From: Thioalkalivibrio sp. ALJ3
GTDB lineage: Bacteria; Pseudomonadota; Gammaproteobacteria; Ectothiorhodospirales; Ectothiorhodospiraceae
Reading direction: 5' to 3'
Assembly (NCBI RefSeq): GCF_000377205.1
Contig: NZ_KB897905.1
Coordinates: 616,586 to 680,585, forward strand
DNA: 64,000 bases
A model generated the notes under the pieces. It had not been told where the DNA came from and made no database searches. It saw nothing but the letters and a program-made list of their open reading frames with translations. The stretch's first letter is position 1. Every line of letters begins with the position of its first letter. Shown here piece after piece: positions 1 to 64,000 of the stretch. Both the position numbers and the translations under genes were made by a program.

Positions 1-444
1 CTGTACATGGAGGTCCTCGAGGATGAGGGTGTCGTCTCGATCCAGGAAGAGGAACAGCGCTGGCTGGAAGACGCCGTCTCGGCGATTAACGCGATCAGCC
101 TTTATGAATCACCGTTCTTCTTCCAACTCACGGACTTCGAGCACCGCGAGGCTTCGGGTCTGCAGATCGCACGTGCGCCGGGACAGAGCACCGTGTACAC
201 CGGCAGCGTGATGCTGATCATCGGGATCTTCCTGATGTTCTACGTGTCCTATCAGCGTCTGTGGATTATCGCCCGACGCCGCGAGGACGGCGACGGAACG
301 CAGGTGACCATGGCCGGCACCAGTAACCGGCACAAGGTAGAATTCGAGAAACGTTTCGCGCATCTTAAGCGCTGGATCATCGATCAAAAGCCGGCCAACG
401 GGTCCGACGATGATCACCGTGAATCAACCAATAAGAACGACTAA
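1..444 (+). CDS. resB: Cytochrome c biogenesis protein ResB, C-terminal part (5' truncated by window)
   Basis: The reading frame is open from base 1, so this is the last 147 or so residues of a longer protein. It has a soluble stretch, one hydrophobic membrane segment (about residues 62-82 of the fragment, GSVMLIIGIFLMFYVSY) and a basic, hydrophilic cytoplasmic tail. ResB (Ccs1) works with ResC/CcsA in System II cytochrome c maturation, delivering haem to apocytochromes outside the membrane. The assignment rests on the tail architecture and on the ResC-type gene that follows 25 bp downstream. The N-terminal ResB domain is outside the window. Confidence 0.82.
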   Translation: MYMEVLEDEGVVSIQEEEQRWLEDAVSAINAISLYESPFFFQLTDFEHREASGLQIARAPGQSTVYTGSVMLIIGIFLMFYVSYQRLWIIARRREDGDGTQVTMAGTSNRHKVEFEKRFAHLKRWIIDQKPANGSDDDHRESTNKND

Positions 445-469
445 CCGGTAGCAGTCGGAGGAGCGATCC

Positions 470-1642
470 ATGTCAGTACCCCACGAGGCCCTGGATTTTG
501 AACGGCCCAGCATCTTCCGGCGCATCCGGCCGCTCGACTGGGCATACTTTGCGCTGGTGCTCGCCGTTGCCGTAATCGCGCACTGGCAATATGGCCACCT
601 GATGGATCGTTATGACACCGGCGGGCTGATCCTGGCCGCCGGCATGAGCGCCTGGCTGGGCTGGTTCTGGCGGCCCTGGCAGCTCTTTTCCATCATCGTC
701 GCCGCGCTCTCGCTGTTCGGCGTCTGGCTGTACGGTGACGACCTGGCCCGCGGCAGTACGAATTTCTGGCTGAACTACGTGGGCTCCGGTCAGGCGGGCG
801 TGATGTGGATGAGCGTGATGCTCTACATGGCCACTGCGACCTACATCCTGGGCCTGTTCAGCAAATCCGACTTCCCGTCTCGCCTCGGGGCCGCGTTCGC
901 CTGGATTGGGTCGGGCGCCGGCCTGATGGCGCTGATGGTCCGCTGGCGCGAGATCTATCTGACCGATCCGACCTGGGGCTACATCCCGGTGTCCAACCTC
1001 TACGAGGTGTTCATCCTGCTCGCGGTGATGACCACGCTGATGTACCTGTACTACGAGCAGCGCACGGGCCAGCGCACCATGGGCGCGTTCGTGATGCTGG
1101 TGATCGCGGCCTCGGTGACCTTCCTGCTGTGGTACATGTGGGATCGCCAGGCGCACGAAATCGAACCGCTGGTGCCTGCCCTGAACTCCTGGTGGATGAA
1201 GATCCACGTGCCGACGAACTTTGTCGGCTACGGCGGATTTGCCATCGCGGCCATGCTGGGCGTGGCCTACCTGCTGAAACACCGCTTCGAGCGCACCCGA
1301 CCGGATGCCGCGATCACCCACCGGCTGCCCAGCAAGGAGGCACTGGACGGCGTGATGTACAAGGCCATCGCGATCGGTTTCGCCTTCTTCACCATCGCGA
1401 CCGTATTGGGTGCGATGTGGGCGGCCGAGGCCTGGGGCGGCTACTGGACCTGGGATCCGAAGGAGACCTGGAGCCTGATCCTGTGGCTGACCTACGCCTC
1501 CTGGCTGCACATGCGATTCACCAAGGGCTGGCGCGGACCGGTCATGGCCTGGTGGGCCATCATCGGCCTGTTCGTGACCACGTTCACCTTCCTCGGCGTG
1601 AACATGTTCCTGTCCGGCCTGCATTCCTACGGAGAGCTGTAA
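470..1642 (+). CDS. ccsB: Cytochrome c biogenesis protein CcsB/ResC (haem handling, WWD domain)
   Basis: A 390-residue polytopic membrane protein with a GGAG ribosome-binding site just upstream. The tryptophan-rich haem-binding WWD motif (GGYWTWDPKETW) begins near residue 322, and flanking His residues could ligate haem. The family (CcsA/ResC/CcsB) transports and presents haem to apocytochrome c in System II. It follows resB by 25 bp and its stop codon touches the start of the dsbA-like gene, so the three genes form one operon. A long N-terminal hydrophobic region precedes the WWD part, as in proteobacterial CcsB. Abundant c-type cytochromes would suit a respiratory sulfur oxidiser. Confidence 0.92.
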   Translation: MSVPHEALDFERPSIFRRIRPLDWAYFALVLAVAVIAHWQYGHLMDRYDTGGLILAAGMSAWLGWFWRPWQLFSIIVAALSLFGVWLYGDDLARGSTNFWLNYVGSGQAGVMWMSVMLYMATATYILGLFSKSDFPSRLGAAFAWIGSGAGLMALMVRWREIYLTDPTWGYIPVSNLYEVFILLAVMTTLMYLYYEQRTGQRTMGAFVMLVIAASVTFLLWYMWDRQAHEIEPLVPALNSWWMKIHVPTNFVGYGGFAIAAMLGVAYLLKHRFERTRPDAAITHRLPSKEALDGVMYKAIAIGFAFFTIATVLGAMWAAEAWGGYWTWDPKETWSLILWLTYASWLHMRFTKGWRGPVMAWWAIIGLFVTTFTFLGVNMFLSGLHSYGEL

Positions 1643-2275
1643 ATGAGGCGTCGTGATTTCCTGAGTGCGATGGGTGGAGCCGGGCTGCTGCTGGCCACCG
1701 GCACCAGCCTGGCGGCCGAGTATCGGGACGGCCAGAACTTCCGTACGATTCAGCCGCCTGTGCCAACCGGCCTGGACGATGGCAAGATTCAGGTCGTCGA
1801 GGTGTTCTGGTACGGCTGCCCGCACTGCTACTCATTCGAGCCCTATGTCCAGGAATGGCAGAAGGGGCTGGACGACGATGTCGAGTTCGTTTATCTGCCC
1901 GCGCCGATGAACGATGTCTGGGCCCTCCATGCGCGCGTGTTCTACACCGCGCAAAAGCTGGATGTCCTGGACGAAGTCCACCAGGCCTTTTATGACGCCA
2001 TCCATGACCAGGGGCGCGAGATGCGGTCGGAAAGCGCGATTTTGCGTTTTATCAGCCAGCGCGGCCTGGACGCCGACGAGTTCCGCGACGTCATGCGCTC
2101 GGAAGAGATTCGCCGCAAGGTCACCGAGGCCGGTCAGGATGTACAGGAGTACGGGGTCGAAGGCGTGCCCACGCTGGTCATCGATGGCGAGGCCATCGTG
2201 TCGGCCAGCATGACACGCAGTCACCAGGAGATGCTCGACGTCGCCGATTTCCTGATCGAACGGGCACGGGGCTGA
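1643..2275 (+). CDS. dsbA: Thiol:disulfide interchange protein, DsbA family
   Basis: 210 residues with a thioredoxin fold. The active-site Cys59-Pro-His-Cys62 is the classical DsbA dithiol and the cis-proline loop reads GVPT near residue 173. The N-terminus has three arginines (MRRRDF) followed by a hydrophobic segment ending at a likely AxA-type cleavage site near residue 25, so it is exported to the periplasm; the RRDF start is Tat-like but could be a Sec signal. The start codon directly abuts the ccsB stop. In cytochrome c operons such proteins oxidise or handle the CxxCH cysteines of apocytochromes. Confidence 0.9.
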   Translation: MRRRDFLSAMGGAGLLLATGTSLAAEYRDGQNFRTIQPPVPTGLDDGKIQVVEVFWYGCPHCYSFEPYVQEWQKGLDDDVEFVYLPAPMNDVWALHARVFYTAQKLDVLDEVHQAFYDAIHDQGREMRSESAILRFISQRGLDADEFRDVMRSEEIRRKVTEAGQDVQEYGVEGVPTLVIDGEAIVSASMTRSHQEMLDVADFLIERARG

Positions 2276-2319
2276 TCCCGGCCGTGCCCCAATCTCCTGT
2301 CGGCCGGGTGACGTAACGC

Positions 2320-3963
2320 GTGAGCACGACCGTCACCACGGCCCAGCGGCTGGTCGAATGTCTGGAACAGGAACAGGTCGAGCGTGTATTCGGCCTGCCC
2401 GGCGAAGAGAACATGGCCGTTCTCGACGCGCTGGCCGATTCCCCGATCGAGTTCATCACCACGCGCCATGAGCAGGGCGCGGCCTTTATGGCCGACGTGC
2501 ACGGCCGTCTGTCCGGACATGCCGGCGTCTGCCTGGCAACCCTCGGCCCGGGTGCGACCAACCTGATCACCGGCGTCGCCGATGCCAACATGGACCACGC
2601 ACCGCTCGTCGCGATCGCGGGCCAGGCCAGTACCCACCGTCTGCACAAGGAGTCGCACCAGGTCCTTGACCTGAAGGGCCTGTTCCAGCCGATCACCAAA
2701 TACAGCTCCAGCGTGGTCGAACCCGAGATCCTGCCAGAGGTCGTGCGCAAGGCATTCAAGTGGGCCGAGGGCGGCAAACCCGGAGCCAGCTTTATCGAAC
2801 TGCCGGAGAATGTCGCGGCGCTGCCGTGTCCCAACCCCCCTCTCCCGGCCCATGCCGGCCCCGAGGCCGTACCCGCCGAGGCCTCGCTGGAAGCGGCCGC
2901 TCGGCTGCTCAATTCGGCGCAGCATCCGCTCATCCTCGCCGGCAACGGCGTGATCCGCTCGGGCGCCAGCGGCGCGCTGTCGCAGCTCGCCTCCGCGTTG
3001 AACATCCCGGTGGCCAACACCTTCATGGCCAAGGGCGTACTGCCCTTCCGCCACCCGCTGGCCCTGGGCTCGGTCGGACTGCAAAGCCAGGATTTCGTGA
3101 ACTTCGGCTTTCACAAGGCCGACGTGATCGTCTGCATCGGATATGACCTGGTGGAGTATCCGCCGAAGCTCTGGCATCCCACCGGGGACCGCACGCTGAT
3201 CCACATCGACTCCGCTCCGGCCGAGGTTGATGGCCACTACAATGTGTCCGCCGAAGTGATCGGCGACCTCAACACCTGCCTCGCACGCCTGATGGATCTG
3301 GTCGACCCACGCGAGGAGACCATCCTGCGCCCGCTGCGTCAGAGCTTGATCGACGACATGAACGAGCACTGCGAGGACACCCAGTTCCCGCTGAAGCCGC
3401 AAAAGCTGATCTGGGACCTGCGCACGGCAGCGGAGCTGGATGCGGTGGTGATTACCGACGTCGGTGCGCACAAACTCTGGATGGCGCGCATGTTCCGCTG
3501 CGAACTTCCCAACACCTGCCTGATCTCGAACGGCTTCGCCAGCATGGGCATCGCCCTGCCGGGGGCCATCGCGGCGGCACAACTCTACCCCGAACGCCAG
3601 GTGATCGCGGTCACGGGCGATGCCGGCTTCCTGATGAACGTGCAGGAACTGGAAACGGCCGTGCGGCTGGGTCAAAACTTCGTCGTACTGATCTGGAACG
3701 ACAACGCCTACGGCCTGATCGAGTGGAAGCAGGTGCGCGAATACGGTCGCAAGGCCTTCGTCGACTTCGGAAACCCGGACTTTGTCCAGCTGGCACGCTC
3801 GTTCGGAGCCAGCGGCGTGCGCATCGGCCCTGACGACAGCCTCGAGGCCGCCCTGCGCGAAGCATTGGCGGCGCCCGGCGTCACAATCATTGACTGCCCG
3901 GTCGACTACAGTGAAAACCTGAAACTGACGGAACGTTTGGGCGAACTGGTCTGTCCATTCTAG
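2320..3963 (+). CDS. Thiamine diphosphate-dependent acetolactate synthase-like large subunit
   Basis: 547 residues with GTG start. It shows the three-domain layout of TPP enzymes: N-terminal pyrimidine-binding domain with catalytic Glu51 (RHEQGAA), a central domain, and a C-terminal diphosphate-binding domain with GDAGFLMN followed by NDNAYGL. Sequence style matches acetolactate synthase large subunits of the single-subunit type, which condense two pyruvates to acetolactate. No regulatory small subunit (IlvH type) follows, so a biosynthetic ilvBH pair is unlikely here. A pyruvate- or glyoxylate-using relative cannot be excluded. The ribosome-binding site before GTG is weak. The stop overlaps a possible GTG start of the next gene. 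Confidence 0.8.
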   Translation: MSTTVTTAQRLVECLEQEQVERVFGLPGEENMAVLDALADSPIEFITTRHEQGAAFMADVHGRLSGHAGVCLATLGPGATNLITGVADANMDHAPLVAIAGQASTHRLHKESHQVLDLKGLFQPITKYSSSVVEPEILPEVVRKAFKWAEGGKPGASFIELPENVAALPCPNPPLPAHAGPEAVPAEASLEAAARLLNSAQHPLILAGNGVIRSGASGALSQLASALNIPVANTFMAKGVLPFRHPLALGSVGLQSQDFVNFGFHKADVIVCIGYDLVEYPPKLWHPTGDRTLIHIDSAPAEVDGHYNVSAEVIGDLNTCLARLMDLVDPREETILRPLRQSLIDDMNEHCEDTQFPLKPQKLIWDLRTAAELDAVVITDVGAHKLWMARMFRCELPNTCLISNGFASMGIALPGAIAAAQLYPERQVIAVTGDAGFLMNVQELETAVRLGQNFVVLIWNDNAYGLIEWKQVREYGRKAFVDFGNPDFVQLARSFGASGVRIGPDDSLEAALREALAAPGVTIIDCPVDYSENLKLTERLGELVCPF

Positions 3964-4868
3964 TGCCGCCCCCCATGGGTCGCGGTCGTCGCACAGGGAT
4001 TACACCAACCGATATGGGCAACGCCTCTGGAGCCAACGCCGAAGTCGAGCCGGCTGTTCCGGCGCCGGCTTCGCCGGGCCTCACCTATCAGCACGAGCAG
4101 GGTGCGCAGCGCCTGCGCTTGTTGAGCTTCAATGCGCAGGTGGGTATACCGTCCTCGCGCCTGCACCACTATGTGACCAATAGCTGGAAGCATGTCCTGC
4201 CCTACAAGGGCCGGCTGGGCAATCTCGACCGCGTTGCCCGCTTTATCTCGGACTTCGACATCGTGGGCGTGCAGGAGCTGGATGGTGGCAGTTTGCGGTC
4301 GAATTTCGTCGATCTTGCGTCGTACCTTTCCGAACGTGCCCGATTTCCGCACACCTACAATCGCATCAATCGCGACCTTGGGCAGTTCGCCAAGCACTCA
4401 CTGGCGCTTTTTTCACGGCTGGAACCACAACGCGTGGAGATGCACCGGCTGCCGGGCCCGCTGCCCGGGCGTGGCGCCATCGAGGCACGCTACCCAATGG
4501 GCGATGGCCAGGAGCTCGTCCTGTTTCTTCTGCACCTGGCGCTGGGTCGCCGAGCCAGACGGGCACAGCTCGACTATGTCGCCGAACGCATCCGCTCCGA
4601 ACGGCACGCAATCGTGATGGGGGACCTGAATTGCCAGCAGGACAGCCTGGAGATTCGTCACCTGGTCGCTCGCACCGGGCTGATGGAACCGATGAGCTGC
4701 CCGGCGACCTACCCCTCCTGGGATCCGCGTCTGGTCTTCGACCATATCCTGCTGACACCTGACCTCCATGTCAGCGACATGCGCGTGTACAACGTCGCGC
4801 TGTCGGACCACCTTCCGGTTGGCATCGAGATCGAGCTGCCACAAAGCCAGGCACTGCGAAGCGCCTGA
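3963..4868 (+). CDS. Endonuclease/exonuclease/phosphatase (EEP) family protein
   Basis: Up to 301 residues. The EEP fold is recognisable from LSFNAQVG near residue 50, QELDG (metal-binding Glu), GDLNCQ (catalytic Asp and Asn) and the C-terminal SDHLPVG. Members hydrolyse phosphodiester bonds in DNA, lipids or other phospho-substrates with a divalent metal; the substrate cannot be read from sequence. There is no signal peptide. The start is uncertain: GTG at 3963 overlaps the upstream stop (TAGTG), but ATG at 3975 or 4014 would remove a low-complexity N-terminus and all leave the catalytic domain intact. Confidence 0.78.
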   Translation: MPPPMGRGRRTGITPTDMGNASGANAEVEPAVPAPASPGLTYQHEQGAQRLRLLSFNAQVGIPSSRLHHYVTNSWKHVLPYKGRLGNLDRVARFISDFDIVGVQELDGGSLRSNFVDLASYLSERARFPHTYNRINRDLGQFAKHSLALFSRLEPQRVEMHRLPGPLPGRGAIEARYPMGDGQELVLFLLHLALGRRARRAQLDYVAERIRSERHAIVMGDLNCQQDSLEIRHLVARTGLMEPMSCPATYPSWDPRLVFDHILLTPDLHVSDMRVYNVALSDHLPVGIEIELPQSQALRSA

Positions 4869-4982
4869 CGGCGGCCGTCCCAACCAGATCCCAAGCGCCA
4901 CCGTCGGCTTTGCTGGCAACGACAGCAAATCCGCGCTTAAATAGGGCCAATTCAAATTCCCCGAGTACCCCGAGACCCCGCC

Positions 4983-6263
4983 ATGTCCGCCTCTGACTTC
5001 CGCAGGACCATCATCGACCTGGAGCGGAGGCTGGATGTCGAGCAGGCGCGGCAGGATGCCCTGCGCCGCGTCGCCCTGCGGGCCCTTTCGGTCGTCGCCG
5101 CCCGTGTCCCCGCGCTGGAGGGCGCCGCCCATGAGCTGACGCGCGCGATCGAGACGGATCCGGCGGATACCGCCTCGCTCGACCGACTCGGTGGCCAGCT
5201 GGCAGATGCCATGCGCTCCAGCGATCAGCGCGCGGACCTGGCGGATACCATCCTGAATGTGGTCGAGCGCGGCCTACATGGCTTCGAATTCCTCGATTCC
5301 GAAATGGGGGAGTTCGCCCGCGCGACCGATCACCGCGACACGATCGAAATCGAACGCACGCTGGCTCGCGTGTTCTCCGTCCTGCGCGACAAGTGCCAGA
5401 CCGCACTCCACGAACGGGAGGAATTGACCGAGGTGGTCGGCGAGATCTGGAGCCGCCTGGAGGAGGTCGACCAGGCCCTGTCGGAGGACGAGGCGCGGGG
5501 TCAGCGGGCGCGGACCTCGCTAAGCGCACTGCACGAGGGGATCTCCGGCGATGTCCAGGCCCTCAAGGGCGACCTGAACGCCAGCGACGACCTGCAGAGC
5601 CTCCGGGCACGCGCGATCGCGGGACTGGATCGCGTCGTGGTCCGCGTAACGGAATTTCGCGAACAGCAGGAGGGCGAACTGCGCTCGGCGCTCGAGCGCA
5701 ATCGCCACCTGCGCGGCAAGGGCCGCGCACTCGAGTCGCAGATCCAGGTCCTGCACAAGCGGCTTGAACAGGCGCGCGCGGAGGCCGCGCGTGACAGCCT
5801 CACCGGCCTCCCCAACCGCACCACATTTGAACGCATGCTCGAGGATCTCCGGGCCGCACTGGCCGACGGGATGCAAGCCAGCCTGGTGGTCTGGGACATC
5901 GACCGCTTCAAGGCGATCAACGACGAGTACGGCCACAATGCGGGCGACAAAGTGCTCAAGGCGGTGGCCGAGATCCTGGCCGAGGGACTGCACGGCTCCG
6001 ACTTTGTCGCGCGCTACGGGGGCGAGGAGTTCGTGATGGTGCTTTACGGTTCGCCGGACGACGTGCGCGAACGTGCGGAGACGATCCGCCAGGCCGTGGA
6101 TCGCCTGATCGTGCGTGCAGGCCATACCCGACTCAAGGTCACGATCTCGGCCGGCATGGCTTCGATCGATCCGGGTCTGCCGGCAGAGACCATTTTCGAC
6201 CTGGCCGATCAGGCCCTGCTCAAGGCCAAGAAGAACGGTCGCGACCGCATCGAGCACGCATGA
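4983..6263 (+). CDS. GGDEF-domain diguanylate cyclase with alpha-helical N-terminal region
   Basis: 426 residues. Residues 1-265 are highly charged and helical, without membrane segments, so the protein is cytosolic. The C-terminal GGDEF domain has the active-site signature GGEEF at 346-350, preceded by the metal-binding DIDRFKAIND, so it should make cyclic di-GMP from GTP. The inhibitory I-site RxxD, normally five residues before GGEEF, is replaced by His337-Gly-Ser-Asp340, so product feedback is probably lost. No recognisable sensor domain was identified in the N-terminal half. The last four bases overlap the start of the sugar kinase. Confidence 0.9.
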   Translation: MSASDFRRTIIDLERRLDVEQARQDALRRVALRALSVVAARVPALEGAAHELTRAIETDPADTASLDRLGGQLADAMRSSDQRADLADTILNVVERGLHGFEFLDSEMGEFARATDHRDTIEIERTLARVFSVLRDKCQTALHEREELTEVVGEIWSRLEEVDQALSEDEARGQRARTSLSALHEGISGDVQALKGDLNASDDLQSLRARAIAGLDRVVVRVTEFREQQEGELRSALERNRHLRGKGRALESQIQVLHKRLEQARAEAARDSLTGLPNRTTFERMLEDLRAALADGMQASLVVWDIDRFKAINDEYGHNAGDKVLKAVAEILAEGLHGSDFVARYGGEEFVMVLYGSPDDVRERAETIRQAVDRLIVRAGHTRLKVTISAGMASIDPGLPAETIFDLADQALLKAKKNGRDRIEHA

Positions 6264-7147
6264 CGACGAGGACCACGGAACCCGTGCTGGTCTTTGGAGA
6301 GGCCCTGTTCGACGTCTTCCCGGACGGACAGCAGGTACTGGGTGGCGCCCCATTCAATGTCGCCTGGAACTTGCATCAACTGGGCGCAACGGCCTGCTTT
6401 GTCGGCGGCGTTGGACGCGATGACGCGGGCGCCCAGATCCGCTCCGCGATGCGCGCCATTGGTATGGACGAACGCGGGCTCTATGACCACCCAAGCGCAC
6501 CTACCGGGCGGGTCGATATCCACCTGGATCGGGGCGAGCCCAGTTACGACATCGTGCCGAACCAGGCCTATGACGATGTGTCCCCAAGTTGGGCCGAGAC
6601 CCTGCCCGACCCGCCCGCGTTGCTGTACCACGGCACCCTGGCCCTGCGCGCGGGCAACCGCGGGCTGCTCGATCACCTGCGCAACCGGGCTCGACGCCGT
6701 TTCGTAGACGTCAATCTGCGCGCGCCCTGGTACTCGCTGGAGGATGTGCACACATGGGTGCGGGGTGCGGACGTCATCAAACTCAACCGCGATGAGCTGG
6801 ATGAACTGATGCCCGGCTCCACGCCTGACCGGCGTGCACACGACCTCCTGCGCAAGGCGGAGGTCCGCGAGGCCGTAATCGTGACCCTGGGAGCCGAAGG
6901 TGCCGAGGTACATCCGGCGCATGGCGATGTGGTGAAGGCCCCGGCCCCGGACGTTACGGGGTTCCGCGATGCAGTCGGCGCCGGAGACGCCTTTGCCAGT
7001 GTCGCGATCATCGGGCTTGTTCAGGGCTGGGCCACACCGCTCATTCTGGACCGGGCGCTGGAGTTTGCCGCCCGCGTCTGCACGCTCCAGGGGGCCACCT
7101 CCCAGGATGCGGCGTTCTACCACGCCGCAAGGGAGAACTGGGAGTAG
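6260..7147 (+). CDS. PfkB-family carbohydrate kinase, probable fructokinase
   Basis: 295 residues of the ribokinase/PfkB family. The N-terminal substrate region has GEALFDVFP and GGAPFNVAWNL, typical of fructokinases, and the C-terminal signature GAGDAF carries the catalytic base Asp243. It would phosphorylate a sugar, most likely fructose, at the expense of ATP. It starts inside the stop of the diguanylate cyclase gene (ATGA overlap), so the two are translationally coupled although no functional link is obvious. Fructokinases often accompany sucrose metabolism, and sucrose is a known osmolyte in haloalkaliphiles, but no sucrose genes are visible here. Confidence 0.85.
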   Translation: MTTRTTEPVLVFGEALFDVFPDGQQVLGGAPFNVAWNLHQLGATACFVGGVGRDDAGAQIRSAMRAIGMDERGLYDHPSAPTGRVDIHLDRGEPSYDIVPNQAYDDVSPSWAETLPDPPALLYHGTLALRAGNRGLLDHLRNRARRRFVDVNLRAPWYSLEDVHTWVRGADVIKLNRDELDELMPGSTPDRRAHDLLRKAEVREAVIVTLGAEGAEVHPAHGDVVKAPAPDVTGFRDAVGAGDAFASVAIIGLVQGWATPLILDRALEFAARVCTLQGATSQDAAFYHAARENWE

Positions 7148-7149
7148 CG

Positions 7150-7167
7150 AGGGGCATCAAAGCCCCT
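7150..7167. terminator. Short hairpin between convergent genes
   Basis: A six-base stem AGGGGC/GCCCCT with loop ATCAAA lies between the convergent sugar kinase and AsnB-like genes. No T-run follows on either strand, so any terminator activity is uncertain. Confidence 0.35.
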
Positions 7168-7177
7168 ACAGGGCCGT

Positions 7178-9196
7178 TCAGGGCCGCCAGCCGAACTCGT
7201 CGGCCTTCTGGCGGGCCAGCGCCGGGATGTCGGTGGCGACGAACTTCTCGTGCAGCACCTGCACCCCGATCATGTGGTTGATCACAGCATCCAGCTGGAC
7301 CTGGGTGGCCGCCGGGGTGTTCTCGTCCTCGTGGATTTCGAACACACGACGCACACCTTCCGGGTCCAGCAGACCCGCCTCGGCCACCTTCTCGGGCGAC
7401 AGGTAGCGATCGGCCAGGGCCTTCATCGCCGCCCACTTGACCGGGTCGGTGTGCGCCGGCGGGGCCATGAACGCGAACTTCTCGCGCTCGTAGAGCACCT
7501 TGGGCAGCAGGCCCTTCATCGATTCGCGCAGCACATACTTCTCGGTGCGGCCCTTGATGCGCATGGTCGGCGGAAGGTGGGCACAGAATTCGGCCAGGTG
7601 GTGGTCGAGGAACGGCGGGCGCGCCTCCATGGAGTTGGCCATGTCCATGCGGTCACCACCCCAGGTCAGGATCTGGCCCTCCAGCATGGTCTTGATCCAG
7701 ACGTACTGGGCCTTGTCCAGCGGATGACGGCCTTCCAGCATGTCGTCATCCAGGGCGTTGGCGATCGCCTTGCCCGGCTGGTAGCCCTCCATGCGTTCGC
7801 GGCGTTTCGGGTGCAGCAGACCCGGGACGTGCTCGGCCGCTGCCAGCCAGGGCTGCAGGCACGACGGGGTAAAGCCCATCATCTTCGTAAACTCGGGGTC
7901 GTCGACCTCGTCCTCGGCCAGCATGGCGCCGGAGAACAGCTCGTTGGACTCGTTCAGCATCTGCTGCCAGGCGGCGCGGTCGGCCTCGGGCAGGGTGTCC
8001 AGGCCGTGCAGGAACATGTCGCGGCGGAAGGCCGGGTAGCCGCCGAACAGCTCGTCCGAACCCTCGCCGGTGACCACCACCTTGTAGCCCGCCTCGTTCA
8101 CGTGGCGGCTCATCAGCAGCTTGGCCACGCCGAGGGTATTGTAGATGGTGCGCTCGGCGTGCCACAGGGCCTCTTCGAAGTTGTCGTAGAGGTGGTCGGC
8201 GTCCAGTTTCAGGATGTCCTGATCGGCGCCGACGCTCTCGGCCATCTCGCGGGCGATCGCGGTCTCGTCGTAGTCGTCGTTGTCGAAGCCGATGGTGAAC
8301 GCCTTGACCGGCGACTGTTGGCTGGCCGAGGCCAGGCCCAGTGTGATGCAGGAGTCGATCCCGCCGGAGAGGTAGCAGGCCACCGGTACGTCGGCCTCCA
8401 GGCGCAGCTGGACCGCCTCCATCAACTGACTGCGCACACCCTCGATCCAGTAGTTCTCGTCGGTGTTCTCCTCTGGTGGGCGCTCGCTGGCCAGCGGGAA
8501 GTCCATGTCCCAGTACTTCTCCTGACGCACCTTCAGCTTGCCGTGGGCGCGCTCGACGATGACCATGTGGCCGGGCTTCACCTGCTGGATGCCCTCGAAG
8601 GCGGTGGTGCCCGGGACCATAGTCTGCATCAGCTGATGATAAAGCCCGTCATCGGCGAACTGGCGCGGAACATCGGGGTTGGCGAACAGCACCTTCAATT
8701 CGGAACCGAACACGAAGCTGCCGTTGGCCTCGGTGAAGTACAGGGGTTTGATGCCGAAGCGGTCGCGGATCAGCACCAGGCGATCATGCTCGCGGTCATA
8801 CAGCGAGATCGCGAATTCGCCGCGGAAGTGCTTGATCGCGTCCTCCAGGCCCTCGCGCCGGTACAGGTGCATGACCATCTCGGAGTCGCTCTTGGTGCGG
8901 AACTGCACCCCGCGCGAGGTCAGGTCGGTGCGGATACGCTTGTAGTCGTACAGCTCGCCGTTGACTGCGGTCATGATCGATCCGTCGGTCATGCAGAACG
9001 GCTGGCGTCCGCGGTTCTCGTCCAGGTCGATGATCGACAGCCGGGCGTGCGAGAAACCCACGCCACGATCGTCCTGGGTGCGATAGCCAAAGCCGTCGGG
9101 CCCGCGGTGATACTGGATCGCGGCCATATTGACCAGGGTCTGCGGGTCCACCTTGCGATTGGGGTCGGCGTGAAAGATTCCGGCGATGCCACACAT
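7178..9196 (-). CDS. AsnB-like glutamine-dependent amidotransferase (candidate C1 amidation of N-carbamoylglutamine)
   Basis: 672 residues. The Ntn-type glutaminase domain begins MCGIAGIFH with nucleophile Cys2 and has RGPDG and NGELY motifs. The synthetase domain carries the ATP pyrophosphatase loop SGGIDS near residues 277-282. Such enzymes activate a carboxylate as an acyl-adenylate and transfer ammonia from glutamine to form an amide. It is about 120 residues longer than E. coli AsnB. A good AAGGAG ribosome-binding site precedes the ATG. It is the last gene of the minus-strand unit, 88 bp after the carbamoyltransferase gene. Plain asparagine synthetase is possible, but the neighbours suggest a dedicated amide product. 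The family is certain and the substrate is inference. Confidence 0.88.
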   Translation of the reverse strand: MCGIAGIFHADPNRKVDPQTLVNMAAIQYHRGPDGFGYRTQDDRGVGFSHARLSIIDLDENRGRQPFCMTDGSIMTAVNGELYDYKRIRTDLTSRGVQFRTKSDSEMVMHLYRREGLEDAIKHFRGEFAISLYDREHDRLVLIRDRFGIKPLYFTEANGSFVFGSELKVLFANPDVPRQFADDGLYHQLMQTMVPGTTAFEGIQQVKPGHMVIVERAHGKLKVRQEKYWDMDFPLASERPPEENTDENYWIEGVRSQLMEAVQLRLEADVPVACYLSGGIDSCITLGLASASQQSPVKAFTIGFDNDDYDETAIAREMAESVGADQDILKLDADHLYDNFEEALWHAERTIYNTLGVAKLLMSRHVNEAGYKVVVTGEGSDELFGGYPAFRRDMFLHGLDTLPEADRAAWQQMLNESNELFSGAMLAEDEVDDPEFTKMMGFTPSCLQPWLAAAEHVPGLLHPKRRERMEGYQPGKAIANALDDDMLEGRHPLDKAQYVWIKTMLEGQILTWGGDRMDMANSMEARPPFLDHHLAEFCAHLPPTMRIKGRTEKYVLRESMKGLLPKVLYEREKFAFMAPPAHTDPVKWAAMKALADRYLSPEKVAEAGLLDPEGVRRVFEIHEDENTPAATQVQLDAVINHMIGVQVLHEKFVATDIPALARQKADEFGWRP

Positions 9197-9284
9197 GGCA
9201 TGTCTCCTTGGTTCGATTACGTGATGCGAGCGGGGCGCGGTTCATGGCGCGCCACGCCGCTCGCGGTTCAATTGCTACGCTGAA

Positions 9285-10358
9285 TCAGTCGTCCGGGGTG
9301 TCCATGACGGCACTGATGCGGCGGACCACCGTGGTCAACAGCGCCATGCGCACGAACACGGCCCCGCGGGCCTGGGCGAAGTACCAGTTGTGCGGGGTGT
9401 CGTCGAGATCCGTGGACAATTCGTCACCGCGGGCCAGGGGGTGCAGGATGACCGCGCCCTTCTTGAGCGGCGAATTGCGGTCCAGTTTCAGACCCTCGCC
9501 CATGGATTCGAAGGTATCGCCCACCCAGGCAATCGCGTTGATGTAGACGACGTCCAGTTCCGGCAGCAGCGGGTCCAGTTCGTGCACTACGCGAAGTTTC
9601 AGGCCAGCCTCTTCCAGTTCTTCGCGCTGGCCGGGATCGAAGTTCTCGTCCTCACGCGAGATGATCGCTACCTCTTCGACCGCATCCGGGAACAGGCTCA
9701 GCATGCGCAGCAGCGAACGCACGGTGCGCATGCGCGAGGGCACCCCGATGATCCCGACCTTGATGCGGTTCTCCGCGGCCACGGAGCCGGTGAACAGTTC
9801 CGGTCGCCACTTGGCCAGGGTGTAGACATCGGCCAGGGCCTGGGTTGGATGCTCGTCGATGCCGTTGCCGGCGTTGACCAACGGGATACGCAGGTTCTCC
9901 AGCATGTTGTGCGCCGCCTCGCCATCCGAGGAACGCAGCACCAGCACGTCGCCGTAGTTGTTGAACATCTCGGCGATGTCCGCTAGCGACTCGCCCTTGG
10001 CGATGCCGGTGCTCTTGGGGTCGGTGATCGACATCACCGCCCCGCCCAGGCGATGCCAGGCACTCTCGAACGACAGCCGCGTGCGGGTTGAGGGCTCGTA
10101 GAACGCGCTGATCAGGATCTTGCCGGCCAGCGGCAGATGCATCAGTGCCGGCGTGGTTTCGTACTGCGCGGCCAGGCGAAAGAGCTGCAGCAATTCGTCG
10201 CGCGAGAACTGCTGACTGGAGACCACATGCGCGGCTGCCAGCTTCAGGAGCGGGTCCGGGTCTTCCTCCACCGCCTCGACTAGGGCCTTCGGCCGGTCGG
10301 TACCGGCGGCGCCGTCTTTCGGGTGGAGCACGTGCAATGGATCTTCTGTGTAGTTCAC
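9285..10358 (-). CDS. ATCase-like carbamoyltransferase with non-aspartate acceptor site
   Basis: 357 residues from GTG 10358, which has AAGGA eight bases upstream and overlaps the stop of the small gene before it (GTGA). An upstream in-frame extension runs through that small gene and is not used. Carbamoyl-phosphate residues are present: STRTR at 90-94, Lys121 in AKGES, Arg142, HPTQ at 170-173, and HPLAR at 306-310 in place of HPLPR. Arg211 (RTVRSL) is kept. The segment matching the aspartate-binding TRVQ of E. coli PyrB reads NAIA at 274-277, so Arg229 and Gln231 are lost. A different amino acceptor, possibly glutamine, is therefore likely. No pyrI or pyrC neighbours. Confidence 0.85.
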   Translation of the reverse strand: MNYTEDPLHVLHPKDGAAGTDRPKALVEAVEEDPDPLLKLAAAHVVSSQQFSRDELLQLFRLAAQYETTPALMHLPLAGKILISAFYEPSTRTRLSFESAWHRLGGAVMSITDPKSTGIAKGESLADIAEMFNNYGDVLVLRSSDGEAAHNMLENLRIPLVNAGNGIDEHPTQALADVYTLAKWRPELFTGSVAAENRIKVGIIGVPSRMRTVRSLLRMLSLFPDAVEEVAIISREDENFDPGQREELEEAGLKLRVVHELDPLLPELDVVYINAIAWVGDTFESMGEGLKLDRNSPLKKGAVILHPLARGDELSTDLDDTPHNWYFAQARGAVFVRMALLTTVVRRISAVMDTPDD

Positions 10359-10477
10359 CAGAGGCGTCCTTTTTTCCAGTCGCGAATGAACATCGCCAGC
10401 AGCAGGATCGGGGTCAGTGTGGCCACCAGCGTGGCCACCACCACGATTACGGACAGGGCGGTCGTCGAGATGATCAT
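10355..10477 (-). CDS. 40-residue single-pass membrane protein, likely accessory subunit of the adjacent symporter
   Basis: The frame reads MIISTTALSVI at its start, continues through an uninterrupted hydrophobic segment (about residues 8-31) and ends in a basic tail, RDWKKGRLW. Its ATG overlaps the symporter stop (ATGA) and its TGA overlaps the carbamoyltransferase GTG start (GTGA). AGGAGG sits ten bases before the ATG, inside the end of the symporter gene. Overlaps on both sides plus a strong ribosome-binding site make a real gene very likely despite its size. Small single-TM partners are known for several sodium symporters (for example MetS-type proteins), so an accessory role is inferred; no homology could be tested. 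Confidence 0.8.
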   Translation of the reverse strand: MIISTTALSVIVVVATLVATLTPILLLAMFIRDWKKGRLW

Positions 10478-11940
10478 GCGGTCCGGACCTCCTCGGCCGT
10501 GGCGTCGCGGGACAGGCGATCCCAGTCAAACGGCCGCGGCGCCAGCCAGGTACTCAGCACCATCACGGCCAGGGAAACGGCCGCGCCCACCAGTGCCGCG
10601 ACATAAAAACCGATCAGGAAATAGCTGGCCAGCCCAATGCCCGACCCCAGTATCATCGACCAGGCCGCGCCGTGCGGGTTCGCGCGCCGCCAGTACAGCC
10701 CGGCCACAATCGGCCAGATCGCCGAGGCCACGAACGCACCCGTGAAGTACAGCAGCTCGGCCAGCGAGCCGATGATCGGCAGCTCGCCGCGATAGCTCGC
10801 AGCCAGCCAGGTCAGCAGACCCAGCAGCACGACGATCACCTTGGTCGCGCGGAACTGATTCTGTTCACTGGCCTGCGGGCGGATGTGGCCCCGGTAGATG
10901 TCGCGGGTAACCAGGTCCGAGGTGGCCGCCAGCAGCGAGTCGAGACTCGAGGCGAGCGCGGCGAAGACCACGATGAAAACCACGATCGCGCCGGTCAGCC
11001 CGAGCACCTCGGCCGCGACCAGCGGCCCGACCATGTCCGCGGCGGGCACATTGATGCCCAGTGCCGGCGTGGCGAGGGCGATGAAGCCGGCCACGATCGG
11101 GATCGGCAACCACAGCAGTCCGCCCAGCAGGTAGGCACGGAAGCCGACGTTGCGCCCGAAGGCGAACGCGCGCGACCACCAGACGTTGGAGTGGAAGATC
11201 TCGCCCACCCCGAACAGCAGGTTGTTGAACAGGAACATGATCGCGGCCGGGAACAGCAGGCTCAGCAGTTCCGGACGCTCTTCCATCAGGTTGAAGTGGA
11301 TCGCCTCGAAGCCAACCTTGTCGATGGTCAGCCAGGCGATGAACGCCGCGCCGGCGATGATGATGATGGTCTGGATGAAGTCCGTGCCGATGACCGCGCG
11401 CAGACCGCCCAGCAGGGTGTAGATCACGCAGACGGCCAGGATCACGGTCATGCCCACGCGGTAGTCGATCCCGGCCAGGGCATTGATCAGCACCCCGCCG
11501 GCCATCGCCATCGAGACCAGCCAGCCGAAGGCGTAGATCAGAGAGACCAGCAGGAACACGCGCCAGGTGAAGGTGCCGAAGCGCAGGCGTATGAAGTCCC
11601 CGGAGGTGAAGCCGCGTGGCATCAGCTCGCGGATGCGACGCGCCAGCGGCGCGAACAGGACCAGGCCCAGCGCGCCCAGCGAATACCCGAGCATGCCCCA
11701 GACCCCCAGCTGCAGCGCCAGCTGCGGGGCAGTCATCGTAGTGTTGGCCGTCACCCAGGTGGCCATCGCAGTCGCGGTGGCCAGCGCGAGCCCCACGTTG
11801 CGACCGGCCAGCATGTGGTCCTCGGCGGTCTTGTTGTGACGACCCAGCCACCAGCCGAGCGCCACCCAGAGGATGCTGAACGCAATCAGCAGCCCCCAGG
11901 CGATGGAGGTCGGGAGGATCGGGTCGTCGAGGCCGGTCAC
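10474..11940 (-). CDS. Sodium:solute symporter (SSS family)
   Basis: 488 residues with about 13 hydrophobic segments. The SSS family signature region includes ATWVTANTTM near residue 60 and, in the later half, ASSLDSLLAATSDLVTRDIYR, typical of the segment around the second sodium site. By eye the N-terminal half resembles the urea/DUR3-like branch, but this is weak. It would couple uptake of a small solute to the sodium gradient. The GTG start has AAGGAGG upstream and overlaps the stop of the amidase gene. Position between degradative hydrolases and synthetic enzymes suggests recovery or uptake of the same compound. Confidence 0.88.
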   Translation of the reverse strand: MTGLDDPILPTSIAWGLLIAFSILWVALGWWLGRHNKTAEDHMLAGRNVGLALATATAMATWVTANTTMTAPQLALQLGVWGMLGYSLGALGLVLFAPLARRIRELMPRGFTSGDFIRLRFGTFTWRVFLLVSLIYAFGWLVSMAMAGGVLINALAGIDYRVGMTVILAVCVIYTLLGGLRAVIGTDFIQTIIIIAGAAFIAWLTIDKVGFEAIHFNLMEERPELLSLLFPAAIMFLFNNLLFGVGEIFHSNVWWSRAFAFGRNVGFRAYLLGGLLWLPIPIVAGFIALATPALGINVPAADMVGPLVAAEVLGLTGAIVVFIVVFAALASSLDSLLAATSDLVTRDIYRGHIRPQASEQNQFRATKVIVVLLGLLTWLAASYRGELPIIGSLAELLYFTGAFVASAIWPIVAGLYWRRANPHGAAWSMILGSGIGLASYFLIGFYVAALVGAAVSLAVMVLSTWLAPRPFDWDRLSRDATAEEVRTA

Positions 11941-12680
11941 GAGGCCTCCTTCACCTTCTTGATCTCGCGGATCGCCTCGTCGGTGGTCATCACGCGGGCG
12001 TAGCGATCCTTGATGGTGGTAATCGTCGCCTTCTGCATCTCCGGGGTCACCGTCGCGGTGGCGTCGTCCATCAACGTGACATAGAAGCCCAGATCACAGG
12101 CATCGCGCACGGCCGTGGATACACACTCGTTGGAGTACACGCCGACGATGAACAGCGCCGAAATGTTCAGGTTGCGCAGGATGTAGTGCAGGTTGGTCGA
12201 GTTGAAGACCCCGCTGGCGGTCTTGTCCAGCACGATCTCGTCGCCCACCGGTGCCACCTGCTCGACGAACTCCGCGTCCTTGGAGCCGGGCGCGGCATGC
12301 AGACCCAGGCGCTTGTGTCCCGGACTGCGGTCGCGGCCGTCGTGGGTCAGTGAGCGGATGCGCGTGTGGATGACCTCCAGCCCCTGCTCGCGAAACGCGT
12401 CCTGCAGCCGGCGCACGTTCGGCAGCACCGTCTGCTCCAGGCGGTTGAAGTAGTACTCCTGCGCCTCGGGCGGTACCCCCGACTGCACCGAGTCGGCGAA
12501 CACGCCGTGACCGCGCGCGGCGTCGAGGTACTGCAGGTCGATACACAGCAGGGCGACGTGATGCTCGCGCAGCTCCTGACGCAGGACCGGGGTCGTGATC
12601 AGGCTCTCCTGGTACTGCTCGCGCAGCGGATCCAGGGAGTCGTAGTCGGTGAGCTGGGAGACGTTGTCGTTATTGGCCAT
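11937..12680 (-). CDS. Isochorismatase-fold cysteine hydrolase (amidase)
   Basis: 247 residues. The catalytic triad of the cysteine hydrolase superfamily is in place: Asp48 (CIDLQ), Lys153 (LDKTASGVFN) and Cys186 (SNECVSTAVRDA). Members hydrolyse amides such as nicotinamide, ureidoacrylate, biuret and N-carbamoylsarcosine. A good AAGGA precedes the ATG, and the stop overlaps the symporter GTG by four bases. In this operon a role in removing a terminal amide or a carbamoyl group is plausible. It is not a nicotinamidase by context. No signal peptide, so the enzyme is cytosolic. Confidence 0.87.
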   Translation of the reverse strand: MANNDNVSQLTDYDSLDPLREQYQESLITTPVLRQELREHHVALLCIDLQYLDAARGHGVFADSVQSGVPPEAQEYYFNRLEQTVLPNVRRLQDAFREQGLEVIHTRIRSLTHDGRDRSPGHKRLGLHAAPGSKDAEFVEQVAPVGDEIVLDKTASGVFNSTNLHYILRNLNISALFIVGVYSNECVSTAVRDACDLGFYVTLMDDATATVTPEMQKATITTIKDRYARVMTTDEAIREIKKVKEAS

Positions 12681-12716
12681 GCCGAGCGGTCCTTGGGTCG
12701 CGGTGACGAGAAATGC

Positions 12717-13958
12717 TCACGAACGGGCGGCCAGGGCCAGGGCGCTTTGCAGCGTCAGGTTGGCGCCGGTCTCGATGTCCTCCCAGTTTGTCCATTCCGC
12801 CGCGGAATGGCTACGCCCCTGCAGGCTCGGCACGAAGATCATGCCGGTACGCGTGATCGCGCTCATGCTCTGCGTGTCGTGCGCGGCCCCGCTCGGCATG
12901 GTCAGGTACTCCAGGCCCATGCGTTCGGCCGTCGCCTCGATGGTCTGCACGATGCCCGTGTCGCAGCGCACCGGATCGATCTCGGAGAGCACATCGAACT
13001 CGAACATCAGGTCGCGCCGGCGCGCGAGGCTGGACAACGTGCGGCGGGCCGCGTGGGCCAGCGCGGTCAGGACTTTCTCGTCGGTATCGCGCACCTCGAA
13101 GGAGAACGTCGCCATGCCCGGCACGGTGTTCGCCGCCCCCGGCGAGAGCTCCACGCGGCCGATGGTCGCGCGCGAGTTCGGGCTGCCGTGTTCCTCCAGC
13201 AGTCGATTGATCTCGCCGCCGAACTCGGCCAGCCCCTGGAAGGCATCGATGCGCATGTCCATGGGCGTGGTGCCCGCATGGTTCGGCTGCCCCTTCAGGC
13301 GCACCTCCCACTTGAACAGGCCGGTGATCGCCTCGACCACGCCCACGCTCAGGCCGCGGCGATCCAGCACCGGGCCCTGTTCGATATGGGTCTCGATGAA
13401 GGCATGCAAGGTGTGCGGGTCGCGTCGGGCACTCAGCGCATCATCGGCGTTAAGTCCCCAGTCCGCCATCGCCTCGACCAGGGTGATGCCCTCGAGGTCA
13501 CGGGCATGGCTGATGCTTTCCGGAGTCAGCTTGCCGGCAATCGCCTGGGAACCAAACATGCCGCCAAACCGGCCCTCCTCGTCGGTAAAGTCGATCACCT
13601 CGAGCGGATACTGCAGCTCGACCGCGTTCTCCTTGGCCGTGCGCAGGACCTCCAGCCCGATCAGCACACCGAGCGCACCATCCAGTGGCCCGCCACCGGG
13701 CACGGTATCGAGATGCGAGCCCATGGCGACCACCGGGCGCTTGCCGTCGTAGTCCAGGCGACCGTGCAGATTGGCGGCGCCGTCTTGCCAGACATCCAGC
13801 CCCGCGGCCTCCAGCCGGCCACGAAACCACTCGCGCCCGGCACGGTCACCCTCGCTGAAGGCACGCCGGTGCAGACCACGGTCGGCATCGCGCCCGATCT
13901 GGGCCAGGTCGCTGATGTCCTGTTGCAAGCGCGGCATGTTGATCTTGAGTTCGTGCAT
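12717..13958 (-). CDS. M20-family N-carbamoyl-L-amino acid hydrolase (hydantoinase/carbamoylase, AmaB-like)
   Basis: 413 residues of the M20 amidase/carbamoylase group. Metal ligands are visible: His82 and Asp93 in GSHLDTV...LDGALG, Glu127-Glu128 in FTDEEGR, and His191 in ETHIEQGPVLD. GMFGSQAIAG is also characteristic. The group includes N-carbamoyl-L-amino acid hydrolases, allantoate amidohydrolase and beta-ureidopropionase, which release CO2 and ammonia from a ureido group. GGAGA precedes the ATG. Lying beside a carbamoyltransferase, it would carry out the opposite reaction on an N-carbamoyl amino acid. An allantoate pathway is less likely because no allantoinase or ureidoglycolate genes are present. 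Confidence 0.9.
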   Translation of the reverse strand: MHELKINMPRLQQDISDLAQIGRDADRGLHRRAFSEGDRAGREWFRGRLEAAGLDVWQDGAANLHGRLDYDGKRPVVAMGSHLDTVPGGGPLDGALGVLIGLEVLRTAKENAVELQYPLEVIDFTDEEGRFGGMFGSQAIAGKLTPESISHARDLEGITLVEAMADWGLNADDALSARRDPHTLHAFIETHIEQGPVLDRRGLSVGVVEAITGLFKWEVRLKGQPNHAGTTPMDMRIDAFQGLAEFGGEINRLLEEHGSPNSRATIGRVELSPGAANTVPGMATFSFEVRDTDEKVLTALAHAARRTLSSLARRRDLMFEFDVLSEIDPVRCDTGIVQTIEATAERMGLEYLTMPSGAAHDTQSMSAITRTGMIFVPSLQGRSHSAAEWTNWEDIETGANLTLQSALALAARS

Positions 13959-14027
13959 CGTGTTCTCCGTCAGGGCCTCCAGGCCCGGTCGCAGTGCACG
14001 CGGATCGACGGGGCGGGGCAGATGAAT

Positions 14028-14426
14028 TCAGTCGCGCGGCCGGCCGCGCAGGATGGCCACGATCAGGACCAGGAAGACGACGCCACCCAGTACAAAGAAG
14101 CCGAAGGCCCGGGTCAGGCTGTGATGCGCCACCTCGACGCGGGCCTCGTCGGCCCAGTCGTCCGCGCCCTCGGCCCTGAGGCGAAAGCGATACTCGCCAT
14201 CCGGGAGGCCGCTGATCACGCTGCTGGTATCCCCGCCGCGATAGATCACGCGGGCGTCATCGAAGTCCGGGCCGCTTGCCTGTTCGAGTTCGACTGGGCC
14301 CTCGGCGTTCCATTGCAGTGTCAGGCCGCCATCACGCGTGTCGCTGGGCGGGTCGTCGAATCGCGGCTCGGCCAGAGCAACCAGCGGCAACAGCAGCAAC
14401 AGGCTGGAGAGCAGGAGAGAGCGCAT
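14028..14426 (-). CDS. Small exported FN3-like protein with C-terminal membrane anchor
   Basis: 132 residues: an N-terminal signal peptide (LLLSSLLLLLPLVALA), a beta-rich domain of about 75 residues with fibronectin type III character (LQWNAEGPVELEQA, then LPDGEYRFRLRA), and a C-terminal transmembrane segment followed by RGRPRD. The domain would face the periplasm. It lies between the MarR gene and the carbamoylase gene, so it belongs to the same transcription unit. Its function is unknown; a structural, sensory or porin/transport-associated role is possible. Confidence 0.7.
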   Translation of the reverse strand: MRSLLLSSLLLLLPLVALAEPRFDDPPSDTRDGGLTLQWNAEGPVELEQASGPDFDDARVIYRGGDTSSVISGLPDGEYRFRLRAEGADDWADEARVEVAHHSLTRAFGFFVLGGVVFLVLIVAILRGRPRD

Positions 14427-14451
14427 GGCGCATTCCCGGCGGCAACGCCGC

Positions 14452-15000
14452 TCAGGTCTTCACCTCGAACGGCTGCAGACCGGCGCGAGGCTCGGTGGTG
14501 TTCATCGCCTCGACCAGCAGGGTCAGCCCCTGATCCAGCTCCGCCAGGCGCTCGGACGGGAGGGCGTGCAACGCGCGGTTCAACTCGCCCTGGGGGGCCG
14601 CCGGGGCATCGGACAGGAGCTCCTCCCCCTTGGGCGTGACATACAGCCGTACGATGCGCTGGTCCTTCTCCGGGCGGCGGCGCTCGACCAGCCCGCTGTA
14701 TTCCAGCTTGTCCAGCAGGTTCGAGGTGGTCGAGGCATGGACCGACAGCCGGCGAGAAAGATCGCTGACATTCAGCCCAGGCGTACGCTGCAGCTCCCAC
14801 AGGGCCCACAACTGCGAGGCGCTGATGCCACAGGCACGCTCGACGGCCCGCGAGTGCCCCTGCAGGGCGCGGATGATCACGCGCAGCTGACGGATCACGG
14901 AACGCGGCAGATCCGGTTCCCCTTCCGTCGCGGGGCGTTGAGGTTCGTTCTGGGCAGAAACAGCTGACATCACAGTCGGGCTCAGTGTGGCTATTGCCAT
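14452..15000 (-). CDS. MarR-family transcriptional regulator (EctR/CosR-like)
   Basis: Up to 182 residues. A winged helix-turn-helix is clear: ISASQLWALWELQ, then LNVSDLSRRLSVHASTTSNLL as recognition helix region and a basic wing (ERRRPEKDQRIVRLYVT). The N-terminal helix pattern IRQLRVIIRALQGHSR recalls EctR/CosR regulators of ectoine and other compatible-solute genes, which are MarR proteins of similar size; this is an eye comparison. There is no ribosome-binding site before ATG 15000, so translation may be leaderless or start at Met11 (14970). A palindrome lies immediately upstream. It heads the minus-strand operon. Confidence 0.85.
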   Translation of the reverse strand: MAIATLSPTVMSAVSAQNEPQRPATEGEPDLPRSVIRQLRVIIRALQGHSRAVERACGISASQLWALWELQRTPGLNVSDLSRRLSVHASTTSNLLDKLEYSGLVERRRPEKDQRIVRLYVTPKGEELLSDAPAAPQGELNRALHALPSERLAELDQGLTLLVEAMNTTEPRAGLQPFEVKT

Positions 15001-15004
15001 ATAG

Positions 15005-15016
15005 TTTTGTACAAAA
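15005..15016. promoter_or_regulatory. Perfect AT-rich palindrome, candidate MarR operator
   Basis: TTTTGTACAAAA is a perfect 12-bp palindrome, loosely extended by ATAGT on the left and TACTAT on the right, lying 4 bp upstream of the marR start in otherwise GC-rich DNA. MarR dimers bind such palindromes, and binding here would block transcription or initiation of its own operon. Confidence 0.55.
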
Positions 15017-15193
15017 ATACTATTAGCGCAAGTCTGGGCTACTCAGTCATTGGACAAGACGTGTACATGCGTCTATCTAGGGGAGGGGCCACGGAGATGG
15101 TCCATTCGGCCAGGTACGGCGATCTATTCCTTGCCGGCAATGCCATCATTAAGGACCGCGCTCGCGGTCAGATCTTGGGACGCACTACTACAG

Positions 15194-15211
15194 GGGACAG
15201 GGACAGGGACA
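15194..15211. repeat. Three tandem GGGACA units
   Basis: GGGACA is repeated three times without interruption in the leader between marR and the porin gene. It may be a slipped-strand tract; no function can be assigned. Confidence 0.5.
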
Positions 15212-15287
15212 GGCAGGTCGGCATCAAGAGGAGTTTGACCAAACCGGCAACGTCCGCGAAGCGCGGCCATCCATCAGAGGAGTGCAT

Positions 15288-15347
15288 ATGCTGTACACCA
15301 ATCCTCTCGCGGCGGGAATGGGTCAGTCGTCTCCCCAGAATGCTTGA
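15288..15347 (+). CDS. Possible 19-codon leader peptide upstream of the porin gene
   Basis: A short frame, MLYTNPLAAGMGQSSPQNA, starts at an ATG with AGAGGAG seven bases upstream and stops at TGA 15345-15347. The stop is directly next to the CCTCCC arm at 15348-15353 that can pair with the porin ribosome-binding site. Otherwise the 15001-15381 interval holds only the marR operator, the GGGACA repeats and this leader. Expression is unproven. Confidence 0.35.
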   Translation: MLYTNPLAAGMGQSSPQNA

Positions 15348-15373
15348 CCTCCCTGACGGACCTTTTCGGGAGG
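15348..15373 (+). promoter_or_regulatory. Hairpin that can sequester the porin ribosome-binding site
   Basis: CCTCCC at 15348-15353 is complementary to GGGAGG at 15368-15373, which is part of the porin Shine-Dalgarno GGGAGGAG. The 14-base loop and six G/C-rich pairs would mask the site unless a ribosome on the upstream leader frame opens it. Confidence 0.45.
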
Positions 15374-15381
15374 AGAACAGC

Positions 15382-16587
15382 ATGGACAAGTACACGTTGT
15401 GCCGGCCCCTGGGTATGGGGCTGTCCGGAGCCATGGCGCTAACCTTGGCCCTTAGCCCGCAGTCCGCGGCCGCCGAGTACGACGGCATCCAGGTGGGGAA
15501 TCTGACCATCGGGGGCGCCCTGCGGGCGAACTACATCCTGGGCGACTACCCCGATGGCGATCGCCGCGAATGGGGCAAAGGGGGCGACTTCACCCTGGAT
15601 ACCGCCCGCATCAACCTGGATTACGAGAATGGCGCCTGGCTCGGGAAGCTCGAGTATCGCTGGTACGAGGGATACAACATGCTGCATACCGGCTGGGTCG
15701 GCTATCAATTCGACAACGAGAGCCAGCTCGAAGTCGGCGTGACCCGCGCGCCCTTCGGTCCCGGACCCTGGGGTGTCTCCCAGAGCTGGTTCTTCGACCA
15801 GCACTATTACCTCGGCCTGTCGGACAACATGAACCTCGGCGCCAAGTACACGATGCCGATGGGCGACTGGACCTGGGATTTTGCCTATTTCTATTCCGAT
15901 GCCGGTTCCTACTCGGGTGATACCGAAGACAGCGCCCGCTACTCCTACGACGTCGTAAACGAGACCGGAGACGGTTACGAAGAGCGTAACCAGGTGAATA
16001 TCCGCGGCATTTACAGCATCCCCGATACCGAACACGAGGTGGGCTTCTCGGCGCAGTACGGAGAGCTGCGAAGTCGCGGGCCTCAGGATGACGGAGACCA
16101 CTTCGCAGTATCCGGCCACATGGTCAACAGCTGGGGCAACTGGACACTAGCCAGCCAGCTGACCTATTACAAAATGGATGTGGACGAACACACGCTGCTC
16201 GACGGCAGCGTCACAGACCGCCGCATTGACATGGGCGCGTACGACTTTCCGAATACCGTGGCCACCGAGGGCTGGGTGCCGGCAATCTCGCTCAGCTACT
16301 ACCACGAGACGCCAAACATCGGATGGCTCGACTTCGTGATCCCCTATGCCGAATTCAGTTCCGTGGTGAAGCGCGAGAGCGATTTCAACAACAGCGATCT
16401 TCTGGTTCTGGGTGCCGCCTGGGGCCGAGGCAACTGGTACATCTACACCGATCTCGCCTACTCCAACGGCAACGAGTTTGTTGGTGGCAACCGTCGGGGC
16501 GACAACCCGTTCGGCGACCGTCTCGGTGCTAACGAGGACGACAACTGGGAGGCCCGCTTCAACATCAACTTCGGCTACTACTTCTGA
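15382..16587 (+). CDS. Porin-like outer-membrane beta-barrel protein
   Basis: 401 residues from ATG 15382, chosen because GGGAGGAG lies just upstream and a signal peptide follows at once (ending ALSPQSAAA near residue 31). The frame is open further upstream to 15007 but that part has no protein character. The mature chain alternates aromatic and polar residues (for example LEYRWYEGYNML, WTWDFAYFYS) and ends in Phe (FGYYF), the C-terminal signal for outer-membrane barrel assembly. It is rich in acidic residues. It precedes a betaine-type carrier and faces the marR operon, so passage of small solutes is likely but the substrate is unknown. Confidence 0.75.
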   Translation: MDKYTLCRPLGMGLSGAMALTLALSPQSAAAEYDGIQVGNLTIGGALRANYILGDYPDGDRREWGKGGDFTLDTARINLDYENGAWLGKLEYRWYEGYNMLHTGWVGYQFDNESQLEVGVTRAPFGPGPWGVSQSWFFDQHYYLGLSDNMNLGAKYTMPMGDWTWDFAYFYSDAGSYSGDTEDSARYSYDVVNETGDGYEERNQVNIRGIYSIPDTEHEVGFSAQYGELRSRGPQDDGDHFAVSGHMVNSWGNWTLASQLTYYKMDVDEHTLLDGSVTDRRIDMGAYDFPNTVATEGWVPAISLSYYHETPNIGWLDFVIPYAEFSSVVKRESDFNNSDLLVLGAAWGRGNWYIYTDLAYSNGNEFVGGNRRGDNPFGDRLGANEDDNWEARFNINFGYYF

Positions 16588-16743
16588 CGCAGATGCAGGA
16601 AGTAGCGGGCTTCATGCGGATGAGACCATGCGCTTCGGGGCCACAAAAACAAGGCACATTCACGACGCCGGACCCCCGCAGCCCGTACACGGATGGACCA
16701 AAGGCTGTCGGCGGTTCCGGACCTGTTTTCCAAGGAGGAGATC

Positions 16744-18363
16744 GTGAGCGACAACGCACAAGATCCACAACGGGAGATCGAGGAGCTCGAAGCCCGTTAC
16801 GAGACCGATCACGAGATCGGCGAACAGAACATCAACCCGCTGGGGCTGGATCTGCACAACCCGGTATTCGCCGTCAGCGCCCTGTTGATCCTCGTGTTCG
16901 TGATCCTGTCCCTGCTGTTCCCGGAACAGGCCGACGAGGGCCTGGGCGCCACGCGCGCCTGGATCGGCGAAACCTTTGACTGGCTGTTCCTGTCGGCCGG
17001 CAACCTGTTCGTGCTGTTCTGCCTGGCCCTGATCCTGCTGCCGATCGGGAGCATCCGGATTGGTGGTCAGGATGCGAAGCCGGACTTCGGGGTGCTGTCC
17101 TGGTTCTCGATGCTGTTCGCCGCCGGCATGGGCATCGGGCTGATGTTCTGGGCCGTGGCCGAACCGGTGGGCTACTTCACCGAGTGGTTCGGGACGCCGC
17201 TCGGCATCGAGGGCGGCACCGAGGCCTCCAAGCACGCGGCCCTTGGCGCCACGATGTATCACTGGGGCCTGCACCCGTGGGCGATCTATGCCGTGGTGGG
17301 CCTGGCCCTGGCGTTCTTTGCCTTCAACAAGGGCCTGCCGCTGACCATCCGCTCCGCGTTCTACCCGATCTTCGGCGAGCGGATCTGGGGCCCGATCGGG
17401 CATGTGATCGACACCCTGGCGGTACTCGCCACCCTGTTCGGCCTGGCCACCTCCCTGGGTCTTGGGGCGCAGCAGGCGGCATCGGGGCTGGAGTCGGTGT
17501 TCGGCATCGAGGCCGGGCTGAACACCCAGGTCGCGATCATCATCGGCGTTACCGTCATCGCCCTGTTGTCGATCATGCGCGGCATCCATGGCGGGGTGCG
17601 CGTGCTCAGCAACATCAACCTGACGCTGGCGGCCATCCTGCTGCTGTTCGTGGCCCTGTTCGGCGGCTTTATCGCCTTCCTCTCCAACACCGGCATCACG
17701 TTGAGCGCCTACGCCCAGTACATGTGGCCGCTCAGCAACCCGGTGGGCCGTGATGACCAGACCTTCTACCACGAGTGGACGATCTTCTTCTGGGCCTGGT
17801 GGATCTCCTGGTCGCCGTTTGTCGGCATGTTCATCGCGCGGGTCTCGCGCGGGCGCACGGTGCGTCAGTTCGTGACCGCGGTGCTGCTGGTGCCGACGGC
17901 CGTGACCGTGATCTGGATGAGTGCCTTTGGCGGGACCGGCCTCGATCAGGCCCGCGACGGAGTCGGCGCGCTGGCCGACGGCATCAGCGACTCCTCGCTG
18001 GCGCTGTTCCAGTTGCTGGAGCACCTGCCGCTGACCACGATCACCTCGCTGCTGGCGATCACCCTGGTGCTGGTCTTCTTCATCACCTCGTCGGACTCCG
18101 GCTCGCTGGTGATCGACTCGATCACCTCCGGCGGCAAGACCGATGCCCCGCAGTCCCAGCGCCTGTTCTGGGCCACGGTCGAGGGCGTGATCGCTGGCGT
18201 GCTGCTGGCGGTGGGTGGCGCGGCCGCGCTGCAGGCCCTGCAGGCCGGCGCGGTGAGCACCGGCCTGCCCTTCGTGATCGTGCTGCTGTTCATGTGTGTC
18301 AGCCTGATGATGGGGCTGTTCCACGAACTGAAGCTGATCCGGCTGAAGGAGGCGGCCGGGTAG
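16744..18363 (+). CDS. BCCT-family betaine/choline/carnitine transporter
   Basis: 539 residues from GTG 16744, which has AAGGAGG upstream; an earlier in-frame ATG at 16693 lacks one. Twelve hydrophobic segments are visible. BCCT landmarks are the glycine-rich AAGMGIGLMFWAVAEP near residue 130 and the tryptophan segment FFWAWWISWSPFVGMFIARVSRGR near residue 350. The family takes up quaternary ammonium osmolytes with Na+ or H+. The C-terminal cytoplasmic tail is short, so osmosensing through a long tail as in BetP is not expected. Together with the neighbouring minus-strand operon it points to salt adaptation. Confidence 0.93.
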   Translation: MSDNAQDPQREIEELEARYETDHEIGEQNINPLGLDLHNPVFAVSALLILVFVILSLLFPEQADEGLGATRAWIGETFDWLFLSAGNLFVLFCLALILLPIGSIRIGGQDAKPDFGVLSWFSMLFAAGMGIGLMFWAVAEPVGYFTEWFGTPLGIEGGTEASKHAALGATMYHWGLHPWAIYAVVGLALAFFAFNKGLPLTIRSAFYPIFGERIWGPIGHVIDTLAVLATLFGLATSLGLGAQQAASGLESVFGIEAGLNTQVAIIIGVTVIALLSIMRGIHGGVRVLSNINLTLAAILLLFVALFGGFIAFLSNTGITLSAYAQYMWPLSNPVGRDDQTFYHEWTIFFWAWWISWSPFVGMFIARVSRGRTVRQFVTAVLLVPTAVTVIWMSAFGGTGLDQARDGVGALADGISDSSLALFQLLEHLPLTTITSLLAITLVLVFFITSSDSGSLVIDSITSGGKTDAPQSQRLFWATVEGVIAGVLLAVGGAAALQALQAGAVSTGLPFVIVLLFMCVSLMMGLFHELKLIRLKEAAG

Positions 18364-18402
18364 TGCTCCATTCGAACGGATTTCGCCGCAATGCGTAATC
18401 CA

Positions 18403-18436
18403 CGCCCCGCCGGTTCATGACCGGCGGGGCGTTTTT
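18403..18436 (+). terminator. Rho-independent terminator after BCCT gene
   Basis: A 12-bp GC-rich stem CGCCCCGCCGGT / ACCGGCGGGGCG with a five-base loop is followed by TTTTT. It closes the porin-BCCT transcription unit. Confidence 0.9.
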
Positions 18437-18562
18437 CCGTGGGCGAACGCACCGACCCTCTGCCGATGGTGCGATGCAATCGAAGCGGAACCGAAGTTTA
18501 TGCGCCCGGTCCGGATAACAAAGGCCGGCCAGGCCCGGAGCTCACAGAAAACCAGGGAGTCC

Positions 18563-19975
18563 ATGATGAAGCAGTCCGCAATCGCGGCGGCGGCCGCGTT
18601 TTCGCTCTTGGGGCCCGTGCTCGCACAGGCCTCGCCACTCGGGATCGCGCACGCGCTGGATAGTCAGGACCGTGTGCTCGTGCATGCCGACGGGATGACG
18701 GCCGATGATGCGTTCATGGTGCTCGGGGCGCTGGCGGTCAAGGGGCGGCTGATGCGCGACAGTGAGTTGGGGCATGACGGATACCGCCCCGAACTGGTCG
18801 ATGACCCGATGCAGCAGGTCGGCGAGACCTGGCTCGGCCTGCTGGATACGGTGCACGGCAAGCTGGTGGAAGAAGGGCGCATCCGCGCCCAGTCCGGCAG
18901 TGACGACGAGGCCGATCCGGCGGCCTATGCCGATGCCGCGTATCTCTACCATATGCATCACAGTGGCGGACGTTTCGAACACCTGGGCCTGTACGACGAA
19001 ATCACCCACAACCCGGCACCGCTGATGGCGGCGCTGACGGACCACCTGGTCAACGAACGCTACGCGGACGGCGAGGTGGCCGCCGCCAACGATTCGGATC
19101 TCGACGCCCTCGCCTTCGGCCTCGACGCCTTGCACGCCCCGGCCTACGCCTGGGTGCGGCAGGACAAGCCCGGTGGCGAGGACGACATGGGGCAACTGGA
19201 GCTCCAGACCCTCGCGGGCTGGCTGGGCCACTCGCGCGAGGACATGGTCGAGATCGCCCGGGCCATGGCGGACACCGCTGACGCGGCCTGGGACGACGAT
19301 GCCGGGATGTTCGTCCGCAACCAGGGCGCGGAGTGGTCGGTGGACCAGGTCGGGGCGCTGCTGCGCGGCCTCAAGGGGATCTACGAGACGCTCTACCTGT
19401 TCGGGGATGCGGACGACCAGGCGCGCGCCGAGAGGCTGGCGGATCGCACCGCCTCTATCACCCGCGCCATCGTGGCCGAAGACGGGCCGATCCGCGACTG
19501 GGGCCTGCCCGCACGTATCGAGTTCGAGGACGGCGAGGCCCACGCGGCCTCCACCCACGTCGACGTCGCCGCGCAATGGCGGTTTGTCCACCAGGTCACC
19601 GGAGGCTTTTCCCTGCTGCGCGAACGCGAGGGGACCGCCAAGCTACTGAGCGAGCGCGCACCGGAGCTGGAAGACGAACTGGGTGCGGCGATTGACCGCC
19701 TGCTCGAGGGCGCTCTCGAATACCATCTTGGGTCCGACATCGTGCCCACCCGGCTGGCCTACAAGGATGGGTCGGTGACCGACCCGACCGTAACCACCCA
19801 ATCCGTCACGGCCTTCATGATGGCCGTGGCCAACGGCTACCGCACGGGCGAGGCCTTCGACAACCCGGGTGCCTGGGGCGACGACGAGGCACTGGCCGAA
19901 CGCAGCCGCGCGCTGTACGACGCCTTCCTCGATCATGGCGAGCTTCTCGCTCAGCAGCTGATCATCCGGGACTGA
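18563..19975 (+). CDS. Exported protein of unknown function upstream of a TonB receptor
   Basis: 470 residues from ATG 18563 (CAGGGAG upstream). A signal peptide ends near ALAQA at residue 23. The mature part is acidic and almost wholly alpha-helical, with repeated amphipathic helices and several His/Asp-rich spots such as YLYHMHHSGG. The helix periodicity recalls alpha/alpha-barrel or toroid proteins, but I do not recognise a family. The stop is six bases before the TonB-dependent receptor gene, so the two are co-expressed and the protein may help with the receptor's ligand in the periplasm. The function is unknown. Confidence 0.7.
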   Translation: MMKQSAIAAAAAFSLLGPVLAQASPLGIAHALDSQDRVLVHADGMTADDAFMVLGALAVKGRLMRDSELGHDGYRPELVDDPMQQVGETWLGLLDTVHGKLVEEGRIRAQSGSDDEADPAAYADAAYLYHMHHSGGRFEHLGLYDEITHNPAPLMAALTDHLVNERYADGEVAAANDSDLDALAFGLDALHAPAYAWVRQDKPGGEDDMGQLELQTLAGWLGHSREDMVEIARAMADTADAAWDDDAGMFVRNQGAEWSVDQVGALLRGLKGIYETLYLFGDADDQARAERLADRTASITRAIVAEDGPIRDWGLPARIEFEDGEAHAASTHVDVAAQWRFVHQVTGGFSLLREREGTAKLLSERAPELEDELGAAIDRLLEGALEYHLGSDIVPTRLAYKDGSVTDPTVTTQSVTAFMMAVANGYRTGEAFDNPGAWGDDEALAERSRALYDAFLDHGELLAQQLIIRD

Positions 19976-19981
19976 CCCGCG

Positions 19982-22084
19982 ATGCCCGGGCGGCTAGCAG
20001 GGGGGCGAATCCGGAGTCTCGGGGCCCCGGCTGCCCTGTTGCCGGTGCTGGGCCTGGCGGTCCCGATGGCCGTCGCTGAAGACGACGTGCCGGTGCTCGA
20101 CCCGGTGGAGATCACGGTGACCGCGCCCAGGCTGGCCACACCGTTGGCGGACCTGCCGGCGGCGGTATCGCGCGTGGACGAGCGCCAGGCCACCGAAGGA
20201 CGCCAGGGCCTGCAGCTGGACGAGTCGCTGAACCGCGTGCCGGGGCTGTTCGCCCAGAACCGCTACAACTTCGCGCAGGACGCGCGCATCTCCATCCGCG
20301 GTTTCGGCTCGCGGGCGCCGTTCGGGGTGCGCGGGCTGCGTATCCTGCAGGACGGGATCCCCGAGACCACGCCCGACGGCCAGTCACAGGTGGATGCGAT
20401 CGACCTGTTGAACCTGCGCGACATCGAGGTCCTGCGCGGGCCCAGCGCCGCGCTGTACGGCAATGCCTCCGGTGGCGTGATCTCTGCGCGCACCCGCGAC
20501 GGCCGCGACCCGCGTGGCTTTGGTGGCGGGGTCATGCTGGGCAGCTATGGCTATCGCCGCGCCGAGGCCATCGCCGAGCAGGATCACGGAACCCATCGCT
20601 ATTCCCTGACCGCCCACGACTTCGCCATCGACGGCTACCGCGACCAGTCCACCGCCGAGAAGCGCTACCTGCGCCTGCACACCGCCTCGGAACTGGAGGC
20701 GGGTACGCTGAACTTCCACCTGCGCTACCTCGATGCCCCGCGCACCGACGACCCTGGCGGGCTCACGCGCGAGGAGATGCGCCAGAATCGGCGCGCCGCC
20801 GCGCCCCTGGCCACGGCCCTCGACAGCACCCAGGAGGCCGAGCAGCTGACGACGGGGTTGCAGTGGGAGCAGTCGCTCGGCCCCGGCGAGCTGCGCCTCG
20901 GCGGGTTCTGGACCCAGCGCGACTACGCGCAGCAACTGCCATTTCCCGGCGACTCGCGGGTAGCCTTTGATCGCGACTTCTACGGGCTCAACGCGCAGTA
21001 CGAACAGGACATCGGCCCGACCCGGGTGCTGACCGGTATTGATCTGGAGGAACAGCGCGACGACCGCACCCGGCGTTGTACCGATATCCAGGGACAGGCG
21101 AACTGCCCGGGCGGCACCCCCTCGATCGACGATCTCGCGCTGGACCAGCGCGAACGCGCCCGCTCGCGCGGGGTGTTCGTGCAGACCGACACCGCGCTGG
21201 GGTCGGACTGGAACATGGTGCTCGGCGCGCGCCACGACCGTATCCGCATGTCCATCGATGACCATTTCTCCGAGCGGGTGGGCGAACCGGATCGCTCGGA
21301 TGCGCGGACCTTCCGCGAGACCAGCGCGATGGCGGGGCTGATCTGGCACTTCCGGCCCGAATACCGAGCGTACGTAAACGTGGCCACCAACTTCGAGACG
21401 CCGACCTTCACCGAGTTCGCGAACCCCGAGGGCGGGGGTGGATTCAACGCCGATCTCGACCCCCAGCGAGCGCGCAGCATCGAGGTCGGAATCCGCCGCG
21501 AGACCGGCCGCCTGGCCTGGGATGCCTCGGTCTACGCGACCCGCGTGCGCGACGAGATCGCCCCGTTCGAAGAGCCCAACGTGGACGGGCGCACCTTCTA
21601 CACCAACGCCGGGCGCACCGCGCGCAACGGCTTCGAGCTGGCGGTCGACTGGTCCGCAACGGAGCAGTGGACGCTGTCCAGCGCGCTCAGCCTGAACGAC
21701 TTCCGCTATCGGGATTTCGTGGACCAGCAGGGCGAGCGGCGCGACGGCAATCGCCTGCCCGGGCTGCCGCGCGAGCAGTTGTTCGTGGAGGCCGGCTGGC
21801 GCCAGGGCCCGTACTTTGTCACCGTCGATGCGCTGTACACGGGCGGGCGCTACGTGAACGACGCCAACGACGAACGGGTAGGTGGACAAACCACGCTGAA
21901 CCTGCGCGCGGGCCGCCACTGGCAGGACGGCAACGCCCATGTCGAGGCCTTCGTGGCCGCGAACAACCTGCTGGATGCGGACAACGTCGACAACATCCGC
22001 ATCAACGACGGCAACCGCCGCTACTACGAGCCGGCCCCGGGCCTGACCCTGATGGCCGGCATGCGCATGACCTTCGGGCGGTAA
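19982..22084 (+). CDS. TonB-dependent outer-membrane receptor (iron/siderophore type)
   Basis: 700 residues. A signal peptide is followed by a TonB-box-like segment (DPVEITVTAPR), a plug domain with SIRGFGSRAPFGVRGLRIL, DGIP and LRGPSAALYGNASGG, and a large beta-barrel ending in MRMTFGR. TonB receptors of this FecA-like style import ferric chelates or other scarce ligands using the proton motive force through TonB. A loop contains two cysteines (RRCTDIQGQANCPGG) that may form an extracellular disulfide, as in many ferric-citrate type receptors. It is translationally coupled to the unknown exported protein upstream. No Fur box was found. Confidence 0.88.
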   Translation: MPGRLAGGRIRSLGAPAALLPVLGLAVPMAVAEDDVPVLDPVEITVTAPRLATPLADLPAAVSRVDERQATEGRQGLQLDESLNRVPGLFAQNRYNFAQDARISIRGFGSRAPFGVRGLRILQDGIPETTPDGQSQVDAIDLLNLRDIEVLRGPSAALYGNASGGVISARTRDGRDPRGFGGGVMLGSYGYRRAEAIAEQDHGTHRYSLTAHDFAIDGYRDQSTAEKRYLRLHTASELEAGTLNFHLRYLDAPRTDDPGGLTREEMRQNRRAAAPLATALDSTQEAEQLTTGLQWEQSLGPGELRLGGFWTQRDYAQQLPFPGDSRVAFDRDFYGLNAQYEQDIGPTRVLTGIDLEEQRDDRTRRCTDIQGQANCPGGTPSIDDLALDQRERARSRGVFVQTDTALGSDWNMVLGARHDRIRMSIDDHFSERVGEPDRSDARTFRETSAMAGLIWHFRPEYRAYVNVATNFETPTFTEFANPEGGGGFNADLDPQRARSIEVGIRRETGRLAWDASVYATRVRDEIAPFEEPNVDGRTFYTNAGRTARNGFELAVDWSATEQWTLSSALSLNDFRYRDFVDQQGERRDGNRLPGLPREQLFVEAGWRQGPYFVTVDALYTGGRYVNDANDERVGGQTTLNLRAGRHWQDGNAHVEAFVAANNLLDADNVDNIRINDGNRRYYEPAPGLTLMAGMRMTFGR

Positions 22085-22103
22085 GCGGGGCGGGGCCGGT
22101 GCG

Positions 22104-22179
22104 GTTCGCTGCGCTCACGGCACCCTACGAACCGTCGTCGCCGACCCCATCACCGTAGGATGCACTGAGCGCAGCGAAC
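22104..22179. repeat. Inverted repeat, probable dispersed REP-like palindrome
   Basis: GTTCGCTGCGCTCA (22104-22117) and its exact complement TGAGCGCAGCGAAC (22166-22179) flank 48 bp, with a second near-match pair GCACCCTAC / GTAGGATGC inside. It lies between the convergent TonB receptor and rhomboid genes. The words resemble short dispersed palindromes common in gammaproteobacterial intergenic DNA. Confidence 0.6.
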
Positions 22180-22198
22180 TGCATCAAGGACAGATGCC

Positions 22199-22927
22199 CT
22201 AATCACGCCGCCCGGGCCCCTCCGGCGGTTCTTTCGGCTCGATCTCGTCGAGCCGCCCCTGTTCGATCTTGCGCAGGGTCTCGGGGTCGGTGGGGTCGTC
22301 GTCCTCCCAGTCATGCCGGCGATACACCGGGAACGGGTCACGGCGATAGAGGAACCAGCCGCAGACCGCACCGACAACCGCGCCGAAAAGGTGCGCCTCG
22401 AACGAGACCTTGGGGCCGCTGGGGAAAACGCCCCAGAGCATGCTGCCGTAGAGAAACAGGATGATGATGGCCACCGCGATGGACAGCGCATCGCGCCGGC
22501 GAATCCCGATCACCACGGCGAAGAACATCAGCCCGTGGGTCAAGCCCGAGGCGCCAATGTGCAGCCCCTCGCGGGCGAACAGCCAGACGCCCAGCCCCCC
22601 CATCAGCCAGATCAGCGGGACTGCAACGCGCGTGGCGCGCGGGAAGCCGTAGAGCGTGAGCATGCCAAGCACCCACAGGGTCGGCACATTGGCGAGCAGG
22701 TGGCCCCAGGAGCCGTGGATCAGCGGCGAGGTGATGATGCCCAGCGCCCCGACCGCGTCGCGCGGCAGGATGCCCAGCCGCGACCAGTCCCCGCCGACCA
22801 GGTCGTGCAGGGCATGGATGACGATCAGGATGGCGGCCCCCAGCATGGGCCAGAGCAGCGCGCGCCGAATCCGCTCGCGCTCGGCCCGGGGGTCGGCCGG
22901 GGGTACCGGCCGGCGAAGGTTCATCAT
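22199..22927 (-). CDS. Rhomboid-family intramembrane serine protease
   Basis: 242 residues with six hydrophobic segments. The catalytic Ser127 lies in IGASGLTHG and His179 in SFEAHLFGA; His76 and Asn80 (HGSWGHLLAN) form the expected oxyanion pair. Rhomboids cleave transmembrane helices within the bilayer. A charged cytoplasmic tail of about 45 residues (DDDPTDPETLRKIEQGR) follows the last helix. Substrate unknown. The gene stands alone between the TonB receptor and the SulP gene; an ATG start is used. Confidence 0.88.
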   Translation of the reverse strand: MMNLRRPVPPADPRAERERIRRALLWPMLGAAILIVIHALHDLVGGDWSRLGILPRDAVGALGIITSPLIHGSWGHLLANVPTLWVLGMLTLYGFPRATRVAVPLIWLMGGLGVWLFAREGLHIGASGLTHGLMFFAVVIGIRRRDALSIAVAIIILFLYGSMLWGVFPSGPKVSFEAHLFGAVVGAVCGWFLYRRDPFPVYRRHDWEDDDPTDPETLRKIEQGRLDEIEPKEPPEGPGRRD

Positions 22928-22981
22928 CCGCCTAGCCTGCCATGCCCCGGCGCGCGGTCCAATTTCTCCGGAAGTTGGGCG

Positions 22982-24487
22982 CTAATGCCCGCCGGGTTCT
23001 TGGCTGGCATCCTTGTCATGCAGGGCGAGGCGGTCGTGGAGTTCGCCGCTCTCGCCGCGCGGCGTCCTGACCTCGACCTCCATGCCGTTGCGGCGGAACT
23101 TGCCGACCACCTTGTCGATGGCGGCCACCGCCGAGCTGTCCCACAGCGAGGCGCGGGTCAGGTCGATCTCGATGTGGTGGATGCCCTCGCGGTAGTCGAA
23201 GCTGTCGATGAACTTGTCCACGGCGACGAAGAACAGCTGGCCACGCACGGTGTAGATGCGCGTCCGGCCGTCTTCGGACAATGCGCTGGTGACCTCGACC
23301 GCCTTGACCATCTTGCGCGCGAAGAAGATCGCGGAGAGCAGCACACCGGCGAACACGCCCAGCGACAGGTCGTGGGTGATCACGGTGGTGCCGACGGTCA
23401 CGATCAGCACGGTGGCGTCGGTGCGCGGCAGCTTGTGCAGGGTGGTTAGCGAGCCCCAGTCGAAGGTGGCGATGGAGACCATGATCATCACCGCCACCAG
23501 CGCGGCCATCGGGATCATCGAGACCAGATCGCCGAGGAACACGATGAAGATCAGCAGGAAGATCCCCGCCGACAGCGTGGACAACCGCCCCAGCCCCCCG
23601 GACTTGATGTTGATTACCGACTGGCCAATCATCGCGCAGCCCGCCATGCCGCCGAAGCAGCCGGTGACGACGTTGGCGATGCCCTGGCCCTGGGCCTCGC
23701 GGTTCTTGCCCGACGGGGTGTCGGTCAGGTCGTCGAGGATGGAGGCGGTCAGCAACGACTCCAGCAGGCCGACGATCGCCAGCGCGAAGGCGGTCGGGAA
23801 GATGATCTGCAGGGTCTCCCAGTTCAGCGGGATGTCCGGGAACAGGAACACCGGCAGGCCGTCCGGCAGCTCGCCCATGTCGCCGACCTCCAGCGTCGGC
23901 AGGCCCATGAAGTAGACCAGGACGCTGAGCACCACGATCGCGACCAGCGGCGGCGGCAGCAACTTCGGGTAGCCCGGGATCATCGGCAGGCCGTAGAGGA
24001 TCAGCAGGCCGGCGGTGACCAGCGCCCACATGGTGGTGTCGCCGTCCACCAGATAGGGCACCTGCGACATGAAGATCAGGATCGCCAGCGCATTCACGAA
24101 CCCGACAAGCACCGTACGCGGGATGAACATCATGTAGCGGGCGAGCTTGGCCCAGGCGAACAGGATCTGGATGATCCCGGTCAGGATGGTCGCGGCCAGC
24201 AGGTACTGCAGCCCGTGTTCCGCCACCAGCGTCACCATCAGTAGCGCCATGGCCCCGGTCGCGGCCGAGATCATGCCGGGGCGTCCGCCGGCGAAGGCGA
24301 TCACCACCGCCATGGTGAACGAGGCATACAGGCCCACGCTCGGGTCGACCCCGGCGATGATGGAGAACGCGATCGCCTCCGGGATCAGCGCCAGCGCGAC
24401 CACGATCCCGGCGATCAGGTCAGCGCGCACATTGAACAACCAGATCTTGCGCTGGCGTTGCAGGAAGTCGGTCAGGGTCTGCTGCAC
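22982..24487 (-). CDS. SulP-family anion transporter with C-terminal STAS domain
   Basis: 501 residues from a GTG start. An N-terminal polytopic domain (for example [24 protein letters not shown] near residue 35) is followed by a STAS domain from about residue 385 with the conserved [16 protein letters not shown] loop. SulP proteins carry sulfate, bicarbonate or other inorganic anions; BicA-type members use Na+ to import bicarbonate, which would suit an alkaliphilic autotroph, but the sequence alone does not fix the substrate. The start is 262 bp from the divergent universal stress protein gene, leaving a shared promoter region in which no clear motif was found. Confidence 0.9.
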
Positions 24488-24749
24488 GTGGGAATCCCCA
24501 ATACGGATGCGCGCCGCTGTATCGACCGGGGCCGGGACAGGCGGGCGGACAGGCGCGAGGGGAGGCTCACCGGTATTCCACCTCTCGCAGGCGCGGTTGC
24601 AAGCGGTCTGATGCCAGTACAGACTGAAACCGCCGAAAGGGGGCGAAGTCTAGCACCTCGCACCACGACGCTGAACCGCGCGTCCCCTGTGGGGTCTCGC
24701 CGAGGCCCTTCCCACGACCAGCCCGACCACGACCAGTCCGAGGATCTCC

Positions 24750-25238
24750 ATGCTGCAGCGCGTCATCATCGCCGTCGACTTCTCGCCTGCCTCCGCCGCG
24801 GCCCTGGCCGTCGCGCGGCAGCACTGCCCGGGGGCGAAGAAGCGCCTGCTCTACGTGATGAAGCCTTCGGACGTGGCGGGGCCCAGCGCGGCCGGCGCCT
24901 TCAGTGGCGCCGGTACCTCGCCGCTGAACGCGAAGGACATGCGTCACTCGGCAGAAGACAAGGTCCGCGCACAACTCGAGGACTGGGCCGAGGCGGACGA
25001 CGAGGTCGCCGTGGCTATCGGCAGCGCACCGGAGGAGATCTCCCGCCATGCCGAGGAATGGGGCGCGGACATGATCGTGATGGGCACGCGCGGTCGCAGC
25101 CAGATCGCCAGCATGCTCTCCGGGTCCGCGACCGAGTGGCTGGTGCGCAACGCACGCCTGCCGGTACTGGTGGTGCACGACGTCCCGCTGTCCGAAGCCA
25201 TGAAGGAAAAGCTGCCCCCGGAGGGCGCGGTCAACTGA
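24750..25238 (+). CDS. Universal stress protein family
   Basis: 162 residues of the UspA fold: starts with beta strand and IAVDFSPASAAALAVA, and ends with the nucleotide-binding loop GTRGRSQIASMLSGSATEWLVRNARLPVLVV, matching the G2xG9xG(S/T) ATP-binding class. An insertion of low-complexity Gly/Ala/Ser (about residues 50-66) is unusual. Ribosome-binding GAGGATC lies before ATG. Divergent from the SulP transporter; USP genes are often found beside SulP carriers, suggesting common stress control. Confidence 0.9.
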   Translation: MLQRVIIAVDFSPASAAALAVARQHCPGAKKRLLYVMKPSDVAGPSAAGAFSGAGTSPLNAKDMRHSAEDKVRAQLEDWAEADDEVAVAIGSAPEEISRHAEEWGADMIVMGTRGRSQIASMLSGSATEWLVRNARLPVLVVHDVPLSEAMKEKLPPEGAVN

Positions 25239-25253
25239 TTAGGCAGCGGATCA

Positions 25254-26756
25254 TCAGGAGGAGCAGCTCAGCTGGATGCCGGCGGCCCAGGCGGGCGGCA
25301 GGTCCGCGTAGGCCTCGAACTCGGGCTGCTCGTCGAACGGGCGTTCAAGGATGGCCTGCAGCCGCAGCAGCTCGGAGGTATCGCCCGCCTCGGCCTGCTC
25401 GATCGCGGCCTGCGCCAGGTGGTTGCGCAGGATGTACTTGGGGTTGACCGCGTTCATCGCCGCCCGACGTGCCTCGAACGGGCGGGCCTCCGTCTCCAGG
25501 CGCGCCTGATAGCGCGACCACCATGCGCGCCAGGTCTCCGCGTCTTCCAGCTCGCCCTCAAGCTGTTCGCGGATCTCGGGCTGCTCCAGGTCCGGTAGCT
25601 GACGGAAGAAGCGAGTGTAATCGACGCCCTCCGCGGCCATGCGCGCCAGCAGGTCATGGATCAGCTCAAGGTCTCCTTCGCGCTCCTCCGCCAGCCCCAG
25701 CTTCGCGCGCATGCGCGTCAGCCAGGCCTGCTCGAACCGGGGCATGAAGTCCACCAGCAGTGCCTTGGCCCGCTCGATCGCGGCCTCGCGGGTGGTGTCC
25801 TGGAAATGGATTACCAGGGTCTCGGCCAGACGGATCAGGTTCCACTGCGCGATCGCCGGCTGCTGGTCGAAGGCGTAGCGGCCACCCTGGTCGGTGTGGT
25901 TGCAGATGTAGCCCGGGTCGTAGGCATCCAGGAACGCGAACGGGCCGTAGTCGATGGTCAGGCCCAGCAGGCTCATGTTGTCGGTGTTCATCACCCCGTG
26001 ACAAAAACCCACGGCCTGCCAGTCGGCGATCATCTCGGCGGTATTCGCGATCACCTGTTCGAGCATCGCGGCCACCGGGTCGTCGGCGTCCGCCAGCTCG
26101 GGGTAGTCGTGCGCCAGCGCATAGTCGATCAGTTCACGCAGGCGTTCGCTGTAACCGTTGTAGAGGAAGTACTCGAAGTGCCCGAAGCGCAGGAAGCTGG
26201 GTGCCGCGCGCAGCACGATCGCCCCCGGTTCCACGCGCTCGCGCAGGACCTGGAGGCTGGAGCCGAACAGGGCCACCGCGCGGGTAGTCGGCACGCCCAG
26301 CGCGGCCATCGCCTCGGAGATCAGGTACTCGCGGATCGAGGAACGCAGTACCGCGCGGCCGTCGGCACCGCGCGAGTAGCGCGTGCGCCCGGCGCCCTTC
26401 ACCTGCAGCTCCCAGTGTTCGCCGGAGACGGTTCGGACCTCGCCCAGGAGCTTCGCACGCCCGTCCCCCAGTTGCGGGACAAAGACGCCGAACTGGTGCC
26501 CGGCATAGACACTGGCGAGCGGGTCGGGGCCCTCCATCGGATGTCCTTCGGTGCAGGCCCCCAGCCACGGTTGGCTGGCCAGGTCGGTCTCGGCCAGCCC
26601 CAGGCGCTGGCACATCTCGGCGCTGGTCGCCAGGCACGTGGCATCCGGGAACGGGGCCGGCGCCGGACGGTCATAAAAGGCCTCCGGCAGGCTGGCAAAG
26701 CGGTTTACCCATTGCAGTTCGGGGGCGCTGGGTGCTGGGGCTTCGGCGCGGGACAT
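25254..26756 (-). CDS. selO: Protein adenylyltransferase SelO (YdiU family)
   Basis: 500 residues of the SelO pseudokinase fold. Recognisable stretches are SVYAGHQFGVFVPQLGDGRA, ELQVKGAGRTRYSRGADGRAVLRSS, and GVMNTDNMSLLGLTIDYGPFAFLD, which carries the catalytic and metal-binding Asn/Asp. The family transfers AMP from ATP to Ser, Thr or Tyr of redox proteins. The C-terminus ends SCSS; the Cys there occupies the place of selenocysteine in animal SelO. Monocistronic by position, convergent with the Usp gene. Confidence 0.93.
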   Translation of the reverse strand: MSRAEAPAPSAPELQWVNRFASLPEAFYDRPAPAPFPDATCLATSAEMCQRLGLAETDLASQPWLGACTEGHPMEGPDPLASVYAGHQFGVFVPQLGDGRAKLLGEVRTVSGEHWELQVKGAGRTRYSRGADGRAVLRSSIREYLISEAMAALGVPTTRAVALFGSSLQVLRERVEPGAIVLRAAPSFLRFGHFEYFLYNGYSERLRELIDYALAHDYPELADADDPVAAMLEQVIANTAEMIADWQAVGFCHGVMNTDNMSLLGLTIDYGPFAFLDAYDPGYICNHTDQGGRYAFDQQPAIAQWNLIRLAETLVIHFQDTTREAAIERAKALLVDFMPRFEQAWLTRMRAKLGLAEEREGDLELIHDLLARMAAEGVDYTRFFRQLPDLEQPEIREQLEGELEDAETWRAWWSRYQARLETEARPFEARRAAMNAVNPKYILRNHLAQAAIEQAEAGDTSELLRLQAILERPFDEQPEFEAYADLPPAWAAGIQLSCSS

Positions 26757-26894
26757 CGATACCTCGGCAGATCGCGGCTTCAGGCGTTATGATGCGCGAC
26801 GTTTCGATTTTGCACCTTTGGGCCCACACAGCCCGGGTGTTCCGTCACGCGGGCACGGCGTCCATGCCGGTGCCCCATTTCCGGGAGGAGACTC

Positions 26895-27398
26895 GTGACC
26901 GAAGAGCAGGACAATAAAAATCAGGGTGGCCTGAAGAACAGCGAGCGCCTGGCCTGGCTGGGCTTCATGCTGTTTTTCGTCATCATCCTCGCCATTTACA
27001 TCGCCCGCGCCACCGGGCTGGAGCAGGATTTAACCGAGGCCCAGCGCGAGCTGTACCAGACGCAGGTGCAGCTGCAGGAGTACACCCGGCACGAGATTCC
27101 GCGCCCGGTCGAGCTGGGTCTGACCAATGCGCATATCCAGGATCTGCAGCGCCGCGGCATGGCACGTGCCGAGGAGCGCCTGCGTGACGATCTGATGGAG
27201 CATCCGGAACTGATCCCGCACGAGGCCGAGGGCGACGAGGGCTTTGCGTTCCGGCCCGACGGCATCCACGTGCTGAACCACCGCTGGGTACTGGCGAACT
27301 TCGAGGGCGACGGGGCCCATGGCCAGGTCCTGCTCGGCTACGAGGTGGTGCACGGGAACGTGATGTGGGAAGTGATCGACTCGACGCTGGACTACTAA
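26895..27398 (+). CDS. Membrane-anchored protein of unknown function
   Basis: 167 residues from GTG 26895 with GGGAGGAG upstream. A charged N-terminus is followed by one transmembrane segment (LAWLGFMLFFVIILAIYIA, about residues 19-38), a short coiled-coil-like stretch (LTEAQRELYQTQVQLQEY) and a small mixed domain ending in WEVIDSTLDY. It probably sits in the inner membrane with its C-terminal domain in the periplasm. No family recognised. It is divergent from selO and convergent with argH. Confidence 0.65.
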   Translation: MTEEQDNKNQGGLKNSERLAWLGFMLFFVIILAIYIARATGLEQDLTEAQRELYQTQVQLQEYTRHEIPRPVELGLTNAHIQDLQRRGMARAEERLRDDLMEHPELIPHEAEGDEGFAFRPDGIHVLNHRWVLANFEGDGAHGQVLLGYEVVHGNVMWEVIDSTLDY

Positions 27399-27415
27399 CG
27401 GTCCTGACCCATCAG

Positions 27416-27435
27416 GTGGTGCGGCTTCGCACCAC
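27416..27435. terminator. Hairpin between convergent genes
   Basis: GTGGTGCG-GCTT-CGCACCAC forms a perfect eight-pair stem with a four-base loop between the convergent unknown membrane gene and argH. Only TT follows on the plus strand, so termination strength is uncertain; it could serve both directions. Confidence 0.55.
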
Positions 27436-27447
27436 TTCAATCTCGTC

Positions 27448-28884
27448 TCAGTCCAGCGTGCCCGCGAGATGTTCGCGCGCAGCCGCGACCTGGCGCCGGA
27501 CCTGCTCCGGGGCCGTGCCGCCGGTCAGGTTGCGGGCGGCGGCCGACCCCTCGGGGGTCAGCACGGTATAGACGTCGTCGCCCACCGCATCGCTGATGGC
27601 CTGCAGGTCGGCCAGCGGCAGCTCCGCCAGATCGACCCCGCGCTCCTGCGCGACCCGCACCGCACGGCCCACGACCTCGTGGGCATCGCGGAAGGCCACA
27701 CCCCGCCCGACTAGGTAGTCGGCGAGATCCGTCGCGGTGGCAAAGCCCTTGGTCGTGGCCGCCAGGGTGTTCTCCGCACGCACCTCCAGGTTGGGCACCA
27801 TGTCGGCGAACGCGCGCAGCGAGCCGAGCAGCGTGTCCACGGTGTCGAACAGCGGTTCCTTGTCTTCCTGATTGTCCTTGTTGTAGGCCAGCGGCTGGCC
27901 CTTCATCAGGGTCAGCAGGGACATCAGGTGGCCGTAGACCCGGCCGGTCTTCCCGCGCACCAGCTCGGGCACATCCGGGTTCTTCTTCTGCGGCATGATC
28001 GACGAACCGGTGCAGTAGCGATCCGGCAGGTCGATGAACGCGAACTGCGCGCTGGTCCAGAGGATCAGCTCCTCGGCCTGTCGCGACAGGTGCATCATCA
28101 GGGTCGCCGCCGCAGCGGTGAATTCGATCGCGAAGTCGCGATCCGAGACCGCGTCCAGTGAATTGCGTGTAACGCCATCAAAGCCGAGCAGCTCGGCGGT
28201 GTACTCGCGATCCAGCGGATACGGTGTCCCGGCCAGCGCGGCCGCGCCCAGCGGGAGAACATTGACCCGCGCGCGGCAGTCGACCAGGCGCTGGGCATCG
28301 CGCTCCAGCATCTCGTACCAGGCCAGCATGTGGTGCCCGAAGGTAACCGGCTGCGCGGTCTGCAGATGGGTAAAGCCGGGCATCACCGTCGCGGCCTCGC
28401 GCTCGGCCAGATCCACCAGCCCGCGCTGGTAGCCCCGGATCAGGCCAAGGATGTCGTCGATGGAGGCGCGCAGCCACAGGCGGATGTCGGTCGCCACCTG
28501 GTCGTTGCGCGAACGGCCAGTGTGCAGCTTCTTGCCGACATCACCGATGCGCTCGATCAGCCGCGCCTCGATGTTCATGTGCACGTCTTCGCGGCCGATC
28601 TGCCAGTCGAATTCGCCGGCGGCGATCTCGTCACGGATGGCGTCCAGCCCCTGCAGGATCTGTTCGGCCTCGGCGTCGGTCAGCACGCCGACCTTCGCCA
28701 GCATGCGCGCATGCGCCTGCGAGCCCTGGATGTCCTCGCGGTACAGGCGCTGGTCGAACTCGACCGAGGCGGTAAAGCGTTCGACAAAGGCATCGGTGGG
28801 TTCGGAGAAACGGCCACCCCAGAGCTTGGCCTCGCCCTCGGGGGCCGGGGCCTGCGGCTTGTCGCGTGCGGAATCCTGCGTCAT
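27448..28884 (-). CDS. argH: Argininosuccinate lyase
   Basis: 478 residues from ATG 28884; the frame is open further upstream but loses similarity there, and KLWGGRF, the usual ArgH beginning, follows this ATG closely. The fumarase/aspartase superfamily signature [15 protein letters not shown] is present near residue 300, with HTGRSRNDQ and TAQP upstream. It splits argininosuccinate into arginine and fumarate, the last step of arginine synthesis. Divergent from algZ, an arrangement shared with pseudomonads. Confidence 0.96.
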
Positions 28885-28990
28885 GGTGCACCCTGAACCG
28901 GGTTGGAAAGACACGGAAGTATAAGGGAGACACGTCACAGTGTCCCCCGGCCAACACAGGGATGGGCGGCACCCGGAGGGGAGACGGGTC

Positions 28991-30031
28991 GTGAGGGCAC
29001 ACAAGCCGGACGACGAAACAACCGAACTGGCGAATCCATCGCCGCTGCCGGATTTCTGCAGCGCCGAGACTCTGTTGCGCGTGTTGATGGTCGCGGTACT
29101 GCTGGCCCTGGCCGTGACCCTGCTGCGCGGGGGCGGGCAGGACTGGGTGCCGGGGCTGGCCCTGCATGCGCTGTTCATCTTCTGGGTCGCGCTGACCAGT
29201 CTGCTGATCCTGTGCGCCGGCAAGCGGCTGCTGGTGCGCCTGCCCCTGTGGGGCCAGATCGTCCTGCCCCCGCTGGTGCCGATCGCCAACACGGCGGCGG
29301 TCTTTCTGGGGGCCGAGGAGCTGCAGCTGGCAGACCCGGCCTGGCGCTGGCCGGCGATCGCGGTGGCCACAATCCTGAGCCTGGTGGCGATGCATTACCT
29401 CTACCTGCAGGCGGCCTGGCAGCGTGAGACCCAGGCCGTCTCCCGCGCTCGCGAGCAGGCCATGCGCGCGCGGCTGCGCCCGCACTTTCTCTACAACAGC
29501 ATGAACACCATTGCCGGGCTGTGCCGCAGTGATCCCCCACGCGCGGAACAGATCACCCTGGATCTGGCGGATCTCTTTCGCGCCACCTTCGCCACCGGCA
29601 ATCGCCAGGCGCTGCGTGCGGAACTGGAGCTGGTGCGGGCCTTCCTGAACATTGAGCAAACCCGCTTTGGCGAACGCCTGCAGGTGGAATGGGATTGCCC
29701 GGATCAGGCCGGCCTGGACGTCAGCGTGCCGACCCTGATCCTGCAACCGCTGGCGGAAAACGCGATTCAGCACGGGATCGGACCGGCCCGGGGCCCCGGC
29801 TTCGTGCGCGTTCGCTGTCGGCTCGACTCCGGCACGGTGATGCTGTCGTTGACCAACAGCGTCGACCCGGAGGCGCACAGCAAGGGGACCGGCACCGCCA
29901 GCGATGCCGTGCGACTGCGCCTGCACCATGCGTTTGGCGATCGGTTCCGCTTCGAAGCGGAGGCTAGGGAACGCGAATTCGAGGTCCGCATTCGCCTGCC
30001 ACTGGAATGGGGGAAACGTCATGTCGACTGA
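28991..30031 (+). CDS. algZ: LytS/AlgZ-type sensor histidine kinase
   Basis: 346 residues from GTG 28991 (GGAGGGGAG upstream); GTG 28940 is a possible earlier start. Four hydrophobic segments in the first 150 residues form a membrane domain. The His_kinase family motif RPHFLYN contains the likely phosphoacceptor His165, and an ATP-binding region follows ([13 protein letters not shown]). The N-box and lack of a classical H-box place it in the LytS/AlgZ class. The stop overlaps the start of the algR-like gene by 11 bases. In Pseudomonas the pair controls alginate and pili; here the regulon is unknown. Confidence 0.9.
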
Positions 30032-30746
30032 AGCCTTGCGCGTCCTGATCGTGGACGACGAACCGATCGCACGCCAGCGCCTGGCCGGGATGATCAACGA
30101 TGCCGGACACCAGGTGATTGGCCAGGCGGCCGAGGCGATCGGCGCACGCGACGCCATTAATCGCGAAGGGCCGGACCTGATCCTGCTGGATATCGAGATG
30201 CCCGGCGAATCGGGCATGGAGTTGGCCGCCGAAATCGGCGCGCAGCGCCCGGACCTGATGGTCATCCTGGTGACCGCACACGATCAGTTCAGCCTGGAGG
30301 CCTTCGAGGCCGGAGTACGCGACTACGTGCTCAAGCCCGTACGCGCCGAGCGCCTGACCCAGGCCCTGGAACGTGCGGCCCGGCACAAGGCCGGCTCGTC
30401 GGCACGCATGCCGCAGACCGTTCGCCTGACCATCGGGCGGCGCGAGGAACGCGTTCCCCTGGACCGGATCGGCTACTTCGTGGCCGAAGACGGTTACGTG
30501 ATCGCCCGCGGCGAACAGCTCGAGGGGTTTGTGGATACCCGGCTGCACGAACTGGAGTCGCGGTTCGGAGAGGCGCTGCTGTGCGTGCGCCGGGGTTGCC
30601 TGGCAGTCCGCGCGGCGATCCGGGGGCTGGAGACGCGCGGTCCGGCCGACCACCGTCTGCTGTTTCACGGCGACATCGATCCGGTCGCCATCAGTCGGCG
30701 ACAGCTTCCGCAGGTGAGGGCCTTCCTGCGCGGTGATCTGCCTTGA
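30021..30746 (+). CDS. algR: LytTR-type response regulator (AlgR-like)
   Basis: 241 residues. An N-terminal receiver domain has the acidic pair in VDDEP, phosphoacceptor Asp57 in LILLDIEMPG, Thr in VTAHD and Lys in LKPV. A C-terminal LytTR DNA-binding domain spans about residues 135-238. The start at 30021 lies inside the sensor gene. Partner of the adjacent LytS-type kinase; synteny with hemC-hemD downstream matches Pseudomonas algZ-algR-hemC-hemD. Confidence 0.92.
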   Translation: MSTEALRVLIVDDEPIARQRLAGMINDAGHQVIGQAAEAIGARDAINREGPDLILLDIEMPGESGMELAAEIGAQRPDLMVILVTAHDQFSLEAFEAGVRDYVLKPVRAERLTQALERAARHKAGSSARMPQTVRLTIGRREERVPLDRIGYFVAEDGYVIARGEQLEGFVDTRLHELESRFGEALLCVRRGCLAVRAAIRGLETRGPADHRLLFHGDIDPVAISRRQLPQVRAFLRGDLP

Positions 30747-30830
30747 GAAGACACTGAAATCGGGCTTTCCTTAAAGAGGGATCGATAGCCCCGCGATCCG
30801 GGAGGATTCGGGCCACCGTGCCGAAACCGT

Positions 30831-30836
30831 TATACT
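30831..30836 (+). promoter_or_regulatory. Likely -10 element of hemC promoter
   Basis: TATACT lies 34 bp before the hemC start in GC-rich DNA. A poor -35 match (TTCGGG at 30807-30812) is 18 bp upstream. A promoter here would separate hemCD from algZR. Confidence 0.4.
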
Positions 30837-30869
30837 ACGGCGCTTTATCCTCCAGCCGCCGGACCCCGC

Positions 30870-31817
30870 ATGAAACCCCTGCGCATCGCCACTCGAAAAA
30901 GCCCGCTCGCCATGTGGCAGGCGGAACATGTCGCCGCGCGCCTGCGGGAGCTGCACCCGGATCGGCCTGTGGAACTGGTCGGCATGACCACGCAGGGCGA
31001 CCGCGTCCTCGACTCCCCACTGGCCCGCATTGGCGGCAAGGGGCTGTTCGTGAAGGAGCTGGAGATCGCGATGCTGGAAGATCGTGCGGACATCGCGGTG
31101 CATTCGGTCAAGGACGTGCCGATGGAGCTGCCGGCGGACCTGGTGCTTCCGGTGATCCTCGACCGGGAGGACCCGCTGGATGCGTTCGTCTCCAACACCT
31201 ATGCCCATGTCGATGAACTGCCAGAGGGGGCGCGCGTCGGATCGTCCAGCCTGCGCCGCCAGTGCCAGCTGCGGGCGCGACGGCCGGATCTTCACATCAC
31301 CGATCTGCGCGGCAACGTGAATACCCGACTGGGCAAGCTGGATGCCGGCGAATATGACGCAATCCTGCTGGCGGCCGCCGGGCTCAAACGCCTCGGGTTC
31401 GACGAACGCATCCGCGCCCGGCTGGAACCGGCGGTCAGCCTGCCGGCGGTAGGCCAGGGGGCAATCGCCATCGAGTGCCGCGAGAACGACCCGGAGATTG
31501 GGGCGCTGATCGCACCCCTGAACGACGGCGACACCTCCGACCGTGTGCGCGCCGAACGCGCGTTCAATCGTCGCCTGGAGGGCGGCTGCCAGGTACCGCT
31601 GGCCGCCCACGCAACCCTGGACGGCGACCGGCTGCACCTGGATGGTCTGGTCGGCGCGGTCGATGGCAGCCAGCTCCTGCGACGCCAGGTGGAAGGGCCG
31701 CGCAGCGACGCGGAGGCCCTTGGGGTGCAACTGGCCGAACAGCTGCTGGAACTGGGGGCCGGCGAGCTGCTGGCCGCCGCCCACGCCGAGAACGCAGCCT
31801 CCACGAAAGGATCCTGA
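30870..31817 (+). CDS. hemC: Hydroxymethylbilane synthase (porphobilinogen deaminase)
   Basis: 315 residues. The dipyrromethane cofactor is carried by Cys240 in [12 protein letters not shown]; other family stretches are [12 protein letters not shown] at the N-terminus, HSVKDVP and [10 protein letters not shown]. The enzyme polymerises four porphobilinogens to hydroxymethylbilane for haem, sirohaem and cobalamin. It is followed three bases later by hemD. The C-terminal domain is standard in length. Confidence 0.97.
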
Positions 31818-31820
31818 AAA

Positions 31821-32636
31821 ATGGCCGATCTGGATATCATGAAGCCCACCGCCGACGGCCCCCTGAACGGCTGCGGGATCCTGGTTACGCGGCCGGCGGC
31901 GCAGGCAGAGGAGTTCTGTAACCTGCTGGCTGGCGATGGCGCCGAGGTGATTCGCTTTCCGGTGCTGGAGATCCTGGCGCCCAGCGACCCGACCAATCTG
32001 CGCGCGGTGCTGGATCAGCTGGACTCCTTCGACATCGCGGTCTTTATCAGCCCGAACGCAGTGCAGCGGGTGCTGAACCTGGCGCTGGCCGACCACGCGT
32101 GGCCCGAAGGGACGCGGATCGCAGCCATCGGCAACCGCACCGCGAAGGAGCTGAAGGGCTTCGGCCTGAATGTGGACATCGCCCCGCCGCGGCGCTTCGA
32201 CAGCGAGGCCCTGCTGGAACAGCCGGCGATGCAGGAGGTCACCGGCCAGCGCGTGGTGATCTTTCGCGGTGACGGCGGGCGCGAATACCTCGGCGATACG
32301 CTGAAGTCGCGTGGCGCTGAGGTCACTTTTGCCGAGGCCTATCGGCGCGGGCGACCGGACGGTGATACCGGCGCGCTGATGTATGCATTCTCGCGCGACC
32401 AGATCGACATCATCACCATCACCAGCGGCGAAGGCCTGCGCAATCTCTACGAGATGGTCGGGAAGCTCGGGCGCATGTGGCTGCGCAAGACGCCGCTGGT
32501 GGTGGGTTCCGAACGTATCGGCGAGATCGCGCAGGAGCTGGGGTTCAAGGCCGCCGTGGAGATCGCCGAGGATCCGACTGACGCCGCGATGCAGCAGGCG
32601 GTGCAGCGCCTGGCCGCGCAACTCGCGACCAGCTGA
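31821..32636 (+). CDS. hemD: Uroporphyrinogen-III synthase
   Basis: 271 residues with the loosely conserved two-lobe HemD fold: LVTRPAAQAEEFCNLL near the start, FISPNAVQRVL, AIGNRTAKELKGFG and TSGEGLRNLYEM later. It cyclises hydroxymethylbilane with inversion of ring D. Three bases separate it from hemC. The usual downstream hemX/hemY genes are missing; the next gene is on the other strand. Confidence 0.94.
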   Translation: MADLDIMKPTADGPLNGCGILVTRPAAQAEEFCNLLAGDGAEVIRFPVLEILAPSDPTNLRAVLDQLDSFDIAVFISPNAVQRVLNLALADHAWPEGTRIAAIGNRTAKELKGFGLNVDIAPPRRFDSEALLEQPAMQEVTGQRVVIFRGDGGREYLGDTLKSRGAEVTFAEAYRRGRPDGDTGALMYAFSRDQIDIITITSGEGLRNLYEMVGKLGRMWLRKTPLVVGSERIGEIAQELGFKAAVEIAEDPTDAAMQQAVQRLAAQLATS

Positions 32637-32655
32637 TCAGCGAGGTCGCGCGCCC

Positions 32656-33684
32656 CTACTCGTGGGGCGCGGCCGGCTCGAAGCTGTCGTAGTAGAGCTG
32701 CTCGGTCGGCAGACCCGCGGCGAGGAAGGCGTTGGTTGCCGCCTCGATCATCGCCGGTGGGCCGGCCATGTAGACATCGAATCCGGACAGGTCCGGGTAT
32801 TCGGCCAGTACCGCGTCGTGGGGCCAGCCCGTGACCGCCGGGAACCCGGCCGCCGTATCCGCCGGTACATCCGAGAGCACCGGCGTAAAGCGGAAGTGCT
32901 CGCCGTGTTCGGTGGTCATCCGGCCAAGCCAATCGGGGGCGTAAATCCCGTCTGAGCTGCGCGCACCCCAGAACAGATGATGCCGTCGGTCGAAACCCTC
33001 GACCGCCAGATGATCCAGCATTCCCTTGAGCGGGCCGAAGCCCGTGCCACCGCCAACGAACAGGCGCGGCCGCTGCGATTCCTCGTCGACAAAGAACGTG
33101 CCGAGCGGCCCCTCGATACGCAACAGCGCCTTGGGCTTCATCTCCTCGAACACCATCTTCGAGAAGCGCCCACCCTCCAGATTGCGCACATGCAGAACCA
33201 GTTGCTCGTCGTCATGCGGGGCATTGGCCAACGAGTAGCTGCGGCGACTGCCACCCTTGAGCAGGACATCCAGGTACTGCCCGGCGAGGAACTGCATGCG
33301 CTCGGTTGCAGGGAGCTGCAGGCGCAGCTCCATTACATCGTCTGCCAGGCGGTTCAACTGCGCGACACGACAGGGCAGCGTCTTCACGACAATGTCCTTG
33401 GCCGCGCCAATCTCGCGCACCTCGATCTCCAGATCATCCACCGGGACCGCCTGGCAGAACAGTGCCCAGCCGTCGGCCAGTTCGGCCTCGGTAATGCCCG
33501 GCGGCTTGTTCGGCCCGTGGTCGACTTCGCCCGCGATGACGCGACCCTTGCAGGATCCACAGGCGCCGTTGCGGCAGCCGTAGGGAAACGCAAAGCCCTG
33601 GCGCAGCGCGGCCTCGAGTACGGTCTCGTCGTCCTCGACCTCGAGCTGCTGCCCGCTGGGCTGGATGATCACGTCAAAGGCCAT
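32656..33684 (-). CDS. 2Fe-2S and flavin-dependent NAD(P)H oxidoreductase (AscD-like)
   Basis: 342 residues from ATG 33684 (GGGAGC upstream), preferred over the upstream frame extension. An N-terminal plant-type ferredoxin domain has the cluster cysteines CRNGACGSC and a fourth Cys in LFCQAV near residue 78. An FAD domain (RSYSLAN) and NAD domain (GGGTGFGPLKGM, YMAGPPAMIEA) follow. Commonly annotated as CDP-6-deoxy-glucoseen reductase, but in gammaproteobacteria near ubiD it is a general flavin reductase of unproved substrate. Confidence 0.87.
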   Translation of the reverse strand: MAFDVIIQPSGQQLEVEDDETVLEAALRQGFAFPYGCRNGACGSCKGRVIAGEVDHGPNKPPGITEAELADGWALFCQAVPVDDLEIEVREIGAAKDIVVKTLPCRVAQLNRLADDVMELRLQLPATERMQFLAGQYLDVLLKGGSRRSYSLANAPHDDEQLVLHVRNLEGGRFSKMVFEEMKPKALLRIEGPLGTFFVDEESQRPRLFVGGGTGFGPLKGMLDHLAVEGFDRRHHLFWGARSSDGIYAPDWLGRMTTEHGEHFRFTPVLSDVPADTAAGFPAVTGWPHDAVLAEYPDLSGFDVYMAGPPAMIEAATNAFLAAGLPTEQLYYDSFEPAAPHE

Positions 33685-33844
33685 GCGCTGCTCCCGCTGC
33701 TGATCCAACAAGGGGGCTTATTGTCGCCACGGTCGGCGCGAACGCAAACAACCCCGGAAGCCGCATGCAGCGATGCTGCACGTGCAATCCACAGGCGGGA
33801 TGGGGCAGACTCGGGGGCGCCAACCACAGGCAGGGAGAAAGGGA

Positions 33845-34420
33845 ATGCAGGGAGAAAAATGGGCGGCCGCACTGGCCGCTGGCGGGCTGATGCTGCTCGG
33901 CGGCTGTGCGGCCAACGAAACCCGTGAAGCGGACTCGGGGGCCGATGCAGGCGCCGAAGCCGCCGAGGTCACTGATCCGGAGGTGATCGTGACGGTGCCG
34001 GACCGCTTCGCCTACAGCGAGGACGCGACAGTGGCGGAGGCCATCCGCCGCGAATGCGAGCTGGAGGAGCGCTTCCCCGGCTTCGTTCAGGAGTTCGGAG
34101 CGCGCCACGATGTGCGGGTGGAGACGGGGGCGGACGTAAGCCCCGGCGATGCCGGAAAGGTGCTGATGGTGGAGATCACCCAGGCCCGCAATGATGGCAA
34201 TGCCTGGTCGGGACACCGTTCCCTGGCGGAGGCCGAAGGCACGCTGTACGAGAACGGCGAGGCGGTGGCCGAATTCACCTCGCGCCGGGTCTCCGGTGGC
34301 GGCGCATTCGGCGGGTTCAAGGGCAGCTGCTCGGTGATGGGGCGCACGGTTCGGGCCATGGGCGCCGACATCGCGGCTTGGGTGCGGCTACCCGAGGACG
34401 GCGCACACCTGGGCAACTAG
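33845..34420 (+). CDS. Lipoprotein of unknown function
   Basis: 191 residues from ATG 33845, which has AGGGAGAAAGGGA upstream. The signal ends in a lipobox LLGGC (Cys near residue 21), followed by a flexible acidic linker. The folded part carries DVSPGDAGKVLMVEITQARNDG and a glycine-rich GGGAFGGFKGSC segment and resembles DUF4410-type lipoproteins, with low certainty. It may contain a disulfide. Located between two divergent/convergent enzymes, no operon. Confidence 0.7.
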   Translation: MQGEKWAAALAAGGLMLLGGCAANETREADSGADAGAEAAEVTDPEVIVTVPDRFAYSEDATVAEAIRRECELEERFPGFVQEFGARHDVRVETGADVSPGDAGKVLMVEITQARNDGNAWSGHRSLAEAEGTLYENGEAVAEFTSRRVSGGGAFGGFKGSCSVMGRTVRAMGADIAAWVRLPEDGAHLGN

Positions 34421-34454
34421 GAGCCCGTCGGGTTCGGGCGGGGCGTAGCCAGGG

Positions 34455-35918
34455 CTACAGCCCCAGCTCGTGCCAGAGGGCGTCCACCCGCTCGCGTACG
34501 GCCGGATCCATCGTGATCGGTCGACCCCACTCGCGCTCGGTCTCACCCGGCCACTTGGTGGTCGCGTCCATGCCCATTTTCGAACCCAGCCCCGAAACGG
34601 GCGAGGCGAAATCCAGGTAGTCGATCGGCGTATTCTCCACCAGCGTCGTGTCACGCGCGGGGTCCATGCGCGTGGTAATCGCCCAGATCACATCGTTCCA
34701 TTCGCGCGTGTTCACGTCATCATCGACGACGATCACGAATTTTGTGTACATGAACTGGCGCAGGAAGGACCACACGCCCATCATCACGCGCTTCGCGTGG
34801 CCAGGGTACTGCTTGCGCATGGAAACCACCGCCATGCGGTAGGAGCAGCCCTCCGGTGGCAGGTAGAAGTCCACGATCTCCGGAAACTGCTTCTGCAGGA
34901 TCGGGATGAAGACCTCGTTCAGGGCAACCCCCAGGACCGCCGGTTCGTCGGGCGGGCGTCCGGTGTAGGTCGAGTGATAGATCGGCTGGTCACGATGGGT
35001 GATGCGGTCGATGGTGAATACCGGGAACTCGTCCACCTCGTTGTAGTACCCGGTGTGATCGCCGAACGGGCCTTCCGGCGCAGTGTCGCCGGGGTGGATG
35101 TGGCCCTCCAGCACAAACTCGGCCGATGCCGGGACCTCGAGATCGGAGCCGATGCAGCGGGTGACTTCGGTGCGGCTGCCGCGCAACAGCCCGGCAAAGG
35201 CGTATTCCGACAGCGTATCCGGCACCGGTGTGACCGCACCGAGGATGGTCGCGGGATCGGCCCCCAGGGCCACGGCAATGGGGAAAGGCTCGCCCGGGTG
35301 CGCCTGACACCATTCCCGGTAGTCGAGCGCGCCCCCGCGATGTGACAGCCAGCGCATGATCACGCGGTTGCGGCCGATCACCTGCTGACGGTAGATGCCG
35401 AGGTTCTGCCGCGACTTCTCGGGCCCGCGGGTCACGACCAGGCCCCAGGTGATCAGCGGCCCGGCATCCCCCGGCCAGCAGGTCTGCACCGGCAGGGTCG
35501 ATAGGTCCACATCGTCGCCCTCAAGCACATGGCGCTGACAGGCGGCCCCGCGCGTCTTTTTGGGTGCCATGTCGAGCACCTTGCGGAAGACGGGCAGCTG
35601 CTCCCAGGCTGCGCGCAGGCCCTTCGGCGGGTCCGGCTGTTTGAGGAAGGCCAGCAACCGGCCGACCTCGCGCAGGGCCTCCACGGAGTCCTCTCCCATG
35701 CCCATGGCCACCCGCTCGGGCGTACCGAACAGGTTGGCCAGCACCGGGATATCGGAACCCTTGGGGTTCTCGAACAGCAACGCGGGTCCGCCGGCGCGCA
35801 GGACGCGATCGGCGATCTCGGTCATCTCGAGGTTCGGGTCGATCTCGGTGGTGATGCGCTTGAGGTCGCCGCGGGCCTCTAGCCCGTCGATGAAATCACG
35901 CAGGTCCCTGTATTTCAC
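34455..35918 (-). CDS. ubiD: 4-hydroxy-3-polyprenylbenzoate decarboxylase
   Basis: 487 residues from a GTG start with GGGAGA upstream. The UbiD family region is clear: [38 protein letters not shown] (catalytic Glu region) and [18 protein letters not shown]. UbiD uses prenylated FMN made by UbiX to decarboxylate a ubiquinone precursor. Length is typical. No ubiX in the window. Confidence 0.96.
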
Positions 35919-35951
35919 GGGTATCTCCCAGGGCGCGGCCGTCAGCCGAGC

Positions 35952-36719
35952 CTAGTCGCTGAATTCGGCCCAGACGGGGGCGTGGTCGGAGGGTCGCTCC
36001 CAACTCCGTGGCTCGCGGTCAATGCCCGCGGCGGTCAGGCGTTTCTGCAGCGCATGGCTGGCGAGCACCAGGTCGATCCGGAGGCCGCGGTTGCGCCGGA
36101 AGGAAGCGGCGCGGTAATCGAACCAGGAAAATTCCTCATCCGGCTGGTCGAATGCACGGAAGGTGTCCGCGAGGCCAAGGTCCGTGAGGGCCGCCAGGGC
36201 CTCGCGTTCCGGAGTAGAGCAGAGGATACGCTCGTGCCAGGCCTCGGGGTCGTGCACGTCACGGTCCTCCGGGGCGATATTGAAATCGCCCAGCACCACG
36301 AGATTCGGGTGGGCCTCGATCTCGGCGGCCAGCCAGGTGCGCATGCGCGCGAGCCAGTCGAGCTTGTAGGCGTATTTTTCGGTACCGACGTTCTCGCCGT
36401 TCACCACATAGAGGTTGACCACGCGGATATCGCCGACCGTGGCGGCCAGAATGCGGCGCTGGGCGTCCTGCAGACCGGGCGGGTCGGTGACCAGGTCCGT
36501 TGCCTGTTTGCGCGAGAGGATGGCCACGCCGTTGTAGGTCTTCTGTCCGGAATAGACGACCTGATACCCGGCGTCTTGGATCGCACTGACCGGAAAGTTC
36601 TCGTCGGTCAGCTTGGTTTCCTGCAAAGCGAGGATGTCGGTGCGCGAACTCCGAAGCCAGTCGAGGACCTGGGGCAGGCGGACCTTCAGGGAGTTGACGT
36701 TCCAGCTGGCGATCTTCAC
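35952..36719 (-). CDS. xthA: Exodeoxyribonuclease III
   Basis: 255 residues from GTG 36719, which overlaps the prlC stop by four bases (GTGA); an ORF extension further upstream lies in prlC and is not used. The EEP fold has KIASWNVNSLKVR, LQETKL, GDFNIAP and the terminal SDHAPVWAEF. It is an AP endonuclease and 3'-5' exonuclease in base excision repair. Translational coupling to prlC is clear. Confidence 0.93.
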   Translation of the reverse strand: MKIASWNVNSLKVRLPQVLDWLRSSRTDILALQETKLTDENFPVSAIQDAGYQVVYSGQKTYNGVAILSRKQATDLVTDPPGLQDAQRRILAATVGDIRVVNLYVVNGENVGTEKYAYKLDWLARMRTWLAAEIEAHPNLVVLGDFNIAPEDRDVHDPEAWHERILCSTPEREALAALTDLGLADTFRAFDQPDEEFSWFDYRAASFRRNRGLRIDLVLASHALQKRLTAAGIDREPRSWERPSDHAPVWAEFSD

Positions 36720-38764
36720 GCGGCATCCTCCAGACCACTGTGGCGCAGCAGGGCGTCGATCTCGGGATCGCGGCCACGGAAGGCACGAAATGAATCGGCC
36801 GCGGGTCGCGAGGCTCCAACCTCCAGGATCTCGCGCAGATAGGCCGCACCGACCTCGGGCGAAAACAGGCCCTCCTCCTCGAACCGCGCAAAGGCATCGG
36901 CGGACAGGACCTCCGCCCACTTGTAGCTGTAATAGCCCGCCGCATATCCGCCCGCGAAGATGTGCGCAAAACCATGGGGGAAACGGTTGAACGCGGGCGG
37001 CCGAACCACTGCGACCTCGTCACGCACAGTCTCCAGGAGATCGAGGATGGCCTGTGCACTGTCCGGTGCGGACCTCGCGTGCAGGCGCATGTCAAACAGG
37101 GAGAATTCGACCTGCCGCAGAAGCTGCATCGCGGCATGGAAGTGGCGGGTATCGACGAGGCGCTGATAGAGGTCATCCGGCATGGGTTGGCCGGTTTCGT
37201 AATGACGGGCAAACAGATCCAGCGCCTCGCGCTCCCAGCACCAATTCTCCATGAACTGGCTCGGGAGTTCGACGGCATCCCACTCGACCCCATTGATCCC
37301 GGCGATCTCCGGCTCGTTCACGCGCGTCAGCATGTGGTGGAGACCGTGGCCGAACTCGTGGAACAGGGTGATCACTTCGTCGTGGGTAAACAGCGCTGGC
37401 TTGCCATCCACGGGCGGGGTGGAGTTGCAGGTCATGAACGCGACCGGGACCTGCTGGGCCTCGGCCGAGACAAAACGCTGCCGGCAGACATCCATCCAGG
37501 CCCCGCCGCGCTTGTTCTTGCGAGCGTAAAGATCAAAGTAGAAACCCGCACGTTCGATGCCGTTCGCGTCAACTACTCGGTAGTAGCGAACGTCTTCATG
37601 CCAGCATTCGACATTCGGGTCGGCCTCGAAGCGCACGCCAAACAGGCGCTCGACCAGGCGAAACAGGCCTTCCACCGCCTGGCTGGCGGGAAAATAGGGC
37701 TTCAGCATTTCCTGACTCAGCCCGAGACGTCGCTCACGCATCTTCTCGGCGGCATAGGCCATGTCCCAGGCTTCGAGGGATTCGAGAGAGAGCTCTTCGC
37801 GGGCGAAGGCGCGCAGGTCGTCCAGATCCTGTTCGGCCCGGGGGCGTGCGCGCTGTGCGAGGTCGTGCAGAAAGGTATCAACCTGGGCGGCGCTCTCGGC
37901 CATCTTGGTCGCCAGCGAGCGCTCCGCGTAGTGCGCAAATCCCGTGATACTCGCCTTCTCCTCCCGCAACTGGAGGATCTCGACCATCACCTCGCTGTTG
38001 TCGAAGCGACCTGCATCGGATCCCTGGTCGGATGCTCGTGTCGCGAAGGCCTCGTAGACGCGGCGGCGCAGGTCTCGGTCGTCGGCATGGCTCATCACCG
38101 CGAAATAGCTGGGAAAATCCAGGGTGACAAGATAGCCGGTCTGTTCGTGGGCCCGGGCATTCTGGGCCAGCATGGCCTGTTCTGCGGCGGGTATGCCGGC
38201 GAGTGCGGCAGGGTCGTCGGTCTGCCAGGTCCAGGACTGGGTGGCATCGAGCACATTCTCCTCGAAGCGCGCGGTCAGTGCAGAGAGGCGGGAGTCGATC
38301 TCGCGCAGCCGTGCGCGCGCATCTTCGGGAAGAGCCACGCCGCTGAGGTGAAAGTCACGCAGGGCGTCATCGATCACCTTGCGCCGCTCGGGCGCGAGCC
38401 GCTCGTATTCGGGGCCATCTGCCAGGCGGCGGAAGGCGGCGTACAGGCCCTGGTGCTGCGACACCCAGCTGGCAAACTCAGACAGCTTGGGCAGACAGGC
38501 GTTGTAGGCCTGACGCAGGTCAGGGGTGTTCATCACCGCGTTCAGGTGACCGACCGGCGCCCACACTTGGGAGAGGCGGGCATCCAGGTGCTGCAATGGC
38601 GCGACGAGACCATCCCAGGTGGGCGAATCCCCGGCCTGCTGGACAAGATGCTCGATGCCGTCGCGGTTTTCCTGAAGGACGGTATCGAGTGCGGGGATCA
38701 CGTGTTCGGGGGCGATGGATCGAAACGCGGGGAGGCGATCCGTTTGCAGTAGGGGGTTGGTCAC
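36716..38764 (-). CDS. prlC: Oligopeptidase A (M3 family metallopeptidase)
   Basis: 682 residues with GTG start preceded by CAGGAG. The zinc site HEFGHGLHH lies near residue 470 with a downstream Glu ligand. It degrades short peptides, including signal peptides, in the cytosol. Length is normal for OpdA. It is the first gene of a two-gene operon with xthA. Confidence 0.96.
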   Translation of the reverse strand: MTNPLLQTDRLPAFRSIAPEHVIPALDTVLQENRDGIEHLVQQAGDSPTWDGLVAPLQHLDARLSQVWAPVGHLNAVMNTPDLRQAYNACLPKLSEFASWVSQHQGLYAAFRRLADGPEYERLAPERRKVIDDALRDFHLSGVALPEDARARLREIDSRLSALTARFEENVLDATQSWTWQTDDPAALAGIPAAEQAMLAQNARAHEQTGYLVTLDFPSYFAVMSHADDRDLRRRVYEAFATRASDQGSDAGRFDNSEVMVEILQLREEKASITGFAHYAERSLATKMAESAAQVDTFLHDLAQRARPRAEQDLDDLRAFAREELSLESLEAWDMAYAAEKMRERRLGLSQEMLKPYFPASQAVEGLFRLVERLFGVRFEADPNVECWHEDVRYYRVVDANGIERAGFYFDLYARKNKRGGAWMDVCRQRFVSAEAQQVPVAFMTCNSTPPVDGKPALFTHDEVITLFHEFGHGLHHMLTRVNEPEIAGINGVEWDAVELPSQFMENWCWEREALDLFARHYETGQPMPDDLYQRLVDTRHFHAAMQLLRQVEFSLFDMRLHARSAPDSAQAILDLLETVRDEVAVVRPPAFNRFPHGFAHIFAGGYAAGYYSYKWAEVLSADAFARFEEEGLFSPEVGAAYLREILEVGASRPAADSFRAFRGRDPEIDALLRHSGLEDAA

Positions 38765-38873
38765 GGTGACTCCTGATTCGGCCAGGTGGAATTATGCCAT
38801 TCGGACCGCTGGCTCGGGAGGGTGTTCCGGTGGGGACAACCGCGTCGGCCATCCCACCCGCCTCTCCGAGGAG

Positions 38874-39401
38874 TCAACGCGAGGGATTGTCTGAAGAGGG
38901 AGGATTCAGCGGGGCGTAAGGCCCCATTCCAACGGCCCATGCGAGGGGCCCGTAGAAGGGAGAGCGTCGAGTGTGCTGATACGTCTCCAAGGCGGCGTTG
39001 TAGCGCACCAGATTGTCTCCGATGGCCTGGTCGAGGGCACCGACCCGCCTCTCGGCTTCGTCCATTATTTCTTCTTTAATATCAACAGGTTGTTCTAATA
39101 TCAAATCCCAGGTGGCTCGAATCTCGCGCTCAGTGTCGGCGACGGTCGACAGGTCCCCCTGGCGGCGGGCCATTTCCTGACGTTCTAACAACCGGTGAAG
39201 GTTCTGGAGTGCGCACACGCGGCTTCCTGCTTCGGAGCATAGCCGCTGAAGATGGCCGTTTCGCTGGACCAGGAGGCGTTCCAACTGGTCCCATGCCCCG
39301 ACGACCCGGCGCTCCTGAACAGCCAGGTGGGAATACATGCGGATGACAGCCAGTGTCAGGCTGACCAGCCCGACGATCGCAAGGATGACGAAGCCCGCCA
39401 T
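38874..39401 (-). CDS. LemA-like membrane protein
   Basis: 175 residues. One N-terminal transmembrane segment (FVILAIVGLVSLTLAVI) is followed by a helical coiled-coil region with LemA-type features: VVGAWDQLERLLVQRNGHLQRL and later DNLVRYNAALETYQ. LemA proteins are anchored helical bundles of unknown function. The proline-rich end is not conserved in the family. Same strand as gyrB, 6 bp after it; likely read from the gyrB transcript. Confidence 0.65.
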   Translation of the reverse strand: MAGFVILAIVGLVSLTLAVIRMYSHLAVQERRVVGAWDQLERLLVQRNGHLQRLCSEAGSRVCALQNLHRLLERQEMARRQGDLSTVADTEREIRATWDLILEQPVDIKEEIMDEAERRVGALDQAIGDNLVRYNAALETYQHTRRSPFYGPLAWAVGMGPYAPLNPPSSDNPSR

Positions 39402-39407
39402 CGGGAG

Positions 39408-42988
<3,581 letters not shown>

Positions 42989-43002
42989 TCACCCCACCGC
43001 GG

Positions 43003-44106
43003 CTACAGTCGCATCGGCATAACGACGTAGCGCGCGCCGCCCGGTGGTTCCGCCTGGACCAGAATCGAGGAATTGCCATCGCGCAGACCAATGCGCACCC
43101 GATCGGTTTCGATGGCGTTGAGAACATCCACCAGGTACCCGAGATTGAATCCAATCTCCATGGCCGGCCCTTGATATTCGGCCTCGACCGATTCCTGGGC
43201 CTCTTCTCGATCCGCATTGTGCGTCATCACCTGACACCCTTGGTCCCCGAGCGTCATGCGAACACCGCGGTACTTGTCCGATGCCACGATCGATACCCGC
43301 GAGAGCGCCTGTTTCAGCCGCTCTCGCTCCACCGTCAGGGTGGCCGGGAGATCGGTCGGGATCACGCGCTCGTAATCCGGAAACCGCCCTTCGATCACCT
43401 TGCTCCGCAATACGGCGCTCCCAAGATCGAACAGTACCTGATCGTCACTGAACCCCACTCGGACCGGGACCTCATCATCCGACAGATTGCGGCGCAGCTC
43501 CGCGACAGTCTTGCGGGGAACGATCTTCTCCACTCGCCCGTCAATCGCCTGATCCAGTTCCGCCTCGGCCAGTGCCAGCCGATGCCCATCAGTGGCCACG
43601 GCCCTCAGACTGTGTCCACTGGCCACCAGCAACAGACCCTGCAGGTAGTAGCGCACGTCCTGCTGCGCCATGGAGAACATCGTCGCTTCCAGTAATCGAC
43701 GCAGGCGGTTCTGGGGGATGTCTAGGCTCCATTCCGGGCTTTTGCCCTCCCAGTCAGGAAAATCCCCGCCCGGGAGCGTCGCCAACGAAAATCGCGAACC
43801 TGCGAATCCCACCGACATCCGTTCACCGTCGATCGTCGCACGGATCTCGCAGTCCTCCGGCGCCGCCTTGACCACATCCAGCAGCTTGCGGACCGAAACG
43901 GTCACGTCGCATTCGCCCGGGATACTTCCGGCCGCTTCGCCTTGCCAGGCGAGTTCCAGGTCCGTCGTATCCATCCGGATACCGCCACGTTCGTCCGACC
44001 GTAAACGGACGTTGCCGAGGATCGGCATCGTCAACCGTTTTTCGGCCGCCCCGACAATCCGTTGCAGGGCATCAGTCATCGCTTCGCGCTGGAAAGTGAG
44101 TTCCAT
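43003..44106 (-). CDS. dnaN: DNA polymerase III beta sliding clamp
   Basis: 367 residues, ATG start with AGGACA upstream. The three-domain clamp ends with VVMPMRL, matching the conserved C-terminal VMPMRL tail. The ring tethers polymerase III to DNA and recruits other factors. Follows dnaA across a 254-bp spacer holding DnaA boxes, with recF 14 bp downstream. Confidence 0.98.
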   Translation of the reverse strand: MELTFQREAMTDALQRIVGAAEKRLTMPILGNVRLRSDERGGIRMDTTDLELAWQGEAAGSIPGECDVTVSVRKLLDVVKAAPEDCEIRATIDGERMSVGFAGSRFSLATLPGGDFPDWEGKSPEWSLDIPQNRLRRLLEATMFSMAQQDVRYYLQGLLLVASGHSLRAVATDGHRLALAEAELDQAIDGRVEKIVPRKTVAELRRNLSDDEVPVRVGFSDDQVLFDLGSAVLRSKVIEGRFPDYERVIPTDLPATLTVERERLKQALSRVSIVASDKYRGVRMTLGDQGCQVMTHNADREEAQESVEAEYQGPAMEIGFNLGYLVDVLNAIETDRVRIGLRDGNSSILVQAEPPGGARYVVMPMRL

Positions 44107-44360
44107 GGCGGTGTCCTGTAATTGGGTTTAAGTAATATAGAACTGATAATAATAAGGCCCGCTTCTCCTTGTGCGGAAATCCTTTATCTATTTGAATATA
44201 CGACACTTTATGGCCATAAATCGGCCTTGAAACCTCTGTGTTGGCTGTGTCTATCCTGTGGATGAAATTGGCTGGAAAAATCTTTGGCCAGATACCAACG
44301 TCTTCTACCCATCTTATCCACAGTTTGTTCCCGATCCACGATGTCGCATCCCGAAAGGCC
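44107..44360. other. Candidate oriC / DnaA-box region between dnaA and dnaN
   Basis: The spacer is AT-rich for this genome, especially 44129-44157 and 44181-44220. It contains a perfect DnaA box TTATCCACA at 44314-44322 (plus strand), a one-mismatch box TGTGGATGA at 44257-44265 (minus strand), and a perfect 14-bp palindrome TTTATGGCCATAAA at 44207-44220. It could be the replication origin or the autoregulated dnaN promoter. Only two good boxes were found, and the dnaA-rpmH gap was the alternative considered. Confidence 0.6.
44314..44322 (+). promoter_or_regulatory. DnaA box
   Basis: TTATCCACA is the exact R1-type DnaA binding site, 47 bp beyond the dnaA stop, next to AT-rich DNA. Confidence 0.85.
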
Positions 44361-45728
44361 TCAGCTGCTCAACGTTCGCAGCAGATTGGCGTAGTCCTCG
44401 TCCAGGCTGGCGTCCGCTTCGCGTAGTTCCGTAATCTTGCGGCAGGCATGTATAACCGTCGTATGGTCGCGACCGCCAAAGGCCTGCCCGATCTCCGGCA
44501 GGCTGTGCTGGGTCAGTTCCTTGGCCAACGCCATGGCCATCTGCCGCGGCCGGGCGACAGAACGGCTGCGGCGGGTCGACAGCAGATCCGCTACCTTGAT
44601 GCGATAGTAGTCCGCCACGGTTTTCTGGATGTTTTCCAGCGTGATCAACTTGCTTTGAACCGCGAGCAGGTCGCGCAGGGCCTCCTTGGCGAAGTCCAGG
44701 GTGATGGGCTTGCCGGTGAAGTGCGCATTGGCGATCACGCGCCGCAGCGAACCCTCCAGCTCGCGAATGTTGGAGCGGATGCGCTTGCCCATGAAAAAGG
44801 CCACCTCGGTTGGCAGCTCGATCCCGGCCTGTTCCGCCTTGCGTTGCAGGATGGCTACGCGTGTCTCCAGCTCCGGAGGCTCGATGGCGATGGTCAGGCC
44901 CCAGCCAAAGCGCGACTTCAGTCGTTCCTCCAGCCCTTCGACCTCCTTCGGATAACGATCCGAGGTCAGAATGATCTGCTGCTGACCTTCCAGCAACGCA
45001 TTGAATGTGTGGAAGAATTCTTCCTGTGACCGTTCCTTGTTGGCAAAGAACTGGATGTCGTCGATCAGCAGGGCATCGGCCGAGCGGTAGTGCTGCTTGA
45101 AGTCGTCGATCGCGTTGTGCTGCAACGCCTTGATCATGTCGGCGACGAAGCGTTCCGAGTGCAGATAGATGATCCGTCCTTCGGGCTGTCGTGCCAGGAT
45201 GCTGTTGCCGATCGCGTGCATCAGATGGGTCTTGCCCAGGCCGACCCCGCCATAGATGAACAACGGGTTGTAGGCCACACCCGGGTTTTCCGCCACCTGC
45301 AGGCTCGCGGCTCGCGCCAGCTGGTTGGACTTGCCCTCGACAAAGGTGTCGAAGGTGAAGGCCGGATTGAGGTTGCTGACAGGTCCCTTGGGCACCGCCG
45401 CCCGGCGCGGCGCCGAGGTCGTCTGGACCGAGGGCGGGGCAGCGTCTTCCGTCGCCTCGGCCGACCATTCCGCACCACCGATCCCCAGGCGTACGCGCTG
45501 CCCGTCGACCCCGTCGGCGCCAGGACGGACCTCGCTCACGGCTTCCTCGATCGAACCGAGCAGGTGGTCACGGACGTGCTCGAATACGAACTGGTTCGGC
45601 GCCAGCAAGCGCAAGGCCCCACCATCCTCTTCGGCATGCAGGGGCCGCAGCCAGGTGTTCAGCTGTTGCTCACTCACGCGACCCTGCAGGCGATCCAGAC
45701 AGGCTGTCCACAGGGTATTGGCAGTCAC
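44361..45728 (-). CDS. dnaA: Chromosomal replication initiator DnaA
   Basis: 455 residues from a GTG start. Domain I occupies about residues 1-90, a Pro/Ala/Ser linker follows, and the AAA+ domain shows [16 protein letters not shown] (Walker A) and LLIDDIQFF (Walker B). The DNA-binding domain IV has [15 protein letters not shown]. It opens the origin by binding DnaA boxes. It leads the minus-strand replication operon, divergent from rpmH. Confidence 0.98.
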
Positions 45729-45833
45729 ACGCGGGTCTCCGGAATCAAGAGAGGTTCAGGGGATCCCGAGTCTACGCCGATGCCACCCTGCTGCGCTAGC
45801 CGCTGCTCGCCCCATGATTGACTTCGTGCACGG

Positions 45834-45862
45834 TTGACGGTAGTTTTCTCCGCCCTTTATCC
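45834..45862 (+). promoter_or_regulatory. Probable rpmH promoter
   Basis: TTGACG (45834-45839) and TTATCC (45857-45862) are separated by 17 bp, 18 bp before the rpmH start codon. The -35 is near consensus; the -10 is weak. It would drive the rpmH-rnpA-yidD-yidC unit. Confidence 0.55.
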
Positions 45863-45880
45863 CATAGTCCGAGATTCGTC

Positions 45881-46021
45881 ATGAAGCGCACCTTTCAACC
45901 GAGTCGGCTTGTCCGCGCCCGTACCCACGGCTTCCGTGCCCGCATGGCCACCCGTGGCGGCCGCAAGGTCCTGAACGCCCGTCGCGCCAAAGGCCGCAAG
46001 CGTCTCTGCCCGACCAACTGA
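45881..46021 (+). CDS. rpmH: 50S ribosomal protein L34
   Basis: 46 residues, very basic, with the diagnostic MKRTFQPS start and [22 protein letters not shown] core. The end LCPTN is less usual than the common form. The longer upstream frame extension is not protein-like. It is divergent from dnaA and starts the rpmH-rnpA-yidD-yidC order found across bacteria. Confidence 0.98.
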
Positions 46022-46043
46022 TTGCGCTGACCGGCCGGCCATT

Positions 46044-46394
46044 ATGACCGCCCGGGCGCAGGGCTTCCCGCGCCAGGCGCGCCTGCTGGTCGGTGCTGAT
46101 TTCCAGCATGTTTTTGCCGATGCGCGGCCCGTCCGTGGTCGTTACTTGACGCTGCTGAGTCGCGCGCGCGAGGGTGCCGAGGAGCCGCGCCTGGGGTTGG
46201 CCATTGGCAAGCGTCATGTCCGGAACGCCACGGACCGCAACCGGATCAAGCGCATCGCGCGCGAGGCCTTTCGCCAACGCCGCGCTGTGTTGCCACCGGT
46301 GGACCTGATTGTCCTGGCCCGGCCAGGGGCCGGAGCCTGTGACCGTCGAGCCCTGCGCTTGGAGATGGAAACGCTGCTGGATCGCCTGCAATGA
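46044..46394 (+). CDS. rnpA: Ribonuclease P protein component
   Basis: 116 residues. The RNR motif RNRIKRIAREAFR binds RNase P RNA; the leader FQHVFADARPVRGRYLTLL is also typical. Together with the catalytic RNA (not in this window) it trims tRNA 5' ends. It overlaps yidD by four bases. Confidence 0.96.
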   Translation: MTARAQGFPRQARLLVGADFQHVFADARPVRGRYLTLLSRAREGAEEPRLGLAIGKRHVRNATDRNRIKRIAREAFRQRRAVLPPVDLIVLARPGAGACDRRALRLEMETLLDRLQ

Positions 46395-46648
46395 CGCTTG
46401 TACGCAAGATCGCCCTGCTGCCGGTGCGTGCCTATCAATACGGTCTTTCCCCGTTCATGGCCCCGCACTGCCGGCATTATCCGACGTGCTCCGCCTACAC
46501 CGTCGAGGCGGTGGAAAAACACGGGGTAGCACGTGGCTTCTGGCTTGGCCTGCGGCGAATCCTGCGCTGCCACCCGTGGTCGCCCGGGGGCTATGATCCC
46601 GTGCCGGAACCCCGTCTGTCCGCCCATTCGCATCGATCCCGGAAATAG
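46391..46648 (+). CDS. yidD: Membrane protein insertion efficiency factor YidD
   Basis: 85 residues with the invariant HCRHYPTCSAYTVEAVEKHG and LRCHPWSPGGYDPVP stretches. It is a small amphipathic inner-membrane-associated protein that aids YidC-dependent insertion. Starts in the last codon of rnpA (ATGA). Confidence 0.96.
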   Translation: MTLVRKIALLPVRAYQYGLSPFMAPHCRHYPTCSAYTVEAVEKHGVARGFWLGLRRILRCHPWSPGGYDPVPEPRLSAHSHRSRK

Positions 46649-46656
46649 TCGCGCTC

Positions 46657-48363
46657 ATGGATAACTTGCGTCCCCTTTTGTGGCTCAGCCTGGCCTTCGT
46701 CCTGTTCCTGATGTGGCAGGCCTGGAATCAGGATTACGGCACCCCTGCGGAACCCGAGACCGCCGAGCAGGAAGTCGAGGATCCCGAGGCGCGCCCCGAG
46801 GACGTGCCCGATGCCCCGCAGTTCGAGGACGAGGATGATCCCCGCGCCGCGGCCGAGGACGAGCCCGATCTCAGCCCGATCCAGGAGCCGGATCGCCGCC
46901 AGTTCACCGTTCGTACCGACAAGCACGAACTGCTGATCGATACCCGTGGCGGCACTATCCTGCGGGCTGATCTCCTCCAGTATCCGCGCGACCTTCAGGA
47001 CGACCCGCTGGTGCCCGTGCGCCTGTTCGACCACCGTGTGCGGGGCTATGTCGCCCAGAGCGGCCTGACGCACGACCGCGTCAACGATCGGGCGATGGAA
47101 GGCCGGGCCCCCTCGCACCACGCCAACTTCGAGGTCGAAGGCGATCATTTCGAGATGGCCGAGGGCGACGATACCCTCCAGGTGCCGATGCGCTGGGTCT
47201 CGGACGATGGCGAGATCGAGGTCATCAAGACCTACACCTTTACCCGCGGGACCCACCTGATCGAGGTGGATTACGAGGTCCGCAACCAGGGCGATTCCAC
47301 CTGGAGCGGACGCCAGTATCGCCAGCTGCGCCACGGGCCAACCCCGGATCGCGAATCCTGGTGGTTGTACACCTTTACCGGCGCGGCCTACTACGACGGC
47401 AGCTACCAGCGCGAGCGCTTCGAATCGCTCGCCGATGACCCGATCCAGCAGCGCTTGCATGGCGGCTGGGTGGCGATGATCCAGCACTATTTCGTCTCCG
47501 CCTGGGTTCCGGGCGAGGACGAGGTGAACGCCCTGTACGCGCGCGCCGTGCCCGGCGAAGTCGGCGAGGAATACCTGATCGGCCTGCACTCGGCCGAGCC
47601 CCTGACTGTGCGCCCGGGCGAAAGCGGGCAGCTGCAGACGCGCCTGTGGGTCGGGCCGAAGCTGCAGGATGAACTCTCCGAGATCGCCCAGGGGCTGGAA
47701 CTGACCGTCGACTACGGGATGTTCACCTTCCTGGCCAAGCCGCTGTTCTGGCTGCTGGACCTGATCCACAGCGTCGTCGGGAACTGGGGCTGGTCGATCG
47801 TGCTGCTGACCATCCTGATCAAGATCGCGTTCTTCAAGTTGTCCGCGACCAGCTACCGCTCCATGGCGCGCATGCGCAAGGTCGCGCCCAAGCTGCAGGC
47901 ACTGAAGGAGCGCTACAAGGACGACAAGCAGCGCATGAACCAGGCGCTGATGGACCTCTACAAGAAGGAGAAGATCAACCCGCTGGGTGGCTGTCTCCCG
48001 ATCCTGGTCCAGATCCCGGTGTTCATCGCCCTGTACTGGGTGCTGCTGGAGAGTGTGGAACTGCGCCAGGCCCCGTGGTGGCTGTGGATCCAGGATCTGT
48101 CCTCGCGTGATCCGTACTTCATCCTGCCGATCCTGATGGGCGTGTCCATGTTCGTGCAGTACAAGCTGAACCCGCCGCCGATGGACCCGGTGCAGCAGAA
48201 GATCTTCATGGCGCTGCCGTTCGTGTTCACCGTGTTCTTCGCCTTCTTCCCGGCGGGCCTGGTGCTGTACTGGTTCACCAACAACCTGTTCTCCATCGCC
48301 CAGCAGTGGTACATCACGCGCAAGATCGAGGGCGGCGAGGACCCGGACAAGCAGAAGAGCTGA
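46657..48363 (+). CDS. yidC: Membrane protein insertase YidC
   Basis: 568 residues. An N-terminal membrane segment is followed by a large periplasmic domain beginning with an acidic, low-complexity linker (about residues 28-80), then the five-helix insertase core with LLTILIKIAFFKLSATSYRSMARM and NPLGGCLPILVQIPVF. It inserts and folds inner-membrane proteins, including subunits of the ATP synthase encoded downstream. Acidic linker is longer than in E. coli. Confidence 0.97.
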   Translation: MDNLRPLLWLSLAFVLFLMWQAWNQDYGTPAEPETAEQEVEDPEARPEDVPDAPQFEDEDDPRAAAEDEPDLSPIQEPDRRQFTVRTDKHELLIDTRGGTILRADLLQYPRDLQDDPLVPVRLFDHRVRGYVAQSGLTHDRVNDRAMEGRAPSHHANFEVEGDHFEMAEGDDTLQVPMRWVSDDGEIEVIKTYTFTRGTHLIEVDYEVRNQGDSTWSGRQYRQLRHGPTPDRESWWLYTFTGAAYYDGSYQRERFESLADDPIQQRLHGGWVAMIQHYFVSAWVPGEDEVNALYARAVPGEVGEEYLIGLHSAEPLTVRPGESGQLQTRLWVGPKLQDELSEIAQGLELTVDYGMFTFLAKPLFWLLDLIHSVVGNWGWSIVLLTILIKIAFFKLSATSYRSMARMRKVAPKLQALKERYKDDKQRMNQALMDLYKKEKINPLGGCLPILVQIPVFIALYWVLLESVELRQAPWWLWIQDLSSRDPYFILPILMGVSMFVQYKLNPPPMDPVQQKIFMALPFVFTVFFAFFPAGLVLYWFTNNLFSIAQQWYITRKIEGGEDPDKQKS

Positions 48364-48370
48364 CCGGGCC

Positions 48371-49684
48371 GTGACCGTGGCGGATACCATCGTCGCGGTT
48401 GCCACCCCGCCGGGGGTCGGCGGCATCGGCGTGGTCCGCCTGTCGGGCCCCGAGGCACTGACGATCGCGCGGCGCCTGACCGGGCGCGACCGCCTTCGAC
48501 CGCGCCATGCCCACTACGGCCGCCTCCTCGATCCGGGCAGCGGCGAGGCGATCGACGATGGCCTGATCCTCTATTTCCCCGCGCCTCATTCCTACACCGG
48601 CGAGGACGTGATCGAGTTGCAGGGCCACGGCAGCCCGGTGCTGCTGGAGGCGCTCGTCGCGGCATCAGTCGATCTCGGCGCCCGCCGCGCGCGGCCGGGC
48701 GAATTCACCGAACAGGCCTTTCTGAACGGCCGCCTCGACCTCGCGCAGGCCGAGGCCGTCGCCGATCTGATCCATGCCCAGACGGCCCAGGCCGCGCGCC
48801 TGGCCCGCTCCAGCCTCGATGGCGCGCTGGCCGCGGAGCTGGAGCCGGTCTCCCGGGCCATCCGCGACATGCGCGTGATCATCGAGGCCGAGATCGACTT
48901 CGGCGAGACCGACCTCGAATCCGAGGCCGCCCCGGATATCGCCCGGCGGGCGGAGAACCTGCACACGACTATCCTTGCGCTCCTCGAGCGTTTGCGCCCG
49001 GCCCGCTACTTCGCCCAGGGCCTGCGTCTGGCCCTGGTGGGTGCCCCGAATGTCGGCAAGTCCAGCCTGATGAATCGCCTGGCCGAGAGCGAGGTGGCGA
49101 TCGTCACCGACCGCCCCGGGACCACCCGCGACGTGCTGCGCTCACCCATCGCCATTCACGGCATCCCGGTCGAGCTGATCGATACCGCCGGCTTGCATGC
49201 CAGCGACGATCCCGTAGAGCGGATCGGCATGCAGCGCGCCCGCGAGGCGGCGACCGGGGCCGACCTGATCCTGGAGCTGCGGGATCTGACCCGGCCGGAC
49301 GCCGTCCCCGATCTGGAGGCCCCGCCCGAGATCCCGCGGCTCACGGTCTGGAACAAGCAGGACTGCGTTGGGGATTCCCGACCTGCAGAGGGGATCGTCA
49401 TCTCGGCGCGCACGGGCGCGGGCATCGATGAACTGAAGCAGGCGATCGTCGAGCGGCTGGGTGCCGGCGAGGGCGGGCAGCAGCGCTTCAGCGTGCGGGC
49501 CCGCCATCTCGATGGCCTGCGCCTTGCGGCGCTGCATCTGGGTGGTATCGAGGCCAGTGCTGCACCCGACCTGATCGCCGAGGAGCTGCGCCTGGCCGAG
49601 GCCGCGCTGGATGCCCTGCTGGGTCGCCAGGACCACGAGGCCCTGCTCGGCGAGATCTTCGCCGGCTTCTGCATCGGCAAGTGA
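48371..49684 (+). CDS. mnmE: tRNA modification GTPase MnmE
   Basis: 437 residues from a GTG start. An N-terminal tetrahydrofolate-binding domain ([16 protein letters not shown]), helical domain and inserted G domain with [21 protein letters not shown] and DTAGLH are visible, ending in the catalytic CIGK. With MnmG it makes the xmnm5U modification at tRNA wobble uridines. It is normal in length. Confidence 0.97.
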
Positions 49685-49690
49685 TGGCGT

Positions 49691-49745
49691 AGCAAAACCC
49701 TGATCCATGTATACGCTCGCCTTGTTACCCCAGGATTCCGCGATC
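49691..49745 (+). repeat. Degenerate left end of the parA-parB/glmU-glmS element
   Basis: Segments CCCTGATCCATGTATACGCT and TACCCCAGGATTCCG follow the same order and spacing as the left terminal arm and first inner stem of the elements at 53090 and 62746. The remainder and the right end are missing. The rest of the mnmE-mnmG gap shows nothing recognisable. Confidence 0.6.
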
Positions 49746-49835
49746 CCGTTGCGGCCGCTTCGATGCCGCCGCCACTCCTGCTAAACTGCTGATTTTACGT
49801 TTTCGGGCCGACCATCGGTCGGGCTTATAGAGGTC

Positions 49836-51710
49836 ATGGCAGAAGAATTCGATGTCATCGTGATTGGCGGCGGACACGCCGGCACCGAGGCCGCACTGGC
49901 CGCGGCGCGCGCGGGTGCGCGCACGCTGCTGCTGACCCACAACATCGAGACCATCGGCCAGATGAGCTGCAACCCGGCGATCGGCGGCATCGGCAAGGGC
50001 CACCTGGTGAAGGAGATCGATGCCCTGGGGGGCGTGATGGCGCGTGCGGCGGATGCCGCCGGCATCCATTTCCGCATCCTCAATCGGCGCAAGGGCCCGG
50101 CGGTGCGCGCAACCCGCGCCCAGTCCGACCGGCAGCTCTATCGCCAGGCCATTCGCCAGCTCGTGGAGGCCGAGCCGAATCTCGAGATCTTCCAGCAGCC
50201 GGTGGCCGACATCACCATGGAGGGCGATCGCGTGACCGGCGTGGTCACCGAGGCCGGCATTGCGTTCCAGGCCCGCGCCGTCGTGCTGACGGTGGGGACC
50301 TTCCTGAATGGTCAGATGCATACCGGGCTCACCCAGCAGCCGGGCGGCCGCGCGGGCGATCCGCCGAGCGTGCGCCTGGCCGCGCGCCTGCGCGAGATGG
50401 CCTTTGCGGTCGGGCGCCTGAAGACCGGAACCCCGCCGCGCATCGACGGGCGCAGCGTCGATTTTTCGCGCCTCGAGGTGCAGCCGGGCGATGACCCGCG
50501 CCCGGTGTTCTCGTTCACCGGCTCCGCCGACGACCACCCGGCCCAGCGCCCCTGCCATATTGCGCGCACGAGCGAGAAGACCCATGACTTGATCCGGGCG
50601 AACCTCGATCAGGCCCCGATGTATTCCGGCCAGATCGACAGCACCGGACCGCGCTACTGCCCCTCGATCGAGGACAAGGTCGTGCGCTTTGCCGACAAGA
50701 GCAGCCACCAGGTCTTCGTCGAGCCGGAAGGGCTGACCACCCACGAGCTCTACCCGAACGGCATCTCCACCTCCCTGCCCTATGCGATCCAGGTGCCGCT
50801 GGTGCAGAGCATCAAGGGCTTCGAGCACGCCCGCATTACCCGTCCGGGCTACGCGATCGAGTACGACTACTTCGACCCGCGCGGCCTGCGCCCGTCGCTG
50901 GCCACGCGCGAGGTCGCCAATCTGTTCTTCGCCGGGCAGATCAACGGCACCACCGGATATGAAGAGGCCGCCGCCCAGGGCCTGGTCGCCGGGCTCAATG
51001 CCGCCCGCCTGACCCGGGACGCCGAACCCTGGATCCCGCAGCGTTCCGAGGCCTACATCGGCGTGCTGATCGACGACCTGGTCACCCGCGGCACACAGGA
51101 GCCCTACCGTATGTTCACCTCGCGCGCCGAGTACCGGTTGCTGCTGCGCGAGGACAACGCGGATCTGCGCCTGACCCCGATCGGCCGCGAGTACGGCCTG
51201 GTCGACGATGCCCGCTGGGCACGGTTCGAGCGCCGCGCCGCGGCGATCGAGTCGGAGATGGGCCGGCTGGCCCAGACGCGGCCGGACCGCGATCAGCGCA
51301 CTCGCCCGGCCCTGGCCGAGCTCCTCGGCAAGGCCCCGGAACCGGATGCCACGCTGCTCGATCTGCTGCGCCGGCCGGAGGCCGACTATGACGGGTTGAT
51401 GCAGGCCCTCCCGGAGCTGGATGCGGGCTGCACGCCGGACGTGCGCGAGCAGGCGGAGATCCAGGCCAAATACGCCGGGTACATCGAGCGCCAGCAGGCC
51501 GAGGTCGCACGCCAGGCGAAGGCCGACCAGACGGCGCTGCCGGATAACCTCGACTACGCGCGGGTACATGGCCTGTCCAACGAGATCCGCCAGAAGCTCG
51601 CCGAATTCCGACCGCATACGCTGGGCCAGGCCCAGCGCATCCCGGGCGTAACCCCGGCTGCGCTGTCCGCCCTGGCCGTACACCTGAAACAGCGCGCCAG
51701 TGGCGAGTAA
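49836..51710 (+). CDS. mnmG: tRNA uridine-5-carboxymethylaminomethyl modification enzyme MnmG
   Basis: 624 residues. The FAD-binding Rossmann loop [17 protein letters not shown] is near the N-terminus, followed by [24 protein letters not shown] and [11 protein letters not shown] with the conserved region around the catalytic Cys. Partner of MnmE. The last 11 bases overlap rsmG. An element remnant precedes it. Confidence 0.97.
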
Positions 51711-52329
51711 CGACTGGCGCGCGGCGCTGGGCGCCGTGGCCGACGAGTGGGCGCTGGACAGTGCGGCCATCGAGGCCCTGGCGGTCTATCTGGAGCAGCT
51801 CGGGCGCTGGAACCGGGTGCACAACCTGACCGCCGTGCGCGACCCCGAGCAGTGGATCCCCCGACACATCCTCGACAGCCTGACCCTGCGCCCGTATCTT
51901 CACGGGGACCGCATCCTGGATGTCGGGACGGGCGCCGGCCTGCCGGGCTTCGTGCTGGCCGCCTGCGAGCGCGCGCGCGATTTCTGCCTGCTGGACAGCG
52001 CGGCCAAGCGTATCCGCTTCCTGCGCAACGTGATCGGGCTGGCCGGCCTGACCCGCGTCGAGGCCGTGCACAAGCGGATCGAGGATTTCCGACCCGCCGC
52101 GCCCTACACCACGGTGCTGGCGCGGGCATTCAAGGCCCCGGCAGACATGGTGGCGCGCGTCGCACCGCAGGTGGCCACGGGCGGGCGGGTGCTGGCCATG
52201 CTCGGGCAGCGATCGGTGGCGGACGCGCCGCTGCCGACCCCATGGTCGTACCGGAGTGTGGACCCGGTTACCATTCCCGGCGAGACCGCCGAGCGGCACA
52301 TCGCCATTATCGAGAGAGCCGACACGTGA
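51700..52329 (+). CDS. rsmG: 16S rRNA (guanine527-N7)-methyltransferase
   Basis: 209 residues with a GTG start inside mnmG. The SAM-binding loop [16 protein letters not shown] near residue 73 and [13 protein letters not shown] at the front are typical of RsmG (GidB). Methylates G527 of 16S rRNA. Coupled to parA by GTGA overlap. Confidence 0.96.
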
Positions 52330-53081
52330 CCGATACGCTGGCCATCACCAATCAGAAGGGCGGGGTGGGCAAGACCACGACCTGCGTGAACCTCGCCGCC
52401 TCGCTTGCCCGGCTGGGCAAGCGCGTGCTGGTCGTGGACCTCGACCCGCAAGGCAATGCCACCACCGGTTCCGGCGTCGACAAGCACGCCGACGATCCGA
52501 CCTCCTGCGAGGTGCTGCTGGGCCAGGCCACGGTACCGGAGGCGGCCCATCGCGTGGAAGGCGGTTTCGATCTGGTGCCGGCGAACGGGGACCTGACCGT
52601 GGCCGAGGTGCGATTGATGGACCAGGAGCGACGCGAGTACCGCATGCGCGAGGCGCTGACCCCGGTGGCCGCCGATTATGACCACATCCTGATCGACTGC
52701 CCGCCCTCGCTGAACCTCCTGACGGTCAACGGGCTGGTGGCCGCCGACGGGGTCGTGATCCCGATGCAGTGCGAGTACTACGCGCTCGAAGGCCTGACCG
52801 CGCTCATGCGCACGATCGAAAGCATCCAGAAGGGCCCGAACCCGCAGCTGCGCATCGCCGGGCTGCTGCGCACCATGTTCGATCCGCGCAACCGACTGTC
52901 CGGTGACGTGTCCGACCAGCTCACCGGCCATTTTGGCGAACGGGTGTTCCGGACTGTGATCCCGCGCAACATCCGTCTGGCCGAGGCCCCCAGCTTTGGT
53001 CAGCCGGCCTTGTTGTATGATGCCTCTTCGCGCGGGGCGGTGGCCTACCTCGCGCTGGCCGGCGAGATGCTGCGCCGCTGA
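52326..53081 (+). CDS. parA: Chromosome partitioning ATPase ParA
   Basis: 251 residues from GTG 52326, overlapping the rsmG stop. The deviant Walker A KGGVGKTTT at residues 11-19, switch region DLDPQGNATTG and DYDHILIDCPPSLNLL identify a Soj/ParA ATPase. It moves ParB-parS complexes. Usually followed tightly by parB; here a structured repeat of about 300 bp separates them. Confidence 0.95.
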   Translation: MTDTLAITNQKGGVGKTTTCVNLAASLARLGKRVLVVDLDPQGNATTGSGVDKHADDPTSCEVLLGQATVPEAAHRVEGGFDLVPANGDLTVAEVRLMDQERREYRMREALTPVAADYDHILIDCPPSLNLLTVNGLVAADGVVIPMQCEYYALEGLTALMRTIESIQKGPNPQLRIAGLLRTMFDPRNRLSGDVSDQLTGHFGERVFRTVIPRNIRLAEAPSFGQPALLYDASSRGAVAYLALAGEMLRR

Positions 53082-53089
53082 TCGCGCCC

Positions 53090-53388
53090 AGGGAAACACT
53101 GATTAATGCACACGCTCGCGTTGGCACCCCAGGTTTTCCGAGACAAGGCGCGTCGTGCAGCGGGTAGTGGTTCTACCCGTCCGTTTTCGATTGATTCGGG
53201 GCGCAACGCAGAATCGGGGAACCTGGGGTGCCAACCCCGAAGGGGCTCGGCCGCCCGTTGTTATCGCAAACGGGCGCGCGCACGGCGTTGCGGTTCCCTT
53301 GTGCAGAATGCTGCACGGCAGTCACCGCGCCTTGTTCGCACGCAAAAGCGACTCGAGCGCGAGCGCGTGCATTAATCAGTGTTTCCCT
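53090..53388. repeat. Structured repeat element, copy 1 (parA-parB spacer)
   Basis: 299 bp bounded by perfect 22-bp terminal inverted repeats (53090-53111 begins AGGGAAACACTGATTAATGC; 53367-53388 is its complement). An inner perfect 16-bp stem pairs GTTGGCACCCCAGGTT (53120-53135) with 53220-53235. Smaller hairpins include CGGGTAG/CTACCCG, GCCCGTT/AACGGGC and GTGCAG/CTGCAC. No long ORF with protein character. It fills nearly the whole 327-bp gap; only 20 bp separate it from parB. It could be a non-autonomous mobile element (MITE) or a structured RNA. Confidence 0.85.
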
Positions 53389-53408
53389 AGACGAGCAGGA
53401 CTGAAACG

Positions 53409-54251
53409 ATGGCAAAACGTGGACTGGGCCGCGGGCTCGATGCCCTCCTGTCGGGGGCACAGAGCGGCGGCGACGAGAGCGACTCCCTGGCGCAACTGCC
53501 GATCGAGCAGATCCGCCGCGGTCAGTATCAGCCGCGCGTGCATATGTCCGAGCCCGCGCTTGCGGAGCTCGCCGAATCGATCCGCGCCCAGGGCATTGTC
53601 CAGCCGGTGGTCGTGCGTCGGGTCGAAGGTGGCTTCGAGCTGATCGCCGGCGAGCGCCGCTGGCGCGCCGCCCAGATCGCGGGACTGGAGAGTGTGCCCG
53701 CCGTGGTCCGCGACATCCCGGACCAGGCCGCGGCCGCGATGTCGCTGATCGAGAATATCCAGCGCGAGGACCTGAACCCGCTGGAAGAGGCCCAGGCCAT
53801 CCGGCGCCTGATCGACGAATTCGAGATGACCCACCAGGCGGCCGCCGATGCGGTCGGCCGTTCGCGCACCTCCGTCACCAACCTGCTGCGTCTGCTCGAG
53901 CTGCACGACGTGGTCAAGGAACACGTGAACGAGGGCCGGCTGGAGATGGGTCATGCCCGTTCGCTGCTGGCCCTGCCGCTGGACGATCAGCCGGGTGTGG
54001 CCGCGACGGTCGTCAAGCGCGACATGACCGTTCGTGCCACCGAACAACTGGTCAAGAAGGTACTCTCGGCGCAGCCGGAACCGCGCAAGGAGGCCGGCCC
54101 CTCGCCCGAGGTCAGGCAACTCGAAAGCCGTCTGTCCGACCGCCTCGGGGCGCCCGTTCAGGTCCGGTACAACCGTCAGGGCAAGGGCCGGCTGGTCATC
54201 GAATACAACAGCCTCGACGAACTCGACGGCATCCTCGAACACATCCAGTAG
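53409..54251 (+). CDS. parB: Chromosome partitioning protein ParB
   Basis: 280 residues. GLGRGLDALLSG at the N-terminus, the CTPase motifs GQYQPR and GERRWRAAQIAG, helix-turn-helix AAADAVGRSRTSVTNLLRLL and a C-terminal dimerisation segment are present. It binds parS, here found in recF, and loads as a CTP-dependent clamp. Its ribosome-binding site GCAGGA lies just outside the repeat element. Confidence 0.96.
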   Translation: MAKRGLGRGLDALLSGAQSGGDESDSLAQLPIEQIRRGQYQPRVHMSEPALAELAESIRAQGIVQPVVVRRVEGGFELIAGERRWRAAQIAGLESVPAVVRDIPDQAAAAMSLIENIQREDLNPLEEAQAIRRLIDEFEMTHQAAADAVGRSRTSVTNLLRLLELHDVVKEHVNEGRLEMGHARSLLALPLDDQPGVAATVVKRDMTVRATEQLVKKVLSAQPEPRKEAGPSPEVRQLESRLSDRLGAPVQVRYNRQGKGRLVIEYNSLDELDGILEHIQ

Positions 54252-54268
54252 ACTGCCCGCCCGCCTGC

Positions 54269-54297
54269 CCCAAAGCCCTTCGCCACAAGGCTTTGGG
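54269..54297 (+). terminator. Hairpin after parB
   Basis: CCCAAAGCC / GGCTTTGGG form a nine-pair stem with an 11-base loop, 17 bp after the parB stop and upstream of the atp promoter. No T-run follows, so it may be a weak terminator. Confidence 0.5.
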
Positions 54298-54311
54298 CGA
54301 CCCATAACGGT

Positions 54312-54340
54312 TTGACCTAATAGAAGGGTGCACTTATAAT
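54312..54340 (+). promoter_or_regulatory. Strong sigma70 promoter of the atp operon
   Basis: TTGACC (54312-54317) and a perfect TATAAT (54335-54340) with exactly 17 bp between them, 43 bp before the atpI start. It is the best sigma70 match noticed in the window, fitting a highly expressed operon. Confidence 0.88.
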
Positions 54341-54383
54341 GCGCGCACTTTTTGGGAGAGGGGTGGGTGTGCCCATCCGCTGA

Positions 54384-55644
<1,261 letters not shown>

Positions 55645-55665
55645 TCCGATTCACCTTCAAACTGA

Positions 55666-55932
<267 letters not shown>

Positions 55933-55985
55933 CAAGGCTGAGCGAGTCCCGAGGTCCCCTCCACTCGTCAACCTGAGGTAGCAGG

Positions 55986-56456
55986 ATGAATATCAATCTG
56001 ACCATCATCGGCCAGCTCCTCGCGTTTGCGGTCTTCGTGTGGTTCACGATGCGCTACGTTTGGCCGCCCATGTCCGCCGCCCTGGAAGAGCGCCGCAAGA
56101 AGATTGCGGACGGCCTGGCTGCCGCCGAACGCGGCGAAAAGGAACAGGAGCTCGCCCAGGAGCGAGCGACCGCGGTGATCAAGGAGGCCAAGCAGCAGGC
56201 CAACGAGATCATGGCCTCTGCGCAGAAGCGGGCCACCGAGCTGGTCGAGGAAAGCAAGACCACCGCGCGCGAGGAAGGCGAGCGGATCAAGGAACAGGCG
56301 CACTCCGAAATCGAGCAGGAGATCAACCGCGCGAAGGAAGAGCTGCGCAAGCAGGTCTCCCAGCTGGCGGTTGCCGGTGCCGAGCAGATCCTGGCCAAGG
56401 AGATCGATGCCAAGGCCCATGGCGATCTGCTGAAGAAGCTCGCGGCCAAGCTCTAA
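55986..56456 (+). CDS. atpF: F0F1 ATP synthase subunit b
   Basis: 156 residues: one N-terminal membrane segment ([18 protein letters not shown]) with a long charged helix that dimerises as the stator stalk. Lies between c and delta genes as expected. Length is the same as E. coli. Confidence 0.96.
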
Positions 56457-56465
56457 GGAGACGTT

Positions 56466-57002
56466 ATGTCAGACCTGATTTCGGTCGCCCGACCCTACGC
56501 CCGCGCCGCGTTCGAGCGGGCCCAGGAGAAAAACGATCTCGCTGGCTGGGCCGAGCAGCTCGAGTTGCTGGCCGCGATCGCCCGGGACTCGCAGATGCAC
56601 AGTCTCCTCTCCAACCCGCGGCTCCCGCGTGCCGATCGCGCGCAGCTCGTGCTGGATGTGGCCGGCGACAAGGTCGGCCCCGAGGCCGGCAACCTGGTTC
56701 GGCTGCTGGCCGAAAACGGTCGCCTGCCCGCGCTGCCTGCTGTGTTTGATGCGTTCTCCACGATGAAGGCCGACGCCGAAAAGCGCGTGCACGCCGACGT
56801 AATCGCCTTCCGCAAGCTCACGCAGGCGCAGGAGAAAGAAATCCACGATGCCCTGGCCAAGGGCCTGGGCTGCGAAGTCGATCTCGAGTGTTCGGTCGAC
56901 AGCTCCCTGCTCGGGGGAGCCATCATCCGCGCCGGCGACCTGGTAATCGACGGCTCCGTGCGAGGCCAGCTGAACCGCCTGGCTGCCAATTTGAGTCGCT
57001 AA
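56466..57002 (+). CDS. atpH: F0F1 ATP synthase subunit delta
   Basis: 178 residues, starts [13 protein letters not shown] and ends with the conserved [25 protein letters not shown]. Links the stator to F1. Preceded by AAGGAG; atpA follows after 13 bp. Confidence 0.96.
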
Positions 57003-57015
57003 GAGGATATTTAAC

Positions 57016-58557
<1,542 letters not shown>

Positions 58558-58569
58558 CGGGAGCACGCA

Positions 58570-60865
<2,296 letters not shown>

Positions 60866-60877
60866 GGAGTGAGCAGC

Positions 60878-61297
60878 ATGCCCATGACGATGCACGTGGA
60901 TGTGGTCAGCGCCGAGGAGTCCATCTACTCCGGCACCGCGCTGATGATCGCGGCCCCGGCCGAGGGTGGCGAGGTTGGCGTTTATGCCGGCCATACGCAG
61001 ATGCTGGCCCGCCTGAACCCGGGCGAGCTGCGCATCCAGGAAAAGGAAGGCGCCGATCCGCAACCGGTGTTCGTCTCGGGCGGTATCCTTGAGGTCCAGC
61101 CTTACCATGTGACCGTATTGGCGGACACGGCGGTGCGGGCCAAGGATCTGGACGAGGCCGAGGCGCTTGAGGCGAAGAAGCGTGCGGAAGAGGCCCTGGA
61201 AAACTCCAAGGCCGATTTCGACTACGCCAAGGCCCAGGCGGAACTCGCGGAGGCTGCCGCCCGCCTGCAAATGATCCAGAAGTTGCGCCGGCAGTAA
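60878..61297 (+). CDS. atpC: F0F1 ATP synthase subunit epsilon
   Basis: 139 residues from ATG 60878, which has AAGGAG at suitable spacing; a GTG nine bases earlier overlaps that site. N-terminal beta sandwich ([17 protein letters not shown]) and C-terminal helical hairpin. Regulates F1 and couples rotation. Confidence 0.95.
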
Positions 61298-61327
61298 TCC
61301 GGCAAATTGCGACGGATGACCGACCCC

Positions 61328-61357
61328 AAGGGCCAACCAACTGTGTTGGCCCTTTAT
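61328..61357 (+). terminator. Terminator of the atp operon
   Basis: AAGGGCCAAC / GTTGGCCCTT form a ten-pair stem with a seven-base loop and a short T tract, 31 bp after atpC. Its position also argues against a glmU start at 61356. Confidence 0.75.
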
Positions 61358-61367
61358 GATTGTACCC

Positions 61368-62747
61368 ATGCCTGAAACGACACCCCTTCATATCGCGGTC
61401 CTTGCGGCCGGCAAGGGGACGCGCATGCGGTCCCGCCTCCCCAAGGTCCTGCAAACCCTGGCCGGACGTCCCTTGCTGGCCCATGTACTCGAACGCGTCG
61501 CGCCCTTCGAGGCTGCGGCCCTCCACGTCGTGGTCAGCCACGAACAGGAACGGGTCCGTGCCGCTTTTGCCGATCACCACCCCGTTATCGACTGGATTGA
61601 CCAGGGCGAGCCACGCGGTACCGGGCACGCTGTGTTCCGCGTGCTCCAGGAGATCCCGGATCCCGCGCGGGTCCTGGTTACCTACGGGGACGTGCCGCGG
61701 ATTCCGGTCGCTGACCTGGAGGCCTGTGTCCGGGGCGAGGGCGTGACGGTGCTGGCGGCGCAAGTCGCGGACCCGAGTGGCTACGGGCGCCTGATCCTGG
61801 ACCCTTCCGGCGGGCTCGAGCGTATTGTCGAGCACAAGGAGGCCACTGCCGCCGAGCGGGCGGTGGACCTGATCAATACCGGAGTACTCGCCGCTCCCGC
61901 GGGTGATTTGCGCCGCTGGCTGACAGCCTGTGAACCGGACGCGGCCGGGCCTCGGGAGTGGTACCTGACGGACATCGTTGCGCAGGCGCGCGCGGAAGGG
62001 CGAGGTGTCGACGTGGTCCGCAGCAGCGACCCGGCCGCCGTACTGGGTGTGAACGACCGCGAGCAACTGGCCGTTCAGGAGCGCCTGCACCAGGCGGAGC
62101 AATGCGCACGCATGATGCAGGAGGGCCTCTGCGTGGCGGATCCCGCACGTCTGGATGTGCGCGGTGTCCTGAAATTCGGACAGGACTGCGCGATCGACGT
62201 GAACGTCGTGATCGAGGGCACGGTCACCCTGGCGGACGATGTCTATATTGGCCCCGGCTGCGTGCTGCGCGATTGCGATATTGGATCCGGCACGCAGATC
62301 GCGGCACACAGTGTCCTGGAAGGTGTGCGCATCGGCGATGGCGCGAACGTCGGACCGTTTGCCCGCCTGCGACCGGGGACCGAACTGGGCCCCGGCGCGC
62401 GCGTCGGCAATTTTGTCGAGATCAAGAACGCCACGCTGGGTCCCGGCGCGAAAGCCAACCACCTGACCTACGTCGGGGACGCGAGCGTCGGGGCCGGAGC
62501 GAACCTGGGGGCAGGAACGATCACCTGCAACTATGATGGTGCGAACAAGCATCGCACCGAGATCGGCGAGCGTGCGTTCATCGGCTCGAATACAGCCCTG
62601 GTGGCGCCCATTCGCATCGGCGATGATGCGACGGTGGGCGCGGGCTCGACTTTGTCGGACGACGTGGACCCGGGCGCGCTGGCGTTGACCCGCGCCCGAC
62701 CGCGCATCATTCAGGACTGGCCGCGACCCAAAAAGAAATCCGACTAG
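61368..62747 (+). CDS. glmU: Bifunctional UDP-N-acetylglucosamine pyrophosphorylase / glucosamine-1-phosphate acetyltransferase
   Basis: 459 residues from ATG 61368; ATG 61356 falls at the terminator hairpin. LAAGKGTRMRSRLPK opens the uridyltransferase domain; from about residue 250 a left-handed beta-helix of hexapeptide repeats carries the acetyltransferase (NFVEIKNA, GAGTITCNYDGANKHRT). It makes UDP-GlcNAc for cell wall and LPS. The TAG stop shares its AG with the first bases of the repeat element that follows. Confidence 0.96.
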   Translation: MPETTPLHIAVLAAGKGTRMRSRLPKVLQTLAGRPLLAHVLERVAPFEAAALHVVVSHEQERVRAAFADHHPVIDWIDQGEPRGTGHAVFRVLQEIPDPARVLVTYGDVPRIPVADLEACVRGEGVTVLAAQVADPSGYGRLILDPSGGLERIVEHKEATAAERAVDLINTGVLAAPAGDLRRWLTACEPDAAGPREWYLTDIVAQARAEGRGVDVVRSSDPAAVLGVNDREQLAVQERLHQAEQCARMMQEGLCVADPARLDVRGVLKFGQDCAIDVNVVIEGTVTLADDVYIGPGCVLRDCDIGSGTQIAAHSVLEGVRIGDGANVGPFARLRPGTELGPGARVGNFVEIKNATLGPGAKANHLTYVGDASVGAGANLGAGTITCNYDGANKHRTEIGERAFIGSNTALVAPIRIGDDATVGAGSTLSDDVDPGALALTRARPRIIQDWPRPKKKSD

Positions 62748-63059
62748 GGAAACAATGATGAATGTACGCATTCGCGTTGGTACCCCAGGTTTTCCGAGAC
62801 AAGGCGCGTCGTGCAGCGGGTAGTGGTTCTACCCGCCCGTTTTTGATGGATTCGGGGCGCAACGCAGGATCGGGGAACCTGGGGTACCAACCCCACCATT
62901 TAATAAACGAAGGGGCTCGGCCGCCCGTTGTTATCGAAAACGGGCGTGGGAACGGCGTTGCGGTTCCCTTGTGCAGAATGACTGCACGGCAGTCGCCGCG
63001 CCTTGTTCGCACGCAAAAGCGACTCGAGCGCGAGCGTGTACATTCATCATTGTTTCCCT
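62746..63059. repeat. Structured repeat element, copy 2 (glmU-glmS spacer)
   Basis: 314 bp with perfect 22-bp terminal inverted repeats (62746-62767 begins AGGGAAACAATGATGAATGT; 63038-63059 is its complement) and inner 16-bp stem at 62776-62791 with 62876-62891. Against copy 1 the internal sequence is largely identical apart from a short insertion containing CCATTTAATAAAC near 62896. Differences at terminal positions 10, 15 and 20 and at one inner-stem position occur on both arms, so pairing is kept. The glmU stop is formed partly by the element. It fills the 323-bp gap to glmS. Confidence 0.85.
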
Positions 63060-63070
63060 GAGGAGTTTGC

Positions 63071-64000
<930 letters not shown>

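Follow-up and report, generated by a model that had tools for sequence, protein, structure and literature searches.

N-carbamoylglutamine amide (CGA) is named in a passage of PMC1224877 as a compatible solute accumulated by Ectothiorhodospira marismortui, and the reference list of that paper places its description in 1991. A review passage treats CGA as known from one organism and as a minor solute undetected by Raman (PMC3857566), a description that contrasts with the at least 80 named contigs found to hold the carbamoyltransferase (CT) discussed below. Passages of PMC7824335 report it from other purple sulfur bacteria, and suggest CGA or NAGGN among the candidate solutes of Thiorhodospira sibirica. 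For Thioalkalivibrio, the solutes named in the relevant passages of PMC9062515 and PMC3368412 are betaine and sucrose, CGA not being named there; in T. versutus D301 at 3.0 M Na+, glutamine synthetase and nitrate assimilation were up-regulated and betaine genes unchanged, and the table of up-regulated genes, which is confined to nitrogen genes, contains neither CT nor an asparagine synthetase (PMC9062515). The initial annotation of the DNA analysed here described CGA as a solute without assigned genes, and indeed no gene assignment was found at passage level in the open-access literature searched.

The closest described pathway is that of NAGGN, likewise a C-terminal amide derived from glutamine, whose synthesis involves an AsnB-like enzyme and whose gene cluster also holds a hydrolase. 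The NAGGN enzyme (AsnO, TIGR03104) presumably amidates the C-terminus of a glutamine derivative with a blocked amino end, which resembles the chemistry that we propose for the present gene set, except that the blocking group would be carbamoyl rather than acetyl. The described carbamoyltransferases closest to CT are ATCase (PyrB) and ornithine carbamoyltransferase (OTCase, ArgF). In ATCase, the beta-carboxyl of aspartate is held by R229 and Q231 and the alpha-carboxyl by R167 and K84* (Shi et al., PMC4581275); the same source, in the passage concerned, allows some variation in the HxLP motif of transcarbamylases.

The window, a 64,000-nucleotide stretch of Thioalkalivibrio sp. ALJ3 (NZ_KB897905.1, positions 616,586 to 680,585), carries at 7178-15000 on the minus strand the eight co-directional ORFs of Table 1. 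Their overlapping or close junctions were seen as first described: 4-bp overlaps join amidase to symporter, symporter to 40-aa ORF and 40-aa ORF to CT, and gaps of 25 bp (MarR/FN3-like), 69 bp (FN3-like/M20), 36 bp (M20/amidase) and 88 bp (CT/AsnB-like) separate the remainder. CT was read from the GTG at 10358, a longer TTG ORF from 10529 not being used. Six of the eight family assignments hold by Pfam and NCBIfam; neither library gave a match for the 40-aa peptide or for the small membrane protein, and 'FN3-like' is therefore an unconfirmed label. A relative of the latter protein lies upstream in 38 of 64 fully visible loci (those with 5 kb on both sides). Neighbouring genes at 1-6 kb and 18-24 kb of the window are unrelated to the set by Pfam. 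A pattern scan returned 3 promoter-like sites (1.0 expected, sd 1.1) and 5 terminator-like sites (2.8 expected, sd 1.7), but on the strand of the set there was neither a promoter-like site directly before the MarR gene nor a terminator-like one past the AsnB-like gene.

Table 1. Features of the candidate CGA locus and its divergent neighbour (window positions)
Feature	Position	Strand	Family match or remark
AsnB-like glutamine-dependent amidotransferase, 672 aa	7178..9196	-	TIGR01536 423 bits, PF00733, GATase_7
Carbamoyltransferase (CT), 357 aa from GTG	9285..10358	-	PF02729/PF00185
40-aa single-span membrane peptide, proposed small symporter partner	10355..10477	-	4-bp overlaps with both neighbours
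SSS-family symporter, 488 aa, proposed CGA recovery	10474..11940	-	PF00474
Isochorismatase-fold cysteine amidase, 247 aa, proposed C1-amide removal	11937..12680	-	PF00857
M20 N-carbamoyl-L-amino acid hydrolase, 413 aa, proposed carbamoyl removal	12717..13958	-	TIGR01879
Small membrane protein ('FN3-like')	14028..14426	-	no Pfam/NCBIfam match
MarR-family regulator, 182 aa	14452..15000	-	PF01047
BCCT betaine/choline-type transporter, divergent neighbour, outside the set	16693..18363	+	PF02028 590 bits

Each of nine genomes, Ectothiorhodospira DSM 4180 included, contains exactly three PF02729 genes, which their motifs identify as ArgF, PyrB and CT. CT shares with PyrB its fold, the carbamoyl-phosphate motifs (SxRT in 80/80 named loci, HPTQ in 79/80) and the residues that bind the alpha-carboxylate (K84-type KGE in 80/80, R167-type in 79/80). 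It differs in lacking the RxQxER motif of the 240's loop, which is found in none of the 80 named loci and is absent also in the alignment with E. coli PyrB, and in reading HPLA (80/80) at the HxLP position, where the PyrB of the examined genomes reads HPGP; HPLP, HPGP and HCLP occur in 0/80, so that CT departs from the general transcarbamylase motif. In the nine aligned CT rows the 240's-loop segment is NAIAWVG, NSIAWVG or NSIAWIG, an N...W.G pattern in place of RxQxER. This pattern aligns at the DxxxSMG motif of OTCase, a member of the same family, but with both the Asp and the SMG replaced; a DxxxSMG string does occur somewhere in 12 of the 80 CTs, that of the window protein (DTFESMG) lying further on and unaligned with the motif. 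The signatures of CT are YIN[AS]IAW and HPLA, and its lack of the aspartate and ornithine motifs favours the pathway first proposed.

Loss of the motif that holds the aspartate side chain fits a neutral substrate such as glutamine, although at least 3 of the 80 loci have a lysine in the replacing loop, which is therefore not everywhere free of positive charge. Retention of the alpha-carboxylate residues argues that carbamoylation precedes amidation. The structure model of CT adopts the ATCase fold and its top PDB matches are ATCases (TM ~0.75/0.85); part of the substrate loops has pLDDT under 50-60, so the pocket could not be sized and we draw no argument from it. In trees, the CT sequences group in a single clade (100/100), as do the AsnB-like enzymes (100/100). 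CT falls on the ATCase side, and the long branch of E. coli PyrB attaches to its clade with weak support (84/78). Distant paralogues, two duplicates and one partial sequence were omitted from the tree, and three (L086, L091, L093) of the five distant carbamoyltransferase paralogues were dropped from the comparison.

The AsnB-like enzyme of the window keeps Cys2 and SGGIDS, and the N-terminal Cys glutaminase and SGG.DS synthetase loop are present in all 25 CT-linked or orthologous rows, which were picked by their MCG start with none of the chosen loci that hold the gene lost thereby. It exceeds the cut-off of TIGR01536 (asparagine synthase), but so does the NAGGN enzyme, and the model is therefore non-discriminating. 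Against TIGR03104 (NAGGN amidotransferase) it scores 304 bits, below the cut-off of 570, whereas a true TIGR03104 enzyme elsewhere in the same genome scores 909 bits. Its clade (100/100) stands apart from NAGGN AsnO, the deeper joins of this tree being unsafe owing to long branches.

The M20 protein scores 363.9 bits against TIGR01879 (cut-off 204) and is closest among solved structures to the L-carbamoylase 3n5f (273 bits), with N277 and R290 aligned to, and identical with, the Asn and Arg that we take to bind the substrate carboxylate in that enzyme; it differs from 3n5f, whose role is presumably in hydantoin use, by its place in a biosynthetic cluster. The nearest solved relatives of the amidase are the cysteine hydrolase 6xix and N-carbamoylsarcosine amidohydrolase 1nba (best 61 bits), and D48, K153 and C186 form what we assume to be its catalytic triad. 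It shares the isochorismatase fold with the biuret and N-carbamoylsarcosine amidohydrolases, but similarity is low and its proposed substrate is a C1 amide; since those relatives presumably act on ureido groups, the target of the amidase could instead be the carbamoyl group. The symporter is closest among solved SSS proteins to the DUR3 urea symporters (E 5.6e-33, versus 3.3e-17 for SGLT1), from which it differs in length (488 aa against about 700-770) and in having a short partner peptide. CGA itself has a ureido group. The 40-aa peptide was found by tblastn in 45 of 63 loci with the symporter; of the 18 loci without such a match, 14 carry a hydrophobic ORF whose last two residues are LW or IW.

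In a first set of 36 CT loci the AsnB-like gene adjoins CT in 28; of the remaining eight, five hold a distant paralogue only, two are cut by contig ends and one is Thiorhodospira. It was met again in a collection of 80 named loci that partly coincides with these 36. The closest named matches are Thioalkalivibrio; a T. versutus strain other than D301 has the set. Among named loci with at least 1.5 kb downstream, 75 of 76 have the AsnB-like gene downstream of CT. The amidase and M20 genes (called at >=50% identity) are both present in 38 and both absent in 26 of the 64 fully visible loci, and never occur singly; synthesis and breakdown genes thus behave as two pairs. The MarR gene was not found at every locus. 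When flanking families common to at least 4 of the 80 loci were clustered, none beyond the set looked osmotic, a weak result since families were judged by their first residues alone and, where loci are GC-rich, ORFs on the wrong strand are called.

Orthologues of CT (>=60% identity), the AsnB-like enzyme (>=68%) and the amidase (>=64%) were all found in one and the same group of 21 among 369 sampled gammaproteobacterial genomes. The co-occurrence of CT and the AsnB-like enzyme exceeds chance (Fisher p ~1e-34, relatedness not corrected for); the perfect match of the amidase partly reflects the lineages drawn, as it is missing from 26/64 named loci. The set extends far beyond the Ectothiorhodospiraceae. 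TIGR03104 is present in 19 of the 21 carriers versus 141 of the 348 other genomes (p 9.5e-6). For ectoine synthase the carriers show no significant depletion (1/21 versus 52/348, p 0.33).

DSM 4180T is listed as E. marismortui in a table of PMC7824335, and a search for a producer lacking the CT/AsnB-like pair found both genes in DSM 4180. Its locus also contains the amidase, M20 and MarR genes, and CT is the only carbamoyltransferase of this genome besides ArgF and PyrB (a sampled genome was counted as DSM 4180 on the basis of 16,001 identical bases). No SSS symporter is present at this locus of the producer, and it is optional elsewhere. T. sibirica has CT and, elsewhere in the genome rather than beside it, an AsnB-like orthologue with 74% identity.

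We propose that CT would carbamoylate glutamine at its alpha-amino group, with carbamoyl phosphate as donor, and that the AsnB-like enzyme would then use ATP to activate the free alpha-carboxylate and amidate it with glutamine-derived ammonia, giving CGA, a net-neutral solute. In reverse, the amidase would remove the C1 amide first; the M20 enzyme, expected to require a substrate whose carboxylate is free, would then take off the carbamoyl group to return glutamine. The symporter and its 40-residue partner may recapture leaked solute, and MarR would regulate the set. Synthesis, breakdown and recovery of CGA by these genes is probably the best explanation of the locus; this pathway, suggested in the initial annotation, is favoured at the sequence level by the producer locus, the pairing, the loss of CT motifs and the shared 21/369 genomes. 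The NAGGN precedent and its association with carriers, the kinship of the symporter to urea symporters, the salt response of T. versutus D301 and the suggestion of CGA or NAGGN for T. sibirica also speak for it. Points against it are the description of CGA as a minor solute of one organism, the naming of betaine and sucrose for Thioalkalivibrio, the separated genes of T. sibirica, the lack of a symporter at the producer locus and the ureido-directed relatives of the amidase.

It is unlikely, but deserves consideration, that the same two-step chemistry acts on another neutral amino acid (e.g. asparagine) to give an undescribed ureido amino-acid amide. The N...W.G loop would suit any neutral side chain, the low-confidence loops of the model give no pocket size by which to choose, and sequence alone does not prove glutamine over another such substrate; against this, CGA is the known compound with both modifications, from a strain carrying the set. 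We think it rather improbable that the product is CGA with a main role in nitrogen storage or exchange instead of osmotic balance. Each CGA has four nitrogens, degradation genes accompany 38/64 loci, and the nitrogen-assimilation genes of T. versutus respond to salt in the passage cited above (PMC9062515); yet the NAGGN association and the compatible-solute role given in PMC1224877 fit an osmolyte. Many named carriers, moreover, are presumably from marine, soda-lake or saline habitats, many being MAGs of unstated habitat.

A ureide-catabolic operon, in which CT would run in reverse to yield carbamoyl phosphate for ATP and the hydrolases would degrade relatives of allantoate or biuret, is very unlikely. 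M20 and isochorismatase-fold relatives do act on ureides, and carbamoyltransferases are catabolic in the arginine, agmatine and ureidoglycine pathways (PMC4581275, in the passage concerned), but carbamate kinase exceeds its cut-off in none of 22 genomes (the 21 carriers and T. sibirica); full-length homologues below the family cut-off in 3 of the 22, the window's own included, sit on contigs other than that of the set. The hydrolase pair is missing in 26/64 loci, and such an operon offers no place for an ATP-consuming amidotransferase, yet no other gene accompanies CT as constantly; we therefore set this reading aside. Least credible of all is chance co-location of an ordinary asparagine synthetase and a second pyrimidine ATCase: the TIGR01536 score, the ATCase matches of CT and the weak joining of E. 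coli PyrB would allow it, but a separate PyrB with full motif in 9/9 genomes, RxQxER in 0/80, the same 21/369 genomes and two 100/100 clades argue strongly against it.

More broadly, we lean towards the view that CT founds a glutamine transcarbamylase class (YIN[AS]IAW/HPLA), and that CGA commonly serves as a solute or nitrogen currency among Gammaproteobacteria of the sea and of soda lakes (Idiomarina, Kangiella, Pleionea, Thioalkalivibrio), as well as in some spirochaetes; its recovery would fall to a dedicated transporter that resembles urea symporters and has a subunit of 40 residues. If the proposed pathway is right, a new transcarbamylase specificity would be defined, annotation of these proteins as aspartate carbamoyltransferase and asparagine synthetase would be corrected, CGA production in a laboratory host would become a two-gene test, and the two genes would serve as a marker predicting CGA in many bacteria from which it has not been reported.

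The initial annotation read eight genes of the window as a cluster for the compatible solute N-alpha-carbamoyl-L-glutamine 1-amide (CGA), in which a carbamoyltransferase (CT) and an AsnB-like amidotransferase build the solute, an amidase and an M20 hydrolase reverse these steps and a symporter recovers the product. From its structure, CGA has the formula C6H12N4O3. The genes are indeed co-directional and closely spaced, all lying on the minus strand across 15000-7178, with three junctions formed by 4-bp overlaps and four by gaps of 25 to 88 bp. Family labels held for six of the eight by Pfam or NCBIfam match, while the 'FN3-like' label and the 40-aa peptide found none. Next to the set, on the opposite strand, are a BCCT transporter and an ORF that resembles a porin but has no match in Pfam. 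The host genome (2.63 Mb) also carries a carbamate-kinase-like gene (G000:C8:58474-59361) whose score of 332 bits falls short of the arcC cut-off (358).

Genes of the candidate CGA cluster in the window
Gene	Position	Strand	Family evidence
MarR regulator	14452-15000	-	Pfam/NCBIfam match
Small membrane protein ('FN3-like')	14028-14426	-	no Pfam or NCBIfam match
M20 N-carbamoyl amino acid hydrolase	12717-13958	-	Pfam/NCBIfam match
Isochorismatase-fold amidase	11937-12680	-	Pfam/NCBIfam match
Sodium/solute symporter (SSS)	10474-11940	-	Pfam/NCBIfam match
40-aa membrane peptide	10355-10477	-	no Pfam or NCBIfam match
Carbamoyltransferase CT (GTG start)	9285-10358	-	Pfam/NCBIfam match
AsnB-like amidotransferase	7178-9196	-	Pfam/NCBIfam match

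CT was found in 41/47 genomes of the window's own order, and in 38/38 of those of good quality (≥90% complete, ≤5% contaminated). In a class sample of 369 gammaproteobacterial genomes, 25 had a CT match at E 1e-50 or better, comprising 21 with orthologues at ≥60% identity and four with distant paralogues only (37–42%). The AsnB-like protein matched at 1e-100 in 28 genomes, namely the 21 CT carriers at ≥68% and seven others at 35–42%, and the amidase matched in 21, every one at ≥64% identity and the same genomes as for CT and the AsnB-like gene. Co-occurrence of CT and the AsnB-like gene gave a Fisher p of about 1e-34, which describes the sample and ignores kinship. The distant CT paralogue occurs in five of the 369 genomes, one of them also an orthologue carrier; in two copies (L092, about 3866-4855; L094, about 7706-8695) the SxRT and HPTQ sites look degenerate, the two correctly extracted alignment rows reading QPVNRTR with ENPSQ and QAHPRIR with ESPTN, and the protein is possibly a pseudo-enzyme or may have another function. 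The AsnB-like gene of one draft genome (L074, 897-2877) is split across two frames, either through a frameshift in the assembly or because the gene itself is broken.

A contig scan returned 531 stretches encoding a CT relative, which is not an ortholog count as one of the two scan patterns may match other carbamoyltransferases. The best 80 were kept; among these the closest named relatives of the window's genome by CT were Thioalkalivibrio, and modules were counted at the 64 loci with ≥5 kb of sequence to either side of CT. The AsnB-like gene was present at 63/64 (75/76 if just 1.5 kb downstream is required) and the symporter at 55/64, while the amidase and M20 genes (≥50% identity) were both present at 38, both missing at 26 and never found singly. 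This pairing is as expected if CT and the AsnB-like enzyme catalyse two consecutive steps of one process, and the amidase and M20 enzyme two steps of another, for example the reverse. Loci of Idiomarina, Aliidiomarina and Kangiella hold the synthesis pair and symporter without an amidase at the locus; since all 21 class-sample carriers have the amidase, that sample seems to be without these lineages. A more distant M20 gene (43–49%) lies near several loci, including Kangiella. At the sole AsnB-less locus, in Thiorhodospira sibirica (L131), CT and a small-peptide match lie between patatin-like and lipid A acyltransferase genes, and the AsnB-like orthologue (74% identity) is at a separate site, L226. 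Spirochaete-labelled MAGs (Leptospiraceae, Spirochaetaceae: L145, L156, L157, L161, L180) carry the set in the order SSS-CT-M20-amidase-AsnB, an alteration that may reflect transfer between phyla.

Genes accompanying CT at 64 loci from the best 80 of 531 stretches
Genes present	Loci
All parts	25/64
SSS, small peptide, AsnB-like	9/64
M20, amidase, AsnB-like	8/64
SSS, AsnB-like	7/64
FN3, SSS, small peptide, AsnB-like	5/64
Everything except small peptide	4/64
FN3, SSS, AsnB-like	4/64
M20, amidase, SSS, AsnB-like	1/64
Small peptide alone	1/64

Alignment with E. coli PyrB showed that CT retains the phosphate site together with a lysine of the K84 type and an arginine of the R167 type, while the loop that reads RxQxER in ATCase and DxxxSMG in OTCase is replaced by NAIAWVG or similar; the register of this loop is uncertain, and the window protein has no Arg or Gln there in either register. 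Passages of Shi, Allewell and Tuchman (PMC4581275) describe the aspartate beta-carboxyl as held by R229 and Q231 and the alpha-carboxyl by R167 and K84, and state that all known ATCases have RxQxER and that further family members await investigation. Among the best 80 of the 531 loci, SxRT, KGE and HPLA were each found in 80, HPTQ and the R167-type arginine each in 79, YIN[AS]IAW in 69 and RxQxER in none; a lysine follows the Trp (NAIAWKGD) in at least three and a Glu in others, so that loop charge varies between loci. Twelve of these 80 contain a DxxxSMG string; that of the window CT (DTFESMG) sits further along the protein and does not represent the motif of OTCase. With the R167- and K84-type residues kept and RxQxER absent, the substrate is expected to be an alpha-amino acid whose alpha-carboxylate is free and whose side chain carries no charge, a sequence-based prediction which fits glutamine and also other neutral amino acids. 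Because CT would need the free alpha-carboxylate, carbamoylation would precede amidation. The AlphaFold model (mean pLDDT 74.8, pTM 0.81) has the ATCase fold with uncertain loops. Phylogenetically, the CT sequences group in a single clade (100/100) that falls with the ATCases; E. coli PyrB, on a long branch, joins this clade with weak support (84/78). The AsnB-like enzymes also form one clade (100/100), separate from the enzyme for N-acetylglutaminylglutamine amide (NAGGN).

The best solved relative of the M20 protein is L-carbamoylase 3n5f (273 bits). As N277 and R290 are presumably the Asn and Arg binding the substrate carboxylate, this enzyme should act once the C1 amide has been removed. 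The amidase is nearest to cysteine hydrolase 6xix, a triuret hydrolase, and hydrolases of N-carbamoylsarcosine and of biuret are further matches; given this likeness to ureido hydrolases the carbamoyl group could be an alternative target, and we infer the division of C1 amide and carbamoyl group between the two enzymes.

The nearest solved relatives of the symporter are DUR3 urea symporters. Within the best 80 of 531, the 40-aa peptide had a tblastn match in 45/63 symporter-bearing loci, and 14 of the remaining 18 have a counterpart ORF ending LW or IW; most symporter loci thus have a single-span peptide of 30–40 residues, of no known family, between symporter and CT. Some SSS transporters are known to have small partner peptides, and it is therefore plausible that this peptide is a small subunit. 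The family-less small membrane protein has a relative in 38 of the 64 loci with ≥5 kb on each flank, always with the symporter (38/38).

E. marismortui is named as accumulating CGA in an excerpt of PMC1224877, resolves to Ectothiorhodospira mobilis by taxonomy look-up and is strain DSM 4180T in part of a table of PMC7824335. E. mobilis DSM 4180 was among the titles of the contig-scan matches, and genome G006 showed zero differences from its record over 16,001 bases. This known producer does hold CT and an adjoining AsnB-like gene. Exactly three genes of G006 have a carbamoyl-phosphate-binding domain, identified by their motifs as ArgF, PyrB and CT, and the number is likewise three in all 9/9 genomes searched; if a transcarbamylase adds the carbamoyl group of CGA, CT is the sole unassigned candidate. 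DSM 4180 has eight PF00733 matches (five >270 bits), including one NAGGN-type amidotransferase and the one adjoining CT. No symporter or 40-aa peptide was seen within 19 kb at this locus, so solute recovery by the symporter, as first proposed, would be an optional part of the system.

The NAGGN amidotransferase is commoner in CT carriers of the class sample (19/21 vs 141/348 non-carriers, p 9.5e-6), and ectoine synthase is not significantly rarer (1/21 vs 52/348, p 0.33). The window's genome has a separate NAGGN-type amidotransferase (L101, 7291-9075 on G000:C8; TIGR03104, 909 bits), with no other NAGGN genes recognised among seven neighbouring ORFs.

The product may be something other than CGA: the excerpts of PMC9062515 and of the K90mix genome paper name only betaine and sucrose as Thioalkalivibrio solutes, and part of a review (PMC3857566) gives CGA as a minor solute known from one organism. 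However, this could instead reflect a gap in testing, and a passage of PMC7824335 mentions other purple sulfur bacteria for CGA. In T. versutus D301 at high salt, glutamine synthetase, nitrate and ammonium genes rise and betaine genes are unchanged, according to a portion of PMC9062515, which links the nitrogen-gene rise to betaine; the response would also fit a nitrogen-rich solute. Synthesis of CGA by CT and the AsnB-like enzyme, with reversal by the hydrolase pair, is in our judgement the best explanation and quite probably correct, and the annotation as a CGA cluster is supported to that extent. The set would be a compatible-solute cluster parallel to that for NAGGN, but based on a transcarbamylase of apparently new specificity.
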